DNA from: an uncultured Spirochaetales bacterium
GTDB taxonomy: Bacteria > Spirochaetota > Spirochaetia > Sphaerochaetales > Sphaerochaetaceae
Length of the DNA: 64,000 bases
Direction of reading: 5' to 3'
Assembly (NCBI GenBank): GCA_944388965.1
Contig: CALXKL010000001.1
Span: 186,001 to 250,000 of the forward strand
The notes under the pieces were generated by a model. The model did no database searches and was not told the DNA's origin. It saw nothing but the letters and a program-made list of their open reading frames with translations. Within the stretch, counting starts at the first letter, position 1, and each line of letters starts with the position of its first letter. Positions 1 through 64,000 of this stretch are shown one piece after another. The position numbers and the translations under genes are program-made.

Positions 1-447
1 GGCCCTGAGGCCCATCCTTGCGGCCTTGTCGCTGTAGCATGGACCGATTCCGCGCTTCGTCGTGCCGATCTTCTGGCCTTCGGACCTCCTGCCTTCCTCC
101 GCACCGTCCAGCAGACAGTGGTAAGGCATGATCAGATGCGCCCTGCGGTCGATGAAGACGTTGTCGACGCTGCGTCCGGCGGTCTTCTCTATGTTGTCGA
201 TCTCCTCGGCCATGGTGTCGAAGTTGACGACCGTGCCTGCGCTGACGATGTTCATCGTCTCGGGGTTGAAGACACCCGAGGGTATGATGTGCAGCGCGAA
301 CCTGCCCAGTTCGTTGATCACGGTATGCCCGGCGTTGTCGCCGCCCTGGAACCTGATGACCATCTGGGCATCACGTGCAAGATAGTCGACGATGCGGCCC
401 TTGCCCTCGTCTCCCCACTGGACTCCTACGACTGCGTTGACGCTCAT
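1..447 (-). CDS. purA: Adenylosuccinate synthetase, N-terminal part (runs off window edge)
   Basis: The 149 visible codons begin [21 protein letters not shown], which carries the GDEGKG phosphate-binding loop of PurA, followed by a GGDNAGHTV segment and, near residue 133, a [13 protein letters not shown] segment, both diagnostic of the family. PurA joins IMP and aspartate using GTP to make adenylosuccinate, the first step from IMP to AMP. The ATG overlaps the TGA of the upstream phosphoribosyltransferase gene (ATGA), so the two are translationally coupled. The C-terminal two thirds lie outside the window. Confidence 0.95.
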
Positions 448-989
448 GCCTTCTCCTTGTCCATCTCCTCGAGCATCCGCCTCTCGAGTTCAGTATGCTC
501 GTCTATGTCCTCCGCATCCCATGGGTACTTGATCCACATGTCTCCGATCTCGAGCGCAGGGTAGTAGCGCCTGATCTCGGGCGGGAACTCGACATCCTTC
601 TTCTTCTGCTTGTTGTGAAGCACCAGCACGGCGATCTCCTCCGGCTTGTAGCTCAGCAGTTCGCCGACGCAGTAGGCGAGGGTGGCCCTGGTGTCGTCGA
701 CCTCGTCGATCAGGAGCACCTTCTTGCCCCTGAGCTGGTCCGCGACCTCGTCTATCCACTGGATCTTGGTGGGATGGTCCCTGTGCTTCTTGTCGACTCC
801 GTAGTACGAGATGCCCACGGCGTAGATCGGCCTGTTGATGAAGGTCTTGATGATTCTGGCGGGGATGAAGCCGCCCGAACCGATCGCGACGATCACGTCC
901 GGGTCGAATCCGCTTGCCAGAATCCTCTCCGCAAGGCCCTTGACGAGCTTGTGGACCGTGTTGTAGCTCACATAGAACTTGTCACTCAT
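444..989 (-). CDS. Purine phosphoribosyltransferase (xanthine/guanine type likely)
   Basis: This 181-residue protein has the type I PRTase fold signature: a PRPP-binding loop read as [13 protein letters not shown] around residues 92-104 and an N-terminal [12 protein letters not shown] loop that binds pyrophosphate. It should transfer a purine base to PRPP in the cytosol. It sits between hpt and purA, with a GGGAG Shine-Dalgarno before the ATG, so it probably serves the same salvage pathway. It differs clearly from the Hpt encoded just upstream, which suggests a different base preference; xanthine or guanine is an inference. Confidence 0.85.
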
Positions 990-1003
990 CTATCTCTCCC
1001 TGA

Positions 1004-1567
1004 TTAGTGTACTGGATACATCTCTGCGATGTATGGAAGCGTGCGGTACTTCTCCTTGTAGTCCAGCCCGTACCCGACGACCCATACATCCGGAATGGTG
1101 AAGCCCATGTAGTCGAGCTTCAGGTCGACCTTGTGGCGTTCGGGCTTGTCCAGGAACGTTGCGATCCTCACGCTCTTGGCGCCCCTCGTCGCGAAGTTGC
1201 GCTGGAGATAGGCCAGCGTGTTCCCGCTGTCGAGTATGTCCTCGACGATCAGCACGTCGCGCCCGGACATGTTCTCCCTGATGTCCATCAGCATCCTGAC
1301 GTTGCCCTGCTGGTCCCCGTTGCTGCCGTAGGACGAGATCGCGATGAAGTCGACGACATGCGGGATGCGCAGTTTGCGGCACAGGTCCGCCAGAAATATG
1401 AAGGAACCTTTCAATACCCCTACGAGTATGAGAGGTTCCTCTATGTCCCTGTAGTCCCTGTTTATCTCGCCTGCGATCTCGTCCACACGCCTCTCTATGG
1501 TGGCGGCGTCGATCAGGACCTGTGCCAGGTCCTCCGTAAGTGGCGGTATGGTCAGTGTCTTCGTCAT
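1004..1567 (-). CDS. hpt: Hypoxanthine phosphoribosyltransferase
   Basis: The 187-residue product starts MTKTLTIPPLTEDLAQVLI and has the Hpt landmarks: LVGVLKGSFIFLADL near residue 45, the PRPP motif VLIVEDILDSGNTL near residue 97 and a C-terminal WVVGYGLDYKEKYR substrate segment. It converts hypoxanthine or guanine to the nucleotide. I placed the start at 1567 because GGAG lies six bases upstream and the open frame beyond it does not resemble protein. It is the first gene of the hpt-PRTase-purA operon: salvage to IMP followed by conversion towards AMP. Confidence 0.93.
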   Translation of the reverse strand: MTKTLTIPPLTEDLAQVLIDAATIERRVDEIAGEINRDYRDIEEPLILVGVLKGSFIFLADLCRKLRIPHVVDFIAISSYGSNGDQQGNVRMLMDIRENMSGRDVLIVEDILDSGNTLAYLQRNFATRGAKSVRIATFLDKPERHKVDLKLDYMGFTIPDVWVVGYGLDYKEKYRTLPYIAEMYPVH

Positions 1568-1596
1568 GTTAGCTCCAGAATCGTGATGACTCGTCC

Positions 1597-1625
1597 ATTG
1601 TAAGGCAATGAGCGAGTTTGGTGAA
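1597..1625 (-). promoter_or_regulatory. Putative promoter of the purine salvage operon
   Basis: On the minus strand TTCACC (1620-1625) is separated by 17 bases from TACAAT (1597-1602), 29 bases ahead of the hpt start. The -35 match is modest. Confidence 0.4.
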
Positions 1626-1919
1626 GACGTCCGATTCCGCCTGTCGGATGTGTGCATGCACCATGCTCGACCACTCCATTCCGTCTGATGCTTGAAGATT
1701 GGGCCTTCATGTCTCATGCGAAGCCGCGAAGTCTGAAACGGGCCTGGTCTGGAAGGCTCGCCGATACCGGCATCATCATGTGTTTTGAAAGGGAAGAGGC
1801 TCCATTGTCAGCCTTGCGGTGAAGCGGGGCATGGTGGGGACTGGATTGCAATCCAGGAGGGGCTCCGTCCGGCTTCCTTCCATGCCTGAGCCCTGATAGC
1901 CCGGCATGGCGGAAACCGA
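1626..1919 (-). other. Intergenic stretch without a recognisable gene
   Basis: I see no credible coding region between the hpt promoter and the Rpn-like gene. It contains a perfect 16-base palindrome, CTGGATTGCAATCCAG, at 1841-1856, which could form a six-pair hairpin with a TGCA loop downstream of the Rpn-like gene. Confidence 0.4.
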
Positions 1920-2786
1920 TCATTTGTCCCCGTACTTCGCCGTGGCCTCGCCGACCTGCTCGGCACTCAGTCCGGTGATGTTCACTATCTCGTCAAGAGT
2001 ATACCTGCCGTCCTTCAGCATCCTGGCCGCAAGTTCGGTCTTCCCTCTGGCTTCTCCTATTTTCTCACCCTCTGCTCTGCCTGCAGCTTTGCCACGGGCC
2101 TCGCCGCTTGCCTCACCTTCTCTGAAGACCTCGTCCAGTATCTTCTCCATCTCGTCGCTCATCTCCTTCAACCCCTCCTCTCCTGCAAGCATCGTCAGGC
2201 TTTCCCTGACTTCCTCGTTGAACGCCCTTTCCGGGTCGCTCTGGTCCATATCTGCCATCAGACGTCCGATGGCATCGTCCGCCCTGTACTCTCCGTTGAC
2301 GAAGACTATTCGTCCTCCGTCTCCAAGCATCATTCCATCAGCGCTCCTGCGGCTGTAGTCGTACACCGCCTCGCCTCTCTTCTCCACATCTACGTCGCAG
2401 ATGAAGATGACGACCCGCTTCGGCATCCTGCCGTAGTTCCGGCCTCCGGCCCCAAGACTGTGCACGGTCAGCATCGCCTCGTAGAATGCAGCCCGTTTCG
2501 GCAGATCCTCGAAGTGCCCCTTCTGGACCTCCACGTCATACATGTTACCACAGCCGTCGAAGCACAGCGCATCGAACACCACGCCCTTGTGCCCGATGCC
2601 GGGGACCTTCTCCTGGCATCGCACGTCGGTGACCACCAGGTCCTCCTGCGAGAGCGTGGTGCGTATGATGAGCTGGGCGAGTGCCATGCTGCGTCTTACC
2701 GCGACGGTGAAGGGCACATCGTCCATCAGCGTCGGATGGGAAAACGCACGCCGCTTCATCTCCTCGAATCTTCTTTCTGCATCCAT
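1920..2786 (-). CDS. Rpn/PD-(D/E)XK nuclease family putative transposase
   Basis: This 288-residue protein matches the Rpn/PDDEXK_2 family often annotated as recombination-promoting nuclease or putative transposase. The catalytic pattern appears as VVFDALCFDGCGN followed by MYDVEVQKG near residues 70-90, corresponding to the D...ExQ core. The C-terminus carries the charged Gly-Glu-Ala-Arg repeats typical of the group (about residues 225-248) and a final DEIVNITGLS helix pair. I chose ATG 2786 because GGAGGA lies about ten bases upstream. These nucleases are often accessory and stand alone, as here. DNA cleavage is inferred from the motif. Confidence 0.8.
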   Translation of the reverse strand: MDAERRFEEMKRRAFSHPTLMDDVPFTVAVRRSMALAQLIIRTTLSQEDLVVTDVRCQEKVPGIGHKGVVFDALCFDGCGNMYDVEVQKGHFEDLPKRAAFYEAMLTVHSLGAGGRNYGRMPKRVVIFICDVDVEKRGEAVYDYSRRSADGMMLGDGGRIVFVNGEYRADDAIGRLMADMDQSDPERAFNEEVRESLTMLAGEEGLKEMSDEMEKILDEVFREGEASGEARGKAAGRAEGEKIGEARGKTELAARMLKDGRYTLDEIVNITGLSAEQVGEATAKYGDK

Positions 2787-2961
2787 TCTTCCGGATTCCT
2801 CCATATCTGTCTCATGCCTTGCATACACGGGAATGACGGATTTTGTGCACAGCTTGTGCAAATGGATTTTGCCAAGTGTCCATGGACAGGACCTGGTATG
2901 CCGCGAAAGGCCATCCTGCGTCCTGTTTTACCGACGGAATGGAGTTCTCTTGCAAATTCTG

Positions 2962-2970
2962 TGGTACAAT
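2962..2970 (+). promoter_or_regulatory. Extended -10 promoter of the flavoprotein gene
   Basis: TGG followed directly by TACAAT (2965-2970) forms an extended -10. No good -35 is visible. An AGGAGGTGA ribosome-binding site follows at 2977-2985. Confidence 0.5.
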
Positions 2971-2988
2971 CCATACAGGAGGTGAGCC

Positions 2989-3486
2989 ATGAAGAGGGAG
3001 GTTCTGATAGGACAGCTGGAGTTCAATCCGTTCTCGATGATCGGCGAAGACGGATTTCTCGTCTCCGCGGCGAAAGGTGCACACGTCGCGCTCACGACGT
3101 CGCAGTGGGGCCTCATGGGCTTCCTCTGGAATAGACCCGTGGTCACCATGTACATCCGCCCGTCGCGCTACACGTTCGAGTTCCTAAGGAGCGTCGACAG
3201 GTTCACCGTGTCGTTCTTCCCCCAGGAGATGGCCCCGGCGCTGCGCTACTGCGCCACGCACAGGGGATGGAACGAGGACAAGCTCGCCGGAAGCGGCCTG
3301 GTGCCTGAACGCATCGGGGACTATGTCCTCTTCAGCCAGTCGAATCTGACGTTCGCCTGCAGAAGACTGTACATGCGTCCGATGGACGAGTCGCTGATCA
3401 TGGACAAGGGGATTGTCGATGAATATTATGAAGACAAGGATGTCCACTGGTCGTTCAGCGGCCAGATTGAACATGTATACATCTGA
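2989..3486 (+). CDS. Flavin reductase-like FMN-binding split-barrel protein
   Basis: The 165-residue protein resembles the flavin reductase domain family: a GEDGFLVSAAKGAHVALTTSQWG opening, a RPVVTMYIRPSRYT strand pair near residue 50 and a FTVSFFPQE turn near residue 72, the regions that bind FMN. It is soluble with no signal peptide. AGGAGG lies six bases before the ATG. Members bind FMN and act as reductases or electron carriers; the partner cannot be told from the sequence. It is about 50 bases upstream of the fused E1 dehydrogenase, so co-transcription is possible. Confidence 0.75.
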   Translation: MKREVLIGQLEFNPFSMIGEDGFLVSAAKGAHVALTTSQWGLMGFLWNRPVVTMYIRPSRYTFEFLRSVDRFTVSFFPQEMAPALRYCATHRGWNEDKLAGSGLVPERIGDYVLFSQSNLTFACRRLYMRPMDESLIMDKGIVDEYYEDKDVHWSFSGQIEHVYI

Positions 3487-3537
3487 TAATCGAATCAAGG
3501 AGAGAGTCCTCGGACTGCACATCCGGGACGTATCGCG

Positions 3538-5478
3538 ATGATCACACAGGTCGAAGTCTACAAGGCCATGCTCCGCTCCCGCCTCTTCGAGGAGAAGGTC
3601 AGGCGGCTCTTTTCCGAAGGCGGCATGTACGGCACCACTCATCTGAACATAGGACAGGAGGCCAGCCACGTCGGGCTGTGCAATGCACTGGGCGACGAGG
3701 ACTGGATAGTCCCGACGCATCGCTGCCACGGCTTCAACGTCGCCAGGGGCAGTTCGCTCGAGGCCATGTTCGCCGAGCTGTACGGATCCAGACACGGTCT
3801 GTGCATGGGCATAGGCGGCTCGATGCACATGACCGACATTGCGACGCACGACTTCGGATCGTCCGCGGTCGTCGGCTCGTCGGTCGCGCTCGCGACCGGA
3901 ATCGCCTTCGCCTTCGCCAGACAGGGGCGCAGGGCGATAGCCGTGGCCATCCTCGGCGACGGAGCCACCAGCAGAGGCGTCGTGCACGAATGCATGAACC
4001 TGGCATCCGTATGGTCCCTTCCCGTGCTCTTCTACTGCGAGAACAACCATTACGGAATGTCGGCATCGGCCTCCAGGATGGTCTCGACGTCCGACATCGC
4101 CTCCCGCGGCGCCGGCTACGGCATCAGGTCGTTCCATGCCGATGGAAACGACTACGACGACGTGTATGACACCCTAGTGCGTGCACGCAGCCACATCCTG
4201 TCCAACGGGGAGCCTGCGTTCGTGGAGGTCGACACGTATCGGCAGTGCGGCCACAGCAAGTCCGACGAATGCGCGTACCGCACGCAGCAGGAGGAGGCCG
4301 AATGGATGCGCAGGGACCCTATCGCCCTCTATGAGCGTCGCATGGGTCTGTCGAAACAGGAGCTGCGATCCATCAGGGCGAGTGTGCAGGAAGAGGTGGA
4401 GGCCGCGCACCACGAGGCCTGGCTGCACCGGGACGAGACGCTCACGATGGACGAGCTTTCGTCTTTCGTCCTCTCGCCCTGCGAACCTGTCCTTCCCAGG
4501 ACGGGCCCGCTGCATTCCACGACCTACCGGATGGCCATAAGGGAGGCCCTGGACGAGATTCTCGCACAGGATGAGAGGGCCTGCCTGATAGGAGAGGACA
4601 TCGGCGTGTACGGAGGCTGCTTCGGCGTGACGGGAGACCTGCACGAAAGGCATCCGGACCAGGTCATCGAGACGCCCGTGTGCGAGGAGGCCTTCACGAC
4701 GATGGCTTCGGCGGCCGCCGCCATGGGGGAGCATCCGATCGTCGAGATCATGTACGGAGACTTCTGCACGCTCGCCTCGGACGGTCTGGTCAACCATGCC
4801 GCCAAGCTCCGCTACATGAGCGCCGGGCAGCTTTCCTGCCCCATGGTGCTCAGGACACCCATGGGAAGCGGGACGGGCCATGGCAGCCAGCACACCCAGT
4901 CCCTCGAGACGATGTTCCTCGCCGTCCCCGGGCTGAAGATCGTCGCCCCCTCCGATCCGTTCACGGCGAAGGCCGTGCTCAAGGCGGCTGCGGCGGATCC
5001 CGACCCCGTGCTCTTCCTGGAGCACAAGGCCCTGTATGGGAGTGCCGGAGAGGCAGGGGACGCACTGTCATACTGGCCAATCGGAAAGGCGCAGGTCCTC
5101 TCCCATGGAGACGAGCTGACGCTGATCAGCTATTCCCGTGCCACGTTGACGTGCCGCAGGGCCGTCAGCGAATGCGGCAGGAGCATAGACCACATCGACC
5201 TGGTGACGCTCAGGCCGCTGGACAGGCAGACCATCAGGGAAAGCGTCCTCAGGACCGGTCGTGTGATGATCGTCCAGGAGACGCCGGAGGAGGGTTCCGT
5301 CGGCGCCTCCGTCGCAGCCATGGTGGCATCGGACCCACAGATGGCAAGGGCGCTGAAGGCGCCTGTGTGCATAGTCTCCTCGAAGGACATGCCCGTTCCG
5401 TTCAGCCGCCCTCTGGAGCGTGACACGATGCCCACGAGCGCTCTCGTGAAGGAGCGGATACTGGCGATGCTGGGGTGA
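3538..5478 (+). CDS. Fused E1 alpha-beta 2-oxoacid dehydrogenase (thiamine pyrophosphate dependent)
   Basis: This 646-residue protein joins both E1 subunits. Residues 1 to about 320 are E1-alpha, with the thiamine pyrophosphate motif from GDGATS (140-145) to ENN (168-170). From about residue 325 it is E1-beta, with an IGEDIGVYGG segment, a CEEAFTTMASAAAAMG segment and an HSQ-type region near GHGSQHTQSLE. It should decarboxylate pyruvate, acetoin or a branched 2-oxoacid and pass the acyl unit to a lipoyl E2. No E2 or E3 gene lies next to it, so its partner is elsewhere or absent. The Shine-Dalgarno is weak. Substrate cannot be decided from the sequence. Confidence 0.88.
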   Translation: MITQVEVYKAMLRSRLFEEKVRRLFSEGGMYGTTHLNIGQEASHVGLCNALGDEDWIVPTHRCHGFNVARGSSLEAMFAELYGSRHGLCMGIGGSMHMTDIATHDFGSSAVVGSSVALATGIAFAFARQGRRAIAVAILGDGATSRGVVHECMNLASVWSLPVLFYCENNHYGMSASASRMVSTSDIASRGAGYGIRSFHADGNDYDDVYDTLVRARSHILSNGEPAFVEVDTYRQCGHSKSDECAYRTQQEEAEWMRRDPIALYERRMGLSKQELRSIRASVQEEVEAAHHEAWLHRDETLTMDELSSFVLSPCEPVLPRTGPLHSTTYRMAIREALDEILAQDERACLIGEDIGVYGGCFGVTGDLHERHPDQVIETPVCEEAFTTMASAAAAMGEHPIVEIMYGDFCTLASDGLVNHAAKLRYMSAGQLSCPMVLRTPMGSGTGHGSQHTQSLETMFLAVPGLKIVAPSDPFTAKAVLKAAAADPDPVLFLEHKALYGSAGEAGDALSYWPIGKAQVLSHGDELTLISYSRATLTCRRAVSECGRSIDHIDLVTLRPLDRQTIRESVLRTGRVMIVQETPEEGSVGASVAAMVASDPQMARALKAPVCIVSSKDMPVPFSRPLERDTMPTSALVKERILAMLG

Positions 5479-5491
5479 GTGGACACTCCCC
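5472..5491 (+). terminator. Possible weak terminator after the E1 gene
   Basis: GGGG and AGT pair with ACT and CCCC around a GGAC loop, with a two-base bulge, followed by a pyrimidine-rich tail. Confidence 0.25.
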
Positions 5492-5573
5492 GTTCCCCTT
5501 GTTCTAATCACGTCAAATGGCTACACTTGACGCAATCTATATGGATGATTTTCCAAGGGAGGCCCCCAGAATT

Positions 5574-7115
5574 ATGGATATAGAGGTCAAGAACCTTCAT
5601 CCGCTCGAGGTCAGGCTGCTGCGCCATGTCGACCTCGGTCAGGACATCACGGCACAGCGGCTCGTGGATGAGCTGGACTACAAGATCGGCCAGTGCAACC
5701 AGGCGTTCAGCTGGCTGACGGCCAAGGGATGCATCGAGGAGAAGTCCCGCGACAGATACACGCTGTTCGAGCTCACCGAGACCGGTGCCCAGCAGGCCGT
5801 CACCGGATTGCCCGTCGAGATGATATTCGCCAGCATCAGGGACGAGGGTCCCGCGACGCTTCCTCAGCTGGCTTCCAGACTGTCGCTCCAGCAGAGCGAT
5901 GTCGGCTCGGCGTTCGGCGTCCTGACCTCCGCAAAGATCGCCCGGATGGACGAGGAGAAGAAGGCGACGCTGATCGCCGATTCGCTTCCCCGCGAGGTCC
6001 TGCTCCAACATGACCTGATCGCCCGTGCCAAGGCCTCCGGCGTGCTTTACGAGAAGGATCTCGACGACGATGAGAAGGCCGCCATCTCGAAGCTTGCCAA
6101 GAAGCGCGGCGCCAGCGCGTCGACGTTCAAGCAGGTCGAGAAGGAGGACGTCACCTATGTCCTCACTGCAAAGGGCGCCGAGGTCAAGCAGGCGCTGCTG
6201 GATGCCAACATAACCGGAGAGGAGTTCGGCCTCCTCACGCCGCAGATGCTCCAGACCGGCTCGTGGAAGAACGGCACCTTCCGCCCCTACGGGCTCGAGG
6301 CTCCGGTCTCGAGACTGATCCCGGGACGAACGAACGCCTATGCGGACTACCTGATGTGGGTCAAGGACAAGCTCGTCAGCCTCGGCTTCGAGGAGTTCGA
6401 CGGACCGCTGGTGGTCAACGAGTTCTGGAACGGGGATGCGCTCTTCATGCCGCAGTTCCACTCTGCCCGCGACATCCATGACGTGTATTACATAAAGGAT
6501 CCCGTGCATTGCCGGAAGATCGAGGAGCCCTGGCTCAGCCGCGTCGCCGCCACGCATGAGAACGGCGGAGACACCGGGTCGAGGGGCTGGGGATACACGT
6601 TCGACCACGAGTTCACCCGCCGTCAGGTCATGAGGAGCCAGGGTACGGTGCTTTCCGCCACGCAGCTTCCCCATGCCAAGGTCCCGGGGAAGTACTTCGG
6701 TATCGCACGCTGCTTCCGCTATGACCAGGTCGATGCCACGCATGGAGCCGACTTCTACCAGACGGAGGGCATCGTCGTGGGCGAGGATGTCAACCTGCGC
6801 AATCTGCTCGGCCTGCTGAAGATGTTCGCCGAGGAGGTCGCGGGAGCCGAGGAGGTCAAGTACGTGCCCGGCTACTTCCCGTTCACCGAGCCCAGCATCG
6901 AGGTGCACATCAAGCACCCGGTCCTCGGCTGGTTCGAGCTGGGTGGAAGCGGAATCTTCCGTCCCGAGGTCACGAAGGCCCTCGGCCTGGACGTGCCGGT
7001 CCTGGCCTGGGGACTGGGAATCGACCGCATGGCCCTGATGCATCTGGGCCTCAACGATCTCAGGGAGCTGTTCACTCCCGACATCGAGAGCGTGAGAATG
7101 AGGAGGGGTAACTGA
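5574..7115 (+). CDS. pheS: Phenylalanyl-tRNA synthetase alpha chain, archaeal/eukaryal type
   Basis: The 513-residue protein has an N-terminal winged-helix tRNA-binding region (LHPLEVRLLRHV onward) and a C-terminal class II catalytic core with motif 2-like FGIARCFRYDQVDATH and motif 3 LAWGLGIDRMALM. It charges tRNA-Phe as an alpha2-beta2 enzyme with PheT. The length and N-terminal architecture match the archaeal-type PheRS known in spirochaetes rather than the usual shorter bacterial PheS. I chose ATG 5574, preceded by GGGAGG. The gene overlaps pheT by one base (TGATG). Confidence 0.95.
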   Translation: MDIEVKNLHPLEVRLLRHVDLGQDITAQRLVDELDYKIGQCNQAFSWLTAKGCIEEKSRDRYTLFELTETGAQQAVTGLPVEMIFASIRDEGPATLPQLASRLSLQQSDVGSAFGVLTSAKIARMDEEKKATLIADSLPREVLLQHDLIARAKASGVLYEKDLDDDEKAAISKLAKKRGASASTFKQVEKEDVTYVLTAKGAEVKQALLDANITGEEFGLLTPQMLQTGSWKNGTFRPYGLEAPVSRLIPGRTNAYADYLMWVKDKLVSLGFEEFDGPLVVNEFWNGDALFMPQFHSARDIHDVYYIKDPVHCRKIEEPWLSRVAATHENGGDTGSRGWGYTFDHEFTRRQVMRSQGTVLSATQLPHAKVPGKYFGIARCFRYDQVDATHGADFYQTEGIVVGEDVNLRNLLGLLKMFAEEVAGAEEVKYVPGYFPFTEPSIEVHIKHPVLGWFELGGSGIFRPEVTKALGLDVPVLAWGLGIDRMALMHLGLNDLRELFTPDIESVRMRRGN

Positions 7116-8806
7116 TGCCTAAGATAGAAGTTCCCGAGAAGCTCTTCTTCGAGCTTTGCGGAAGGACATACACGGATGACGAGATGAACGACATCTTCCC
7201 GGTCGCCAAGGCCGAGCTCGACGGACACGAGGATGGCACGGTCAAGATCGAGCTCAACGACACCAACAGGCCCGACCTGTGGTCTGTGGCTGGTGTCGCA
7301 AGGGCCCTGAAGACATACGAGACCGGAGTGGTTCCGCAGTACGACTTCTTCTCGTCGAAGGACCGTACTATGGACAGCGCGGACCGCGTCCACATCGACT
7401 ACGACAGCTGCCTCGGCATCAGGGACTTCTCCATAAGCTTCGCCGCCGAGGGCTGCACGGTCACCGAGGAGCTTCTGGTGAACCTCATCCAGAGCCAGGA
7501 GAAGCTGTGCCAGAACTTCGGCCGCAAGAGGAAGACGATCGCGATCGGAATCTTCCGCTCCGACCTCATAACGTACCCGATCCACTACATCGGAGCGGAC
7601 CCCGACAAGACGTCGTTCGTCCCGCTCGGCATGACGGAGAAGCTAACTCTCCGCGAGATTCTGGAAAAGCACCCCAAGGGCAGGGAGTACGGCGCCATCA
7701 TCAGCGACAAGCCCCGCTACCCGTATCTGTATGACGACAAGGGCGAGACGCTGAGCTTCTCCCCGATCATCAACAGCGCACATTCGGGAGCCGTGGAGGT
7801 CGGTGACAGGAACCTGTTCATCGACATCTCCGGACCGATCCTGGATGACCTGCTGCTTGCGGCCTCCATACTCGCCTGCGATATGGCGGACATGGGCTTC
7901 AGGATCCTTCCCGTGAAGGTGAAGCTCGCCAAGGACACGAAATACGGACGCGAGATCACCGTCCCGTATCGCTTCCAGCAGGATGCGACCTGTCCGGTCG
8001 ACTTCGTCGAGAAGGAGCTCGGAGAGAGGCTTTCCGACCAGCAGTGCATCGACGCCCTCAGGAGAATGGGGATCCAGGCGAGCGTGAAGGACGGTGTGAT
8101 AACGGCCCGCTGTCCCGAGTACAGGAACGACTTCCTGCACGCAGTGGACATCGTGGAGGACATCATGATCGGCCATGGGCTGTCGAACTTCGCACCTGTC
8201 CTGCCGGCCGAGTTCACAAAGGGTTCCCTGTCTAAGGCCGAGGAGTACTCCAGGAAGGTCAAGACACTCATGGTCGGCATGGGCTTCCAGGAGATGATGT
8301 ACAACTATCTGGGAAGCAGGAAGGAGTACGTCGACAACATGCATATCGGCGACGACAAGGTCGTATTCATCGCCAACCCCATGAGCGAGAACTACGAGGT
8401 CGTGCGTCCCTCCATACTGCCAAGCCTGCTCGAGAGCGAGTCCGTCTCGGGCCATGCGGTCTATCCACACAGGATCTTCGAGCTTGGAAAGGTCTGCTTC
8501 AAGGACGATGCGGACAACAGCGGCACCGTGACGCGCAACAGTCTTGGTTTCCTCGCCGCCGACAATCAGATCGGCTTCAATGAGGCCTCCAGCTACGTCA
8601 ACACGCTGATGTATTTCCTGCGCATCGACTACAGGCTTCAGCCGGTCGAGGACGACGGACGGTACATCCCGGGCCGTGCCGCCCGCGTGATGTGCGGCGA
8701 TGTCGAGATCGGAACGTACGGCGAGGTCCATCCCCAGGTCCTGGAGAGCTGGGGCTGTTCGATGCCGGCCATAATGGCGGAGTTCGACCTCGACCTGATG
8801 CATTGA
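7115..8806 (+). CDS. pheT: Phenylalanyl-tRNA synthetase beta chain, archaeal/eukaryal type
   Basis: At 563 residues this is the compact archaeal-type PheT, without the EMAP-like tRNA-binding domain of the roughly 800-residue bacterial form. It opens PKIEVPEKLFFELCG, has a B3/B4-like editing region (about residues 85-260) and a B5 region from about residue 270 with VDIVEDIMIGHG near residue 346, ending in a catalytic-like fold with MSENYEVVRPSILPSLLE. It is translationally coupled to pheS through TGATG. Together they form the PheRS operon. Confidence 0.94.
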   Translation: MPKIEVPEKLFFELCGRTYTDDEMNDIFPVAKAELDGHEDGTVKIELNDTNRPDLWSVAGVARALKTYETGVVPQYDFFSSKDRTMDSADRVHIDYDSCLGIRDFSISFAAEGCTVTEELLVNLIQSQEKLCQNFGRKRKTIAIGIFRSDLITYPIHYIGADPDKTSFVPLGMTEKLTLREILEKHPKGREYGAIISDKPRYPYLYDDKGETLSFSPIINSAHSGAVEVGDRNLFIDISGPILDDLLLAASILACDMADMGFRILPVKVKLAKDTKYGREITVPYRFQQDATCPVDFVEKELGERLSDQQCIDALRRMGIQASVKDGVITARCPEYRNDFLHAVDIVEDIMIGHGLSNFAPVLPAEFTKGSLSKAEEYSRKVKTLMVGMGFQEMMYNYLGSRKEYVDNMHIGDDKVVFIANPMSENYEVVRPSILPSLLESESVSGHAVYPHRIFELGKVCFKDDADNSGTVTRNSLGFLAADNQIGFNEASSYVNTLMYFLRIDYRLQPVEDDGRYIPGRAARVMCGDVEIGTYGEVHPQVLESWGCSMPAIMAEFDLDLMH

Positions 8807-8823
8807 CTCGTATGAATCGAAGG

Positions 8824-8850
8824 CATGGGCATCCTATCCGGGTGCCCATG
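8824..8850 (+). terminator. Hairpin after pheT
   Basis: An 11-pair stem (one G-T pair) formed by CATGGGCATCC and GGGTGCCCATG encloses a five-base loop. The following tract is poor in T, so it may be a weak terminator or a 3'-end stabiliser. Confidence 0.45.
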
Positions 8851-8870
8851 TCATTGTCTGGAGGCATGTG

Positions 8871-9662
8871 ATGACACGTTTGGACAGATGTGATGGGGGA
8901 TATGTGATAGCCGGACGGAAGACCGGTGCCGATGACCTTCTGGATACGGTCATGAAGCTGGACGACGAACTGGGCGGCAGCTTCACTCTCACGGTTGCCC
9001 AGAACGAGGCCCTGGGCCGGCTGTTCGCCGGATACGTCGCCGTCCCCGACTTCACCGAAGTGTCGTTCATGGAGGCATCCAGCGCCCTGTTCTCATACCT
9101 GGCTGAAAGCGGAGATGACGTCCTTGTCTCGCAGGTGGCCCGTGCAATGGGCTGGATGAGCCAGGACGAGCACATGGCGCGCATCAGGTCGAGCGCTCCG
9201 TCCAGCGAATCATACAGAGCATACTGGCGCACCCTTGCACAGGAGGTGCTGACATACGAGGGCTTCGACGACTTCCGCTTCGGCAGCGTGAAGATGGACG
9301 GCTGTGGAACATACCTGTACGACGGCGAGAAGGCCGTGTGCTACATCGAGGTCTCCAGGGATGGCGATGAGCTGAGACACGCCGTGATCAGCCTGACGCT
9401 TCTGGGCAACCCGGAGGCCGTGGACGACGAGGAGGGCGAGAGGCAGTTCGAGTGGTGCTGCTTCTTCGACGACGAGATAGGTGCAGGTGATGGCGAGGCC
9501 CGCATCCTGGGCGGCCGCCTCAGGACGATCGACCCGTATGGGGCATCGAGCCTGGTGCATAGGCGCTACGACATCGTCTATGATGCACTGGACGCCCCGC
9601 AGCTGGCACTTGTTACAAGAAGTCTTGTGCGGATGCTTGAATCCTATCCTCCCAAAGAGTAA
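8871..9662 (+). CDS. Hypothetical cytosolic protein
   Basis: I do not recognise this 263-residue acidic protein. It has no signal peptide or membrane segment. The N-terminal 60 residues are hydrophilic with DLLDTVMKLDDELGG; a central region near residue 100-130 is helix-like; the C-terminal half alternates strands (GTYLYDGEKAVCYIEVSRDGD) and ends in a helix. GGAGG lies six bases before ATG 8871; a GTG three bases earlier is the alternative start. It stands alone between the pheT hairpin and a tRNA gene. Codon use matches its neighbours. Confidence 0.75.
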   Translation: MTRLDRCDGGYVIAGRKTGADDLLDTVMKLDDELGGSFTLTVAQNEALGRLFAGYVAVPDFTEVSFMEASSALFSYLAESGDDVLVSQVARAMGWMSQDEHMARIRSSAPSSESYRAYWRTLAQEVLTYEGFDDFRFGSVKMDGCGTYLYDGEKAVCYIEVSRDGDELRHAVISLTLLGNPEAVDDEEGERQFEWCCFFDDEIGAGDGEARILGGRLRTIDPYGASSLVHRRYDIVYDALDAPQLALVTRSLVRMLESYPPKE

Positions 9663-9676
9663 TATTGTCGATACGT

Positions 9677-9747
9677 GCGGTCGTAGTACAATGGTAGTAC
9701 CCCAGCTTCCCAAGCTGGTCACGCGGGTTCGATTCCCGTCGACCGCT
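9677..9747 (+). tRNA. tRNA-Gly (anticodon CCC)
   Basis: A seven-pair acceptor stem GCGGTCG/CGACCGC, a CCAGC/GCTGG anticodon stem with loop TTCCCAA (anticodon CCC) and a TTCGATT T-loop fold into a standard tRNA. CCA is not encoded. Confidence 0.95.
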
Positions 9748-9799
9748 TCACCTGTCCCCTGTATCCGGCACTGTCGCTGTCGGGAGGAGAAGGGACGAA

Positions 9800-10141
9800 A
9801 TGATCACCCCGTACATGTTCTGGAAGAGATTCGACCGCCTGAAGAGGGAGCCGCTCAAGGACATCTGCTCCCGTCATGGGATAAGATACGACAGGCTGCT
9901 GCACAACAGGAGCGACTGCCGCCTGCCGAAGGCGGAGGACCTGTTCGCCCTCAGCAACGCCGTTGGCGTGAGCGTCGAATACCTGCTCACCGGCCGCCAT
10001 CCGTACAATGCCCGCACGAGACGTATCATCGCGGCTCTTGAAGGACAGGACGAGGAGGTGCTGTGCGAAGTGGAGAGGCTGCTCGGCCTGGCATCCTGCG
10101 GCAGATGCGACGGTGCCGGAAAGGGCGAATCCACTTTGTGA
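9800..10141 (+). CDS. Small XRE-type helix-turn-helix protein
   Basis: The 113-residue product has a helix-turn-helix region across residues 12-62: LKREPLKDICSRHGIRYDRL, LPKAEDLFALSNAVGVSVEYLLTGR, the classic XRE ending. The C-terminal 45 residues are charged and helical (DEEVLCEVERLLG). It is probably a DNA-binding regulator, target unknown. A GGAGGAGAAGG ribosome-binding site precedes the ATG. It lies 52 bases downstream of tRNA-Gly, and its own terminator starts inside its last codons. Confidence 0.8.
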   Translation: MITPYMFWKRFDRLKREPLKDICSRHGIRYDRLLHNRSDCRLPKAEDLFALSNAVGVSVEYLLTGRHPYNARTRRIIAALEGQDEEVLCEVERLLGLASCGRCDGAGKGESTL

Positions 10142-10164
10142 CGTCCATCACCCTTTCCTTTTTT
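10118..10164 (+). terminator. Rho-independent terminator overlapping the HTH gene end
   Basis: GGAAAGGG (10118-10125) pairs perfectly with CCCTTTCC (10151-10158) and is followed directly by six T. The left arm lies within the final codons of the HTH gene. Confidence 0.65.
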
Positions 10165-10201
10165 CCGCTTTCGACTATTCTTGTATTCGGAGGTTGATGC
10201 C

Positions 10202-10603
10202 ATGAGAATCGCAGTCACATATGATGATGGCCTCGTGTTCCAGCACTTCGGACACACCGAGGCGTTCAAGGTCTATACGGTCGAGGACGGGAAGGTCGTC
10301 GACAGCCAGGTTGTCTCTTGCGACGGACAGGGACACGGGGCTCTTGCCGGCCTGCTTTCCGACAAGGCCATCGACGCGCTTGTGTGCGGAGGCATCGGGA
10401 TGGGTGCCGTCAACGCCCTCTCCGACTACGGGATCAGGGTGTACGCCGGAGTGTCGGGCGATGCCGACGAGGCCGTCGAGAGACTTCTTGCAGGGACTCT
10501 GGAATACGGTACGGGTGCGAACTGCAGCCATCACCATGAGCATGGGGAAGGGCACGGGTGCCATCACCATGACGATGGCCATTCCTGTTCCTGCCATCAT
10601 TGA
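10202..10603 (+). CDS. NifX/NifB-type iron-molybdenum cofactor-binding family protein with His-rich tail
   Basis: Residues 1-105 match the dinitrogenase FeMo-cofactor biosynthesis fold: MRIAVTYDDG, FQHFGHTEAFKVYTV and a CGGIGMGAVNALSDYGIRVY segment. The last 25 residues are packed with His and Cys (HHHEHGEGHGCHHHDDGHSC), a likely metal-binding tail. No nitrogenase genes are present, so it is a stand-alone family member of the kind found in many anaerobes, probably handling an iron-sulfur or other metal cluster. GGAGGT precedes ATG 10202. Confidence 0.85.
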   Translation: MRIAVTYDDGLVFQHFGHTEAFKVYTVEDGKVVDSQVVSCDGQGHGALAGLLSDKAIDALVCGGIGMGAVNALSDYGIRVYAGVSGDADEAVERLLAGTLEYGTGANCSHHHEHGEGHGCHHHDDGHSCSCHH

Positions 10604-10637
10604 GCTTCCTTCGCCCAAGGCGCTATCATGAAGGGCG

Positions 10638-11387
10638 ATGAGAGGAAAGCTGCTGGTATCTTCCATCATTGTCCTGTGTCTGGTTACGGGCTGTTCGATG
10701 GACAGCTTCGCCTTTCTGTATGACCTGACATCCTCGCTCAAGGAGAACGTGTTCACGGATGTCCTCGGCTCCGATGCCGGGGCCCTGATCGCCGACATCG
10801 ACGATGCCATCTCGGCCATCGGGCCGCTGGAATACTACGGCGGCTATGCACTGGGCACTCATGTGTTCGTCCCTGGAATGGAGTATGAGTCGTCCATTAT
10901 GCCGCCCCTGGCATGGAGCATTCTGGACAGCCTGTCCATGGCAAGCGAGAACAGGGTGAAGGTGGAGAAGGTCACGGCCCATCTATCGTCCAGGGCCGAT
11001 GAGGATGATGCGGCCCTCGTGGTGTCGACCTACGGGATGTTCGACGCCGTCGTGAAGCAGCTTGGCGATGAACACAAGGCCCATGATGTGCTCAGCCGGT
11101 TCGTCCGGACCATCGATGAGGAGAATGTCACGAAGAGGGACGTCGTGGCACTGGGGACCGTGATGTACGTCCTCTCCTGTGCATTGGAGTGCTTCGACGA
11201 GGTGCATGTCGACATTGACATGGTCGCTCAGGAGTTCGACATGGGCATGGACGAGGTCGGAACCTCATACATCGACTCCATAGCCCTGGCCCTCGGCATG
11301 GGCAAGAGCGTCGCGCGCACCATAGGCTCCCAGTGGCTGTTCCAGGCCCTGGACGGAGTGCTGATGTTCATGCGGGGTGCGATGTGA
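10638..11387 (+). CDS. Predicted lipoprotein of unknown function
   Basis: The 249-residue product begins MRGKLLVSSIIVLCLVTGC, a signal peptide with lipobox LVTGC at Cys19. The mature part is mainly helical and acidic with no family I recognise. Its stop overlaps the GTG start of the FadL-like outer-membrane protein, which points to coupled expression and perhaps a joint role in the outer envelope. Confidence 0.82.
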   Translation: MRGKLLVSSIIVLCLVTGCSMDSFAFLYDLTSSLKENVFTDVLGSDAGALIADIDDAISAIGPLEYYGGYALGTHVFVPGMEYESSIMPPLAWSILDSLSMASENRVKVEKVTAHLSSRADEDDAALVVSTYGMFDAVVKQLGDEHKAHDVLSRFVRTIDEENVTKRDVVALGTVMYVLSCALECFDEVHVDIDMVAQEFDMGMDEVGTSYIDSIALALGMGKSVARTIGSQWLFQALDGVLMFMRGAM

Positions 11388-12628
11388 AGAGACTTGCCGC
11401 TTTGCTCCTTCTACTTTTCATCATCCTTTCGTCCGTCCATTCGACCACGGGGGATGCCATGGATGCATTCATCCCGTTCCATCCGAGGAGTCTTGGAATG
11501 GGAGGCACGGGTGTCGCTTCGGCGCGCTACGCCGAGGTGTTCTATTCGAACCCGGCCCTTGTCGGGGTTGACAACCAGTTCTTCTCACTGCCCCTGCTCA
11601 GCTTCACGCTGTACAACGTCAACAAGCTCGTCCAGCCTGGCGGCGCGCTCGACATCCTCTTCACTCAGGACGACCCGGACAGGGCGTTCGACCAGCTGGT
11701 CAACTCCATAGGATCGGGAAGGGGCGATGTCCTGTCAGGTCAGATGTCCTTCGGCTTCATATCGGGAATAACGGGGCTGTCGATAGACACGACGCTGGAT
11801 GTGCACAGCCAGGGGCAGGGCGGGGAGGCCAGCACGCTTGTGCTGGAAGGCAACTTCGCCTTCTCGCTGGCCATATCCGTCCCGTTCACGGTCGCCGGGC
11901 AGCACACCTTCAGCTTCGGCGCCGGAGCACACCTGGTCTTCCGCGGCTTCTCGATACAGGACATGGAAGGCCCCGTCAGGGTAGGCGGCTTCAGCGCTGG
12001 TTCCATACTAGGCTTCTACGATGACGAGGACATCCTGGCCTCGGTCCTGAACGGTGTGCCGGTCGCATTCGGCTTCGCGATACCGTTGGACTTCGGCTTC
12101 ACATACGACTGGCGGGAGGTGTTCACGTTCGCCCTGGCTCTCAGGAACGTCAACGGGGACTACCATATGCAGACATACAGCGGGGTCAACCAGCTGTACT
12201 ACATGCTCACGGGAGGCTATCTGGGCTCCACCCCGCCGGGACAGGCCGAACAGGGCGGCAGCTTCAGCTTCCACACCCCGATGAGCCTGGATGCGGGATT
12301 CGCGCTCAGGACTCCCGACGGCGGCCTGTGGGACTGGATCGATGTCACATTCGCCTTCGACGTCGTGGACATCTGGGACCTGTTCAGAGAAGGGGTGTCG
12401 GCGGAGGGCTTCGTCAGTCGTATGAGAACCGGGATCGAGCTGTCGCTCATGAGGACGTTCGACTTCCGATTCGGGCTGAACGGAGGATACATGTCGTTCG
12501 GCTTCACCTTCGACTTCCAGATCATGAGCATAGACCTGACTTACGCGACGCTCGAATACGGAGACCGTGTGGGTGACAAGCCGCTGGATCTCTTCTCCAT
12601 CTCATTCAGAATCGGTCTCGAGAACTGA
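11384..12628 (+). CDS. FadL/UPF0164-like outer-membrane beta-barrel protein
   Basis: This 414-residue protein starts with GTG at 11384, overlapping the upstream stop (GTGA). It has a hydrophobic signal segment (KRLAALLLLLFIILSSVHS), then the opening common to UPF0164/PorV/FadL-like barrels: FHPRSLGMGGTGVASARY followed by FYSNPALVG. The rest alternates aromatic-rich beta strands (FGFISGITG, FSFGAGAHLVFRGF) and ends FSISFRIGLEN, typical of a barrel terminus. In Treponema the UPF0164 family is modelled as FadL-like long-chain fatty-acid transporters. Transport substrate here is inference. Confidence 0.8.
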   Translation: MKRLAALLLLLFIILSSVHSTTGDAMDAFIPFHPRSLGMGGTGVASARYAEVFYSNPALVGVDNQFFSLPLLSFTLYNVNKLVQPGGALDILFTQDDPDRAFDQLVNSIGSGRGDVLSGQMSFGFISGITGLSIDTTLDVHSQGQGGEASTLVLEGNFAFSLAISVPFTVAGQHTFSFGAGAHLVFRGFSIQDMEGPVRVGGFSAGSILGFYDDEDILASVLNGVPVAFGFAIPLDFGFTYDWREVFTFALALRNVNGDYHMQTYSGVNQLYYMLTGGYLGSTPPGQAEQGGSFSFHTPMSLDAGFALRTPDGGLWDWIDVTFAFDVVDIWDLFREGVSAEGFVSRMRTGIELSLMRTFDFRFGLNGGYMSFGFTFDFQIMSIDLTYATLEYGDRVGDKPLDLFSISFRIGLEN

Positions 12629-12634
12629 GCGGAC

Positions 12635-12645
12635 TGTGCTACAAT
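12635..12645 (+). promoter_or_regulatory. Extended -10 promoter of manA
   Basis: TGTGC followed by TACAAT (12640-12645) gives a strong extended -10 with no clear -35. The surrounding 17 bases are identical to the kinase promoter near 28400. Confidence 0.5.
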
Positions 12646-12666
12646 GCATGACAGGAGGCGTATCGT

Positions 12667-13842
12667 ATGCAGATAGTCAGGATCAGAGGTGTCTTCAAGG
12701 ACTATTCCTGGGGTTCGCGGGATGTGCTTCCTGCGATGTTCCACTACGATGCGGACGGCAGGCCGCAGGCCGAGGCGTGGTTCGGAGTGCATCCGGAGGG
12801 ACAGGCTAGGCTGGAGGACGGAACTCTGCTCAAGGACTATCTGGAAAGCGATCCCGAGGCGCTCTTCGGCGAAGGCAGCAGTGCATACGTGGAATGCTTT
12901 CCTCTCATGCTCAAGGTGCTTGCCGTGAACAATCCGCTGTCGCTGCATGTGCATCCGGATGCGGAGCAGGCGGCAATCGGCTGGCGGAACGAGGAGCTTG
13001 ACCGGAGGGCGGGCAGGGACGCCTCGCTGCTCGACTATTCGGATTCGAACTGCAAGAACGAGCTGTACTACGCCCTGACGCCTTCGACGCTCATGTGCGG
13101 CTTCAGGGACTTCGACTCGATTCACCACCATCTGACGCGTCTTCTGCCATGCTCGTTCGACCGGCTCTTCTCGAGAAGCGGCACCATCAGGGGACTGGTC
13201 AAGACCCTGTTCTCTCTCGGTGGCGATGAACTGAAGACTGTCATCGACGAGTTCCTCTCGTCGCTCCAGGATGCCGGCGAGGAGTCCAGGCGCGGCGGCG
13301 TGTACTATACGGAGCGGGGGATAAGCGAGAGGATATTCTCCCTCTTCGGCCATGATGCATCAGTCGTGATGCCGTATCTGATGAACGTCGTCCACATGAG
13401 GATCGGGGATGCCGTGTACATCCATAGCGGAATGCTGCACACGTACGTCCACGGGACAGGGGTGGAGCTCGAGGACTCCTCCGACAACGAGGTCAGGCTC
13501 GGCATGAGCGGCAAGCACAAGGACATTCCGGCCGGGCTGAACCTGATCGACTTCGAGGCGGGCTTTTCCGGTAAGCTCGACATCCGTCAGGACCGCTTCC
13601 TCCGCCAGAGGGCGGATGGCGGAACGCTGTCGCTTGCCATACTTCCCAGCGGTTCATACGACATAAGGGAGCGCGTCCCCTCCATTGCATTGTGCACAGA
13701 GGGGCAGGCGAGGGTCGGCACCAGTGTGGACCATGTGATGCTGAAGGAAGGCGAGTGCTGCTTCATCCCCTCCTGCGACGAGGAGTATCATATCCGCGTG
13801 GCGGGCAAGGTCTTCCAAGCCGTGTTCCCGGAGAAGCACTGA
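12667..13842 (+). CDS. manA: Mannose-6-phosphate isomerase, class I
   Basis: The 391-residue protein carries the type I phosphomannose isomerase features: an N-terminal FKDYSWGS, zinc-ligand region NPLSLHVHPDAEQA near residue 95, and IHSGMLHTYVHGTGVELEDSSDNEVRLG near residue 255. It interconverts mannose-6-P and fructose-6-P in the cytosol with a zinc ion. GGAGG stands eight to nine bases before the ATG. Its TGA overlaps the ATG of the exonuclease gene (TGATG). Confidence 0.93.
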   Translation: MQIVRIRGVFKDYSWGSRDVLPAMFHYDADGRPQAEAWFGVHPEGQARLEDGTLLKDYLESDPEALFGEGSSAYVECFPLMLKVLAVNNPLSLHVHPDAEQAAIGWRNEELDRRAGRDASLLDYSDSNCKNELYYALTPSTLMCGFRDFDSIHHHLTRLLPCSFDRLFSRSGTIRGLVKTLFSLGGDELKTVIDEFLSSLQDAGEESRRGGVYYTERGISERIFSLFGHDASVVMPYLMNVVHMRIGDAVYIHSGMLHTYVHGTGVELEDSSDNEVRLGMSGKHKDIPAGLNLIDFEAGFSGKLDIRQDRFLRQRADGGTLSLAILPSGSYDIRERVPSIALCTEGQARVGTSVDHVMLKEGECCFIPSCDEEYHIRVAGKVFQAVFPEKH

Positions 13843-14420
13843 TGCAGTTCGTCTCGATCGATTTCGAGACGGCCAACCAGGAGCCGTCGAGCGCCTGCGC
13901 CATCGGCCTTTCGCGTTTCGACGAGGACGGAAGGCAGGTCGACTCCTGGTACAGTCTCATCAGACCTCCTGTGATGTACTTCGATCCGGTGTGCGTTTCG
14001 GTCCATGGACTCCATCCTGCGGATTGCAGGTGGATGCCGACATTCGACGAGCTGTATGGGCAGATCAGGTCATTCATCGGTGATGATGTCCTGGTCGCCC
14101 ACAACGCCCCGTTCGACATGGGCGTGCTGCGGGCAACGGCTCAGCACTACGGCATAGCGCTGCCGAACTGGCAGTACTACTGCACGCTTGCGATATCCAG
14201 AAGGCTGCTGCCGCAGTACAGGTCACATCGGCTCGGCCATCTGGTGTCGGAGTACCTCCAGGAGGACTATGATGCCCATGTGGCATCAAGCGATGCATAC
14301 GAATGCGCCAGACTGTTTTCAAGGATGCTTTCCGACATGCTATATGACAAGCAGAGCCTAGACCGCTTCCTGTCCCTCAAGGGCATCAGGTACCCGAGGT
14401 TCCTGTTTCCATCAGCCTGA
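13842..14420 (+). CDS. DnaQ-like 3'-5' exonuclease (DEDDh)
   Basis: This 192-residue protein shows all exonuclease motifs: ExoI SIDFETAN (D, E), ExoII HNAPFDMGVLRA (D) and ExoIII HVASSDAYECARLF (H-x4-D), so it belongs to the DEDDh class. It probably trims DNA or RNA 3' ends; no polymerase domain is attached. It is translationally coupled to manA and overlaps the converging PAP2 gene by 35 bases. Confidence 0.88.
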   Translation: MQFVSIDFETANQEPSSACAIGLSRFDEDGRQVDSWYSLIRPPVMYFDPVCVSVHGLHPADCRWMPTFDELYGQIRSFIGDDVLVAHNAPFDMGVLRATAQHYGIALPNWQYYCTLAISRRLLPQYRSHRLGHLVSEYLQEDYDAHVASSDAYECARLFSRMLSDMLYDKQSLDRFLSLKGIRYPRFLFPSA

Positions 14421-15294
14421 TCCGCGTTGCAATGAACGGGAAGAGCCCCGTGGCCCAGAACCCCAGCAGGAAGTACCTGATGAACGATCCGATGAAATAG
14501 GCATTGTCAGGGAAGATGGCCTTCATGGCCATTATCACGGCGACTCCAGCCATGCTGAGCAGGATGCAGGCCACGGCCTTGGCTGGATTCCTCTGCTCCC
14601 GGAAGGATACGAGACGTATCTCCAGGACACAACCCGCGTACGCCCCTCCGGCCAGTGAGAGTATCTTCATCAGGTCTGAGAAGGCCGTACTGTCGATCAG
14701 ATGCGCACTCAGCAGAACCGCCATGATGATGGCCGGGAAACCGGCTATGACCGCGATTGCACTCGAGAATGTGGCAAGCCTGTTCCGGTCTTCGCAGATC
14801 CTCTCGACCAGACGGGAGACGGCAAGGGAGAACACGAGTCCGATGAAGAGTCCGACGACAACGTCCGCAGGCCAGTGTACCCTCAGCATGTTCCGGCTCA
14901 GCCCTATGAGGATGGCCAGCCCGATCGCTGCGACCATGACCCATCTGCTTTTGCTCCTGCGTGCAAGGGCGGGGTAGAAGGCGGCGGCTCCCGTGGTGTG
15001 TCCGGATGGGAAGGAATAGCCGGTCGCCGTCTCGACACGGTCTGCAAGCAGATCGGGATGCAGAGTGAACGGGCGGGGGAAGCGGACGATGGCCTTGATG
15101 CCGTTCGTCATCACCTGAGCCCCGAGCAGCGAAGTGAATACGCAGTATCCGGTCCTCTTGTCCCAGACGTAGTAGACGATGAGCATGATGAAGATCATCA
15201 CACCTTCCTCTCCCAGCATGGACAGGATGTTCGCAAGCGTGTTCAGAAATGGCGTCTCCAGGTTTCTGAAGAAGCTCAGAATGGCATACTGCAT
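14386..15294 (-). CDS. PAP2-family membrane phosphatase
   Basis: The 302-residue integral membrane protein has the three PAP2 signatures: KAIVRFPRP, SFPSGHTTG and SRNMLRVHWPADV. Several hydrophobic segments continue after residue 165, giving an extended C-terminal membrane domain. It probably dephosphorylates a lipid phosphate such as undecaprenyl pyrophosphate or phosphatidic acid. I place the start at ATG 15294, where family similarity begins; there is no Shine-Dalgarno, and a TGC-TATATT extended -10 ends six bases before the ATG, suggesting a leaderless message. The gene ends inside the converging exonuclease gene. Confidence 0.85.
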   Translation of the reverse strand: MQYAILSFFRNLETPFLNTLANILSMLGEEGVMIFIMLIVYYVWDKRTGYCVFTSLLGAQVMTNGIKAIVRFPRPFTLHPDLLADRVETATGYSFPSGHTTGAAAFYPALARRSKSRWVMVAAIGLAILIGLSRNMLRVHWPADVVVGLFIGLVFSLAVSRLVERICEDRNRLATFSSAIAVIAGFPAIIMAVLLSAHLIDSTAFSDLMKILSLAGGAYAGCVLEIRLVSFREQRNPAKAVACILLSMAGVAVIMAMKAIFPDNAYFIGSFIRYFLLGFWATGLFPFIATRIRLMETGTSGT

Positions 15295-15300
15295 ATGAAG

Positions 15301-15309
15301 AATATAGCA
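15301..15309 (-). promoter_or_regulatory. Extended -10 promoter six bases before the PAP2 start
   Basis: TGC-TATATT on the minus strand (hexamer 15301-15306) ends exactly six bases before ATG 15294, so +1 would fall on the A of the start codon. Confidence 0.5.
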
Positions 15310-15369
15310 TGAAAGCGCGACTTGATGGAAAATCCGGGTGAAGATGCGGCTCTCCATGCCTGTAACCAC

Positions 15370-15399
15370 ATGACGTCGATGCATGTTTGGCAATATATT
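15370..15399 (+). promoter_or_regulatory. Putative promoter of lnt
   Basis: ATGACG (15370-15375), an 18-base spacer and TATATT (15394-15399) precede the AGGAG ribosome-binding site of lnt. Confidence 0.4.
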
Positions 15400-15421
15400 G
15401 GTTTCATAGGAGATGCGGCAG

Positions 15422-17020
15422 ATGGGCGGATTCAGGATGTTCTTGAAGGGATTGGGGGTGTTCATCCTGGAATCTTTCGCGATGGTGCTTGCCGCATTCG
15501 TCGCCTCTCTTGCGTTTCCGTCTCCGTTCGATGACGAGGGCTGGGGTTGGATCGCCTTCGTCTCCCTGGTGCCCGTCTTCTACGTCATCAACCGCACGAG
15601 GTGGAGCCATGCGCCATTCCTGGGGCTTGTGTACGGCTTCATGTTCTACATCTTCTACAACTACTGGCTCAGCACATTCCATCCGCTTGCCATCCTGATC
15701 GCTCCGATTCTTGAGAGCGTGCAGTACATGGTGCTGTTCCCGGTCCTCAAGAGCGCGACGAGCCTTTTTGGAAAGCGCTCCCATGTGGTGCAGGCCTTCT
15801 TTTACGTGGCCTACCTCTACCTCACGCAGCAGGGCTTCCTGGGCTATCCATACGGCAATCTCTCCTCGGCCGTCACGAGCTTCAGGACGCTGATACAGAT
15901 AGCCGACATCACGGGAATCTGGGGCATATGCCTCGTGATGACGCTCACCCAGACGCTTGCGGCGAAGATGCTGGTGGAGCATGGACTGTCTGCATACTAT
16001 GTCGACGTGATGCTGGTCGTCTCATTGTATCTTGCGATGCTGATCTACGGTATGTTTGCCATCTGGCGCTATGAATGTCAGGAACCCGACAGAATCGTGC
16101 GCATCGCGTCCGTCCAGCACAGCGCGGATTCCTGGGAAGGCGGGGATGCGACCTACCGGCGAAACTTCGAGACCCTCACGGCGCTTACCGAGGAGGCTCT
16201 TGAGGAGGAGCCCGACCTCGTCGCCTGGTCCGAGACCGCCTTCGTCCCTTCCGTCACCTGGAACATGCAGTACCCCATAACCCCTGCGCGCTACAGGCTT
16301 ACAAAGGAGTTCGTAGACTTCGGTCTGTCGATGCCCGTTCCTCTGGTGACGGGCAACCCCGAGTCCGTGATTGCGGACGAGAGCCTTCCTCCGGTGCTGT
16401 CGGACGGTACGATGAACTGGAAGAAGTACAACACGGTCATCCTCTTCGCCGACGGCCAGGTCCGGCAGACGTACCGCAAGCAGCATCTTGTCCCTTTCAC
16501 CGAGCACTTCCCATATGAGAAGGAGCTGCCCTGGCTGTACGAGCTGCTTCTCGCCAACGACTACAACTGGTGGGAGGAGGGATACGAGGAGACCGTGTTC
16601 CACTACGACGGCTACTCGTTCTCGACCCCGATCTGCTTCGAGGACACCTTCGGCTACATCTCGGCAGGCTTCGTGGCGAACGGAGCGGACTTCCTGCTGA
16701 ACATGACCAACGACGTATGGTCTGGAGCCGTCCCCGCCGAGGTGCAGCACATGCAGCTGGCCGTCTTCCGTGCGATAGAGAACAGGAGACCTCTGGTGAG
16801 AAGCACCAACAGCGGCATCAGCTGCATGGTCACGACCACGGGGGAGGTCGTCGACCCGATGGAGCCATTCACCCAGTCCTGGCACATCTATGAGGTCCCC
16901 ATAGTCGAGGATGCCGGCCTGACGTTCTACACGATGTTCCCCGATCTGTTCGCGAAGCTGTTCACCATCATCGCATTCTCCTGTCTCGCATTCGGCATCG
17001 GCCGCAGGCTTTACTCTTGA
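15422..17020 (+). CDS. lnt: Apolipoprotein N-acyltransferase
   Basis: The 532-residue protein has about six N-terminal membrane spans (residues 5-220), then a periplasmic nitrilase-like domain. The catalytic triad is visible as Glu in VAWSETAF, Lys in YRKQHLVPFTE and Cys in STPICFEDTF. It adds the third acyl chain to lipoproteins, fitting a window rich in lipoprotein genes. The start at 15422 gives AGGAG nine bases upstream; ATG 15413 would sit directly on it. Confidence 0.93.
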   Translation: MGGFRMFLKGLGVFILESFAMVLAAFVASLAFPSPFDDEGWGWIAFVSLVPVFYVINRTRWSHAPFLGLVYGFMFYIFYNYWLSTFHPLAILIAPILESVQYMVLFPVLKSATSLFGKRSHVVQAFFYVAYLYLTQQGFLGYPYGNLSSAVTSFRTLIQIADITGIWGICLVMTLTQTLAAKMLVEHGLSAYYVDVMLVVSLYLAMLIYGMFAIWRYECQEPDRIVRIASVQHSADSWEGGDATYRRNFETLTALTEEALEEEPDLVAWSETAFVPSVTWNMQYPITPARYRLTKEFVDFGLSMPVPLVTGNPESVIADESLPPVLSDGTMNWKKYNTVILFADGQVRQTYRKQHLVPFTEHFPYEKELPWLYELLLANDYNWWEEGYEETVFHYDGYSFSTPICFEDTFGYISAGFVANGADFLLNMTNDVWSGAVPAEVQHMQLAVFRAIENRRPLVRSTNSGISCMVTTTGEVVDPMEPFTQSWHIYEVPIVEDAGLTFYTMFPDLFAKLFTIIAFSCLAFGIGRRLYS

Positions 17021-17029
17021 TTTCTCCAG

Positions 17030-17059
17030 TTGACCTGTAAAACCGGTCGGGTGGACAAT
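17030..17059 (+). promoter_or_regulatory. Promoter of the hexosaminidase, six bases before its start
   Basis: TTGACC (17030-17035), an 18-base spacer and GACAAT (17054-17059) end six bases before ATG 17066. No Shine-Dalgarno follows, so the transcript may be leaderless. Confidence 0.5.
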
Positions 17060-17065
17060 GCATCC

Positions 17066-18481
17066 ATGAGCGATTCGACCGACCTTCTTATACCCCGTCC
17101 CGTGAGATGCGTGTCCACGGGACGCATGTTCGAGTGCGACGGGTTCCGCTTCGCATGCCAGGACAGCCGTCTTTCCCTGTATGAGAGGCTTCTTGATGGG
17201 GCCAGAAGCGTTCCCCTGTCATTCGAGGACGATCCGTCGCTTCCGGCGGAAGGCTACCGGCTTGACTTGAAATCATCATGCAGTGTGCTCTACAGCCATG
17301 ACGAAGGTGGATTGTTCAACGGCCTTGCCACGCTTCGGCAGATGACTCTTCTCGGGCAGGGGACGATTGATGAGTGCATCATAGAGGACCGGCCACGCTA
17401 CGGCCACAGGGGCATGATGCTGGACTGCGCACGCCACTTCCTCCCCGCAAGCTACATCCTCCGCCTGCTGGAGGCCCTGGCGTTGTACCACATCAACGTC
17501 TTCCACTGGCACCTGACGGACGACCAGGGCTGGAGGCTGTGGATTCCATCGCATCCCGAACTGGTGTCGGTCAATCCTCGACAGTATTACACGGCGGCGG
17601 ATGTGAAGGCTGTTGTGGAGAAGGCCTGTCTCCTCGGAATCGAGGTCGTTCCCGAGATCGAGTGCCCTGGGCATGTAGGGGCGTTGCTTGCAAGCCATCC
17701 GGAACTCGGGTGCACAGGCGGACCGTACATGCTTGAGGACCGCCATGGCATATTCGATGACGTGCTGTGCATGGGTCAGGAGCGCATCTACGGTATCCTG
17801 GAGGATGTGTTTCGTGATGTGGCATCCATGTTTCCGTCCCCGCGGATCGGCATAGGCGGCGACGAGTGCCCGGTCACGAGATGGAAGTCGTGCCCCAGAT
17901 GCCGTGCAAGGATGAATGAGGAAGGGCTGGAGGACGAGCATGACCTGCAGTGGCTCTTCACGAAGCGCATCTATGCCATTGTTCGCAAGCTCGGCAGGAC
18001 GCCTGTCGCCTGGGACGAGGTCGCCAAGCCTCTTTCAAGGGGCAGAGAGGTCGATCCGTCCATCCAGATGCTCCTGTGGAGGGACAGGAATGCCGCGGCG
18101 ACGATACTTGCCAACGGGAATCCCGTTATCGTCTGCCGCTACGATGACGGTGCGTACCTGGACTACAGACAGGTCGACGATGAGGAGGAGATGGGCAATC
18201 TGGGAGTCAACACGCTTGAGATGAGCTACTCCATGAAGCTGGACTACAGCCCGCTGGCCGGTCATGAGAACGTGATCGGAGGACAGGGTAATCTGTGGTC
18301 GGAGAAGATCCTCTTCCCGATGCAGGCAAACTACATGCTCTTTCCCCGACTGCCGGCCCTGGCAGAGGACTTCTGGTGCTTTGACGAGGCCAAGGACTTC
18401 GATTCGTTCAGATACAGGCTGTCCGGGATGAAGAGGATACTGGGAACCCTGGGTCTTGATGTGGATTTCAGACTTTCATGA
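17066..18481 (+). CDS. GH20 beta-N-acetylhexosaminidase
   Basis: This 471-residue protein has an N-terminal GH20b-like domain (to about 110), then the (beta/alpha)8 domain beginning RPRYGHRGMMLDCARHF. The substrate-assisted catalytic pair D-E lies in RIGIGGDECPVT near residue 270, and FHWHLTDDQGWRL near residue 150 lines the pocket. It removes terminal N-acetylglucosamine or N-acetylgalactosamine from glycans or chitin fragments. No signal peptide is seen, so it is probably cytosolic. Its product could feed the nagA/nagB/PFK/aldolase operon at 31-35 kb after phosphorylation. Confidence 0.92.
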   Translation: MSDSTDLLIPRPVRCVSTGRMFECDGFRFACQDSRLSLYERLLDGARSVPLSFEDDPSLPAEGYRLDLKSSCSVLYSHDEGGLFNGLATLRQMTLLGQGTIDECIIEDRPRYGHRGMMLDCARHFLPASYILRLLEALALYHINVFHWHLTDDQGWRLWIPSHPELVSVNPRQYYTAADVKAVVEKACLLGIEVVPEIECPGHVGALLASHPELGCTGGPYMLEDRHGIFDDVLCMGQERIYGILEDVFRDVASMFPSPRIGIGGDECPVTRWKSCPRCRARMNEEGLEDEHDLQWLFTKRIYAIVRKLGRTPVAWDEVAKPLSRGREVDPSIQMLLWRDRNAAATILANGNPVIVCRYDDGAYLDYRQVDDEEEMGNLGVNTLEMSYSMKLDYSPLAGHENVIGGQGNLWSEKILFPMQANYMLFPRLPALAEDFWCFDEAKDFDSFRYRLSGMKRILGTLGLDVDFRLS

Positions 18482-18483
18482 AG

Positions 18484-18506
18484 GAGGCACCGCTGCTGGA
18501 TGCCTC
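18484..18506. terminator. Possible bidirectional hairpin between converging genes
   Basis: GAGGCA (18484-18489) pairs with TGCCTC (18501-18506), lying between the ends of the hexosaminidase and the poly-G lipoprotein genes. Confidence 0.3.
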
Positions 18507-18525
18507 TCTGTCTGACCAGGCTATC

Positions 18526-19981
18526 CTATTCCCTCTCCAGGGTGATGCTGCCGCCATCGGCGGAACAGTCTCCCATGAGTTCCATGAAGTTGATTCGTGA
18601 GTTCTCTCTCTTCATATGGATGGTGGTATTGCCGGATACGACGGCGCCATCTGAACCATAGCCCCCATTGTCGCTGAAGCTGTACGAGACGTTTCTCACA
18701 TGCGCATCGTCGCTCTGGGTGACGGTGAGACTGTCGAACACCTGGTCTCCTATGACATACACCGGGATGGTGAATTTTGTCTTCCCGCTGTTCATGTAAG
18801 GCGTGATGTCCTCTATGCTGAAATGGTTGTCGGTGGATGCATCCCAGACTTCGAATTCCTTTTTGTCCTCCTCGGTCACGGCTCTTATCGTGATGCTTGC
18901 GCCATCCGTCTCGTAGACGACCTTGTTGTTCTCATCCGGATTCCACCAGTAGGAGGCGAACCAGTGGTTCTTGTCGAGTTTGGGGATGTAGATGTAAAGC
19001 GTCGTTTTTCCAGTTTCATCATCAGGCCTGATTGAATACGCCCTGGCGTGGAAGCCTCCGACGCCATTGCCATCCTTGACTTCGATTGTACTGTCGTTGC
19101 CGATCGTCGAAGCCTCTGGAATCGTGATTTCGATGATATATGGATCCTGGGATTCAGGGAGGATATATGCCTGCGGGCTGGAGAGCTGCTGATTTGAGCT
19201 GAATGCCAATGTCCTTGGTGTGCGCAGGCATGTACCCCAGCCTCCGTCGGTCTCAGGAGCGACTGCTGAGTGCACGGAGTAGAGAAGGCTGTCATTCTCG
19301 TGTTCCCTCAGATCCTGTATCCTCGACTGACTGCCAAGGTGGGCGCCACTGTTCAGAAACCCGCCACGCGATCCGGTCTTGCCACCTCCTGTGGACCTTG
19401 TCCTGATGTCGAATATGCAGACCTTCGACAGGTCCGCGATGCCATAATCACCATGTTTTGAAAGATCTATCGTGTAGTATGCTTCGAAGACCTTCTTTCC
19501 ATCATTGGTCCAGTAGAGCGGGGCGGTGGAGTAGTCGATGTACATCTCCGCGTCTTTAGTGAAAGTCTTCTCTTCCAGTTCGTAGATGAGGACGTTTTCA
19601 AGTGTGCTGTCGTAGCCCGCCTGTCTTGGCGAGAAGGAGGCCGTGCCGTTTTCATCCGGCCTGATGAAGAAGGTGCCTATGTCTGTACTTGACAAAGTGC
19701 TGGAGATGGATCTTCCTGTTCCGGCGCTTTGCGCTCCATTGAATGCGACGTTGTAGAGCTTTTCCGGATCGAGCCCTGTGATCGTGATGGTGGAATCCGG
19801 GTTCATCATCCCCAGGGATCTGACTTGTGTCCCGATGGTGTCGGCCGTCAGCGTGATGTCTTTACGTTCGACTGTGATTTCACCCCCCCCCCACGTCAGG
19901 CGTCGAAGTGGTGCCGTCGCAGGAGAACAGCAGAGCCATTGCGGCAAGAGTGCAGATGATTGCAAGTCCTGTTTGTCTCAT
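18526..19981 (-). CDS. Surface lipoprotein frameshifted at a G10 tract (probably phase variable, OFF here)
   Basis: From ATG 19981 (GAGGG eight bases upstream) the frame encodes MRQTGLAIICTLAAMALLFS followed by Cys21, a lipoprotein signal, then DGTTSTPDV and a run of ten G (19883-19892) that leads straight to TGA after 34 codons. In the frame selected by a run of 9 or 12 G the message continues without interruption for about 450 codons to 18526, giving a 484-485 residue lipoprotein. The body is beta-rich, with ITLTADTIGTQV and ATFSP-like strand repeats, and unrecognised. The intact downstream frame argues against old decay. A homopolymer sequencing error is the alternative. Confidence 0.8.
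19883..19892 (-). repeat. Poly-G tract (10 G on coding strand)
   Basis: Ten consecutive C on the plus strand, read as G10 in the lipoprotein gene immediately after its signal peptide. Slipped-strand changes of one or two bases would restore or remove the reading frame. Confidence 0.95.
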
Positions 19982-20060
19982 TGAATTTCCCTCATTGCCA
20001 TTCTAGCTCCGGAATCCGTTCAGAGGAAGACATCCACCGCCTTCGTCCGCCGTCTTTCTC

Positions 20061-21167
20061 CTACAGGACGATGGACAGGGCTGCGAGGATGGCCAGCAGT
20101 GCGAAGTTCAGCAGTGTGAAGACCATCAGGTAGCGACCTTTCGCTCCGCCCTTGCGGCTGAAGTAGAACTTCAGAGAGATCAGTGAAGCAAGCGATGCCA
20201 CCGGGGTGCCGAGGCCTCCGATGTCGGTGCCGACGAGCACTCCTTCGGGTCCTGATGAAAATGGTGAGAGAAGGATCGCGGCAGGCACGTTGCTGATTAC
20301 CTGGCTGACCAGTGCGGATACCGCTATCGGGTGTGCCTGCATCGGGCCTGTGAGAACGGCGCTGACTGCTGGTATGCTCTTCATGTTGCCGCTGAAGACG
20401 AAGAAGCACACGAACGTGAGCAGGAGGATGTAGTCTATGCTGGCAAGTATCCTCCTGTCGAATATGACAAGGTAGGCAAGCTCGGCGAAGAAGAGGATCC
20501 TCCAGTCGAGCACCTTGAATACGGCCAGCAGGGCCAGCAGGAGGAACGTGAGGTATACGCCTGTCCTCCTCCGGTCGACGGGTGTGTCTTCCTCGTGAGC
20601 GTCCTTGTCGAGCGCCCTACTGTGTGAAAGGAACAGGAGACAGCACATGGCGACAAGGACTGCGGATGCCGCGCTGTATGGCAGGATGGTGCTGAAGAAC
20701 GAACTGGCGTCCATGTCGAAGAACGAGCAGATGTATATGTTCTGCGGATTGCCTACTGGCGTCGTCATCGAGCCCAGGTTGGCCGCGATCGTCTCGATGA
20801 CCACCAGACGGATGATGTATCCCTCATCCATCTTCTCCCTGTCCATTATCAGCAGCGTGAAGGGCACGAACATCAGCAGGGCCACGTCGTTGGTGAAGAA
20901 CATGGAGGAGAGGAAGACTATCGCGACAAGGAGGAAGGAGAGCCTTCTCACGTTGCCGCTGCCTCTCTCCAGCCGGTCTCCGACATAGGCGAACATGCCG
21001 CTGGCCTTGAGACCTTCGCTGACGCCCATCAGACAGAAGAGCAGGGCCAGCGTCCTGTAGTCCGGGTAGCCGGCCCATTCGGCCGAAGGCGGGTTGAACA
21101 GCGCCGACACGAGTGCGGCGAGCATGGCTATGCAGAATACCGTCTCTCTCTTGAGGAATGAAATCAT
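20061..21167 (-). CDS. SLC13/ArsB-NhaD superfamily permease
   Basis: The 368-residue protein has about ten membrane spans and the paired superfamily motifs TIAANLGSMTTPVGNPQNIYI (near residue 135) and VSQVISNVPAAILLSPF (near residue 295). It is an ion-coupled anion or sodium transporter; the substrate cannot be called. At 368 residues it is shorter than most family members (about 420). Its promoter overlaps that of the divergent ung gene. Confidence 0.82.
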   Translation of the reverse strand: MISFLKRETVFCIAMLAALVSALFNPPSAEWAGYPDYRTLALLFCLMGVSEGLKASGMFAYVGDRLERGSGNVRRLSFLLVAIVFLSSMFFTNDVALLMFVPFTLLIMDREKMDEGYIIRLVVIETIAANLGSMTTPVGNPQNIYICSFFDMDASSFFSTILPYSAASAVLVAMCCLLFLSHSRALDKDAHEEDTPVDRRRTGVYLTFLLLALLAVFKVLDWRILFFAELAYLVIFDRRILASIDYILLLTFVCFFVFSGNMKSIPAVSAVLTGPMQAHPIAVSALVSQVISNVPAAILLSPFSSGPEGVLVGTDIGGLGTPVASLASLISLKFYFSRKGGAKGRYLMVFTLLNFALLAILAALSIVL

Positions 21168-21188
21168 CTTCCAACCATCCGAGGTGCC

Positions 21189-21217
21189 ATGTTAGTGAGT
21201 TTGCCCGGCCTTTGCAA
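21189..21217 (-). promoter_or_regulatory. Promoter of the SLC13-type permease
   Basis: TTGCAA (21212-21217), a 17-base spacer and TAACAT (21189-21194) on the minus strand, interleaved with the ung promoter. Confidence 0.55.
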
Positions 21218-21228
21218 TCTGCTAATAT
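21201..21228 (+). promoter_or_regulatory. Promoter of ung, seven bases before its start
   Basis: TTGCCC (21201-21206), 16 bases and TAATAT (21223-21228), preceded by TGC as an extended -10. The hexamer ends seven bases before ATG 21236 and there is no Shine-Dalgarno. Confidence 0.55.
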
Positions 21229-21235
21229 GGTTGTC

Positions 21236-21895
21236 ATGATCAATGTGGGCAACGACTGGCAGACCCTGTTCGACGAAGAGCAGGTCAAGCCGTACTATCT
21301 GGAGCTGAGGGCGTTCCTGAAGAGCGAATACAGGGCGCATGCCGTCTATCCACCGATGGACGAGATCTTCAACGCGTTCCGCCTGACGCCCTTTGGCCAG
21401 GTCAAGGTCGTCATCGTGGGGCAGGATCCGTATCATGAGCCCGGCCAGGCCATGGGCCTGTCGTTCTCGGTGAGGGAGGGAACGGATGAGCCGCCATCGC
21501 TCCAGAACATCCACAAGGAAATCGTCGGCGAAGGTGTGGAGCAGGGGCCTTGGTCGTGCGACCTGACGCGCTGGGCCAGGCAGGGCGTGCTGCTTCTCAA
21601 CAGTACTCTCACTGTGCAGGCCCACAGGGCTGCAAGCCATGCCGGACATGGCTGGGAGCGCTTCACCGACAACTGCATCGTGCATCTGGGCAGGGATCCG
21701 AGGCCGAAGGTGTTCATGCTGTGGGGAAGCCATGCGCGCAGCAAGAAGGCCCTGGTCGAGAACGGCGCGCATCTTATACTCGAATCCGCACACCCAAGTC
21801 CGCTGAGCGCGTACAGGGGCTTTTTCGGCAACGGGCACTTCCGCTCCTGCAACGAGTTCCTGAAGTACACAGGCCAGCAGCCCATAGTCTGGTGA
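21236..21895 (+). CDS. ung: Uracil-DNA glycosylase, family 1
   Basis: The 219-residue enzyme has the water-activating motif VVIVGQDPYHEPGQAMGLSF near residue 60 and the DNA-intercalation loop ESAHPSPLSAYRGFFG near residue 185. It excises uracil from DNA. The start at 21236 matches the family's N-terminus; an in-frame ATG at 21227 overlaps the -10 box and is unlikely. A terminator follows directly. Confidence 0.95.
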   Translation: MINVGNDWQTLFDEEQVKPYYLELRAFLKSEYRAHAVYPPMDEIFNAFRLTPFGQVKVVIVGQDPYHEPGQAMGLSFSVREGTDEPPSLQNIHKEIVGEGVEQGPWSCDLTRWARQGVLLLNSTLTVQAHRAASHAGHGWERFTDNCIVHLGRDPRPKVFMLWGSHARSKKALVENGAHLILESAHPSPLSAYRGFFGNGHFRSCNEFLKYTGQQPIVW

Positions 21896-21902
21896 AGGAC
21901 GG

Positions 21903-21927
21903 AAAGAGGACCTTGCCGGTCCTCTTT
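21903..21927. terminator. Bidirectional terminator between ung and the ABC ATPase gene
   Basis: A perfect ten-pair stem AAAGAGGACC/GGTCCTCTTT with a five-base loop. Because the arms begin with AAA and end with TTT, it works in both directions between the converging genes. Confidence 0.8.
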
Positions 21928-21940
21928 CTTCTGGTTGACA

Positions 21941-22678
21941 TCACTCGCCGTTGAATCTGGATAGGAAGTCCCTGGTCCTCTCGCTTTGCGGGTTCTGGAA
22001 GATCTGCTGGGGAGATCCCTCCTCCTCGATCCTTCCATCCGCCATGAAGACCACACGGGTCGATATGTCCCTCGCGAAGGCCATTTCATGGGTGACGACC
22101 AGCATGGTCATCCCGCTTTTTGCAAGGTCCTTCATGACATCCAGGACCTCGCCGACCATCTCCGGGTCCAGCGCGCTGGTCGGCTCGTCGAACAGCAGGA
22201 TCTCAGGGTCCATGGCAAGCGCCCTGGCGATGGCGACGCGCTGCTTCTGTCCACCCGACAGCTGGCGCGGCTTTGCGTTGATGTACAGGTCCATGCCGAC
22301 CTTCTTCAGGTATTCCATGGCCTTTGCGCGGGCCTCGTCCTTCCTGCGCTTGAGCACATGGACCTGTCCGATCGTGCAGTTCTCAAGAACGGTGTAGTTG
22401 TTGAAGAGGTTGAACGACTGGAAGACCATGCCAACCTTGGTGCGGTACTGGTCCTCGTCGACCAGACCGTCCAGGACGTTCTTGCCCCGGTAGAGTATTC
22501 TTCCACCCGTCGCGTCCTCGAGCATGTTGATGCACCTGAGCAGTGTCGACTTGCCGCTTCCGGACGATCCGATGATGCTTATGACATCCCCCTTTGCGAC
22601 CGTGAAGTCTATGTCACGCAGCACCTCGTTGGTCCCGAACGTCTTCACCAGATGTTCCACTTTGAGTATCTCTTCCAT
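21941..22678 (-). CDS. Polar amino-acid ABC transporter ATP-binding protein
   Basis: The 245-residue ATPase has Walker [11 protein letters not shown]-loop FQSFNLF, signature [15 protein letters not shown], Walker [13 protein letters not shown] and the H-loop VTHE. The sequence is of the GlnQ/HisP type that energises uptake of polar amino acids. It is the last gene of the operon; its ATG overlaps the permease stop (TGATG). Confidence 0.92.
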
Positions 22679-23478
22679 CAGTAAGTACCTCCGGTCTTCT
22701 CGTTGTAGCGGGTCAGACCGCTGGTGAAGGCGAGCGTGTCGCCAGTGGCCAGGTCGAAGTTCGCCGGGCCGTCCATCCTGTTCTCGATCCAGCGCAGGAT
22801 GCGCGAGCAGGTGAAGGTCAGGATGAAGTAGATGATCATCGTCACCGTCGCGGCCTCGAAGTAGGTGTACAGTGCACCCGATATGCTGCGGAAGGTGAAG
22901 AACAGCTCGACCGTGCCGATGATGGACAGTACGCAGGTGTCCTTGATGTTGATGATCAGGTTGTTGCCGATCTGTGGCATTATGTTCCTCAGCGACTGCG
23001 GCAGGATGACGAGCATCATCGTCTGCAGATGCGACATGCCGATCGCCCTGGCGCCCTCCCTCTGTCCGGGGTCGATGGACAGGATGCCGCCACGTACGGT
23101 CTCGGCCATGTAGGCTCCGGTGTTGACCGAGACGATGATGATCGCCGCGCTCCACATGCCCAGGTTGATTCCGAACACCTGTGCCGTGCCGTAGTAGATG
23201 AACGCGGCCTGCAGCATCATCGGCGTTCCTCTGAAGATCTCGACGTATGCCGTGAGGATCAGCTTGATGGTCCTGAGAAGGCCTCTTGTGAACATGCTGG
23301 AGTTCTTGTGCGGCTCGGCCGTCTGCACCAGGCCGACGGCGAAGCCGATCACGCATCCGAGGAAAGTGCAGATGATGGCGATCGCCATCGTCGTTCCGGC
23401 GCCCTCGAGAAGAGAGACGCCGTAACGCTGGACGATGTAAGCCATCCTCTGGAAGAAGTTCATTTCAGAGATGGTCAT
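22678..23478 (-). CDS. Polar amino-acid ABC transporter permease
   Basis: This 266-residue membrane protein has about five spans and the HisM/GlnP-type signature: FRGTPMMLQ near residue 102, and [25 protein letters not shown] near residue 143, the EAA loop that contacts the ATPase. It starts eight bases after the binding-protein stop region and is coupled to the ATPase gene. Confidence 0.92.
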
Positions 23479-23485
23479 CTTCGTG

Positions 23486-24346
23486 TCACTGTGCCAGAGG
23501 CTGGACCGAGATGGCCTCGTCCATCATGGCGTTGAAGTCGTCGACGGTGAGTGTCGCGAGGACGCCGTTGATGGCCTCCTTGAGCTCGCCGTTGTTCTTG
23601 TTGACGGAGATTCCGATGTTGATCTCCTCCTGGCTGACCTCGAAGTCGTCGTCGCTGCCGGAGAAGTCCAGAAGCCTCATGTCGGGGTAGGCGACGAGGG
23701 CCGCCTGTCCGGTCGGCATGTCGGTGCACACCAGGTCGACTCTTCCGCTCTCGAGAGCGACCAGCATGGCCGGTGCGCTGTCCTGTGCGGGAAGGATGTC
23801 GGCATCGGGGATCTGCGGCAGACACACGTCATACCAGACGGTGTTCATCTGGCTGGTGCATGATGCTCCTGCAAGGTCGCTGACACCCTGTGCGTTCTCG
23901 TATTCGCTGCCTTCCTTCACGAGGCAGATGATGGATGCGTAGTAGTAGGGATCCGTGAAGTCGACCATCTGGAGTCTCTCGCTGGTGATGGACTGTCCTG
24001 CGATGACGCAGTCCACGGTTCCGGAAAGCACTGCCGGCACCAGGGAGTCCCAGTCGAGCTTGACGATCTCGAGGTCGTAGCCGAGCTCCTCGGCGATCAG
24101 CTTGGCCATCATGACGTCGTAGCCGTATGCGTAGTCGCCGGAACCGGATATCTGGACGGCTCCGTTGGCATCGGTGGTCTGTGTCCAGTTGTATGGTGCA
24201 TAGCCGCACTCCATCGCGACGCGGAGCACGGGGCGTCCGGATGCGCTTGTCGCATCGGCGCTCTCGGACGATCCGCCTGCAAAGAGCATTGAAGCCGCAG
24301 CAAGTGCGACGAGTGCGATGGCGATGATTCTCCTGTGGTTTCTCAT
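23486..24346 (-). CDS. Amino-acid ABC transporter substrate-binding protein
   Basis: The 286-residue family 3 solute-binding protein has a signal peptide (IIAIALVALAAASMLFA) followed by GGSSES, the mature end often seen in spirochaete binding proteins, without a lipobox cysteine. The binding domain starts LRVAMECGYAPYNWTQ and includes GYDVMMAKLIAEELG, typical for polar amino acids. It is the first gene of the operon, with a strong GGAGGGAG ribosome-binding site and a consensus promoter. Confidence 0.92.
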   Translation of the reverse strand: MRNHRRIIAIALVALAAASMLFAGGSSESADATSASGRPVLRVAMECGYAPYNWTQTTDANGAVQISGSGDYAYGYDVMMAKLIAEELGYDLEIVKLDWDSLVPAVLSGTVDCVIAGQSITSERLQMVDFTDPYYYASIICLVKEGSEYENAQGVSDLAGASCTSQMNTVWYDVCLPQIPDADILPAQDSAPAMLVALESGRVDLVCTDMPTGQAALVAYPDMRLLDFSGSDDDFEVSQEEINIGISVNKNNGELKEAINGVLATLTVDDFNAMMDEAISVQPLAQ

Positions 24347-24381
24347 AATCCTCTCCCTCCTTAGGCTGGGGTTATGGCACG

Positions 24382-24410
24382 ATATTACAGATTGCTCAGA
24401 ATAGTGTCAA
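24382..24410 (-). promoter_or_regulatory. Consensus promoter of the amino-acid ABC operon
   Basis: TTGACA (24405-24410), 17 bases, TAATAT (24382-24387) on the minus strand: the best sigma-70-like match in the window. Confidence 0.8.
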
Positions 24411-24432
24411 GATGTTATTGTAAAAACTTATT

Positions 24433-24448
24433 TGTTATTATAATAACA
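24433..24448. promoter_or_regulatory. Perfect AT-rich palindrome, candidate operator
   Basis: TGTTATTATAATAACA is a perfect 16-base palindrome 23 bases upstream of the -35 box of the amino-acid ABC operon. It could bind a dimeric regulator. Confidence 0.4.
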
Positions 24449-24494
24449 CAAATTGAAAACACTTCACCTTGGACTGACACGCCATGCAATACGT

Positions 24495-25442
24495 TCACTC
24501 CTGTCTTGTGGCGGGAGCCCTGTTGACTATGTAGATCCCCAGTGAAACCAGCACGAGGGCGACCATCTTGTTGATCTGCAGGGCCTGTTCGACTTCTCCA
24601 AGGAAGATTGCCGAGAGGATCGTACCCCACAGCGGTGTGAGGAAGTTGAAGATGGCCACCCGGCTGACCGGGTTGTATTTGAGCAGAGTGCCCCACAGCG
24701 TGTATGCGACAGCCGAGATGAGCGCCATGTAAAGCAGCAGGACGTAGCCGACAGGCCCGGCATCCATCTGCATCCTTCCTCCTGCAGCGAAGCCGACGAT
24801 TGCCATCACCAGACCGCCCAGCATGAACTGGTAGCCGCTGAGCATCGTCACCGGATACCTCTGCGAATACCGCTTGACCATGATTCCGCTCATCGCGTAG
24901 CTGATCTGCGAAAGGAGAACGAACCCTTCGCCAAGAAGCGTGAAGTGTGCGCTCGTGTCTCCGTTGAAGGAGATGTTCATTATTATGATTCCGGAAAAGC
25001 CCAGGATGACGCCGACGATCTTGTTCGCGCTCAGCCTCTCGCTCCTGAGCACTATGCATACCAGGATTATCGAGATGAAGCCGCCCGAGCCGGAGAGGAT
25101 CGTGCCGGTGACTCCGCTCGTATGGGCAAGCCCGATGTAGAAGAAGAAATACTGGATGATCGTCTGCGCCAGGGCCAGCTTGACGATGTACGGTGTGCTG
25201 CCTGCTTCGGGAAGGACGAATCTCTTCTGATGCAGCGATTCGAAGAGGATCACCAGGAGACCTGCCAGGAAGAACCTGACTCCGGCGAACAGGATGATCG
25301 ACCATGTGTCGTCTCCCTGGATGGCGAACATCTCGTAGCCGGTCTTGATCGAAGGCGTGGCGCTGCCCCACAGGAAACAGCACACCATCGCCAGCAACAG
25401 AATCACGCCGGTCCTGTTGATGGCCTTGACTTCTTCATTCAT
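24495..25442 (-). CDS. EamA/DMT-family transporter
   Basis: The 315-residue protein has ten predicted membrane helices in two homologous halves, with WGSATPSIKTGYE near the start and the second-half signature LISAVAYTLWGTLLKYNPVSRVAIFNFLTPLWG. This is the drug/metabolite exporter fold; substrates are often amino acids or their analogues. I chose ATG 25442 because GGAGG lies eight bases upstream. Confidence 0.88.
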   Translation of the reverse strand: MNEEVKAINRTGVILLLAMVCCFLWGSATPSIKTGYEMFAIQGDDTWSIILFAGVRFFLAGLLVILFESLHQKRFVLPEAGSTPYIVKLALAQTIIQYFFFYIGLAHTSGVTGTILSGSGGFISIILVCIVLRSERLSANKIVGVILGFSGIIIMNISFNGDTSAHFTLLGEGFVLLSQISYAMSGIMVKRYSQRYPVTMLSGYQFMLGGLVMAIVGFAAGGRMQMDAGPVGYVLLLYMALISAVAYTLWGTLLKYNPVSRVAIFNFLTPLWGTILSAIFLGEVEQALQINKMVALVLVSLGIYIVNRAPATRQE

Positions 25443-25506
25443 AAGGGATGCCTCCAAGACAGGGATGAAGTCTAGACCCAAAGGTGGAAAGAGGCAACAT
25501 GCTCCC

Positions 25507-26223
25507 TCAGGCCTGCCAGTACTCCAGGCTGTCCATGTCCATCAGCGTCACAGGCCCTCCATCACCGCAGCCAGTGTCCAGGGCGACGAGATGGTAGTGC
25601 GGGCAGAAGAAGGGAAGACCGTCATCCGTAGGCGTGTGGCCGACGAAGATCGTCTTGTCCGTATCGAACGGGGCAAGCGGAGGATTTGCCGAGCCGCGCG
25701 AGAAGGCGAGGGCGGAGGCGAAGTAGAGCCTGTCCCATGCAAGGTCCCCGCCTCTGTCCCGAGTGCTGTCATGAGGCCTTGCCGCATTCTGGCAGGACAA
25801 CAGGTCATCAATCGACCATCCTGAAGGTATGCCCCCATGGACCATGATGTACGTGTCGGCGACGATTGCACCCGGCCATGAGCACAGCCAATCGGCGACA
25901 TCCGCCTTCCTGGTTCCGTCCAGAGCCCTGAACTGCCGGTACGTCACATCGCCGCCACAGCGTTCCACCCAGTGTCTGCTCTCCTCTCCGCCATACAGAT
26001 AGTCCATCAGGAACATGTCATGGTTGCCGGCGACGGCGACGAGACCATCAAGCGACATCAGGAATTCGATGACCGCCAGGTTCTCATGACCCCGGTCGCA
26101 GAAGTCTCCAAGTGCATGAAGCGTATCCCGCCCGGGATCGAACGAGGACTTGGCCAGCACAGCCGCAAGCTGTTTCATGCAGCCATGGATGTCTCCGACG
26201 ACGAGTCTGCGTCCACCTGCCAC
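25507..26223 (-). CDS. Calcineurin-like metallophosphoesterase (serine/threonine phosphatase type)
   Basis: The 238-residue protein has the PPP-family metal motifs GDIHGC (10-15), GDFCDRGHENL near residue 38, GNHDMF near residue 65, and later HGG and GHT. It resembles bacterial PrpA-like phosphatases and diadenosine tetraphosphatases. The GTG start at 26223 follows the response-regulator stop by three bases, and AGGAG inside that gene's last codons serves as its ribosome-binding site, so it belongs to the kinase-regulator operon and could act on a phosphorylated partner. Confidence 0.85.
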   Translation of the reverse strand: MAGGRRLVVGDIHGCMKQLAAVLAKSSFDPGRDTLHALGDFCDRGHENLAVIEFLMSLDGLVAVAGNHDMFLMDYLYGGEESRHWVERCGGDVTYRQFRALDGTRKADVADWLCSWPGAIVADTYIMVHGGIPSGWSIDDLLSCQNAARPHDSTRDRGGDLAWDRLYFASALAFSRGSANPPLAPFDTDKTIFVGHTPTDDGLPFFCPHYHLVALDTGCGDGGPVTLMDMDSLEYWQA

Positions 26224-26226
26224 CGG

Positions 26227-26898
26227 TCAGCTCCTGAACAGATGCTCGACCTTGAGCTGCCTTACGAGGGCGACGATCTCGCTGGTGCGAGAGAGGCCGA
26301 GTTTCTGAAGCAGCGTCCTTATCTGGGACTTCACCGTCACAGGCTCGACGCAGCGGCGCTGGGCGATCTGACGTACCTTCAGTCCCTCCAGAAAGCATGA
26401 GACAAGCTCCCTCTCGGTGCCTGTGAGGCTGCTGAGGTGGTGGATGAAGTACAACAGGCTCTCCTCGCTGGCCCTGAGCCTGCGGTATTCGTCCATGACC
26501 AGACGCTGTACACGTGCATCGAGGTTCGCCTGACCGTCCAGGACTGCGGCAAGGCGGTCCTCCAGAGAGGACCAGGGCGGATCCTTGACTATGAAGTCCT
26601 TGGCCCCGCTTGCCATCGCCGTGACGATGGTGCTCTCCTCGTCGTGGCTCGTCAGATAGACGATCTCCGCATCGGGGTGTCTGGCCAGGATGCGGCGTGC
26701 CGCCTGTATGCCTGCATCTGGGCTCTCCATCTCTATGTCCATCAGGACGATGTCGACAGGGCTGTCTTCGTAAGCCTCGACCGCCTCCTTTCCTGTGGCG
26801 ACAGACGTGACTACGTTGAACCGTCCTGTCAGCCTGAACAGCTCCTCGAGCTCCTGCCTGATGGTCTGGTTGTCCTCTGCGATCATCAACGTGTGCAT
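26227..26898 (-). CDS. LuxR/NarL-family response regulator
   Basis: Residues 1-120 form a receiver domain with acidic pocket ED near residue 8, phospho-acceptor Asp in VDIVLMDIEME near residue 54 and Lys in KDFIVKD near residue 104. Residues 155-220 are a LuxR-type helix-turn-helix (LTGTERELVSCFLEGLKVRQ, then VEPVTVKSQIRTLLQKLGL). Its ATG overlaps the kinase stop (TGATG). It should be phosphorylated by that kinase and bind DNA. Confidence 0.9.
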   Translation of the reverse strand: MHTLMIAEDNQTIRQELEELFRLTGRFNVVTSVATGKEAVEAYEDSPVDIVLMDIEMESPDAGIQAARRILARHPDAEIVYLTSHDEESTIVTAMASGAKDFIVKDPPWSSLEDRLAAVLDGQANLDARVQRLVMDEYRRLRASEESLLYFIHHLSSLTGTERELVSCFLEGLKVRQIAQRRCVEPVTVKSQIRTLLQKLGLSRTSEIVALVRQLKVEHLFRS

Positions 26899-28385
26899 CA
26901 GTCTTCTCCGGAATATGGCACGCCGAGCTTGGGCAGAAGGATTATGAACGAGCTTCCGCCTCCCTCGACGCCTTCGTATCTTATCGAGCCGAGGTGGCTT
27001 CTGACCACGTTTCTCGAGAAGTACATCCCCATGCCCCAGTTCTGGCTGCTTGACTTGCTGGTGTAGAAGGGCTGCCAGATCTGTCTCAGCTCCCTGCGTC
27101 CAATTCCCTTGCCGTGGTCGGTGATCCTTATCGAGACCCACAGCCGCTCGGTGGCGTACTCCAGTTCGACGGGTCTTGCCGGATCCGCCTCGATCTGGGC
27201 CTCGACCGCGTTCATGAGGATGTTGGCCACGGCCTCTGACAGGTTGTCCCCGTCGGCCAGGACCTGTATGTCCTCGTCTGCCGAGACCAGTTCGATTCCA
27301 GCATCTGGGTGGTGGGAGCGCACCTTGTCGACGGCCTTGGCGATCACTGGCGACAGCGGGATGATCGACAGCGTGGATATCTCGCTTCTGGATGCCTTGT
27401 GGAGCGAGTCGAGCCGGTGGGACAGCTCCTGGTTTATACGCGACAGACGGTTCAGGTCCTCGTCGTGTGGGTACTTCTTCATGAGCCTGTTCACAAGCAG
27501 CCCCTGTGCGATGAGCTCGTTCTTCGTGCCGTGGAAGAACATGCTCACGCCCTTGGCGGCAAGGCTTGCACTACGCCTCAGCGTGATCTCCTCGCGCCTC
27601 TCGTCGAAGGTGGTCCTCGCGTAGCGCAGCATCGAGACGAAGCCCACAAGGCCGAACAGCACGCTTCCCACTATCACAAGGGCGTAGAGGGCGGGGGAGA
27701 GGGCGGGGGACAGGTACCACATGCCCAGCAGGAACATGTAGTCGCTGCTGTAGAACATGTATATCTGGGCCGGATCCTGCACCGCGTAGAACGCGTAGAT
27801 CAACGCAAGGGAGATGAGTATGGAGCTGCGCGTAAAGAACCTGCGACGGAAGAAGGGCAGGGTTATGCTGACCAGTTCCCCGACAAGCGTCGCCACCGCC
27901 ATTGCTATGTAGAGGTAAACGTATGTCCTGGATGCGTACACGAGCGCCATGAGCACACTCTCGCCGGGGCGGATCAGCGCCCGGAAGACGGATGGTATGT
28001 ATGCCACCATAATCAGGACCGGCAGGATGAAGAGCGCCCAGGAGCGTCTCTTGGCCTTCAGCGCGAGCGGGAACCATGCCATGTCGAGCGATGTCAGCAC
28101 CAGCAGCAGAGGGAAGCTGTAGCGCCCGACCGCGCTCATGAAGCCCAGCTGTTCGAAGGTGACGATGCGGTACATGAACCAGGTGCGTATGCCTCTGGTT
28201 CCGAAGAGGATTGTACTGACCTCCCGTCCGATTCCTCCCTTCTTGGCTATGTACATCAGCGTCGAGAAGATGAACACGAAAAGGGAGAGGCATGTCAGCG
28301 CAAGCAGGATGCACCTGTGGTCGCGCCTGATGGCCAGCAGCACCAGGGATGTCACGAGAATCAGCGATACCAGCGCAAGAAGCAA
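26898..28385 (-). CDS. Membrane histidine kinase with seven or eight transmembrane helices
   Basis: The 495-residue protein has about seven or eight membrane helices (residues 1-255), no large periplasmic domain, then a DHp helix SMFFHGTKNELIAQGLLV with His as likely phosphorylation site, and an ATPase domain: N-box NILMNAVEA, G1 DHGKGIG, F-box PFYTSKSS, G2 NWGMGMYFSRNVV. I chose TTG 28385, placed seven bases after GGAGGGGG; the ATG eight codons earlier overlaps the -10 box and lacks a ribosome-binding site. It pairs with the downstream regulator. The signal is probably sensed within the membrane. Confidence 0.87.
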   Translation of the reverse strand: MLLALVSLILVTSLVLLAIRRDHRCILLALTCLSLFVFIFSTLMYIAKKGGIGREVSTILFGTRGIRTWFMYRIVTFEQLGFMSAVGRYSFPLLLVLTSLDMAWFPLALKAKRRSWALFILPVLIMVAYIPSVFRALIRPGESVLMALVYASRTYVYLYIAMAVATLVGELVSITLPFFRRRFFTRSSILISLALIYAFYAVQDPAQIYMFYSSDYMFLLGMWYLSPALSPALYALVIVGSVLFGLVGFVSMLRYARTTFDERREEITLRRSASLAAKGVSMFFHGTKNELIAQGLLVNRLMKKYPHDEDLNRLSRINQELSHRLDSLHKASRSEISTLSIIPLSPVIAKAVDKVRSHHPDAGIELVSADEDIQVLADGDNLSEAVANILMNAVEAQIEADPARPVELEYATERLWVSIRITDHGKGIGRRELRQIWQPFYTSKSSSQNWGMGMYFSRNVVRSHLGSIRYEGVEGGGSSFIILLPKLGVPYSGED

Positions 28386-28392
28386 AGAAGAA

Positions 28393-28429
28393 CCCCCTCC
28401 AGCATGCATTGTAGCACAGCTGGAGGGGG
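28393..28429 (-). terminator. Terminator hairpin of the NitT ABC operon, containing the kinase promoter and ribosome-binding site
   Basis: A perfect 11-pair stem CCCCCTCCAGC/GCTGGAGGGGG with a 15-base loop, followed on the minus strand by TTCTTCTTT, lies 30 bases after the binding-protein stop. The loop contains TGTGCTACAAT, an extended -10, and the 3' arm contains GGAGGGGG, the ribosome-binding site for TTG 28385. Confidence 0.75.
28408..28418 (-). promoter_or_regulatory. Extended -10 promoter of the kinase operon inside the terminator loop
   Basis: TGTGC followed by TACAAT on the minus strand (hexamer 28408-28413). Initiation would fall about 28401, leaving a leader of roughly 16 bases with GGAGGGGG free of its pairing partner. 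Confidence 0.5.
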
Positions 28430-28458
28430 CTATGTGTCATTGATGAGGCTTCAGCGTC

Positions 28459-29448
28459 TTATTCCGCAGCCTCGAGCATGATGTCGAACATCACGTAGTC
28501 GCTGACGGGAGTGGAAGGATCGACTTCGCTGCCGAAGCTCAGCTTCTGGACTTCGTACATCTTCTCGATCGTTCCGTCCTCGATCTGTGCGATCATCTCG
28601 TCGGCGGTGAGCCATTCGGCGTCTCCACGCTGTGCATAGACCGTGTCATAGCCGGCTCCCAGCACCTGGGCGACCCACTCGGCGGTCTGCTCGATGTTCT
28701 CGGCCCTGTAGTCCATGCCTGCATAAAGTCCCTTGGTGAAGCGAACCAGAAGGTCCCTGTTCTCCTGGGCCCACTTGTCCATGACGATCCAGGATGCGAC
28801 CGAGGCGCTCCTGTCGGAGAAGGTCACGTTGTCGGCGACGACGAACGCATCATCTCCGAGTGCATCGAGGATGGTGAACGTTGCAGGGGACCAGTTGGCG
28901 CATGCATCCAGCGATCCGCTGGTCATGGCGCTGGTGATGGCGGCCGCATCCATCTCGTATGCTGTCACGTCATCCATCGTGAGGCCTGCGCTCTCGAGGG
29001 TCCACTTGAGGATCTGCTCGCTGGAGGTTCCGGACGCATAGCCGATGCTCTTGCCCTTGAGGGAGGAGGGATCCTCCGTGACTCCGTGGCTCCTGAGTCC
29101 GATGACCGCATCCCCGTTGCCGACATGGCTGAACGCGAAGATCTTGGCCCTGCCGTTGACGCACAGCTTGTGGGCGCCGTGTCCGATGTAGCCGATGTCG
29201 ATCGATCCGCTCTCCATGGCGGCGATGATCGTGGGGCCGTCTGCGAACTCGACGAGCTCGACCTGGATGCCCTGCTCTTCGAAGGCTCCGGTCTCCATTC
29301 CGGCCACCAGCGAGCACAGCGAGGCGTAGTTGGTCATGTATGCGACGCGCACCGTCTCGAGTCCGCCGGCATCCTCAGACGATCCCTGTGCGAAGACGCC
29401 TGTGATGGCGACGAGGGCGATGAGAAGCATTGCGATTGTCTTCTTCAT
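28459..29448 (-). CDS. NitT/TauT-family ABC substrate-binding protein
   Basis: The 329-residue protein has a signal peptide (MKKTIAMLLIALVAITGVFA) cleaved before QGSSED and a SsuA/TauA/ThiY-like domain: VRVAYMTNYASLCSLVAGMETGAF, ADGPTIIAAMESGSIDIGYIGHGA, and LKGKSIGYASGTSSEQIL. The family binds aliphatic sulfonates, taurine, nitrate or thiamine precursors; specificity is not visible. It is the last gene of a permease-ATPase-binding protein operon and has AAGGAG upstream. Confidence 0.9.
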   Translation of the reverse strand: MKKTIAMLLIALVAITGVFAQGSSEDAGGLETVRVAYMTNYASLCSLVAGMETGAFEEQGIQVELVEFADGPTIIAAMESGSIDIGYIGHGAHKLCVNGRAKIFAFSHVGNGDAVIGLRSHGVTEDPSSLKGKSIGYASGTSSEQILKWTLESAGLTMDDVTAYEMDAAAITSAMTSGSLDACANWSPATFTILDALGDDAFVVADNVTFSDRSASVASWIVMDKWAQENRDLLVRFTKGLYAGMDYRAENIEQTAEWVAQVLGAGYDTVYAQRGDAEWLTADEMIAQIEDGTIEKMYEVQKLSFGSEVDPSTPVSDYVMFDIMLEAAE

Positions 29449-29478
29449 AAGATATCTCTCCTTTTTCCTTTTTTTGTC

Positions 29479-30270
29479 CTATTTCCTGACTTCCAGGTAT
29501 TCCTGGTAGACCTGTGACCAGATGTGGTTCTTCAGCTCGAGGAAGTGCGGATCCATCTTGGTCTCCTGGTTCCTCGGGTATGGGATGTCCACGTCGACGA
29601 TCTCCTTGATGCGTCCGGGACGTGCGCTCATGATGACGACACGCTGGCCGAGTATGAGCGCCTCGTCGACGTCATGGGTGATGAAGAAGCAGGTCTTGCG
29701 CTCCTTCTCCCAGGTGTCGAGAAGCTCCTGCTGAAGCTGCGTCCTCGTCTGCGCATCCAGCGCGCCGAAGGGCTCGTCCATCAGCAGTATCTCGGGATTG
29801 GCGGCATAGGCGCGGGCGATCGCGACACGCTGCTTCATTCCTCCCGACAGCTCCTTGGGATAGTGGTCCGCGAACTTCTCGAGATCGACCATCTTGATGT
29901 ACTTCATGGCGATCTCCTCCGCGGCGAAGCCCTTGATGCCCCTCATGTCCAGAGGAAAGAGCACGTTCTTCTTCACCGTGAGCCAGGGGAAGAGGGCGTA
30001 CTGCTGGAACACGACGCCTCTGTCCTTTCCCGTCCCGTGGACCTCCTGCCCGTTGCACAGGACGCGTCCGCTGGTCGGCTCGAGAAGACCTGCGATGATG
30101 TTCAGCAGCGTCGACTTTCCGCAGCCCGAAGGCCCGACGACCGTTACGAACTCGTTGTCGGCGATGTTGAGGTTCACTCCGTTCAGGGCGACGACCTCGC
30201 CGGTGCGTCCCTGGTATGTCTTCCTGACGTCCTCTATGACGACCTTTATATCTCTCTCTTCTCCTGCCAT
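29479..30270 (-). CDS. NitT/TauT-family ABC transporter ATP-binding protein
   Basis: The 263-residue ATPase has Walker A GPSGCGKST, Q-loop FQQYALFPWLTV, signature [15 protein letters not shown], Walker B ILLMDEPFGALD and H-loop THDVDEA, the SsuB/TauB pattern. It overlaps the permease gene upstream by 25 bases. Confidence 0.93.
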   Translation of the reverse strand: MAGEERDIKVVIEDVRKTYQGRTGEVVALNGVNLNIADNEFVTVVGPSGCGKSTLLNIIAGLLEPTSGRVLCNGQEVHGTGKDRGVVFQQYALFPWLTVKKNVLFPLDMRGIKGFAAEEIAMKYIKMVDLEKFADHYPKELSGGMKQRVAIARAYAANPEILLMDEPFGALDAQTRTQLQQELLDTWEKERKTCFFITHDVDEALILGQRVVIMSARPGRIKEIVDVDIPYPRNQETKMDPHFLELKNHIWSQVYQEYLEVRK

Positions 30271-31040
30271 CCCGTAAGCTTCCTCTCAAGCAGCTTGATG
30301 ATCTTCTCGACCGTGATACCGATGATTCCGATGATGATTATGTACAGCAGCATCGGAGCCGTCTCGAAGTTGTTGTTAAGACTCCTGATCCTCATTCCCA
30401 GTCCTGCGAACGCTCCCGTCGACTCCGCGGCGATGAGCGTCGTGAGCGCGACGGAGGCGCCCAGACGGACGGCGGTGAGGATGAAGGGCAGGCTGGCCGG
30501 TGCCAGGACGCGGATGAAGATGTCCTTGTCCTTGGCTCCAAGGACGCGTGCCGCCTTGATCAGCGTCTCGTCGATGTTGATGATTCCCTGGTAGATCGTG
30601 ATGCACATGATCAGGAACGTCGCGATCGTGATGACGATCACCTGCGGCTTGCGTCCGACGCCCGCCGCGATGACGATCAGGGGGACGTATGCCAGAGGCG
30701 GGATGTTCCTGATGAACTGGATCCAGGGCTCCACGATTCTCCTGAACGGGTTGTACCAGGCCATGAGTATCGCGACCGGAAGCGCGATGACGAAGCCCAG
30801 CAGGTAGCCCAGGCCGACGCTGATCAGCGAGGACTGGATGTCCTTGAACAGGACGCCGCGCTCGATCATGACGGGGATCTGCTGGAACACGACTATGATG
30901 TTTGGAAACGACCGGGAGGTCGATGGCAGAACGGACAGGATGGTCCATACGATTATCGCTGCAGCGAGCGACAGGGCCAGCCACATCCAGTTGCGCGCCT
31001 TGTCAGAGACACCTCCCTTCTTTGCCTTGTCAGATGCCAT
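30246..31040 (-). CDS. NitT/TauT-family ABC transporter permease
   Basis: The 264-residue membrane protein has about six spans and the binding-protein-dependent transport loop AARVLGAKDKDIFIRVLAPASLPFI near residue 175. IPPLAYVPLIVIAAGVG near residue 113 is typical of the SsuC/TauC group. ATG 31040 is preceded by AGGAG. It opens the operon. Confidence 0.92.
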   Translation of the reverse strand: MASDKAKKGGVSDKARNWMWLALSLAAAIIVWTILSVLPSTSRSFPNIIVVFQQIPVMIERGVLFKDIQSSLISVGLGYLLGFVIALPVAILMAWYNPFRRIVEPWIQFIRNIPPLAYVPLIVIAAGVGRKPQVIVITIATFLIMCITIYQGIINIDETLIKAARVLGAKDKDIFIRVLAPASLPFILTAVRLGASVALTTLIAAESTGAFAGLGMRIRSLNNNFETAPMLLYIIIIGIIGITVEKIIKLLERKLTGWQEKREI

Positions 31041-31122
31041 GATATCTCCTTTTGCATTCAGCCTAGCATGGCATGGCAGGTTGAAAAGGCTGAAATTTCT
31101 TACGCCCTCCCGCTGACATGAA

Positions 31123-31147
31123 GAGGGCGCCCTGTCCAGGCGCCCTC
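31123..31147 (-). terminator. Terminator of the amino-sugar operon
   Basis: A perfect nine-pair GC-rich stem GAGGGCGCC/GGCGCCCTC with a seven-base loop lies just after the aldolase stop. The T-tract is short. Confidence 0.6.
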
Positions 31148-31162
31148 CCGACTTCATGAGCT

Positions 31163-32317
31163 TCAGATTCCGGCCTTGCGGTAGCGCTCGGCCATCTCGT
31201 CGAGCGTGGCCGGCTGGACGAAACGGGCCTTGCCGACCTGGTCGAACTCGACCAGAAGCCTTCCGATACCCTCCATCACGCCGTCTCTGATGGCGTCTGT
31301 GAGCATCCTGACGCTTTCGGAGGGAATCGTGCCGTACATGACGGTGTCCATGACCGCGGCAAGGTACACGCGCGGGTCGAAGGCCTTCGGATTTGCATCC
31401 ATGAGCTTCCACACCGGTGCCAGATGCATGTCTTCCTTCAGCTTCGGGTTGCGGGTGAAGAGCAGACGCACGTTGCGCGTCACCGCAAGACGGATGTCGG
31501 TGTCGACGTTGATCTTGGCGATTCCCATGTGCGAGACCGCCTTGAGCTGGTCCAGCGGGATTCCATGCGCCTCGTCAAGCCGTCCGCCGAGATCGTCGAT
31601 CTCGTCCACGATGTACTTCGGGACAGTGGATGAGCCGTGCGATACCAGGAAGCCGGTGATGCCCTCGTGTCTGAGAAGCTCCTTGATTGCGATGGCTATC
31701 TCCTTGCGCAGGACGGCGTTCCTGCCTTTGCTTGCTCCGTGCATCGTGCCGTAGCTGATCGCAAGCGCGTCGACGCCGGTGTCCTTGAAGAAGCGCAGTC
31801 CGTCCAGAGGTCTGGTGTATGTCGACGAGAGCGAGAAGACATGGTCCTCGACTCCGGCGAGGACTCCGAGCTCGCCTTCGACCGTGACACCGCGTTCATG
31901 GGCGTACTTCACGACTTCGCGTGTGAGCTCGATGTTCTCCTCCAGCGGAAGCGACGAGCCGTCGATCATGACGGAGGTGTAGCCTGCGTCTATGGCGGCC
32001 TTGACCGAGTCGAAGTCGCGTCCATGGTCCAGATGCAGGGCGATGGGGATGGGGGAGTCCTGTGCGATTCGCTTCACGGCATCCGCTATGTTCTTCGCGC
32101 CCTTCCTCTTGTCCTCCAGCGTGGCGTTCATGAAGTCGGTCCTGCCTCCCATGAAGCCGTTGGCCAGGTCGGCCCCCTGGAGTATGGCGGGAGCGTGGAA
32201 GATCTCATGGATCCTCACCGCGGCCTCGGCCTGGCATACCGCGTTCACGTTGAATGCGCCGGCCGCGTAGTCATGCGTCTCGGTCGTCTCGAGTATGCAT
32301 CTCATTGGTACAAGCAT
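31163..32317 (-). CDS. Class II fructose-bisphosphate aldolase
   Basis: The 384-residue protein has the class II aldolase core: AGAFNVNAVCQAEA, zinc ligands in IALHLDHGRDFDSVKAAIDAGYT, VEGELGVLAG with the catalytic Glu region, YGTMHGASKG and FLVSHGSSTVP. It cleaves fructose-1,6-bisphosphate, or possibly tagatose-1,6-bisphosphate, to DHAP and glyceraldehyde-3-P. Its place behind PFK, NagB and NagA favours fructose-1,6-bisphosphate. AGGAGG precedes the ATG; the gene starts ten bases after nagA. Confidence 0.9.
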   Translation of the reverse strand: MLVPMRCILETTETHDYAAGAFNVNAVCQAEAAVRIHEIFHAPAILQGADLANGFMGGRTDFMNATLEDKRKGAKNIADAVKRIAQDSPIPIALHLDHGRDFDSVKAAIDAGYTSVMIDGSSLPLEENIELTREVVKYAHERGVTVEGELGVLAGVEDHVFSLSSTYTRPLDGLRFFKDTGVDALAISYGTMHGASKGRNAVLRKEIAIAIKELLRHEGITGFLVSHGSSTVPKYIVDEIDDLGGRLDEAHGIPLDQLKAVSHMGIAKINVDTDIRLAVTRNVRLLFTRNPKLKEDMHLAPVWKLMDANPKAFDPRVYLAAVMDTVMYGTIPSESVRMLTDAIRDGVMEGIGRLLVEFDQVGKARFVQPATLDEMAERYRKAGI

Positions 32318-32327
32318 GTAGTCCTCC

Positions 32328-33449
32328 TCACCTATGCCAGACGGTCCTGCCGCCGACGACGGTCCTCACGACCCGTCCATTTCCGTCCACAAGGCAGAAG
32401 TCCGCCCTGAGTCCTTCCTCTATCGCGCCCCTGTCGGCAAGGCCGAGAAGCCTGGCCTGGTTCGTGGCGAGTATCCTCTGCAGGTGCCAGTCGTCCGCAC
32501 CGGTGAAGGCCTTGAGGTTCCTGTAGGCCTTGTCCAGGGTGAGCGTGCTGCCCGCCCTGACTCCGTCCGGAAGCTTCGCATCTCCGTCATCGCCGACGAT
32601 GACGTCGTTCACGCCGAGCTTGTAGGTGCCGGCGGGAAGACCCGTGGCCATTATCGAGTCGCTTATGCAGACCACCTTGTCCCAGCCCTTCGTCTTCAGA
32701 ATGAGTCTGACGGTGGCCGGATGCAGGTGGAAGCCGTCGCTGATCATCTCGCAGTAGACCTCGTCGCGCTCCAGGCTCGCTCCGCTTATCGCGGGGCGGT
32801 GCATGTGGAACAGCTTCATCGCGTTGAACAGATGGGTGGCGCTGGTCACTCCATGCTCTATGGCCTCGATCGCCGTGTCGTAGTCGGCGGCACTGTGGCC
32901 CATCGACACCACTATGCCCGTGTGGCTGCGTATCCGGTCGATCAGGTCCATCATGCCCTCGACTTCCGGTGCAAGCGTGATGTACTTCACCCTGCCTCCC
33001 GAGAGCGCGACCAGCTTCTCCAGGAACGGCCAGTCGGGCTTCCTGATGAGTTCCGGCGGCATTGCCCCCTTGTACTCCTGGCAGAGGAAGGGGCCTTCGA
33101 GATGGATGCCCATCACGTCCGCGCCTCCGACCGGAGTCGAGAGCGCCTTGTCGAGCGTGGTCATGAGCTGTGCCATCTTGCCCTCGGTGTCGGTCATGAC
33201 GGAAAGAAGCACGCTGGTGACGCCATGGCTGGCGTAGAACCTGGAAAGCCTGTCCACATCATCCCATCCCGTGATGTGGTTCACGTCTATCCTGTCGGCC
33301 CCGTGGGTGTGGATGTCGATGAAGCCCGGCAGCATCAGAAGCTGTGCTTCCCCTGAGGCCGGCGTGATGGAGGTGAAGACACCCTCATCGTATGCGACGT
33401 CCACTGTCCGGTGTCCGTCGGCCGAAGCAATACGCACTCTCTCGATCAT
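32328..33449 (-). CDS. nagA: N-acetylglucosamine-6-phosphate deacetylase
   Basis: The 373-residue amidohydrolase has metal motifs GFIDIHTHGADRIDVN near residue 42, GIHLEGPFLCQEYKGA near residue 133, GHSAADYDTA near residue 183 and TSATHLFNAMKLFH near residue 203. It removes acetate from GlcNAc-6-P to give glucosamine-6-P. Its ATG overlaps the nagB stop (TGATG), so the two are coupled. Confidence 0.94.
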   Translation of the reverse strand: MIERVRIASADGHRTVDVAYDEGVFTSITPASGEAQLLMLPGFIDIHTHGADRIDVNHITGWDDVDRLSRFYASHGVTSVLLSVMTDTEGKMAQLMTTLDKALSTPVGGADVMGIHLEGPFLCQEYKGAMPPELIRKPDWPFLEKLVALSGGRVKYITLAPEVEGMMDLIDRIRSHTGIVVSMGHSAADYDTAIEAIEHGVTSATHLFNAMKLFHMHRPAISGASLERDEVYCEMISDGFHLHPATVRLILKTKGWDKVVCISDSIMATGLPAGTYKLGVNDVIVGDDGDAKLPDGVRAGSTLTLDKAYRNLKAFTGADDWHLQRILATNQARLLGLADRGAIEEGLRADFCLVDGNGRVVRTVVGGRTVWHR

Positions 33450-34264
33450 CAGAACGCGACCTCCGATGCGACATCGTTGACATAGACCAGTGCATCCGGG
33501 TGCCTCTGCATAAGCGTGACGGGGAAGGAGCCGGAGGGCTCGTCGAACAACGCCCGCCTGATGACAGCCCTGTGCCAGGGACGGAAGACGCCGAGCCTGA
33601 TCTTCCTGGCCATGAGTATCTCCTTCATGCCGATGGTCACCGCATGGCGCGGCATCGCGTCGATGGCGCCGTTGAGATCGCCTATGGCGTTGGCGACCAG
33701 GGTCTCGCGGCTGATGGCGAGCGCACGGGTGGTGCGCGAGGCGAACTCGTCGGCGGACACGTCCTCGGCCTCGTTGAAGGCCACATGTCCGTTGATGCCG
33801 ATTCCTCCGAAACAGATGTCGACCTTGCCCAGCTCCTGGATGATGGACAGTATGCGGCCAGGGTCGGCGGGGTCGGGGAAGATCCTGTGCGACTGTGGGA
33901 CGTTCAGCTCATCCGGCAGCTGGCTGTACAGGCTCCTGTCCATGAAGCCGCGGAATGAGAGCCTGTCGTTCCTGTCGATATAGCTCAGGTCGTCCGCCAG
34001 ATACTCGTCCATGTTGATCAGCCATACGTCCTTCAGGCTGATTCCGTCCTTCAGCACGCGCTGGACGAAGAACGGGTACTGGCCCACGGGGCCCACCGGC
34101 ACGATGAAGACGGTCTTCTCGCCCCTGGCTGCGTTGTCCAGTATCGTGTCGGCCATCTCGTCGGCCATCCTCATGAAGACCTCCTGGCTCGATGGCAGGC
34201 AGACCGTCCTGATCCTTCCTTCCCCGAAGCGCTCCTTGGGGTATGAGTAGTATTTCTTGTCCAT
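33449..34264 (-). CDS. nagB: Glucosamine-6-phosphate deaminase
   Basis: The 271-residue protein has the NagB/6-phosphogluconolactonase fold with INMDEYL near residue 80 (catalytic Asp), CFGGIGINGHVAFNEA near residue 150 (catalytic His) and an AVTIGMKEILMARKIRL segment near residue 215. It turns glucosamine-6-P into fructose-6-P and ammonia. Start 34264 follows GGGAGG. It lies 14 bases after PFK. Confidence 0.93.
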   Translation of the reverse strand: MDKKYYSYPKERFGEGRIRTVCLPSSQEVFMRMADEMADTILDNAARGEKTVFIVPVGPVGQYPFFVQRVLKDGISLKDVWLINMDEYLADDLSYIDRNDRLSFRGFMDRSLYSQLPDELNVPQSHRIFPDPADPGRILSIIQELGKVDICFGGIGINGHVAFNEAEDVSADEFASRTTRALAISRETLVANAIGDLNGAIDAMPRHAVTIGMKEILMARKIRLGVFRPWHRAVIRRALFDEPSGSFPVTLMQRHPDALVYVNDVASEVAF

Positions 34265-34278
34265 ATCTCCCGTCCTCC

Positions 34279-35436
34279 CTAACAGGTGAATGTCATGAAG
34301 TCCCCCAGTCTGTCCTTCGACAGCAGAGGCGACATGTATGATCTGAACTCGTCGCTGACGCCGAAGCCTCCGGCGTCGATGAATGATGAGGGCATGCACC
34401 GCTCGCAGAGTATCTCGTCGCTGATGTCCACGACGTCGATCCTGCTTCCATACGGCTCGTCGGATGTCCTGGTGATGATGCTCATGGTTCCGTTGCGTCC
34501 TTCGAGCGCCGCCATGGCGCTGGCCTGGCCACATGCATACGCCTCGTCCCTGTCAAGTGCGCTCTGCCATGCGATGGATGAGCGCGAGAGGATGCCGGGC
34601 TTCTCGCTGCGGCTCTTGATGCCCAGCCTCTTCGTGATCGTCTGGCTCAGCTTTGCCGACACGTCGCCGAAGTAGACCGAGCGTCCGACCTGGAACACGG
34701 GGTCGACTATGGGGGTGCCGTCCTTGTAGTGCAGGCCTTCGCTGGCGACGACCACGACTCCACCCTTGGCCGAGTACAGCTCCTCGACTCTTTTCAGGAA
34801 TGCGTCCTCGTCGTAGTCCGTCTCCGGCAGCAGGATCATGTCCGGTCCGGGAACGTCGGCGGTGGAGGCGAGGGCGCTGGCCGCCGTGATCCATCCGGCA
34901 TTGCGTCCGAACGATTCGATGACGACTACATGGATGGGAAGCCCATTCACGTCATACATCGCCTCCCTGACGGATCCCGCCATGTACAATGCCGCACTGA
35001 TGAAGCCCGGACTATGGTCGGTCAGGGAAAGGTCGTTGTCCATCGTCTTGGGAATGCCCGTGACCGTGATGCCATGACCTGCGCATGATCTGGCCAGGCG
35101 CCTGACCGTGTCCATCGTCCCATTGCCGCCGCTTCCGATGACATGTGAAAAGCCCTGGTCGGCAAGGGTGGCTGCAATGTGCTCGTAGTCCTCGTCCTCC
35201 AGATGGTCTCTGCCGCTTCCGATGGCGCTGCCCGGGCTTCGCGAGAGCCTCGAGAGGGCATCCCGATCGAGTTGGGGGAATCTCCTGATGCCATCCTCCA
35301 GCACCTTCGCGATGCCGTAGCGGGCGTAGTACAGCTGGTCGCTTCCAGCTGACTGCAGTGCATCCAGCGCACCGGCAAGTCCGCTGTTGAGCACGGCAGT
35401 GGGGCCTCCGCCATGGAAGAAAAGAACCTTAGCCAT
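34279..35436 (-). CDS. 6-phosphofructokinase (probably PPi-type family)
   Basis: The 385-residue protein opens VLFFHGGGPTAVLNSGLAGAL and has the PFK core. The phosphate-donor loop reads GSGGNGTMDT (101-110), and the catalytic loop GIPKTMDNDL (127-136) carries the Lys typical of pyrophosphate-dependent enzymes, while Gly at position 106 resembles ATP-type enzymes. It phosphorylates fructose-6-P to the bisphosphate. GGAGGTG precedes the ATG. It is the first gene of a four-gene operon that takes GlcNAc-6-P to triose phosphates. The phosphate donor is uncertain. Confidence 0.87.
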   Translation of the reverse strand: MAKVLFFHGGGPTAVLNSGLAGALDALQSAGSDQLYYARYGIAKVLEDGIRRFPQLDRDALSRLSRSPGSAIGSGRDHLEDEDYEHIAATLADQGFSHVIGSGGNGTMDTVRRLARSCAGHGITVTGIPKTMDNDLSLTDHSPGFISAALYMAGSVREAMYDVNGLPIHVVVIESFGRNAGWITAASALASTADVPGPDMILLPETDYDEDAFLKRVEELYSAKGGVVVVASEGLHYKDGTPIVDPVFQVGRSVYFGDVSAKLSQTITKRLGIKSRSEKPGILSRSSIAWQSALDRDEAYACGQASAMAALEGRNGTMSIITRTSDEPYGSRIDVVDISDEILCERCMPSSFIDAGGFGVSDEFRSYMSPLLSKDRLGDFMTFTC

Positions 35437-35643
35437 ATGTCACCTCCATGCAGAGCTCGACAGGTAGATCATGGTTGTGCAAAAATTTGACCTCTCCTCT
35501 TGTCCTCTTTCAGGCTAACACGGGAAATGCCGGTTGGCAAAGGAATAATTCATCCAAATTCTTGGACTGAAAGTGACGGCGTACATCAGACTGTACCGAT
35601 GGTGTCGGCAAGGTGTATCATCGTTCCTGCAAGGAGGGCCGTG

Positions 35644-36156
35644 ATGCAGTATGTGATGGACGGCAAGACGCCGTTGGGGGAAGTGCTCATGGCGGCTGAC
35701 GAAGAGGGGCTTGCTGGTCTCTGGTTCGTTGGACAGAGACATTTCGCTCCATTCATCGACGGCAATGCCATACGACGCGATCTGCCGATATTCGACGAGG
35801 TCCGCCAGTGGCTGGAGGACTATTTCTCAGGTAACACGCCGACACACTGTCCCGTTTTGCATCTCATGGGCACACCGTTCCAGAAGAGGGTATGGAGCAT
35901 TCTATGCACCATACCGTATGGTCAGACCATGACTTATGGCCGGATAGCCGCTCTTGTCGCATCGCAGGAAGGGAAAGACCATATGTCGGCACAGGCCGTC
36001 GGAGGCGCGGTCGCCCGCAACCCTGTCTCGATCATCGTCCCCTGCCATCGCGTGGTTTCTTCACATGGAAACCTTACCGGGTACGCCGGAGGACTATGGC
36101 GCAAACGCCGCCTTCTGGAGCTGGAAGGGGCGATTGCCGCACAGGGCGCTCTGTGA
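35644..36156 (+). CDS. ogt: Methylated-DNA--protein-cysteine S-methyltransferase
   Basis: The 170-residue protein has the C-terminal alkyltransferase domain with TPFQKRVWSILCTIPYGQTMTYG, then the acceptor cysteine in SIIVPCHRVV and the NLTGYAGGLWRKRRLLELE ending. It removes O6-alkyl groups from guanine in a suicide reaction. I chose ATG 35644 because AAGGAGG lies about six bases upstream. Confidence 0.93.
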   Translation: MQYVMDGKTPLGEVLMAADEEGLAGLWFVGQRHFAPFIDGNAIRRDLPIFDEVRQWLEDYFSGNTPTHCPVLHLMGTPFQKRVWSILCTIPYGQTMTYGRIAALVASQEGKDHMSAQAVGGAVARNPVSIIVPCHRVVSSHGNLTGYAGGLWRKRRLLELEGAIAAQGAL

Positions 36157-36164
36157 ATGCGTGG

Positions 36165-36788
36165 TCATGCACCGTTGTGTGCGAGTTGCCCAAGTGACTC
36201 GAGATACCTCTCTGCATTCAGGTATTCGACTCCATCCAGCTCTCCGTCCTCCCCACGATAGATTACGTAGCGTCCGGTTATGCGGCCATAGCGGAACTCC
36301 GTCTGGGCGCACTTGTGCTCATCTTTGAGGAAGCGTATCTGCGAGACATCCATGGTCGTCGAATGTTTTATCTCGAATATTCGACATGAGATGTCAGATG
36401 GGTCATGTATGACCATGTCGAACTCTCCGACAGGAAATTGTATGGTGAACACTTTGCAATTCCCCATGGCAAGCGAAGTCTCCATGAGTATGATGTCCTC
36501 CATCATCCGTCCTAGTACCGTAGTGCGGATTCGTGAGCTGACTTCGGCCTTGGTCTTGGCTGGGAGATTGTCGAAGAGGCGATCCTGGATCAGGCTCTCA
36601 AGCAAGGCCTCCACCTGTGCATGTCTGAGGCCTGGCTGTGTGATGACTGCTCTCGCCCCTGACCTGTCTGAGGAGGTCATCCTTCCCTGGGTCAACATGG
36701 ATGAGGCTTCCCAGATTCCGGCATCCATCGCCTCCAGGATCAGGCTCACGTTCGTCAGGACGTTTGAAGAGGCTGTGGACCATGTCAT
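36165..36788 (-). pseudogene. 3' fragment of a DUF4143-type AAA ATPase gene
   Basis: About 200 codons match the C-terminal nuclease-like part of archaeal-type AAA ATPases with DUF4143: VFTIQFPVGEFDMVIHDP, then CRIFEIKHSTTMDVSQIRFLKDE and a YVIYRGEDGELDGVEYLN ending. The N-terminal ATPase with Walker motifs is missing; upstream the frame runs into the YczE-like gene and its hairpin. It is a truncated remnant next to the toxin-antitoxin remains. Confidence 0.7.
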
Positions 36789-36897
36789 GCCTCCGGTACG
36801 CCCCGAAGAGGTCGATCTGTCCAGAGGTGCGTGAGATCCCATGGCATCCACATCGCAGCGGACAGGCATTCTGCCAGGTCCTCTGGAACAGTGATGA

Positions 36898-36929
36898 CCA
36901 GGCTGCCGGCATCGTCGTCGGCAGCCTGG
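36898..36929 (-). terminator. Perfect hairpin after the YczE-like gene
   Basis: CCAGGCTGCCG pairs perfectly with CGGCAGCCTGG over 11 pairs with a ten-base loop, five bases after the stop of the membrane protein. The T-tract is poor. Confidence 0.55.
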
Positions 36930-36933
36930 CTTG

Positions 36934-37614
36934 TCATTCGAAGACCTTCCTGAAGCCCAGTCCGTCGACAAAGTCGAAACGCCTGTCGAACCAGCTGGTG
37001 CATCGTCCGATCAGCCAGCCGTTGAGCAGGGCGCAGAACACCGTTCCCAGCTTGACGCCCTCGAAGCGACCGAAGCCGATGAAGATGAACGACATGGCGA
37101 TCGCCACGAGACAGCTGCAGCAGTCGTAGACGGTCTTGGTCCTGTTTATGTTCCAGCCGTACTTCGAGGACAGCTCCTTCACGAACAGCTCGTATGCCTC
37201 AGGCGAGATGTAGGTCTTGAACAGGAGCGACACCCCGGTTGCACATACCAGCATGCCGACGAGGTAGAACGCCGTCCTTGCGGCGATTCCCTCCCCGGGG
37301 ACTATGGCCACCAGGGCGATCATCAAATCCAGCACGGTGCCGTATATGAATGCGGTGACGAAGGAGAACAGATATCTTCGGCTGAAGTGGTGCATCACAA
37401 GCGCCAGGACGATGATCAGCAGAGCCTGGAGGCAGTATTCGGCCATCCCGAACGAGAACCAGCCCAGATACTGCAATACCTTCAGATGGACCAGATAGGC
37501 AGGGGCGACCACCATCGACATCCCATAGTCGGCCCTCTCCATCAACGCCGTACCGAGTGCGAGCGCCACAATGCCGAAGGCATATGCCGCCTCCGTGAAG
37601 AATCTCCTCTTCAT
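36934..37614 (-). CDS. YczE/YyaS/YitT-like membrane protein
   Basis: The 226-residue protein has five or six predicted membrane spans and opens RFFTEAAYAFGIVALALGTA, LMERADYGMSMVVAPAYLVH, typical of the YczE/YitT group (DUF6198-like). The function of the family is not established. AGGAGG precedes the ATG. It stands alone and ends at a perfect hairpin. Confidence 0.8.
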   Translation of the reverse strand: MKRRFFTEAAYAFGIVALALGTALMERADYGMSMVVAPAYLVHLKVLQYLGWFSFGMAEYCLQALLIIVLALVMHHFSRRYLFSFVTAFIYGTVLDLMIALVAIVPGEGIAARTAFYLVGMLVCATGVSLLFKTYISPEAYELFVKELSSKYGWNINRTKTVYDCCSCLVAIAMSFIFIGFGRFEGVKLGTVFCALLNGWLIGRCTSWFDRRFDFVDGLGFRKVFE

Positions 37615-37793
37615 CGACAGATCCTCCTGAAAACTGACGTTTGGTACAGAAACGGCAAAAGATGAGATTCACAGGTGGACGGAACGTGCACTCCGGATGG
37701 TTCCAGCCTGCTGTTCCACCATGACTGGAAGATAGCATGCAAAGAGGGAACGAATCCATATCGATCCGGACCTCTGACGGCCAGAACAGGTCA
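37615..37793. other. Intergenic stretch without a recognisable gene
   Basis: I see nothing convincing here apart from the upstream region of the YczE-like gene. Confidence 0.4.
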
Positions 37794-38057
37794 CTATGGG
37801 GTCCTTGTCCTGATCAGTTCAAGAATGAGCCGATCATTTGCAATCCGCTATATCAGAAGCCAGTCAGGTTCTATATGACACTCTCTCATGCCCTTGTAGT
37901 TTCGTGAATTCTGCAATTGATGATCCCGGATTCTTTCGGGAAGGGTTCTCCTCACATAGAAGGGTGATCACCTATTCCAGCTTCTCCGGCCTGCGCCTCT
38001 CTTTACGGCGAGTTCGTAATCCTTCTTGAACTGACCAGTGAATTCCGGTTTAAGCAT
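37794..38057 (-). pseudogene. Decayed YafQ-family mRNA interferase toxin
   Basis: From ATG 38057 the frame reads MLKPEFTGQFKKDYELAVKR, the usual YafQ opening, but stops early. Pieces continue in other frames: VITLLCEEN, then RDHQLQNSRNYKGMRECHI, EPDWLLI, a TAG in place of the next Tyr codon, and NDRLILELIRTRTP. At least two frameshifts and one nonsense codon are needed to explain this. The ATG overlaps the end of the DinJ gene by eight bases, the normal dinJ-yafQ arrangement. Confidence 0.85.
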
Positions 38058-38322
38058 CGAGAGCCTCCATCAGCTCCTTCACGCTGTTGTATGGGCCATA
38101 CATGTCTCTGCCGTTTTCTGCGTCATCCATTGCCTTGTATGTGATCTCATTGGGTTCATCCAACTTGACTTCAAATGGAAGTCCATGGCACCTGAGAGCC
38201 TGACGATGGAAAATGCCGGTTGCCGTGCTCAGATCCAGTCCTAAAGATCTGAAGAGAGTAGAAGCCTCTTCTTTGGGCTGTGGCTCTATGCGAATCGTAA
38301 GATTGCTTTTCTTCGTCTGCAT
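38050..38322 (-). CDS. dinJ: DinJ/RelB-family antitoxin
   Basis: The 90-residue protein has the DinJ pattern: an N-terminal ribbon TKKSNLTIRIEPQPKEEAST, a helix pair LFRSLGLDLSTATGIFHRQA and a toxin-binding tail ITYKAMDDAENGRDMYGPYN. It would normally neutralise YafQ, but its partner gene is a pseudogene. AGGAG precedes ATG 38322. The same frame is open upstream from a GTG at 38385 with its own GGAGG and would add a zinc-ribbon-like segment. Confidence 0.87.
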   Translation of the reverse strand: MQTKKSNLTIRIEPQPKEEASTLFRSLGLDLSTATGIFHRQALRCHGLPFEVKLDEPNEITYKAMDDAENGRDMYGPYNSVKELMEALDA

Positions 38323-38413
38323 ATTATTCTCTCCTGAGCATGTTGTAGACCCCTTGAGTTCTTTTCCACGGCAATATGGGCACACTTTGGTTCCTCCTTC
38401 CAATAAAGTGCCA

Positions 38414-38668
38414 TCAATAGATATCCTTCCTGTGGCCTATCTTGAGGGCGGAGATCAAAATCCTCTCATCCTGAATCTCGCAGATCACCCTGTAATCGCC
38501 GACACGATAGCACCATAGACCACGCATGTTTTCGACAAGAGCTTTTCCTCGGCTTCTGGAATTTCCAAGAAGAGAGACTTCATCCATGTAATCCAGAATC
38601 CTCTTCTGCATGGTCTTGTCGAGTTTTCTGAGCTGTTTTCTCGCCGTTTCGGTGTACTCGATTCTCAT
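38414..38668 (-). CDS. RelE/ParE-family toxin
   Basis: The 84-residue protein is a type II toxin of the RelE superfamily: RIEYTETARKQLRKLDKTMQ, then LRGLWCYRVGDYRVICEIQD and ILISALKIGHRKDIY with the C-terminal Arg/Tyr pair expected for mRNA cleavage. Its ATG overlaps the antitoxin stop (ATGA). Confidence 0.92.
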   Translation of the reverse strand: MRIEYTETARKQLRKLDKTMQKRILDYMDEVSLLGNSRSRGKALVENMRGLWCYRVGDYRVICEIQDERILISALKIGHRKDIY

Positions 38669-38898
38669 AGACCAAGCTCTTTCCTGATCTCATCGGACGA
38701 GTAGGTCTTTTCCTTGCCTGCCCTGACACGTTCCCTTATGTCTACAGCATCGTATATGTCTTCTATATCCGAGAGGTAATCCTCCAGAAGAGTATTGTAG
38801 TAGAAACCAGAGCTGCGTTTTGTCCTCCTGGCCAATTCGTCGACTCTCGCTTTGAGTTCCGGTGTCGTTCTGAATGTGACGGTTGCAGTCAATGCCAT
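38665..38898 (-). CDS. RelB-like ribbon-helix-helix antitoxin
   Basis: The 77-residue protein has an N-terminal ribbon-helix-helix (TATVTFRTTPELKARVDELA, then SGFYYNTLLEDYL) for operator binding, and an acidic C-terminal toxin-wrapping segment. It is coupled to the RelE gene. ATG 38898 is preceded by GGAG. The promoter overlaps a palindrome, consistent with autoregulation. Confidence 0.9.
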   Translation of the reverse strand: MALTATVTFRTTPELKARVDELARRTKRSSGFYYNTLLEDYLSDIEDIYDAVDIRERVRAGKEKTYSSDEIRKELGL

Positions 38899-38913
38899 GA
38901 TCCCATCTCCTGA

Positions 38914-38946
38914 ATACAATGTAATACATAGTGTGCATTGTATCAA
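38914..38946 (-). promoter_or_regulatory. Toxin-antitoxin promoter with palindromic operator
   Basis: TTGATA (38941-38946), 17 bases, TACATT (38918-38923) on the minus strand. The arms ATACAATG (38914-38921) and CATTGTAT (38936-38943) form an inverted repeat over both boxes. Confidence 0.7.
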
Positions 38947-39040
38947 GAAAGTCAAAGGATAAGAGCTATGAAAAGCCAGACCCGGACGTCTTGCGGGGTG
39001 CTGTCGTTAGCCGGATTCCCGAAGCGTCACCAGACTTACT

Positions 39041-39075
39041 GAAATAAACGAAAACCAGCCGGTTTTCCCGACTGG
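39041..39075 (-). terminator. Terminator with T-rich tail
   Basis: CCAGTCGG and CCGGCTGG pair with one mismatch around a GAAAA loop (39055-39075), followed on the minus strand by TTTTCGTTTATTT. It closes the AT-rich cassette. Confidence 0.6.
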
Positions 39076-39150
39076 CTTCCGTATCAATGCTGTGGCGTTG
39101 TATGTGTTCACTCTTACCTGATGATACAATCGGGCGAAACTTTCACTGGA

Positions 39151-39175
39151 GTGGCTAAATTCAGCAAAGGGCCTC
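39151..39175 (+). other. Relic sequence resembling a mobile-element end (left of cassette)
   Basis: GTGGCTAAATTCAGCAAAGG resembles GTGGCTAAAATGTCCAAGGG at 41782 in the same orientation; the two bracket the TetR cassette. Confidence 0.3.
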
Positions 39176-39235
39176 GGATTATTTCTTCCGTGTGAATGAT
39201 CTGTTAATTTCTTCTTCCTTGATATGTGACGGAAA

Positions 39236-39261
39236 GAGGCGGGGTAGTGGTGCTCCGCCTC
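39236..39261 (-). terminator. Hairpin after the outer-membrane protein gene
   Basis: GAGGCGG and CCGCCTC form a seven-pair stem with a 12-base loop followed on the minus strand by TTTCC. Confidence 0.45.
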
Positions 39262-39283
39262 CATGTGAGTATTCTTGATTATG

Positions 39284-39799
39284 TTAATATCTGATTCCAA
39301 TTGAAAGCGATGGTGAAAAATAAAAATCACCAGAAAAACCAACGTCTCCTGTATCGAGATCAACACCAAGCATGTCATATCCGAGATTACAGCCGATGAG
39401 TAGCGCAATGGCATTGTTCAGATAATATGTTGCACCAATGTATCCTCCGATTCCAAGATTGAATATTTCTGTACCGATATACTGCCCAGCAAGAGATGCT
39501 CCGATGGCGACATCAATTGACATCGGCACGTTTGAGAGCAGGTAACGATAGCTCGGCCCGACAAGCATTCCGATTGCCATCGACTTGTCTGCCAGATTGA
39601 AATCGGCATTCACCGATATAAGATAGCCGACGGGACAGTCATTGACATAGCCGAAAGTCAGAGATGAAAGACCTCCCATGTGCTCACCATCTCTGAACTC
39701 ATAGTTCACACCCACGCTTGTAAGCCCGTCAAAGGAAGCGAAGGCTGAGCTGGCCGCCACGACTGTGAGAAGTGCGATAATCAAGATTCTCTTTTTCAT
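39284..39799 (-). CDS. Small outer-membrane beta-barrel protein
   Basis: The 171-residue protein has a clear signal peptide (MKKRILIIALLTVVAASSAFA) and about eight alternating strands with aromatic girdles (GVNYEFRDGEHMGGLSSLTF, GYLISVNADFNLA, FYFSPSLSIGIRY), ending in Tyr as many barrels do. The function is unknown. AGGAG precedes the ATG, 18 bases after the small upstream gene, so it belongs to the AT-rich cassette operon. Base composition is lower in GC than the core genes. Confidence 0.8.
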   Translation of the reverse strand: MKKRILIIALLTVVAASSAFASFDGLTSVGVNYEFRDGEHMGGLSSLTFGYVNDCPVGYLISVNADFNLADKSMAIGMLVGPSYRYLLSNVPMSIDVAIGASLAGQYIGTEIFNLGIGGYIGATYYLNNAIALLIGCNLGYDMLGVDLDTGDVGFSGDFYFSPSLSIGIRY

Positions 39800-39817
39800 T
39801 TTCTATCTCCTGTATAT

Positions 39818-40021
39818 TTATTTAATTCTTATTTCCTGTTCTTCTCTCTTGAGCCGCTCTTTAGCCTCATCAAGGCTCTCTCCTTCTCTCAAAAGGTAGC
39901 GGCTGATGAATGAATCCTCTATTTTCGAGAATTCATTCACGACCCCATCCTGAATCTTCTGGAAACCTGTCATGACATCCTCTGCAATCTTCTCATTTGC
40001 TTCTACGGTTTTTGATTTCAT
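39818..40021 (-). CDS. Small conserved charged protein
   Basis: This 67-residue protein has an internal near-repeat of about 11 residues, GFQKIQDGVVN followed by EFSKIEDSFIS, then a charged helix DEAKERLKREEQE. No function is known to me. GGGAGG precedes ATG 40021. It overlaps the upstream membrane-protein gene by 29 bases and precedes the barrel gene. Confidence 0.75.
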   Translation of the reverse strand: MKSKTVEANEKIAEDVMTGFQKIQDGVVNEFSKIEDSFISRYLLREGESLDEAKERLKREEQEIRIK

Positions 40022-40622
40022 TAGTCCTCCCATATAGAATCATTGAGATTCCTGTAGCTGCTATGAAAAGGCATACTGTGCTTCCGCAGATAATATTCAT
40101 CAGTAATGCCCATTCATGATTTTCGTTTCCGAATGAGACTATCATCGAACGCTGGAGGCTGAGCAACGAGGCCGCAACCTCAGCATAGGTGATACACCTG
40201 ATTGTTCTGGGTATCGGCCTGCTGTCGTTTCTGGCATTAACTGCTCTGACAATTGCGAATCCGAGCTTCGTGAAGGTATATGCAGCGACGGTTATCATGA
40301 TGATCTCACCGTGTCCCTTCGTAACCTGTCGTATTGAAGAGACATAGACGATTGCTGCAATCTGCATATCCAGAAGAAGCAGGATGATGCCGGAGAAAAA
40401 CAGTATTCCATGCCCATCCTGGGCAGCTCCATCTTTCTTCCAGAATATGAGAATCCGGAACCGGATGATGCACAGCGGTGCAAGGAATGCAGCCATCATC
40501 AAATACCATTCAGACTGAAAAATCCATGCCAGAGCCAGGTTGAACACCGCATAACTGGCATTGAATACCAACGAAAGGCTGGTTTTCAGGATATCTCTGT
40601 TGACCTGTCTATCTTCAGCCAT
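39993..40622 (-). CDS. Predicted six-helix membrane protein
   Basis: The 209-residue product has about six hydrophobic segments (for example YAVFNLALAWIF, ILFFSGIILLLLDMQIAAIV, LLMNIICGSTVCLFIAATGI) separated by short basic loops. I do not recognise the family. It is the second gene of the cassette operon. Its GC content is well below the window average. Confidence 0.75.
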   Translation of the reverse strand: MAEDRQVNRDILKTSLSLVFNASYAVFNLALAWIFQSEWYLMMAAFLAPLCIIRFRILIFWKKDGAAQDGHGILFFSGIILLLLDMQIAAIVYVSSIRQVTKGHGEIIMITVAAYTFTKLGFAIVRAVNARNDSRPIPRTIRCITYAEVAASLLSLQRSMIVSFGNENHEWALLMNIICGSTVCLFIAATGISMILYGRTNEIKNRRSK

Positions 40623-40654
40623 CTCCAGGATTCTCCCAGCGACATGTCTTTGCC

Positions 40655-41026
40655 TCAGTCTTCAATTCCTTTCACAAGCGGAATGAGCATCAGCAGGATG
40701 ATTATCCCGACAAGGCCGAGGATGATGCCCAGAATCATGTTGTTCCATATCATCGTGAAGCACATGCCGCAGCCAAATATCAGGGTTCCCAGAATACCGG
40801 CGATGACTGTAAGGATCATACGCCCGGAAATCTCGATTGGTGTCTTATTCGTCATTTTCCTGTAGACAATGATTGTCACCAATCCCAGAACTAGACCTAT
40901 GACACCGAATACGATCCCTTGTCTGAATGCATGCCATTCCGGAATCAGTGCCATACACATTCCAAGTGAAAAGAATATGATGCTTATCGTAGTCAGTATC
41001 ATTGTTATGAAAATGCTCTTCTTCAT
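40655..41026 (-). CDS. Predicted four-helix membrane protein
   Basis: The 123-residue protein has four hydrophobic segments (SIFITMILTTISIIFFSLGM, GIVFGVIGLVLGLVTIIVY, MILTVIAGILGTLIFGCGMC, LGIILGLVGIIILLMLIPLV). No family was recognised. It is the first gene of the cassette operon, divergent from the TetR gene. AGGAG lies ten bases before ATG 41026. Confidence 0.78.
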   Translation of the reverse strand: MKKSIFITMILTTISIIFFSLGMCMALIPEWHAFRQGIVFGVIGLVLGLVTIIVYRKMTNKTPIEISGRMILTVIAGILGTLIFGCGMCFTMIWNNMILGIILGLVGIIILLMLIPLVKGIED

Positions 41027-41053
41027 TTCAATTAAACTCCTATAACTCAACAG

Positions 41054-41082
41054 TTGTTGTTTTAATCTGGCTGCACTATACT
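41054..41082 (+). promoter_or_regulatory. Promoter of the TetR gene
   Basis: TTGTTG (41054-41059), 17 bases, TATACT (41077-41082). Its -10 overlaps that of the divergent operon. Confidence 0.6.
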
Positions 41083-41104
41083 TTTAATTGCTGGAAAGGT
41101 ACAA
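41075..41104 (-). promoter_or_regulatory. Promoter of the membrane cassette operon
   Basis: TTGTAC (41099-41104), 18 bases, TATAGT (41075-41080) on the minus strand, sharing the -10 region with the TetR promoter, so the two cannot easily be used at once. Confidence 0.55.
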
Positions 41105-41141
41105 CGACAATTAACAGTACATTTGTTGAGATAAAGGAAAA

Positions 41142-41678
41142 ATGAATACAGCGAACAACAAGAGAAGAAGAGAGACGCTCGAGGTAATAAAGAAGGCATT
41201 TGTGGAGTTGATACAAAACCAGGATCCTGATCAGATCTCAATATCACTGTTGTGCAAGAAAGCAGGTATCAACAGGACAACTTTCTATGCCTGCTATGAT
41301 AACCTCCATGACATTGCGGATTCGATACGCAGAGAGCTTGAGGATAACATGATTGCAATGTATCAGGAAGAAATTGAAAGCAGACAGAGCAGGAGCGATT
41401 ATCTCCGGCTTTTCCGCCATATAAAGGACAATCAGATTTTCTACCGTACATATTTCAAGCTTGGATATGATTCACAGCTTAAAGGCTTTGGATACAACAC
41501 CAAAGCTGCAGAGGAATACTTCGATAATGAATTTATCGAATATCATATGGAATTCTTCAGGGCAGGAATCACAAGGATTATACGGATGTGGCTGGAGAAT
41601 GGATGCAAAGAAAGTCCTGAGGATATGATGGAGATTCTCAGGAGCGAATATAAAGGCAGATTGAGGCCAAACTCTTAA
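41142..41678 (+). CDS. TetR-family regulator
   Basis: The 178-residue protein has an N-terminal TetR helix-turn-helix: ETLEVIKKAFVELIQNQD, ISISLLCKKAGINRTTFYACYDNLHDI (residues 10-60), and a TetR_C_8-like C-terminal domain with FYRTYFKLGYDSQ and a IIRMWLENGCKESPEDMMEI ending. It faces the membrane cassette operon with overlapping promoters and probably represses it. AAAGGA precedes the ATG. Confidence 0.9.
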   Translation: MNTANNKRRRETLEVIKKAFVELIQNQDPDQISISLLCKKAGINRTTFYACYDNLHDIADSIRRELEDNMIAMYQEEIESRQSRSDYLRLFRHIKDNQIFYRTYFKLGYDSQLKGFGYNTKAAEEYFDNEFIEYHMEFFRAGITRIIRMWLENGCKESPEDMMEILRSEYKGRLRPNS

Positions 41679-41991
41679 AGGTGGTATATATCTGACCTCT
41701 GCATTTTATTGTTCATAGCATATGTAAACCCTGAAACGAAAATCACACTATGAAACGAAAATTGATATGCTCCCCATAGGGGTGGCTAAAATGTCCAAGG
41801 GAATACGGAAGTTGCCGGAATAAGTCTTGAAAACGCCTGATTCCTAGGTTGCTGATGGTCTCCAGATGATAGGCAGATTCTGGCAAGCCGCTTCGCAACT
41901 CTTTGTATATAAAGAAATAAGGAGCGGCTCCTTGGAATACCGCTCCTGGCTTTTCAAGAGAAGGCTTTGTATCACCTTCTGTGTCTTAAGA
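41679..41991. other. AT-rich non-coding relic region
   Basis: No gene is apparent. It holds two copies of TGAAACGAAAAT with a 19-base period (41732-41743, 41751-41762) and a GTGGCTAAAATGTCC segment at 41782, features reminiscent of insertion-sequence ends. The origin is inferred. Confidence 0.45.
41732..41762 (+). repeat. Two direct 12-base repeats, period 19
   Basis: TGAAACGAAAAT occurs at 41732 and again at 41751. Short repeats of this kind are found at ends of some insertion sequences. Confidence 0.7.
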
Positions 41992-42064
41992 TGGGCCCAG
42001 GTGGATTTGAACCACCGACCAACGGGTTATGAGTCCGCGGCTCTGACCGCTGAGCTATAGGCCC
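41992..42064 (-). tRNA. tRNA with anticodon CAT (Met elongator or Ile2)
   Basis: On the minus strand an acceptor GGGCCTA pairs with TGGGCCC, with a D-arm AGCTCAG, an anticodon loop CTCATAA and a TTCAAAT T-loop. Anticodon CAT fits elongator Met or lysidine-modified Ile2; I cannot decide. CCA is not encoded. Confidence 0.92.
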
Positions 42065-42137
42065 GATATGACAGACAGGATTCTAGCCTGAAAGCATCAT
42101 CAGATGCAAGCAGGCCGAATCCCGCTCCTGCCGATGC

Positions 42138-42701
42138 TTACTTGTTGACCCTCTCCAGGTACTCCTTCGTCTCCGTGTTGACGCGGATCTTCTCGCCCTG
42201 CTTGATGAAGATGGGCACTCTGACGCGAAGGCCGGTCTCCGTGGTGACGTACTTGGTGGCACCCTGGACGGTGTCGCCCTTGACGGCCTCTTCGGCCTCG
42301 GCGACGGTGAAGACGATTTTTGCCGGGATGAGGATGTCCAGCAGCTGGTCCTCCCAGAACGTCGCCCTGTAGGTCTCGCCTTCCTTCATGAAGTACTCGT
42401 AGTCGGGGAAGTTGGCCATCGGAACCTCCATCTGGTCGAACGTCTCGACGTTCATGAAGGAGAAGTTGGTTCCATCATTGTAAAGATACTGGATGTCCCT
42501 GTCCTCGACCGTGATGTCCTCGGCGTTGTCCTGGCTCTTCATGGTCTCGGAGAGGACCTGGCCGGTGGAGGGGCTCTTCAGCTTGAGCCTGACGAATGCA
42601 GAACCCTTGCCGGGGTTGACGAACTCCCTCTCGATGCAAATGAAGGGCTGTCCCTTGATGAGGAGGGCGGTACCCTTGTCAATCTGACCTGCTTTGATCA
42701 T
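42138..42701 (-). CDS. efp: Elongation factor P
   Basis: The 187-residue protein has the three EF-P domains; domain I carries the conserved lysine loop FVNPGKGSAFVR near residues 28-39, and the C-terminus has TETGLRVRVPIFIKQGEKIRV. EF-P rescues ribosomes stalled at proline runs. The lysine is expected to be beta-lysylated by EpmA, whose gene lies just upstream. AGAGG precedes the ATG. Confidence 0.96.
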   Translation of the reverse strand: MIKAGQIDKGTALLIKGQPFICIEREFVNPGKGSAFVRLKLKSPSTGQVLSETMKSQDNAEDITVEDRDIQYLYNDGTNFSFMNVETFDQMEVPMANFPDYEYFMKEGETYRATFWEDQLLDILIPAKIVFTVAEAEEAVKGDTVQGATKYVTTETGLRVRVPIFIKQGEKIRVNTETKEYLERVNK

Positions 42702-42753
42702 TGTCTATACCTCTGAAATGTCGTTTTATGTCGAAATGGCCTGGGCCACAAGT

Positions 42754-42782
42754 ATGATATAGAAAGCGTGCACAAAAGTAAA
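42754..42782 (-). promoter_or_regulatory. Putative promoter of efp
   Basis: TTTACT (42777-42782), 17 bases, TATCAT (42754-42759) on the minus strand. Confidence 0.35.
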
Positions 42783-42812
42783 GAATGCCGTTAGTTCTTC
42801 ACTGGCAACGAC

Positions 42813-43790
42813 TTACTCCCTCATCAGACGGTCGAACGGGAACAGCAGCACGTCCCTTATGTCCTTCCTGCCGGTCAGGCACATCAGCAGCCTGTCAAGC
42901 CCGATGGCCACTCCGGAGGATGGCGGCACCTCGATCGTCGGGAACCTGTCTGACACATCCGGTATCGGAAGACCGGTACCGGCCCTCTGGGATACGAGCC
43001 TGGCGTACTCCTTCTCGTAATACGCCTTCGTCACCTCCACATCGGTCTCCTCGCTGTAGCAGTTGGCCACCTCGATTCCTGCGATGTACATCTCCCAGCG
43101 GCTGCGCCAGGGGGTGCCGGGCCTCCTCTGTGCCAGACAGTCTATCTGGTACGGGTAGTCGGTGAGCACCACGATGCGGTCCCTGGGAAGCTCCGGCTCG
43201 ACGTAGGTGATGAATATCCTGTTGAAGATGTCGTCCCATGCCTCGTCCGGCGCCGGACTCTGCCCCAGCTCCTCGGCCCGCCTTGCAAGCCGCCTTCTGT
43301 CCTGGTGCTCCTCCAGGTCGGTGCCGGCCCAGCGTATCATGGCCTCGTTGACGCTCATCACGAGGAAGTCCTCCTTCATGAAGGACGGGCAGTCGTCCAT
43401 GAGGAGCGCATCGATCAGCTGACGGGTGAGGGCGATGGAATCCTTCTCGTCGAAGCCGAGGGTGTAGTACTCCAGCATCGTGAACTCGGGGTTGTGGATG
43501 CATCCCAGCTGTTCGCTGTTGCGGAAGCACTGGCTGATCTGGTAGACGGACGGGCTGCCACAGGCCAGCACCTCCTTCATGAATATCTCGGGCGAGGGGA
43601 TCAGATAGAAGTCCCTGTCGCCGACGAACTCGTTGACGAATCGCGTCTCGAAGTCCTGGATCGTGGGCTCCGGAATCAGCGTCGGGGAGAGCGTGGGGGT
43701 GAATATCTCGAGGTAGCCGCGTCCGTCGAAGAAGTCGCGGATGCGCCTGTACATCATGCCTCTCTGCTTCTGGCTTTCAAGATCGAACAT
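42813..43790 (-). CDS. epmA: Elongation factor P--beta-lysine ligase
   Basis: The 325-residue protein is a class II LysRS-like catalytic domain without the N-terminal anticodon-binding domain, as in EpmA/PoxA. Motif 2 is seen as QISQCFRNSEQLGCIHNPEFTM and motif 3 as SSGVAIGLDRLLM. It attaches beta-lysine to EF-P. ATG 43790 fits the family start; there is no Shine-Dalgarno, and TAATAT ends seven bases upstream. Its partner mutase EpmB is not in the window. Confidence 0.9.
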   Translation of the reverse strand: MFDLESQKQRGMMYRRIRDFFDGRGYLEIFTPTLSPTLIPEPTIQDFETRFVNEFVGDRDFYLIPSPEIFMKEVLACGSPSVYQISQCFRNSEQLGCIHNPEFTMLEYYTLGFDEKDSIALTRQLIDALLMDDCPSFMKEDFLVMSVNEAMIRWAGTDLEEHQDRRRLARRAEELGQSPAPDEAWDDIFNRIFITYVEPELPRDRIVVLTDYPYQIDCLAQRRPGTPWRSRWEMYIAGIEVANCYSEETDVEVTKAYYEKEYARLVSQRAGTGLPIPDVSDRFPTIEVPPSSGVAIGLDRLLMCLTGRKDIRDVLLFPFDRLMRE

Positions 43791-43797
43791 GGGCAAC

Positions 43798-43826
43798 ATA
43801 TTATTGCCAGCCGTCCTTTTTGACTA
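43798..43826 (-). promoter_or_regulatory. Promoter of epmA, seven bases before its start
   Basis: TAGTCA (43821-43826), 17 bases, TAATAT (43798-43803) on the minus strand; the hexamer ends seven bases before ATG 43790. Confidence 0.5.
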
Positions 43827-43832
43827 TATCCT
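43804..43832 (+). promoter_or_regulatory. Promoter of mnmE, overlapping that of epmA
   Basis: TTGCCA (43804-43809), 17 bases, TATCCT (43827-43832), ten bases before ATG 43843. The epmA promoter lies within the same 35 bases on the other strand. Confidence 0.5.
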
Positions 43833-43842
43833 TGTGCAGCAT

Positions 43843-45168
43843 ATGGAGAACTACAGCGTAGACGAACCGATATACGCCCTGGCGACGGCCTATGCGCCAA
43901 GCGCGCTGGCCGTGGTGCGCACCAGCGGCAAGGGCAGCATAGGGATGCTTGCCGGAGCCTTCAGCCCATCCGGCCGTCTTGTCCGGGCGGCTAACGGCAC
44001 GCTCGTGCATGGGCATGTCCTCGACGAGGACGGCACCACGATCGACGAGGTCGTGCTGTCGGTCTATCGCGAAGGCCATGGCTATACAGGGGAGGAGGCC
44101 GTCGAGATCTCCACCCACGGCTCCCTCATGGTCCTCAGGAGACTGTCCGCCAGACTCGTCCAGCTGGGCTTCAGACCGGCTCTCAGGGGCGAGTTCACCT
44201 TCCGCGCCTTCATGCACGGAAGAATGGACCTCACGCAGGCAGAGGCCGTCGAGGAGATCATAGGCTCCAGAAGCGTCAAAAGCCAGGAGAAGGCGATGGA
44301 CCGCCTGGCCGGACAGCTCAGGGAGGCCATGGGTTCCATCCGCACCCGGCTGATGAGCATCCTTGCCTCGCTCGAGGTCCAGCTGGACTACGCCGAGGAC
44401 GAGATCCTGGAGGACTGGGTGTTCCCCGAGGAGGAGGTCGACGACATCATCTCCTCCCTGCGCTCCCTCGTCTCCACATACGATGCCGGACGCATCCACC
44501 GCGACGGTGCGAAGGTCGTGCTGGCCGGGAAGGCCAACGCCGGAAAGAGTTCTCTGTTCAACCTGCTGGTCAAGGAGGACAGGGCAATAGTCTCTCCGGT
44601 GCCGGGAACCACACGCGACTTCATAGAGACCTGGATCGACCTTGGCGGCATTCCCGTCAGACTGTACGACACCGCAGGCCTGCGCTCCAGCGACGACGAG
44701 GTCGAGAGCGAGGGCATCAGACGCAGCGCCTCGCTCATGGCACAGGCCGACCTGGTTGTCTATCTGGTCGACCCGGAGGACGATGTGCCCCTCGACGAGC
44801 TCGATGAGACGAAGACCATCCTGGTCTATTCCAAGAGCGACAGGAGAAGGGTTGAAGGCGCCCTGTCCATATCATCCCTCACAGGTGAGGGCGTTGGCGA
44901 TCTCGTGGCAAGTATAGTCGCCAGACTGTCATCCGGTACCGAGGCACTTCAGGACGATACACCTGTCATAGACAGCCGGCGCCAGCGCGACAGCCTGATC
45001 GCATGCATCGAGGCCCTCGAGAACGCCAGGGCCTCTCGTGGCCAGAGTGTCGACATCATGGCCCTCTTCTTCCAGAGAGCACTCGAGGAGATCGGCCTGA
45101 TCACGGGGGAAGTGACAAACGAGGAGCTTTTGGATACCCTTTTCTCACAATTCTGTCTTGGGAAGTGA
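43843..45168 (+). CDS. mnmE: tRNA modification GTPase MnmE
   Basis: The 441-residue protein has an N-terminal tetrahydrofolate-binding domain, a helical domain, and a GTPase inserted from about residue 220: G1 GKANAGKSS, G2 PGTTRD, G3 DTAG, and a C-terminal FCLGK (the CxGK motif). With MnmG it forms the enzyme that adds carboxymethylaminomethyl groups to wobble uridines. It is followed seven bases later by mnmG. No Shine-Dalgarno precedes the ATG. Confidence 0.95.
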   Translation: MENYSVDEPIYALATAYAPSALAVVRTSGKGSIGMLAGAFSPSGRLVRAANGTLVHGHVLDEDGTTIDEVVLSVYREGHGYTGEEAVEISTHGSLMVLRRLSARLVQLGFRPALRGEFTFRAFMHGRMDLTQAEAVEEIIGSRSVKSQEKAMDRLAGQLREAMGSIRTRLMSILASLEVQLDYAEDEILEDWVFPEEEVDDIISSLRSLVSTYDAGRIHRDGAKVVLAGKANAGKSSLFNLLVKEDRAIVSPVPGTTRDFIETWIDLGGIPVRLYDTAGLRSSDDEVESEGIRRSASLMAQADLVVYLVDPEDDVPLDELDETKTILVYSKSDRRRVEGALSISSLTGEGVGDLVASIVARLSSGTEALQDDTPVIDSRRQRDSLIACIEALENARASRGQSVDIMALFFQRALEEIGLITGEVTNEELLDTLFSQFCLGK

Positions 45169-45174
45169 ATACCG

Positions 45175-46971
45175 TTGAGGGACTACGACATAATCGTCAT
45201 CGGAGGTGGACATGCAGGCATAGAGGCTGCATGCGCCGCGGCGCGTGAGGGCTTCGCCACACTGATGGTGACCCAGTCTCTCGATGCGATAGGGCGTCTG
45301 AGCTGCAATCCCGCAATCGGCGGTCTGGCAAAGGGCAATCTCGTACGCGAGATAGACGCTCTTGGCGGCGTCATGGGCCACCTGATAGACTCGTCCATGA
45401 TCCAGTACAGGATCCTCAACCGCAGGCGCGGACCCGCCGTGCAGGCTCCAAGGGCCCAGGCGGACAAGTTCACCTATTCGAGGAACGCCAAACAGCTTCT
45501 CGAGCATACCGCGAACCTCTCCCTCTTCATGGACACCGTCGTCGACCTCATGGTGGAGGATGGCCGTGTCATCGGGATTGTCACCGAACGCGGCTGGCGC
45601 ATCAGCGCACGTGCCGTGGTGCTTACCACGGGCACGTTCATGGACGGCCGGATCTTCATCGGAGAGTGGGATGCCCCCTGCGGGCGCCTTGGCGAGAGCG
45701 CCGCACTCGGGCTGGGCGACAGCCTCAGGCGCATGGGCTTTCCCGTCGGCCGGCTCAAGACCGGAACCCCGGCGCGTGTACGCCGCTCGTCCCTGGACTT
45801 CGACGAACTCGAGATCCAGAAGGGAGACGATCCCATGTTGCCATTCAGCTTCGACTACGACGACGTGGACCGCCCGCAGATGGACTGCTACGTCACCTGG
45901 ACGAACGAGGAGACCCATTCGATCATCAGGGAGAACATACACCGCTCGCCGCTGTATGGTGGCAAGATCGTCGGCAAGGGACCGCGCTACTGCCCGTCGA
46001 TCGAGGACAAGGTGGTGCGATTCCCCGACAGGGACCGCCATCAGATCTTCGTCGAACCCGAGGGCGTCGAGTGCGAGGAGATGTATCTCAACGGGCTTTC
46101 GTCGTCGCTTCCAGAGGACGTCCAGCACCGCTTCATAAGGACGCTGCCAGGCCTGAGACACTGCGAGATCATGCGCCCGGCCTACGCTGTGGAGTACGAC
46201 TACCTCGATCCGATGGACCTCTTTCCGTCTCTCGAGTCGAAGAGACTGGAGAACCTTTTCATCGCGGGACAGACCAACGGCACCTCCGGCTATGAGGAGG
46301 CGGCGGCGCAGGGCATCGTCGCCGGCATCAACGCCGCGCTGAAGCTGCGGGGTGAGTCCCCCCTTGTCCTCAGACGCAACGAGGCGTACATCGGGGTCCT
46401 GATCGACGATCTGGTCACCAAGGGCACCAAGGAGCCGTACAGGATGTTCACCAGCCGAGCCGAGTACAGGCTCTGCCTGCGCCATGACAACGCCGACCAG
46501 CGACTGGTCCCCCTGGCCTACGAAAAGCACAGCGTCGAGGAGGAGAAGCTCAGGAGACTGGAGGAGAAGGTGTCCAGGATGAGCGACCTGAGGGCGACGT
46601 TGAAGGCATACCGCGAGCGCGGCAAGAACGGACTGGAGCTCCTCAAGGAGCCGGAGGTCACCATGGACGTGCTGGGCGCCGGATGCCCGGCGATCCTGGA
46701 ATACCCTGCGCCTGTCAGGGACGAGGTCGAGCTGGACGTGAAGTACGAAGGCTACCTCAGACGCCAGGAGAGCGAGGCCGAGGCCTTCTCCAGACGGGAG
46801 GCTATGGCGATTCCCGCCGACATGGACTATGATGCCATCAAGGGCCTGAGCAGCGAATCGAGGGAGAAGCTGAAGCTCGTCCGTCCGGCGAGCATAGGTC
46901 AGGCCCAGAGGATATCGGGCCTCAGGGTGAGCGACATCGCCCTGATCATGATGGCCCTCAAGGGTGTGTGA
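45175..46971 (+). CDS. mnmG: tRNA uridine-5-carboxymethylaminomethyl modification enzyme MnmG
   Basis: The 598-residue flavoprotein begins with TTG at 45175 and reads RDYDIIVIGGGHAGIEAACA, the FAD-binding Rossmann motif; further GidA features are SCNPAIGGLAKGNLVREIDALGG and RRRGPAVQAPRAQADK. It works with MnmE, encoded immediately upstream. The TTG start is weakly supported by GGGAAGTGA upstream. It ends next to rsmG. Confidence 0.95.
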   Translation: MRDYDIIVIGGGHAGIEAACAAAREGFATLMVTQSLDAIGRLSCNPAIGGLAKGNLVREIDALGGVMGHLIDSSMIQYRILNRRRGPAVQAPRAQADKFTYSRNAKQLLEHTANLSLFMDTVVDLMVEDGRVIGIVTERGWRISARAVVLTTGTFMDGRIFIGEWDAPCGRLGESAALGLGDSLRRMGFPVGRLKTGTPARVRRSSLDFDELEIQKGDDPMLPFSFDYDDVDRPQMDCYVTWTNEETHSIIRENIHRSPLYGGKIVGKGPRYCPSIEDKVVRFPDRDRHQIFVEPEGVECEEMYLNGLSSSLPEDVQHRFIRTLPGLRHCEIMRPAYAVEYDYLDPMDLFPSLESKRLENLFIAGQTNGTSGYEEAAAQGIVAGINAALKLRGESPLVLRRNEAYIGVLIDDLVTKGTKEPYRMFTSRAEYRLCLRHDNADQRLVPLAYEKHSVEEEKLRRLEEKVSRMSDLRATLKAYRERGKNGLELLKEPEVTMDVLGAGCPAILEYPAPVRDEVELDVKYEGYLRRQESEAEAFSRREAMAIPADMDYDAIKGLSSESREKLKLVRPASIGQAQRISGLRVSDIALIMMALKGV

Positions 46972-46972
46972 A

Positions 46973-47608
46973 GTGGATCATCTGGAGAAGGGACTGGACA
47001 TGCTTGGTCTGGAATGTGCGCCTTCGGCCGTCGAAAGGCTGAGGACGTACGTCGACGAGATCATGCTCTTCAATCCCGCATATGGACTGGTGTCCGTCTG
47101 TGGCATCGATGAGCTGGTGACGAGGCATATACTGGACTGTGCAGGCGGTGTCCCCGTGATCGCCGACTGCATCGGCTCCGACGCCCGCGTGGCGGACCTT
47201 GGAAGCGGTGCAGGGCTGCCTGGCATCGTCCTCGCGATTCTCATGCCCGATGTGCACTTCGTGCTGATAGAGAGGATGAAGAGGCGCGTGGACTTCCTGA
47301 ACAACGTCGTCGCGCGCTGTCGTCTTTCCAATGTCGAGATCGTCCCCCGCGACGTCTCGCATGTCGATGACGCGTTCGGATGCATCACGATGAGGGCCTT
47401 CCACCCGGTCGGCGACATCATACGAGATGTGTCCCGCCTTCTGGCGCCTGCAGGCAGGGTGTGTGCCTACAAGGCCCAGAAGTCATATGTCGAGAAGGAG
47501 ATGGAGGGCATAGACGGCTGGTCTGCCGATCTCGTGCCGCTCTCGATCCCCTTCCTCGGGGAGGAACGGGCCATGCTCGTCCTGTGCCGTGAAGGAGATA
47601 GGATTTGA
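46973..47608 (+). CDS. rsmG: 16S rRNA (guanine-527 N7)-methyltransferase
   Basis: The 211-residue SAM enzyme has motif I VADLGSGAGLPGIVLAI near residue 75 and the RsmG/GidB-like MLFNPAYGLVSV segment near the start. It methylates G527 of 16S rRNA. I prefer GTG 46973, eight bases after AAGGG; a GTG at 46964 in the same frame is an alternative. The mnmE-mnmG-rsmG order is a common chromosomal cluster. Confidence 0.93.
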   Translation: MDHLEKGLDMLGLECAPSAVERLRTYVDEIMLFNPAYGLVSVCGIDELVTRHILDCAGGVPVIADCIGSDARVADLGSGAGLPGIVLAILMPDVHFVLIERMKRRVDFLNNVVARCRLSNVEIVPRDVSHVDDAFGCITMRAFHPVGDIIRDVSRLLAPAGRVCAYKAQKSYVEKEMEGIDGWSADLVPLSIPFLGEERAMLVLCREGDRI

Positions 47609-50600
47609 AGAAGGAATCGAAGAAGAAGGTGGAGAGGGCCGGAAAGGGAGGCATCCTGTCGCTCCTGCTGGGCATCGTCCTCATGCTGGCTGCCGTTGCG
47701 CTCACTGCGATGCATTTCTCCACATACCCGCAGCTCGAACCGGTGAAGGCCCTCGTCGTGAAGTATGCGGCAATCGCGGGGGAGACGATCTCTCCCGCCG
47801 TTCTCGCGGCCGTACTCTCGCTTGTGGTGTTCACCTCTCGCAGAAGACGTCCGTTCAACTACATCTTCCTGCCGATGGCGGTGGTATTCTACTACACCGT
47901 GCTGTGCATCGTGCATCTTGCCTTGGGCGATCCGGAACCGGCCTTCCTGATGAGCCGCGTCTCGAGCACCAGGATGTCCCTGGTGGTCGTCCTGGCCGTC
48001 CTCGAGGTCCTGGTGTCCATCATCCTTGCCATCATAAACTCGTCTCTCAACGGACTGTACAGGAGACACATGGCGAAGAAGGATGCCATGCGTGAGCAGA
48101 ATGCGGCCATCAAGATGGAGAGCGAGGACCGGAAAGGGCCATCCCGACGCGAGCTCAGACGCCAGGCGAAGAAGGCCAGGAAGGAGAGGAAGACCCTGCG
48201 CAGATCCTCCAGTGCCACCGGACAGGCTCCGGCGGACGAGGCCGTCCATGAGGCGGAGGACGATGTGCAGGCCGACTCGGCCATGCCGGGCGGCCATGAT
48301 CCCGTCGATCCGTCTTCGCCGTTCTCCTTCCCACAGACGATGCACGTGCCCGAGTTCGACACCATCCCCCGTGGAGAGGACCATGTCGTGGCGTCTGCGG
48401 CACAGGAGATGCCGGCGAAGGAGCCCGACCACATCTTCGGTGCCCATGAGGGCAATGTCGTCAGCATGTCCGCCCTGGAGAACAGTGCCCGCAACGTCGA
48501 GCGCATGCTTGCCATGGAGGAGGCGAAGAGGAAGCCCGAGACGAGCCGCTCGATGTTCCGCAAGGGCGGCATGCTCGAGAGCGCGATAGAGTCCACGAGC
48601 CGCCCCGTGCAGGGACCGTCGGGCCCCAATCCCAATCCGATCATAGGCTACAGCGACAGGCGCAAGGAGAGCGTGAGGAACACCGCCTCCTTCGCCCCGT
48701 CCAATCTGTCGCCGGACCATCCCCGCTACAAGCTCTTCGAGTCGCTCAGGCGCAGGAACGATGCCGAGAGCGCCGCGCCACAGGAGGCGGACGTCACGCA
48801 CTTCCCCTCCAGGACGTTCAGCCCGTCTCCGGCCCACGCCGAGGAGGAGAGGGGCGGTGTGAGCATAAACCTGAAATCGCGTCCGGTCGAGGCCGCGACG
48901 GCAGCCCAGGAGGCCATGAGTGCACCCTCTGAACCGGAGATCGCAGAGCCGGCACCGGAGCCGAGGAAGGAGAGCCCCAGGGTGCAGCATCATGTGAAGA
49001 AGGCGGAGCCGGAGGTCCCCCAGTCGTTCATAGGCGAAGAGGAGGACATCCTCGACGATGAGGACGACAAGCCGCTCGAAGCTCCCGCCCCGGAGCCTGC
49101 CCCCGTCCGTCCCGCCGCATCCCGCGTGGGAAGCGTGGTCAAGCCTGCACACCATGAGAGCGCCGATGCCAAGGCCGAAGAGGTGGAGGACAACAGCAGC
49201 CAGATCGAGTTCAAGGTCGGCATAAGCGGCCTGGAGAGCAACAACGAGGGGGAGAAGGCCATCATCAGAAGACAGAGGCGCAGCTACAATCCGCCTTCGC
49301 CGAACCTGTTGCAGGACTTCCCGCAGACGAGTTACGAGGTCGGCGAGGCCGAGATGCGCACCGGCCAGCTGATCGCCACCGTCATGCACGACTTCAGGGT
49401 CGAGGTTGAGCTGGCCGACATCGTCAAGGGACCTACCGTCACGCTTTACGAATACACGCTGGCCCCCGGTGTCCTGGTCTCCAAGGTCATGAACCTCGAG
49501 AAGAACATCGCCATGAGGATCGGCGGGCAGATGATACGTATCCTGGCCCCTGTGCCGGGCAAGAGCGCCGTGGGCATCGAGGTGCCGAACGCCAAGCGCG
49601 TCACGGTCGGCTTCAAGGAGCTTCTGGGCCCGCTGAAGAAGAGCAATCTCAGCGTCCCGATGATCCTTGGACGCGACATACAGGGGGATGCCAAGCTGCT
49701 TGACGTCGCCAAGTGCCCCCACCTGCTGATCGCCGGTACCACCGGAAGCGGAAAGAGCGTGTGCATCAACGGCCTTGTCGCCTCGATCCTGTATACGAAG
49801 AGTCCCAAGGACGTCAGGCTCATCATGGTCGACCCGAAGGTCGTCGAGCTCAACGTCTACAACGGCATCCCACATCTGCTCACCCCTGTCATCACGGAAC
49901 CCAAGAGGGTGCTCAAGATGCTCAACTGGCTCGTCGAGGAGATGGAGAGGCGCTTCAGGGTCTTCGGACAGTGCGGAGTCAGGAACATCGAGGGCTTCAA
50001 CAGCCGCATCAGGGAGTTCGGCTATGCGACGGAAAAGATGCCCTACATCGTCCTGATCATGGACGAGTTCGCCGACCTGATGACAGTCATCGGCAAGGAC
50101 ATCGAGGACTACATCAGACGTCTGATGGCCAAGGCCCGTGCCGCGGGTATCCATGTGGTCATGGCCACCCAGCGCCCGAGCGCCGAGGTCGTCACCGGCA
50201 CGATAAAGAACAACATCCCGACGCGCATCGCCTTCGCCGCATCCTCGGTCGTCAACAGCCGCATCATCCTGGACGAGGGCGGAGCCGAGAACCTGCTTGG
50301 CAAGGGCGATATGCTGCTGTCCACGCAGTCGACCAGCGGCCTGACCAGAATCCAGGGCGCCTTCCTCTCGGACGAGGAGGTGGACAAGATCGTCTCCTTC
50401 GTCAAGACGCAGGGCGAGCCGGACTATCTGGACGAGGCCATCTTCGAGGACGAGCCGGAACCGGAGAGCTGCGACTTTGCCGAGGACGACGAGGGAGGGG
50501 ATGCAGACCTCTACGAGAAGGCCAAGCAGATCTGCTTCGAGCGCAAGGGCGCCTCGGCATCCTACCTGCAGCGTCGTCTGTCGATAGGCTACAACAGGGC

Positions 50601-50688
50601 GGCGCGCCTGGTTGAGCAGATGGAGGAGGAGGGCATAGTCGGACCTGCCAACGGCTCGAAGCCCAGGGAGATACTGCGCTACGAATGA
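47605..50688 (+). CDS. ftsK: DNA translocase FtsK/SpoIIIE
   Basis: The 1027-residue protein has four N-terminal membrane helices (residues 15-150), a long acidic, Pro-rich linker (about 150-530), the motor domain with Walker A GTTGSGKS near residue 713 and Walker B VLIMDEFADL near residue 815, and a C-terminal gamma winged helix (SASYLQRRLSIGYNRAARLVEQME) that reads KOPS-like sites. It moves chromosome ends at the septum. The TTG start overlaps the rsmG stop by three to four bases and has AAGGAG seven bases upstream. Confidence 0.94.
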   Translation: MKKESKKKVERAGKGGILSLLLGIVLMLAAVALTAMHFSTYPQLEPVKALVVKYAAIAGETISPAVLAAVLSLVVFTSRRRRPFNYIFLPMAVVFYYTVLCIVHLALGDPEPAFLMSRVSSTRMSLVVVLAVLEVLVSIILAIINSSLNGLYRRHMAKKDAMREQNAAIKMESEDRKGPSRRELRRQAKKARKERKTLRRSSSATGQAPADEAVHEAEDDVQADSAMPGGHDPVDPSSPFSFPQTMHVPEFDTIPRGEDHVVASAAQEMPAKEPDHIFGAHEGNVVSMSALENSARNVERMLAMEEAKRKPETSRSMFRKGGMLESAIESTSRPVQGPSGPNPNPIIGYSDRRKESVRNTASFAPSNLSPDHPRYKLFESLRRRNDAESAAPQEADVTHFPSRTFSPSPAHAEEERGGVSINLKSRPVEAATAAQEAMSAPSEPEIAEPAPEPRKESPRVQHHVKKAEPEVPQSFIGEEEDILDDEDDKPLEAPAPEPAPVRPAASRVGSVVKPAHHESADAKAEEVEDNSSQIEFKVGISGLESNNEGEKAIIRRQRRSYNPPSPNLLQDFPQTSYEVGEAEMRTGQLIATVMHDFRVEVELADIVKGPTVTLYEYTLAPGVLVSKVMNLEKNIAMRIGGQMIRILAPVPGKSAVGIEVPNAKRVTVGFKELLGPLKKSNLSVPMILGRDIQGDAKLLDVAKCPHLLIAGTTGSGKSVCINGLVASILYTKSPKDVRLIMVDPKVVELNVYNGIPHLLTPVITEPKRVLKMLNWLVEEMERRFRVFGQCGVRNIEGFNSRIREFGYATEKMPYIVLIMDEFADLMTVIGKDIEDYIRRLMAKARAAGIHVVMATQRPSAEVVTGTIKNNIPTRIAFAASSVVNSRIILDEGGAENLLGKGDMLLSTQSTSGLTRIQGAFLSDEEVDKIVSFVKTQGEPDYLDEAIFEDEPEPESCDFAEDDEGGDADLYEKAKQICFERKGASASYLQRRLSIGYNRAARLVEQMEEEGIVGPANGSKPREILRYE

Positions 50689-50695
50689 GAGTCAT

Positions 50696-50732
50696 GGGGT
50701 CGGACGCATGAGCCGGCCCCCTCTTCTTCTCC
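50696..50732 (+). terminator. Terminator after ftsK
   Basis: GGGGTCGG and CCGGCCCC form an eight-pair stem (one G-T pair) with a nine-base loop, followed by CTCTTCTTCTCC. Confidence 0.65.
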
Positions 50733-50750
50733 TGACGGTGCATGCACATG

Positions 50751-50779
50751 TTGTTGTGAAACATCAAAAACGATAATAT
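50751..50779 (+). promoter_or_regulatory. Promoter of the aminotransferase gene, nine bases before its start
   Basis: TTGTTG (50751-50756), 17 bases, TAATAT (50774-50779). ATG 50789 follows after nine bases without a Shine-Dalgarno. Confidence 0.5.
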
Positions 50780-50788
50780 GTGCCTGTC

Positions 50789-51583
50789 ATGCATAGACAC
50801 GCCATAAGAAACGGCGTCCTCATCGGCCAGGATGAGGCGCTTGTCCCTGTAACGGACAGAGCAGTCCAGTCGAGCTTTTCGGTCTACGAGGCCCTCAGGG
50901 TCGTCGACCGTCATGTCGTCCATCTTGACGACCACATCACACGCATGGAGTATTCCGCATCGGCCATAGGACTGGCTCTCCCAGATGCCGACTGGCAGAC
51001 CTGGATCGACATGCTCGTCGCGGCCGACGACATCGTCGACGCCACGATGCGGATCACCGTGTACGGGACGGCACAGCCTCTGGCCTTCATCACCTGGCAG
51101 GACCTGCTGACGTACCCCGACGAGTACTACGACACGGGCATTGCCGTCACCACTTTCCATGGCGAGCGCTTTCTTCCGACATGCAAGACCGGCAATCTGC
51201 TGCTGAGCTACCTTGCTCTTGAGGACGCGCACTCCAAAGGCGCCTTCGAATCGCTGCTCGTCGACCGTGAGGGCAGGGTTCTCGAAGGCTCCAGAAGCAA
51301 TTTCTACCTCATCCGCGGCAATGTGATGTACACGGCGGCGGACGATCTGGTCCTGGGCGGCGTGACGAGGAAGTCCGTTCTGCGCGCGGCTCGGCAGCTC
51401 GGCCTGGAGACCGTGATGCAGGCCGTGGGGGAGGATGAGCTGCTTGCAGGCGACACGATGTTCATCAGCTCCACCAGCATGGCCGCCATGCCGGTGACGA
51501 AGGTGGACGGACATGACGTGTCCTGCGATATCGGTCTGGTCGCATCGATATGCGCACTCGTGAGGAAATGGGAGATCGAATGA
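50789..51583 (+). CDS. Class IV aminotransferase (branched-chain aminotransferase/aminodeoxychorismate lyase family)
   Basis: The 264-residue PLP enzyme opens RHAIRNGVLIGQDEALVPV, has the PLP lysine in TCKTGNLLLSYLA near residue 135 and the family signature Glu in VLEGSRSNFYLIRG near residue 165, then MFISSTSMAAMPV. It could be IlvE-, DAT- or PabC-like; the sequence does not decide. The likely start is ATG 50789; a GTG at 50780 is less likely because it abuts the -10 box. Confidence 0.87.
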   Translation: MHRHAIRNGVLIGQDEALVPVTDRAVQSSFSVYEALRVVDRHVVHLDDHITRMEYSASAIGLALPDADWQTWIDMLVAADDIVDATMRITVYGTAQPLAFITWQDLLTYPDEYYDTGIAVTTFHGERFLPTCKTGNLLLSYLALEDAHSKGAFESLLVDREGRVLEGSRSNFYLIRGNVMYTAADDLVLGGVTRKSVLRAARQLGLETVMQAVGEDELLAGDTMFISSTSMAAMPVTKVDGHDVSCDIGLVASICALVRKWEIE

Positions 51584-51634
51584 TATGCCGTACAGGCATG
51601 GACATATATACGAAACATTGAAGAGAGGAATGGA

Positions 51635-53368
51635 ATGAAGTTCTCCGCTCTGGGGCTCAACGAAGCCACCATGAAGGGCCTTGCAGAGGCCCGTTTCACG
51701 GACTGCACGCCGGTACAGGAGCTCGTGCTCCCCTATTCGCTTGCCGGCAAGGATGTGATGGTGCAGTCGAAGACAGGATCGGGAAAGACCGCAGTATATC
51801 TGCTGACGATCATCGAGAAGTACATGAAGGCCCATCTTTCCAGGACCAATCTCCCGGTGGCGCTCGTCGTGGCGCCGACCCGCGAGCTCGCGCTCCAGAT
51901 AGAGGAGGATGCACAGCTGCTCTCGCGCCACGTGCCCGACTTCAGGGTGGGCTGCTTCTACGGCGGTGTAGGCTATGGGCAGCAGACGGAGGAGCTTAAG
52001 GAGGGCCTTAGCCTGTATGTGGGCACCCCGGGCCGCCTGATAGACTTCGCCCGTTCCCACAAGATCGACTTCAGGATGTTCTCCACAGTCGTCCTGGACG
52101 AGGCCGACAGGATGTTCGACATGGGCTTCTATCCCGATGTGCAGAAGATGTTCTCCATGATGGTCCGCCCGACAGAGAGGCAGACGATAATCCTGTCCGC
52201 CACGCTCTCGACGAAGGTGCGCAACCTCGCCTGGGACTACATGAACGAACCTCTCGAGCTGGAGAGCCAGCCCGAGGAGATCACGGTCGACAAGATAACC
52301 CAGGAGCTGTTCCACGTAACGAGGGACGAGGAGTTCCAGCTGCTTCTCCAGCTGCTGAAGAAGCTGTCTCCCAAGAGCGTCCTGATCTTCACCAACACCA
52401 AGGACCGCGCGGTCGAGGTGTCGGACAGGCTCAAGCTGAACGGCTACAGGAGCGCCTATCTGATGGGCGACATGAAGCAGAGCGAGAGGCTCAAGGCCCT
52501 CGACAGGCTGAAGAACGGGGAGCTGACCATCTTGGTGGCGACCGACGTCGCGGCCCGCGGACTCCAGATAGACGACCTGGAGCTTGTCGTCAACTACGAC
52601 CTTCCGGAGGACTACGAGAACTACGTGCACCGCATCGGGCGCACCGCACGTGCCGGAAAGGCCGGTCGTGCCGTATCGTTCGCAAGCGAGGAGTACGTGT
52701 ACTCGCTCGAGGCCATCGAGGAGTACATCCACATGAAGATACCCGTATGCTGGCCTGACGAGTACGGCCTCGAGGAGGTCGAGGACAGGAGCGGCGACTA
52801 CGTCAAGAGGCATAGGAGAGGTTCCAGAGGCGACTCCAGGCGCACTGGTGACAGACGCTCCGGCCGCAGGTCGTCCGGCGGCGCATCACGTGCCTCCTCA
52901 TCCCGCTCCTCCGGCTCCAGACGCGATGACAGGGGCGCGGACAGACGTGACAGGAAGAGCGATGACAAGGTCAGGGCCGCAAGGCCCAGGAAGCTGTCCG
53001 ACGACGAGTACAACAGACTTGCCTCGATGTCCTTCGAGGACAGAATGAAGTACTACAAGGACGAGTTCGAGTCCTCAGGGCCTGCCCAGCGCTCTGGAGG
53101 CGGCGCAAAGGGCGCTTCCGCCCAGAAGAATGGTGGCAGGAGCCAGGAGAGGAGAAGGTCCAACGCGGACGGCCGGAGACGCACCCAGGGCCAGACGAAG
53201 GCCGGAGAAGGACAGAGGAGGGCGAAGGCATCGGGCCCGGCTCCTGCTCCCAAGAGCACTCCGACCGCATCGGTGGCAAGCGCTCCCAGACATGTAAGCG
53301 TCGAGCCCGAGAGGAAGCGCGGATTCTGGGCCAAGGTCAAGTCGATCTTCACCGGCGAGGACGCCTGA
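51635..53368 (+). CDS. DEAD-box ATP-dependent RNA helicase
   Basis: The 577-residue protein has the two RecA domains with motif I SKTGSGKT, Ia PTRELA, Ib TPGRL, II VLDEADRMFD, III SAT, V DVAARGLQI and VI HRIGRTARAG. From about residue 390 a long basic, Arg-, Ser- and Gly-rich tail (SRRTGDRRSGRRSSGGA and similar) should bind RNA, as in CsdA/RhlE-type helicases. It probably remodels RNA in ribosome assembly or mRNA decay. GAGAGG precedes the ATG and the stop overlaps the next gene (TGATG). Confidence 0.92.
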   Translation: MKFSALGLNEATMKGLAEARFTDCTPVQELVLPYSLAGKDVMVQSKTGSGKTAVYLLTIIEKYMKAHLSRTNLPVALVVAPTRELALQIEEDAQLLSRHVPDFRVGCFYGGVGYGQQTEELKEGLSLYVGTPGRLIDFARSHKIDFRMFSTVVLDEADRMFDMGFYPDVQKMFSMMVRPTERQTIILSATLSTKVRNLAWDYMNEPLELESQPEEITVDKITQELFHVTRDEEFQLLLQLLKKLSPKSVLIFTNTKDRAVEVSDRLKLNGYRSAYLMGDMKQSERLKALDRLKNGELTILVATDVAARGLQIDDLELVVNYDLPEDYENYVHRIGRTARAGKAGRAVSFASEEYVYSLEAIEEYIHMKIPVCWPDEYGLEEVEDRSGDYVKRHRRGSRGDSRRTGDRRSGRRSSGGASRASSSRSSGSRRDDRGADRRDRKSDDKVRAARPRKLSDDEYNRLASMSFEDRMKYYKDEFESSGPAQRSGGGAKGASAQKNGGRSQERRRSNADGRRRTQGQTKAGEGQRRAKASGPAPAPKSTPTASVASAPRHVSVEPERKRGFWAKVKSIFTGEDA

Positions 53369-55095
53369 TGGGCCTTTATAGACGCTTCTTCTCATACTAC
53401 CGCCCTCATATGGGCCTTTTTGTGCTGGACATGGTCGTCGCGGTCATCTCGTCGTTCCTGTCCGTGCTGTTTCCGCTGCTGACCAACTATCTTCTGGACG
53501 GTCCGGTCGCAGACGGGAACGTGAGGCTCATGATCGCGGTGTTCTCCGTGATGCTGGCCGTATACGTGTTCCAGGCGGTGAGCACCTACATCCGCATCCG
53601 CTGGGGACACATCCTCGGCGTCAGGATAGAGAACGAGATGAGGCAGGACCTGTTCAACCATCTCCAGGACCTCTCGTTCAGCTACTTCGACAGGACCAAG
53701 ACGGGAACGATCATGAGCAGGATCACGAACGACCTGTTCCAGATCGCCGAGATCGCGCACCATGGTCCCGAGGACTTCCTGATAAGCATCCTGACGATCG
53801 CCCTGGCATACATCTTCATGTTCCGAGTCTCGGTGCCTCTTGCGCTCGTGTCGCTGATCCCGCTTCCGATAATGCTGTTCTACGGCATCGTGTTCGGGCA
53901 CAGGCTGAAGGAGCGCAACAGGGCGGTCAGGAAGACCATAGCCGACGTGAACGTCGACGCCGAGAACTCCATCCAGGGGATAAGGGAGGTCAAGTCCTTC
54001 GCCCAGGAGGATTTCCAGGAGAGGAAGTTCAGCCAGTCCAACACCAGACTGAAGAACTCGCGCGAGCAGATGTACAAGCAGATGGCCAACTACCAGTCCG
54101 GCATCGGCTTCATGAGGGAGATCTACTACCTGGTCACGGTGGCCGGAGGAGCCGCGCTGATCGCGGCGGGCATGGCCGACCTGACCACTCTGGTCACCTT
54201 CACGCTGTACGTGTCGGTCGTCGTGTCCCCGATAGACAGGCTGATCAACTTCACCGAGCAGCTCCAGCAGGGCATCGCGTCCTTCGAGCGCTTCACCGAG
54301 GTCATGGACATCGAGCCGGAGATCAAGGACGATCCGGATGCGAAGGACATCGAGGTGAAGGAGGGTCGGATAGAGTTCCGCGACGTCGACTTCAGCTACG
54401 ACGAAGGCGACGGCCAGGTGCTCGGTCATCTGAACCTCACCATAGAGGGAGGCGAGAACGTCGCCCTGGTCGGCGAGTCCGGCGCGGGCAAGACGACGAT
54501 CGTCTCGCTGCTCTCGCGCTTCTACGAGACCACCCATGGCCGGATTCTCATCGACGGGCAGGACATAACCAGGGTCACACAGTCGTCGCTTCACAAGGCG
54601 ATCGGCTTCGTGCAGCAGAACGTGTTCCTCTTCGACGCGTCGATCAGGGAGAATCTGCGCTACGGAAAGAGCGATGCCACCGACGAGGAGCTGTGGGAGG
54701 CCCTGAAGGCCGCAAGTCTTTACGACTTCGTCGCATCCCTTCCCGGCGGACTCGACACCGAGGTCGGCGAGCGCGGCACTAGACTGTCGGGAGGTCAGAG
54801 GCAGCGCCTGTCGATTGCACGCGTCTTTTTGAAGAACCCTCCGATAATAGTGTTCGACGAGGCGACCAGCAGCCTGGATACCGAGAGCGAATCACTGATC
54901 CAGGAGGCGTTCAGACGCGTCGCACAGGGCCGTACGGCCATCGTCATAGCCCATCGCCTGTCCACCATCGTGGACAGCGACCGCATATTCGTCCTGGAGG
55001 ATGGCCGCATCGTCCAGGAGGGGACGCATGAGGCCCTCCTTAAGGAGGACGGGCTGTATGCTAGACTGTATTCGATAAAGAAGGACATGATCTGA
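53368..55095 (+). CDS. ABC exporter, MsbA/multidrug type
   Basis: The 575-residue half-transporter has six membrane helices (residues 1-310) and an ATPase domain with Walker A GESGAGKTT, signature LSGGQRQRLSIARVF, Walker B PIIVFDEATSSLD and H-loop AHRLS. It works as a homodimer to export lipids or drugs; next to plsC a lipid substrate is plausible but unproven. It is coupled to the helicase and plsC genes by TGATG junctions. Confidence 0.92.
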   Translation: MGLYRRFFSYYRPHMGLFVLDMVVAVISSFLSVLFPLLTNYLLDGPVADGNVRLMIAVFSVMLAVYVFQAVSTYIRIRWGHILGVRIENEMRQDLFNHLQDLSFSYFDRTKTGTIMSRITNDLFQIAEIAHHGPEDFLISILTIALAYIFMFRVSVPLALVSLIPLPIMLFYGIVFGHRLKERNRAVRKTIADVNVDAENSIQGIREVKSFAQEDFQERKFSQSNTRLKNSREQMYKQMANYQSGIGFMREIYYLVTVAGGAALIAAGMADLTTLVTFTLYVSVVVSPIDRLINFTEQLQQGIASFERFTEVMDIEPEIKDDPDAKDIEVKEGRIEFRDVDFSYDEGDGQVLGHLNLTIEGGENVALVGESGAGKTTIVSLLSRFYETTHGRILIDGQDITRVTQSSLHKAIGFVQQNVFLFDASIRENLRYGKSDATDEELWEALKAASLYDFVASLPGGLDTEVGERGTRLSGGQRQRLSIARVFLKNPPIIVFDEATSSLDTESESLIQEAFRRVAQGRTAIVIAHRLSTIVDSDRIFVLEDGRIVQEGTHEALLKEDGLYARLYSIKKDMI

Positions 55096-55874
55096 TGCTC
55101 AAGTTTCTCAGAATCCTCATCGGTGCGATCTTCGTCGTGCCACTGCTGGTTGTGACATACGTCCTGTATCCGGTCGTGATGCTGTTGAAGAGGAACGGCC
55201 ACGTGAAGGCCGCCGAGGGCATCACCTGGTGCACTCTGCGCTTCCTGGTGCATGCCATCATGTTCTTCTTCGGCGCGAAGATGCACATAGTCGGCGAGCA
55301 GAACATCCCCAAGACTCCTGGAAAGTACTGCTACATCGGCAACCACACCTCGATGTTCGACATCGTGGCCCTGATGTGGCCGCGCGGCATGAAGCTGTCG
55401 TTCGTCGGCAAGGTGGAGGTCAGCCGCATACCAATCGTTCGCGGATGGTTCAAGGCGATCGATGCCGTCTATCTGGACAGGAAGAGCCCGCGCCAGTCGA
55501 TCAAGGCCATCATCGACGGCTCCCGGATGATCGAGGCCGGAGTTCCCATGAACATCTTCCCCGAAGGCACCAGGAGCAAGGACGGGCGCATCCACGAGTT
55601 CAAGGCCGGCTCGTTCAAGATGGTCACGCGCGTCGGCGGAACGATCATCCCGATCGTGTGCAAGGGCCCCAGGACGGTCTTCGAGGACGGCCATTCCCTT
55701 CTCCGGCGCCCTGTCTATCTGGAGTTCCTCGAGCCGATCGAGACCGCAGGCATGGGCGACGAGGAGCTCAAGGAGCTTCCACAGCGCGTGCATGACCTGG
55801 TCCAGAAGGCATACGACGAGCTTCCCCCCATCAAGGGTCTCGTGATAAGGGAGCATCATGAGTCTGACTCTTGA
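55095..55874 (+). CDS. plsC: 1-acyl-sn-glycerol-3-phosphate acyltransferase
   Basis: The 259-residue membrane enzyme has an N-terminal hydrophobic helix (residues 3-25), block I IGNHTSMFDIV (NHx4D) near residue 75, block III FPEGTRSKDG near residue 155 and a final IPIVCKGPRTV. It makes phosphatidic acid from lysophosphatidic acid. Its start overlaps the exporter stop, and its end overlaps the ECF ATPase gene by 17 bases. Confidence 0.93.
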   Translation: MLKFLRILIGAIFVVPLLVVTYVLYPVVMLLKRNGHVKAAEGITWCTLRFLVHAIMFFFGAKMHIVGEQNIPKTPGKYCYIGNHTSMFDIVALMWPRGMKLSFVGKVEVSRIPIVRGWFKAIDAVYLDRKSPRQSIKAIIDGSRMIEAGVPMNIFPEGTRSKDGRIHEFKAGSFKMVTRVGGTIIPIVCKGPRTVFEDGHSLLRRPVYLEFLEPIETAGMGDEELKELPQRVHDLVQKAYDELPPIKGLVIREHHESDS

Positions 55875-57219
55875 GGACATCTCGTTCTCATACGGCACAC
55901 AGGATGAGAGCACGGCGGCGTCCGTGCTCTTCGAACATCTGGACCTGGAAATCGCGGATGGCGAGAAGGTCCTCGTGCTCGGCCAAAGCGGCCAGGGCAA
56001 GAGCACTCTGTGCTCGATCGTCTCCCTGTTGGCCCCGCAGTACACGTCAGGAAGGCTTTCCGGAAGGATCCTCCATGACGGCGTGGAACATGGAGATGCG
56101 CACGATATCCTGGACTTCTTCTCGCTTGTGCCGCAGAATCCGTCGGACTGGTTCCTGACAGGCACTGCGGAAGACGAGGTCGCGCTTCCTCTTGAGGCGC
56201 TTGGGACCGGACATGAGCAGATGGCATCACGCGTGTGGCGGGAGCTGGAGGCATGGGGGCTTGAGAGGTACCATGACACTCCACTGGGCGAGCTGTCCGG
56301 CGGAGAGCGCAAGCGCGTCGCCCTTGCATGCGCCCTCGTGACGAGGCCTCGCCTGTGCGTCTACGACGAATCGTTCGACGACCTGGACGCCCGCTGGAAG
56401 GCCAGGCTCAGGGAGGTCATCGCCACAGGCCCTGGCTCTGCACTCGTGACGTCGTGCAGGTTCCTGGACGAATTCGACGGGCTTTTCGACAGCATCTGGC
56501 GCATTTCAGACGGAAGACTGGAGAGGATAGGACAGGAAGAGGCCAGGAAGGCGGACGCGTTCACCTTCACGCCTCCTCGTCCGATGCGCACCGGATGCCT
56601 CGAGGTGCACGGCCTTTCCTTCCACAGGCCGGGCTTCGACCTTTCGGTGCCGTCTTTCCATGTCGCAGCCGGCGAGGTGGTCTGTCTGACGGGTCCCAAC
56701 GGCAGCGGCAAGAGCACCTTCGCGCGTCTCGTGTGCGCCCTGGAGCTGAAGGCTTCGGGAGACATCACCATCGACGGTGTCCGTCAGAGCGACGGAGATC
56801 TGATGAGACGGGTGGGCTACGTGTTCCAGAACCCCGACCACCAGATATTCCTGCCCACGGTACGCGACGAGCTGATGTCGTGTCTGGACCATCTGGCCAT
56901 CGGCCGTGGGGAAAAGCGGGAGAAGGTCGACCGGACGGCCGAGCTGTTCGCTCTGGATCCGGACGAGAACGCCTGTCTCATGTCATACGGGCGTCGCAAG
57001 CGGCTGCAGTGCGCGATCTACCATCTGCTCGAGCGGCCATACTACATACTGGACGAGATAGAGGCCGCGCTTCCCGCTTCAGACGGTGCCCATATGGTCG
57101 AGCTGCTTTCCAGCCGTGGGGCAGGCATCATCGTGATAAGCCATGACAAGGCCTTCGCCCGGCGCATCGCCTCGAGGTCGTACACGATCGAGGAGGGGGT
57201 CATGCATGAAGTCCAGTAG
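55858..57219 (+). CDS. Fused ECF-transporter ATPase (two ABC domains)
   Basis: This 453-residue protein fuses two ATP-binding domains. Domain 1 (about 1-235): Walker A LGQSGQGKST, signature LSGGERKRVALACAL, Walker B RLCVYDESFDDLD, but no H-loop histidine (SALVTSCRF). Domain 2 (about 245-450): Walker A GPNGSGKST, degenerate signature MSYGRRKRL, Walker B YYILDEIEAAL and H-loop ISHDKAF. It energises a vitamin or metal energy-coupling-factor module with EcfT. It overlaps plsC by 17 bases and EcfT by 14. No S-component lies in the window. Confidence 0.9.
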   Translation: MSLTLEDISFSYGTQDESTAASVLFEHLDLEIADGEKVLVLGQSGQGKSTLCSIVSLLAPQYTSGRLSGRILHDGVEHGDAHDILDFFSLVPQNPSDWFLTGTAEDEVALPLEALGTGHEQMASRVWRELEAWGLERYHDTPLGELSGGERKRVALACALVTRPRLCVYDESFDDLDARWKARLREVIATGPGSALVTSCRFLDEFDGLFDSIWRISDGRLERIGQEEARKADAFTFTPPRPMRTGCLEVHGLSFHRPGFDLSVPSFHVAAGEVVCLTGPNGSGKSTFARLVCALELKASGDITIDGVRQSDGDLMRRVGYVFQNPDHQIFLPTVRDELMSCLDHLAIGRGEKREKVDRTAELFALDPDENACLMSYGRRKRLQCAIYHLLERPYYILDEIEAALPASDGAHMVELLSSRGAGIIVISHDKAFARRIASRSYTIEEGVMHEVQ

Positions 57220-57982
57220 CTACGTTGCCGGAAACGGGATCTACCACAGGTTCGACGCGAGGGCAAAGGGCGTGTTCACCGTCCTGATGATAGTCGTCTT
57301 CTTCCTCATGCCGGATCTGGCGAGCCTGTATGCGCTTGTGGCGGCCGTACTCGTCCTGGCTGCACTGGAGATAGGGCCTGCGAAGATGTGTGCGGACATC
57401 GCCATGATTGCGCCCATGATAGCTGTGATGTTCATCTTCATGCCTCTGGGGAGCCGGAATGGCGATCCCCTGGTCTGCATCGCGTCCTTCACCCTGGTCA
57501 CGAGGCAGGCGCTGGACGGCTTTCTGACGGTCACGGGACGCTTCGTGGGGATCTCCATGGTCTGCAGCCTGATGATGCAGACCACCAGAGGATACGAGGT
57601 CATGGCCGCACTGTCCTGGTTCCGTCTTCCCGAGAGCGCCTCGGTCGTGATCTCCCTGGCCATGAGGTTCATCCCCGACATGGCCGTCACGTTCCGCCAG
57701 ATAAGGGAGAGCCAGAGGCTCCGCCTGCCAGACCCGCAGGCCGTGAACGTGAGGCGACGTCCCTTCGCCTCGATATTCCCCACGCTCGTGAGCATGATCG
57801 TCAGCGCCTTGCGGACCATACCGGTCAGTGCTGCGGCCATAGACCTCAGAGGATACGGCAGGAGAAATCCGCGTACACGCTACAGGAGACTGGAGAGCGG
57901 AGGCCTGCGCCTGGCCATCCACTTCCTTTTCGCCTTCCTGGTTCCCGCCGTGTTGACGGCTGTGGCGCTGATGACGGCCTGA
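57206..57982 (+). CDS. ecfT: Energy-coupling factor transporter transmembrane protein EcfT
   Basis: The 258-residue protein has five or six membrane spans and the paired EcfT helical motifs, seen as RFIPDMAVTFRQIRESQRLR and AAAIDLRGYGRRNPRTRY, which grip the ATPases. ATG 57206 follows GAGGGGG. The substrate-binding partner is not encoded nearby, as in group II ECF systems that share modules among several S-components. Confidence 0.85.
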   Translation: MKSSSYVAGNGIYHRFDARAKGVFTVLMIVVFFLMPDLASLYALVAAVLVLAALEIGPAKMCADIAMIAPMIAVMFIFMPLGSRNGDPLVCIASFTLVTRQALDGFLTVTGRFVGISMVCSLMMQTTRGYEVMAALSWFRLPESASVVISLAMRFIPDMAVTFRQIRESQRLRLPDPQAVNVRRRPFASIFPTLVSMIVSALRTIPVSAAAIDLRGYGRRNPRTRYRRLESGGLRLAIHFLFAFLVPAVLTAVALMTA

Positions 57983-58028
57983 GGGGATCCCCGGGTCCGC
58001 CGCCTGGCGTGCATCCATCGCGTCATGC

Positions 58029-58057
58029 TTGCTGAAACGGACCATTATCATTAATAT
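58029..58057 (+). promoter_or_regulatory. Promoter of ileS
   Basis: TTGCTG (58029-58034), 17 bases, TAATAT (58052-58057), with a 30-base leader and GGAG before the ATG. No T-box-like leader is present. Confidence 0.6.
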
Positions 58058-58089
58058 CTGTGCAGGTAGACAATTGGAGATCACAAGAT

Positions 58090-61000
58090 ATGTTTCGTCC
58101 TGTTAGCAGCAAGGCAGACTTTGCCAAGATGGAAGAGGGCGTGCTCAGGTTCTGGAAGGAGAACGACATCTTCCAGAAGTCCATCGAGATGCGCTCGAAA
58201 GACAATGAATACGTGTTCTATGACGGACCTCCGTTCGCCACGGGACTTCCCCATTTCGGACACTTCGTGCCCGGAACCATAAAGGATGCCATCCCCCGTT
58301 ATCAGACGATGAGGGGCAGGCGCGTCGAGCGCGGTTTCGGCTGGGATTGTCACGGACTTCCCGTCGAGGGCATCGTCCAGAAGGAGCTGGGCATCTCCGG
58401 CCACAAGGCCATAGTCGACTACGGTGTCGACAAGTTCAACGAGAAGTGTCGCTCGGTCGTCCTGCGCTACACCGCCGAATGGGAGGAGTGCGTCAACAGG
58501 ATGGGCCGCTGGGTCGACTTCCGCAAGGGCTACCGCACGATGGACAAGAACTACATGGAGTCCATCTGGTGGGTCTTCAAGACGCTGTATGACAAGGGAC
58601 TGATCTACGAAGGTTTCAACATCCTCCCGTATTCGCCGGCCCTTGCATGTCCTCTTTCGAACATGGAGGTCAACCTGGGCGGCTACCGCGACGTCACCGA
58701 TCCCGCGGTCACCGTCCGCTTCAAGGTCGACGGACAGGAGAACACATACTTCCTAGCCTGGACCACGACTCCTTGGACGCTTCCCAGCAACCTGGCCCTT
58801 GCCGTCGGACCCGACATCGACTACGTCAAGGTCCAGGACGAGGAGGGTGGCGAGTTCTACTATCTGGCAGAGAAGCTGCTGAACAAGTACTACAAGGACG
58901 GAAAGGGCTGCCGTGTCGTCGAGCACCTGAAGGGCAGCCAGATGAAGGGTATGACCTATGAGCCGCTCTTCCCGTACTTCGCAGACCTCAAGAGGCAGGG
59001 TGCGTTCGTCGTCGTGTGCGGCGACTACGTCACGACCGAGGACGGCTGCGGCATCGTCCATACGGCTCCCGGCTTCGGCGAGGACGACTACAAGGTCCTC
59101 AGGGGCACCGGCATCCCGACGGTGTGCCCGATCGACGAGGAGTGCCGCTTCACGGACGAGGTTCCGGACTGGAAGGGCCTCTTCGTCAAGGATGCCGACA
59201 AGCCCATCATCCAGTGGCTCAAGGACCACGGCAAGCTGGTGAAGAAGGAGAACTACCTGCACTCGTACCCCTTCTGCTGGAGGACCGGTGCACCTCTGAT
59301 CTACCGTGCTATGAGCTGCTGGTTCGTCGACGTGCCCAGGATCAAGGACATGCTCCTGTCGTGCAACGAGCAGGTCAACTGGGTTCCTGCACACATCAAG
59401 CACGGCCGCTTCGGCAAGTGGCTTGAGGGTGCACGCGAGTGGGCCATCTCCCGCAACAGGTTCTGGGGCAACCCGATCCCCGTGTGGAAGTGCGACGGCT
59501 CCGACCACATCGAGGTCATCGGCTCGGTCGCCGAGCTCGAGGCGAAGTGCGGCCACAAGGTCGAGGACCTGCACAAGCACTTCGTCGACGAGATCACATG
59601 GCCCAGCCCTGACGGAAAGGGCACCATGAGGAGGATCCCCGACGTCCTGGACTGCTGGTTCGAGTCCGGCTCGATGCCCTACGCCCAGATGCACTATCCC
59701 TTCGAGAACAAGGAGCGCTTCGAGGCCCATTTCCCCGCCGACTTCATCAACGAGGGTCTGGACCAGACCCGCGGCTGGTTCTATTCGCTTGCGGTCATCG
59801 CCGCAGGACTGTTCGGCAAGCCCGCGTTCCTCAACTGCGTGGTCTCCGGAATCGTCCTGGCCGAGGACGGCAAGAAGATGTCCAAGAGTCTGCACAACTA
59901 CACCGACCCGATGGAGGTCGTTGCGAAGTACGGCGCGGATGCGCTCCGCTTCGCGCTGCTGAACTCCCAGGTGGTGAAGGCCGAGGATCTGAAGTTCGGC
60001 GACGACAACGTCAAGGACGTCATCAAGTTCCTCATGCTGCCGCTGTGGAACGCATACAGCTTCTTCGTCACATACGCCAACATCGACGGCTACGAGCCGG
60101 GGCAGACGGCGTTCCGCGATTTGGTCAATCCTCTGGACAGGTGGATCGTCAGCGAGACGAACAAGCTCGTAGACGATGTCACGGCGGCCTTCGAGGCCTA
60201 TGACATGCAGTCCGTCTGCCAGCTTCTGCTGGGCTTCATCGACAACCTGAACAACTGGTACATCAGACGCAGCCGCAGGAGATTCTGGAAGAGCGAGAAC
60301 GACGGCGACAAGAAGATGGCATACGACACCCTGTACAAGGTGCTCATGACATTCATCAAACTCGCCTGTCCGCTCATCCCCTTCATGACCGAAGAGATGT
60401 ATCTTAACCTCAGGACGGAGGGCATGCCCGAGTCCGTGCATCTCAACGACTGGCCTGTCGCCGAGGAGGATGGACGCGACCTGGTGCTCGAGAGGGAGAT
60501 GAGACTGACCATGAAGTGCGTCGCGATGGGCAGGAGCCTTCGCGCATCCAGCCAGCTCAAGGTCCGTCAGCCGCTCTCGCGCTACTTCATCGTGGACCGC
60601 AACGCCGACGAGAGGGCTGTCATCGAGGCCAATGCCGACATCATCAAGGAGGAGCTGAACGTCAAGGAGGTCGACGTCGAGGCGGACGAGTCCAGGCTCG
60701 TCAGCTACAGCGCCAAGGCCAACTTCAAGGTCCTCGGCTCCAGGCTCGGCAAGTCGATGAAGGAGGTCGCATCCGTCATCCAGACGTTCACCAGCGACGA
60801 GATCGCGTCGATCCTGGACGGTGAGGCGAAGAGCGTCGCATACAGCCAGGGCGAGATCGCCATCGGCGCCGACGACATCGTCGTCCAGCGCAGCGAGATG
60901 GCCAACGTCAAGGTGCTCAACGAGGGATCGATCACGGTCGGTTTCGACACCGAGATCACCGAGGAGCTGCTCTTCGAGGGCATCGCCAGGGACGTCGTAC

Positions 61001-61218
61001 GCTGCGTGCAGACCAGGCGCAAGGACAACGGGCTGGAGGTCAGCGACCATATCAGGCTCTCGATCGCGGCCGTGGGCGACGCCGCCAGGGCGGTGGAGGC
61101 CTTCAGAGACTACATATGCAACGAGACGCTTGCGGATGAGCTGGTCATCGGCGAGAACGACGGAGAGGCCGTCGAGATCGGCGAGGAGCAGATCAGGCTC
61201 TCCGTCAGCAGGGTCTGA
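58090..61218 (+). CDS. ileS: Isoleucyl-tRNA synthetase, eukaryote-like (IleS2) type
   Basis: The 1042-residue enzyme has the HIGH motif in PPFATGLPHFGHFVPG near residue 50, KMSKS in EDGKKMSKSLHNY near residue 598, the CP1 editing insertion and a C-terminal anticodon-binding domain. The motif context GTIKDAIPRYQTMRGRRVER followed by GWDCHGLPVE matches the eukaryote-like class rather than the usual bacterial one, as known in spirochaetes. GGAG lies ten bases before the ATG. Confidence 0.95.
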   Translation: MFRPVSSKADFAKMEEGVLRFWKENDIFQKSIEMRSKDNEYVFYDGPPFATGLPHFGHFVPGTIKDAIPRYQTMRGRRVERGFGWDCHGLPVEGIVQKELGISGHKAIVDYGVDKFNEKCRSVVLRYTAEWEECVNRMGRWVDFRKGYRTMDKNYMESIWWVFKTLYDKGLIYEGFNILPYSPALACPLSNMEVNLGGYRDVTDPAVTVRFKVDGQENTYFLAWTTTPWTLPSNLALAVGPDIDYVKVQDEEGGEFYYLAEKLLNKYYKDGKGCRVVEHLKGSQMKGMTYEPLFPYFADLKRQGAFVVVCGDYVTTEDGCGIVHTAPGFGEDDYKVLRGTGIPTVCPIDEECRFTDEVPDWKGLFVKDADKPIIQWLKDHGKLVKKENYLHSYPFCWRTGAPLIYRAMSCWFVDVPRIKDMLLSCNEQVNWVPAHIKHGRFGKWLEGAREWAISRNRFWGNPIPVWKCDGSDHIEVIGSVAELEAKCGHKVEDLHKHFVDEITWPSPDGKGTMRRIPDVLDCWFESGSMPYAQMHYPFENKERFEAHFPADFINEGLDQTRGWFYSLAVIAAGLFGKPAFLNCVVSGIVLAEDGKKMSKSLHNYTDPMEVVAKYGADALRFALLNSQVVKAEDLKFGDDNVKDVIKFLMLPLWNAYSFFVTYANIDGYEPGQTAFRDLVNPLDRWIVSETNKLVDDVTAAFEAYDMQSVCQLLLGFIDNLNNWYIRRSRRRFWKSENDGDKKMAYDTLYKVLMTFIKLACPLIPFMTEEMYLNLRTEGMPESVHLNDWPVAEEDGRDLVLEREMRLTMKCVAMGRSLRASSQLKVRQPLSRYFIVDRNADERAVIEANADIIKEELNVKEVDVEADESRLVSYSAKANFKVLGSRLGKSMKEVASVIQTFTSDEIASILDGEAKSVAYSQGEIAIGADDIVVQRSEMANVKVLNEGSITVGFDTEITEELLFEGIARDVVRCVQTRRKDNGLEVSDHIRLSIAAVGDAARAVEAFRDYICNETLADELVIGENDGEAVEIGEEQIRLSVSRV

Positions 61219-61225
61219 GGTCGAC

Positions 61226-62146
61226 ATGGCAAGGAGAATCCCGGCTCTCGCGCTGCTTGCATCGGTCCTGGTGCTATCAGGATGTGTCCACGAGTCCCCG
61301 TTCACCGGAGACTCCGGATACTTCTTCCAGGCCATGGGCAGGGACTCCGAGATCGTCCTCACTGCCGATACGAGCCGTGTGAAGGAGGAGATGCCCTCCA
61401 TGCTCGCGACGGGTTCGTCCGTCATGGACGAGCTCTTCGACAGGAGCACCAGGGTCTCGATCGCCTTCTACAAGGACGTCTACGGCGGCGAGGCGGAGTA
61501 TCCGGCCGACCTTGCCGACTTCGACTACTACGGAGGTCTCGAAGGCAACTACGGCTCCTTCACGATCAACACGGCCCTTGCCTGGTCCAGCCAGTTCCAC
61601 AAGGAGAAGGTCGACGGCGTGAAGTACTACACGGACGACGGGCACACGATCGAGCTCGCCGTGCCCGAGTCGGGTCTTCTGCTGTTCGCCTCGCGTGACT
61701 ACGTCGAGGCCTACAGGCGAACCGTCGAGGAGCGCTTCGTGCTGATTCCGGACGACACGGCGCGCACGATCGCATCGAGCCTCTTCGGAATCTACGTCAG
61801 AAGTCCCCAGACCATGATCGACCTGGGCTTCGACCTGCCGTATTCGGTCATCGTGAAGATGTCCGATGCGATACTCTACGTCAACGCCGGCGAAGATGGG
61901 GGCTACGTCCTCAACGCGGACATCACGATGCAGAGCGAGGACCTTGCCAGGACGCTGCTCCAGCTTCTGCGCCAGCAGGTGCTGGCCGAGCTGAGGCGAC
62001 AGGGTGTGAGGCCGGACTACCAGGCCCTTTCACAGCAGTACCTGAGCGAGGGGCGGCTGGTGATGATCAGGGACTTCCCGTTGAGCGAGGAGCAGATGAA
62101 CGGTCTGTCCTCGCAGATCACTTCGATAAGCGGAGGTATCATATAG
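61226..62146 (+). CDS. Predicted lipoprotein of unknown function
   Basis: The 306-residue product begins MARRIPALALLASVLVLSGC, a signal peptide with lipobox VLSGC at Cys20. The mature part alternates strands and helices (GRDSEIVLTADTSRVKEEM, DYYGGLEGNYGSFTINTAL, TARTIASSLFGIYVRSPQ) and resembles no family I know. It starts seven bases after ileS and is closely followed by fmdB-like and trpS genes, so all four probably form an operon. Confidence 0.83.
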   Translation: MARRIPALALLASVLVLSGCVHESPFTGDSGYFFQAMGRDSEIVLTADTSRVKEEMPSMLATGSSVMDELFDRSTRVSIAFYKDVYGGEAEYPADLADFDYYGGLEGNYGSFTINTALAWSSQFHKEKVDGVKYYTDDGHTIELAVPESGLLLFASRDYVEAYRRTVEERFVLIPDDTARTIASSLFGIYVRSPQTMIDLGFDLPYSVIVKMSDAILYVNAGEDGGYVLNADITMQSEDLARTLLQLLRQQVLAELRRQGVRPDYQALSQQYLSEGRLVMIRDFPLSEEQMNGLSSQITSISGGII

Positions 62147-62147
62147 A

Positions 62148-62378
62148 ATGCCTATCTATTCATACAGATGCTCGTCCTGCGGCAGGTCATTCGAAAGGCA
62201 GCAGAGCTACAGCGACGATGCGATAACGGACTGCCCATACTGCGATGCGAAGGGCAGTGTGAAGAAGGTCTGGGGCGATGTCCCCGTGATATTCCACGGT
62301 CATGGCTACTACTGCACTGACCACCAGCATGAGGGTGGTGGATGCGACTGCTCCAGCTGCCCGCATCACGACAACTGA
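62148..62378 (+). CDS. FmdB-family zinc-ribbon protein
   Basis: The 76-residue protein opens PIYSYRCSSCGRSFERQQSY and has CPYC near residue 31, a CxxC...CxxC zinc ribbon of the FmdB putative regulatory family. The last 25 residues are rich in His and Cys (HGHGYYCTDHQHEGGGCDC), probably binding more metal. The gene begins one base after the lipoprotein stop. Confidence 0.88.
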   Translation: MPIYSYRCSSCGRSFERQQSYSDDAITDCPYCDAKGSVKKVWGDVPVIFHGHGYYCTDHQHEGGGCDCSSCPHHDN

Positions 62379-62391
62379 CAGGGGGAGAGAG

Positions 62392-63405
62392 ATGAAGAGA
62401 ATACTCACAGGCGACAGGACGACCGGAAAGCTGCACATTGGACACTACGTGGGCTCCCTGCAGTCGCGCGTCGCGCTGCAGGACTCATACGAGGAGTTCA
62501 TCCTCATCGCCGACGTCCAGGCGCTGACGACCCATTTCTCCCATCCGGAGATGATCAACGAGTCCATCTACAACGTGTGCATGGACAACATCGCCGCCGG
62601 ACTGGATCCTGAGAAGGTGACCTTCGTCCAGCAGTCCATGGTCCCCTCCATCGCCGAGCTTACCATGTTCTATTCCATGCTCACGACGGTCAACCATCTG
62701 CTGATCAACCCGACGATCAAGACGGAGGCAAGGAGCTACGGAATGGGCGAGGATGAGGGGGAGTTCTCGTACGACTTCTCCAAGCTCACCTACGGCTTCC
62801 TGGGCTACCCGGTCAGCCAGAGCGCCGACATAACCTTCTGCAACGCGGACCTGGTACCCGTTGGAGAAGACCAGCTTCCCCACATGGAGTTCACCAGACG
62901 CCTCGTCAGGCACTTCAACGAGATGTATGGCACAGAGATCACCGTCCCTCAGACGAAGCTCTCCATGACCCCGCGTCTTGCCGGACTCGACGGTAATGCG
63001 AAGATGGGCAAGAGCCTGGGCAACGCAATCTATCTGTCCGACACTCCGGACGAGGTCTGGGACAAGGTGCGCAACGCCGTCACCGACACCAACCGCATCA
63101 CGGTCAAGACGCCCGGCAACCCGGATGTGTGTCCGTTGTACAAGTACCATCAGACGTTCAACGCCGGAGAGGCCGAGAACATCGCCTCCATGTGCCGCAG
63201 CGCATCGATCGGATGCGTCGCCTGCAAGAAGCTGATGAACACCTGTCTCAACGGCCTGCTCGAGCCGATGAGGGAGAGGAGGGCGAAGTACGAGAACGAC
63301 AGGCCCCTTGTCAAGGAGATTATCCAGAGCGGCACTGCCAAGGCCAATGCAATCGGCAACGAGAACATCGCGAAGATAAAGGAGAAGATGCACGTCGCAC
63401 TGTGA
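62392..63405 (+). CDS. trpS: Tryptophanyl-tRNA synthetase
   Basis: The 337-residue class I enzyme has HIGH as KLHIGHYVGSL near residue 15 and KMSKS as NAKMGKSLGNAIYLSD near residue 203. It also contains a central cysteine-containing segment (RSASIGCVACKKLMNTCLNG). It charges tRNA-Trp. ATG 62392 follows GGGGGAGAGAG. A strong terminator follows the gene. Confidence 0.95.
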   Translation: MKRILTGDRTTGKLHIGHYVGSLQSRVALQDSYEEFILIADVQALTTHFSHPEMINESIYNVCMDNIAAGLDPEKVTFVQQSMVPSIAELTMFYSMLTTVNHLLINPTIKTEARSYGMGEDEGEFSYDFSKLTYGFLGYPVSQSADITFCNADLVPVGEDQLPHMEFTRRLVRHFNEMYGTEITVPQTKLSMTPRLAGLDGNAKMGKSLGNAIYLSDTPDEVWDKVRNAVTDTNRITVKTPGNPDVCPLYKYHQTFNAGEAENIASMCRSASIGCVACKKLMNTCLNGLLEPMRERRAKYENDRPLVKEIIQSGTAKANAIGNENIAKIKEKMHVAL

Positions 63406-63432
63406 GGTGCGCATTCTTCTTCTCTGGACAGT

Positions 63433-63460
63433 ACAGGACCACCAGCGATGGTGGTCCTGT
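63433..63460 (+). terminator. Terminator of the ileS-trpS operon
   Basis: A perfect 12-pair stem ACAGGACCACCA/TGGTGGTCCTGT with a GCGA tetraloop lies 28 bases after trpS, followed by GATTTACTTA. Confidence 0.75.
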
Positions 63461-63511
63461 GATTTACTTATGACATAAGTCGTGATTATCTAGATCAGAT
63501 TACTTGCCCAT

Positions 63512-63551
63512 AAATCATGTGAATCATGTGTGTTCTACAGTAAATCACGTG
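63512..63551 (+). repeat. Three copies of AATCAYGTG upstream of a strong promoter
   Basis: AAATCATGTG (63512-63521), AATCATGTG (63522-63530) and AAATCACGTG (63542-63551). GACATAAGTC also occurs twice nearby. Candidate operator array. Confidence 0.5.
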
Positions 63552-63570
63552 TGGTTCGACATTTGAACTG

Positions 63571-63598
63571 TTGACATAAGTCATGCTCAGGTTATACT
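63571..63598 (+). promoter_or_regulatory. Strong promoter of the last, partial gene
   Basis: TTGACA (63571-63576), 16 bases, TATACT (63593-63598). Confidence 0.65.
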
Positions 63599-63659
63599 TT
63601 GGCTACAAAAGAGAGGCCTGCCTGGATGATTCAGGCTGTTTTGGTGTGAGAAGGTACCC

Positions 63660-64000
63660 ATGGACAGGTGCTGGGAGGAGAAAGTGGTAGTGAAATCCAG
63701 ATCTATTCCATTGATTTCTTCTTTCATAATCAAAAAGAGGTTCCTTGTTCTTCTTTTCATGTTGGTATTCCTCTTATTTTGTAATCATTGTTTCTCTCAG
63801 TCTATTTCATTCTCATACATGATGAGTTTTATCGGCGAAAACTATTATTGGCCGTTCTTTACTATCAATCCTAATGATCAGAAAGGGATTACGACACATT
63901 CCTTTGGTGATGATGAGGTTCGATTGACCTTCTATCTTCATGTGGATTCAAATGATCCCACTTTAGGTGAGGTCTCCATCGAATTTGGACCATTCGAAAG
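63660..64000 (+). CDS. Partial exported protein of unknown function (runs off window edge)
   Basis: From ATG 63660 the frame stays open to the edge. The first part includes a basic region (FIIKKRF) and hydrophobic core (LVLLFMLVFLLFCNHCFS), a probable signal peptide, then SFIGENYYWPFFTINPNDQ and a beta-rich segment FGDDEVRLTFYLHVDSND. An in-frame GTG at 63684 or 63690 is better placed after GGGAGGAG and may be the true start. GC content is far lower than in the core genes, suggesting recent transfer. No family was recognised. Confidence 0.6.
   Translation, partial: MDRCWEEKVVVKSRSIPLISSFIIKKRFLVLLFMLVFLLFCNHCFSQSISFSYMMSFIGENYYWPFFTINPNDQKGITTHSFGDDEVRLTFYLHVDSNDPTLGEVSIEFGPFE

Follow-up and report, generated by a model that had tools for sequence, protein, structure and literature searches.

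A ten-G tract between the signal peptide and the body of a candidate phase-variable lipoprotein gene in the Sphaerochaetaceae

Structure and homology of the locus

The window, the whole 64,000-nucleotide stretch of DNA analysed here, carries on its minus strand a lipoprotein gene whose signal peptide and body lie in different reading frames, with ten consecutive G between them (Table 1). The upstream frame runs from an ATG at 19981–19979 through 33 sense codons to a TGA at 19882–19880. Before the tract it encodes MRQTGLAIICTLAAMALLFSC, lipobox Cys included; up to the TGA it encodes MRQTGLAIICTLAAMALLFSCDGTTSTPDVGGG, the last part of which comes from the ten G. By inspection, MRQTGLAIICTLAAMALLFSC has the positive N-region, hydrophobic core and lipobox Cys of a lipoprotein, and all aligned homologues share this layout. 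The body frame ends in a TAG at 18528–18526. No TTGAC–Gn–TA promoter with a tract in its spacer was found upstream of the window gene.

The initial annotation had described an ATG with a ribosome-binding site, a signal peptide ending at a lipobox Cys, a run of exactly ten G and a next frame open for about 450 codons. All of these are present in the minus-strand sequence, with the positions and lengths given in Table 1. The TGA that it placed after 34 codons is also present, but follows 33 sense codons; the count of 34 includes the stop.

Table 1. Features of the split lipoprotein gene (positions within the window)
Feature	Position	Strand	Remarks
Shine-Dalgarno-like GAGGG	19989..19993	minus	7 nt before ATG; read directly from the letters
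Upstream frame: ATG, signal peptide, lipobox Cys, linker, TGA (33 aa)	19880..19981	minus	Homologue profile positions 6–23
Lipoprotein signal peptide MRQTGLAIICTLAAMALLFS and Cys21 (LFS/C lipobox)	19919..19981	minus	All aligned homologues likewise carry an N-terminal signal that ends in SC
Poly-G tract, ten G; putative slippage site	19883..19892	minus	One of the genome's 9 tracts of at least nine G
Lipoprotein body, other frame, 452 codons and TAG	18526..19884	minus	Without a Pfam or NCBIfam family

When seven intact homologues are combined into a profile, it aligns with the signal-peptide frame at positions 6–23 and with the body frame at positions 33–479. The first match is weak (6 bits), as expected for 20 residues, and the second reaches 246 bits. 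Because the matches fall at consecutive positions, the two frames are parts of one gene. With no stop anywhere in the body frame, both frames together make up one intact gene. The tract is located in a non-conserved linker of about ten positions between the two matches, and extra glycines in this post-lipobox linker are probably harmless. A reading of the tract as part of a glycine-rich linker was rejected; GGG accounts for 13% of nearby Gly codons, and GGG-GGG pairs number 0 in the nine genes checked.

When the body is used as a single query, its homologues are confined to this genus. The profile search extends the family to 7 of the 22 genera of the taxonomic family. Comparison of the locus in related genomes, as suggested in the initial annotation, found the homologues to be intact lipoproteins; those of sister species have a signal peptide ending in SC. 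The nearest homologue (genome G005) is 37% identical and open over 524 codons. Its coding region does not contain a tract, and seven G are found instead in a promoter-like spacer. Synteny between the window gene and this homologue is not conserved over the stretch compared. Neither the body nor six homologues matched Pfam or NCBIfam above the cut-off. The matches of the body to reovirus and FEZ models in Pfam (E 0.06–0.16) are below the cut-off and were taken as chance. A search of viral contigs found nothing, and the structure predicted for the body from its single sequence has a mean pLDDT of 36, with a hint of strands at most.

It is very unlikely that the frameshift is fixed and the window gene a recent pseudogene. 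The gene is out of frame in the sole genome of its species examined, the distribution of its family is accessory, and the GC3 of the body is below that of neighbouring genes, all of which would suit decay. Set against this, the 452 codons are free of stops, the profile match is full-length, and the codon-position bias of the body is in the same direction as in other genes. The layout also recurs in other lipoprotein genes, several of them in frame.

Taxonomic placement

None of the 28 genomes searched from the family to which the window belongs contains FlaA, the flagellar sheath protein (PF04620). Thirteen other families of the class have it, and the FlaA-positive pattern of the Treponema lineage does not hold here. 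The genome thus belongs to the class Spirochaetia and, within it, to a FlaA-less family, most likely Sphaerochaetaceae; the lack of FlaA fits the non-motile Sphaerochaetaceae. The comparison with Treponema made in the initial annotation stands as a functional analogy and not as a placement, because the genome belongs to a family without FlaA.

Excess of long G tracts

Apart from the ten-G tract, no G or C run in the window reaches a length of seven. Runs of four, five and six number 249, 47 and 2, and are followed by the single 10-mer. Background run frequency drops about five-fold per added base, whereas the counts of long runs in the whole genome rise: there are 8 G runs of seven, 13 of eight, 5 of nine and 4 of ten (counted from the listed places). 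Runs of at least eight number 22, against 2–3 expected (p 1e-11 or lower). Runs of at least nine number 9 (0.3–1 expected), and those of at least ten number 4 (<0.35 expected). The tract is not a product of chance, because the run-length spectrum exceeds the five-fold-per-base background. A dinucleotide shuffle (mean 3.2) counts overlapping 8-mers and ignores both codon structure and the observed decay, and the run-length spectrum was used in its place. The tract is thus longer than chance allows and, between signal peptide and body, is placed where a change in its length would alter expression.

The length of ten is a single consensus from one assembly of one species, and indel errors occur most often in homopolymers of this length. 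An assembly or sequencing slip would mean that the true tract is in frame and the gene simply ON, leaving a tract-bearing lipoprotein gene at the locus all the same. This is unlikely. The tracts of eight, nine and ten G in this genome are found at promoters and envelope genes and are not scattered, and other tract-bearing genes read in frame. A length off by one would, moreover, leave the phase-variation reading of the locus standing.

Tracts of the same layout in other genes

Three other genes of the same genome have a tract after the signal peptide. One encodes a barrel protein resembling an outer-membrane protein (C1:5196; Pfam match below the cut-off), with nine G in frame. The others encode lipoproteins, one with eight G in frame (C13:15152) and one with an out-of-frame run of eight C on its coding strand (C11:47540). 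In sister species, tracts after signal peptides are in frame in two genes of G009 and out of frame in one gene each of G008 and G012.

Tract length differs between orthologues. The C13 lipoprotein and its G012 homologue (38% identity) have tracts at equivalent sites, with eight G in frame in the former and nine G out of frame in the latter; the G014 homologue is without a tract. In the close pair G010 and G012, shared tracts have nine G in both genomes. The G010 homologue (L187, C39:1-1729) of the G012 lipoprotein with the tract lies at a contig end, where unrelated sequence interrupts it a short way ahead of the tract site.

Within the family of the window gene, 6 of the 15 members in the genus have a run of at least nine G, either inside the gene or no further than about 125 nt upstream, against about 0.1 expected from roughly one tract per 345 kb. 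These are the window gene, two members in G005 (eleven G in a promoter spacer; ten G at a mid-body frameshift), two tandem copies in G014 with nine and ten G upstream, and one member in G010 with nine G about 40 nt upstream.

Placement of tracts across the genus

Tracts of at least nine G number 97 in the genus and are present in 15 of 16 genomes, very unevenly distributed among them. They cluster around lipoprotein starts, behind signal peptides, in promoter spacers of the form TTGAC...Gn...TA, and inside glycan and methyltransferase genes. For 29 of the 97 tracts, a TTGAC is present no more than 24 nt upstream, compared with 13 of 551 control runs of four or five G. TA follows immediately in 54 of the 97, compared with 27 of the 551. 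In the promoter-type layout, Gn fills the spacer between a -35 box and a TAnnnT-type -10 box, and the commonest total spacing is 16. Of 51 genera searched within the family and elsewhere in the class, 7 contain the corresponding gapped pattern, with most matches in this genus; the reversed control pattern has one match in 76 genomes. A lipobox-type start is present within 150 nt of 35 of the 97 tracts and of 4% of control positions. This count omits the window gene, whose LFSC lipobox falls outside the filter.

Slippage at the tract by RNA polymerase or the ribosome, with constant low production of full-length protein and no change to the DNA, is an exceedingly improbable account of the locus. 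A ten-base homopolymer can in principle allow such slippage, as a matter of general knowledge. It would, however, leave unexplained both the tracts in promoter spacers and 5' regions and the length differences between orthologues.

Phase variation of the window gene

The window gene is very likely a phase-variable lipoprotein gene, switched by slippage in its poly-G tract and OFF in the assembly. The initial annotation had proposed this, and it is supported from two sides: a single lipoprotein gene in two frames has intact homologues, and long G tracts in the genus outnumber expectation, occupy non-random places and differ in length between orthologues.

Replication slippage (slipped-strand mispairing) would change the length of the tract, which lies in a tolerant linker, after the lipobox Cys and ahead of the conserved body. 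Lengths that are multiples of three would place the signal peptide in frame with the 452-codon body, and the product would be a lipidated envelope protein of some 480 residues. At other lengths, ten among them, translation would stop after 33 codons and leave a leader and no lipoprotein. The joining and parting of export signal and body would be reversible, and cells in a population would differ in carrying the lipoprotein. We infer that slippage occurs within the species of the window. Judging by the kinds of gene that are usually phase-variable, the protein may sit in the outer membrane or at the surface, and such heterogeneity may be of advantage in avoiding host immunity, phage or competitors.

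In Treponema pallidum, poly-G tracts of 7–11 G are associated with tprE/F/G/I/J/L and tp0126, where promoter tract length sets the -35/-10 spacing and affects transcription; poly-Gs inside ORFs are tabulated as well (PMC7864442). The likeness extends to a spirochaete host, poly-G tracts and envelope genes, and the promoter layout is that of many loci in the present genus. The tpr tracts that have been studied affect transcription; the window tract, in contrast, is located in the coding frame after the lipobox. The window also comes from another, FlaA-less family, and its body belongs to no curated family. In Neisseria, poly-G in the ORF (e.g., hmbR, hpuA) switches a surface protein on or off by frame (PMC3786947). 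The coding-frame switch is alike, but the proteins and phylum are unrelated, and switching has been demonstrated in Neisseria, while here we infer it. In Bordetella pertussis, a genome-scale set of homopolymer tracts is linked to phase variation (PMC1891110); the scale is similar and the phylum and genes differ. The window locus would be a new instance of a known mechanism, because poly-G switching is documented in T. pallidum, chiefly at promoters, and in coding regions of Neisseria. A full-text literature search for Sphaerochaeta and phase variation, with many subscription journals outside its scope, found no report.

The genus-wide tract set is more interesting than the window locus. This FlaA-less, non-motile genus probably has a large poly-G phasome, with at most about 15 tracts of at least nine G per genome. 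In it, one lipoprotein family would be switched through promoter spacing, the frame after the lipobox and the frame in mid-body, and methyltransferase and glycan genes would be included. Pathogens, the syphilis treponemes among them, have been the subject of much work on poly-G phase variation. If non-motile spirochaetes have the same poly-G toolkit, it would be a strategy of spirochaetes in general and not a disease device alone. The tracts also define a concrete set of genes whose switch state could be read from existing sequencing reads, and provide the example of a single lipoprotein family with switches at different positions in different members.

Other tract-bearing loci

In G000, a DNA methyltransferase-like gene (L020, C3:17594-20602) is split by nine G at 1501–1509, out of frame (...KPVDLYKWLFTRFAP / RILDTHLGSGSSRIAADELGFDF...). 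It is named by its DPPY motif, is without a Pfam match and adjoins another methyltransferase-like gene. Similar tract-bearing genes are present in G005 (L033, two tracts) and G008 (L035). L020 is a candidate for phase-variable methylation, judged by its motif. In the same genome, the C-terminal PPYAV..PA motif of a hexapeptide acyltransferase is broken by ten G at 5135–5144 (L161, C17:1-19000). This gene is close to a nucleotide-sugar gene and is a candidate for phase-variable glycan modification.

Upstream of three lipoprotein genes in the window's own genome (L150, L145 and L151, on C3, C2 and C4), TTGAC...G8...TA is present with a -35/-10 distance of about 16. Tracts of 9–12 G abut the lipoprotein start codon, or lie within about 10 nt of it, at L064, L087 and L032 (G005, G001 and G011), and could act on translation start.

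At four contig ends of G001 (L088, L090, L091 and L092), a shared sequence of about 40 bases is located a few bases before nine-G tracts and is probably the end of a mobile element. The flank of L090 is present in G012 (L106) without this sequence, and the element may insert beside poly-G promoters.

Two genomes from other families of the class, G044 and G055, contain 1041 and 240 overlapping nine-G matches, respectively, and G055 has runs of 20 or more G. An assembly effect, or repeats with a different biology, could account for this abundance.
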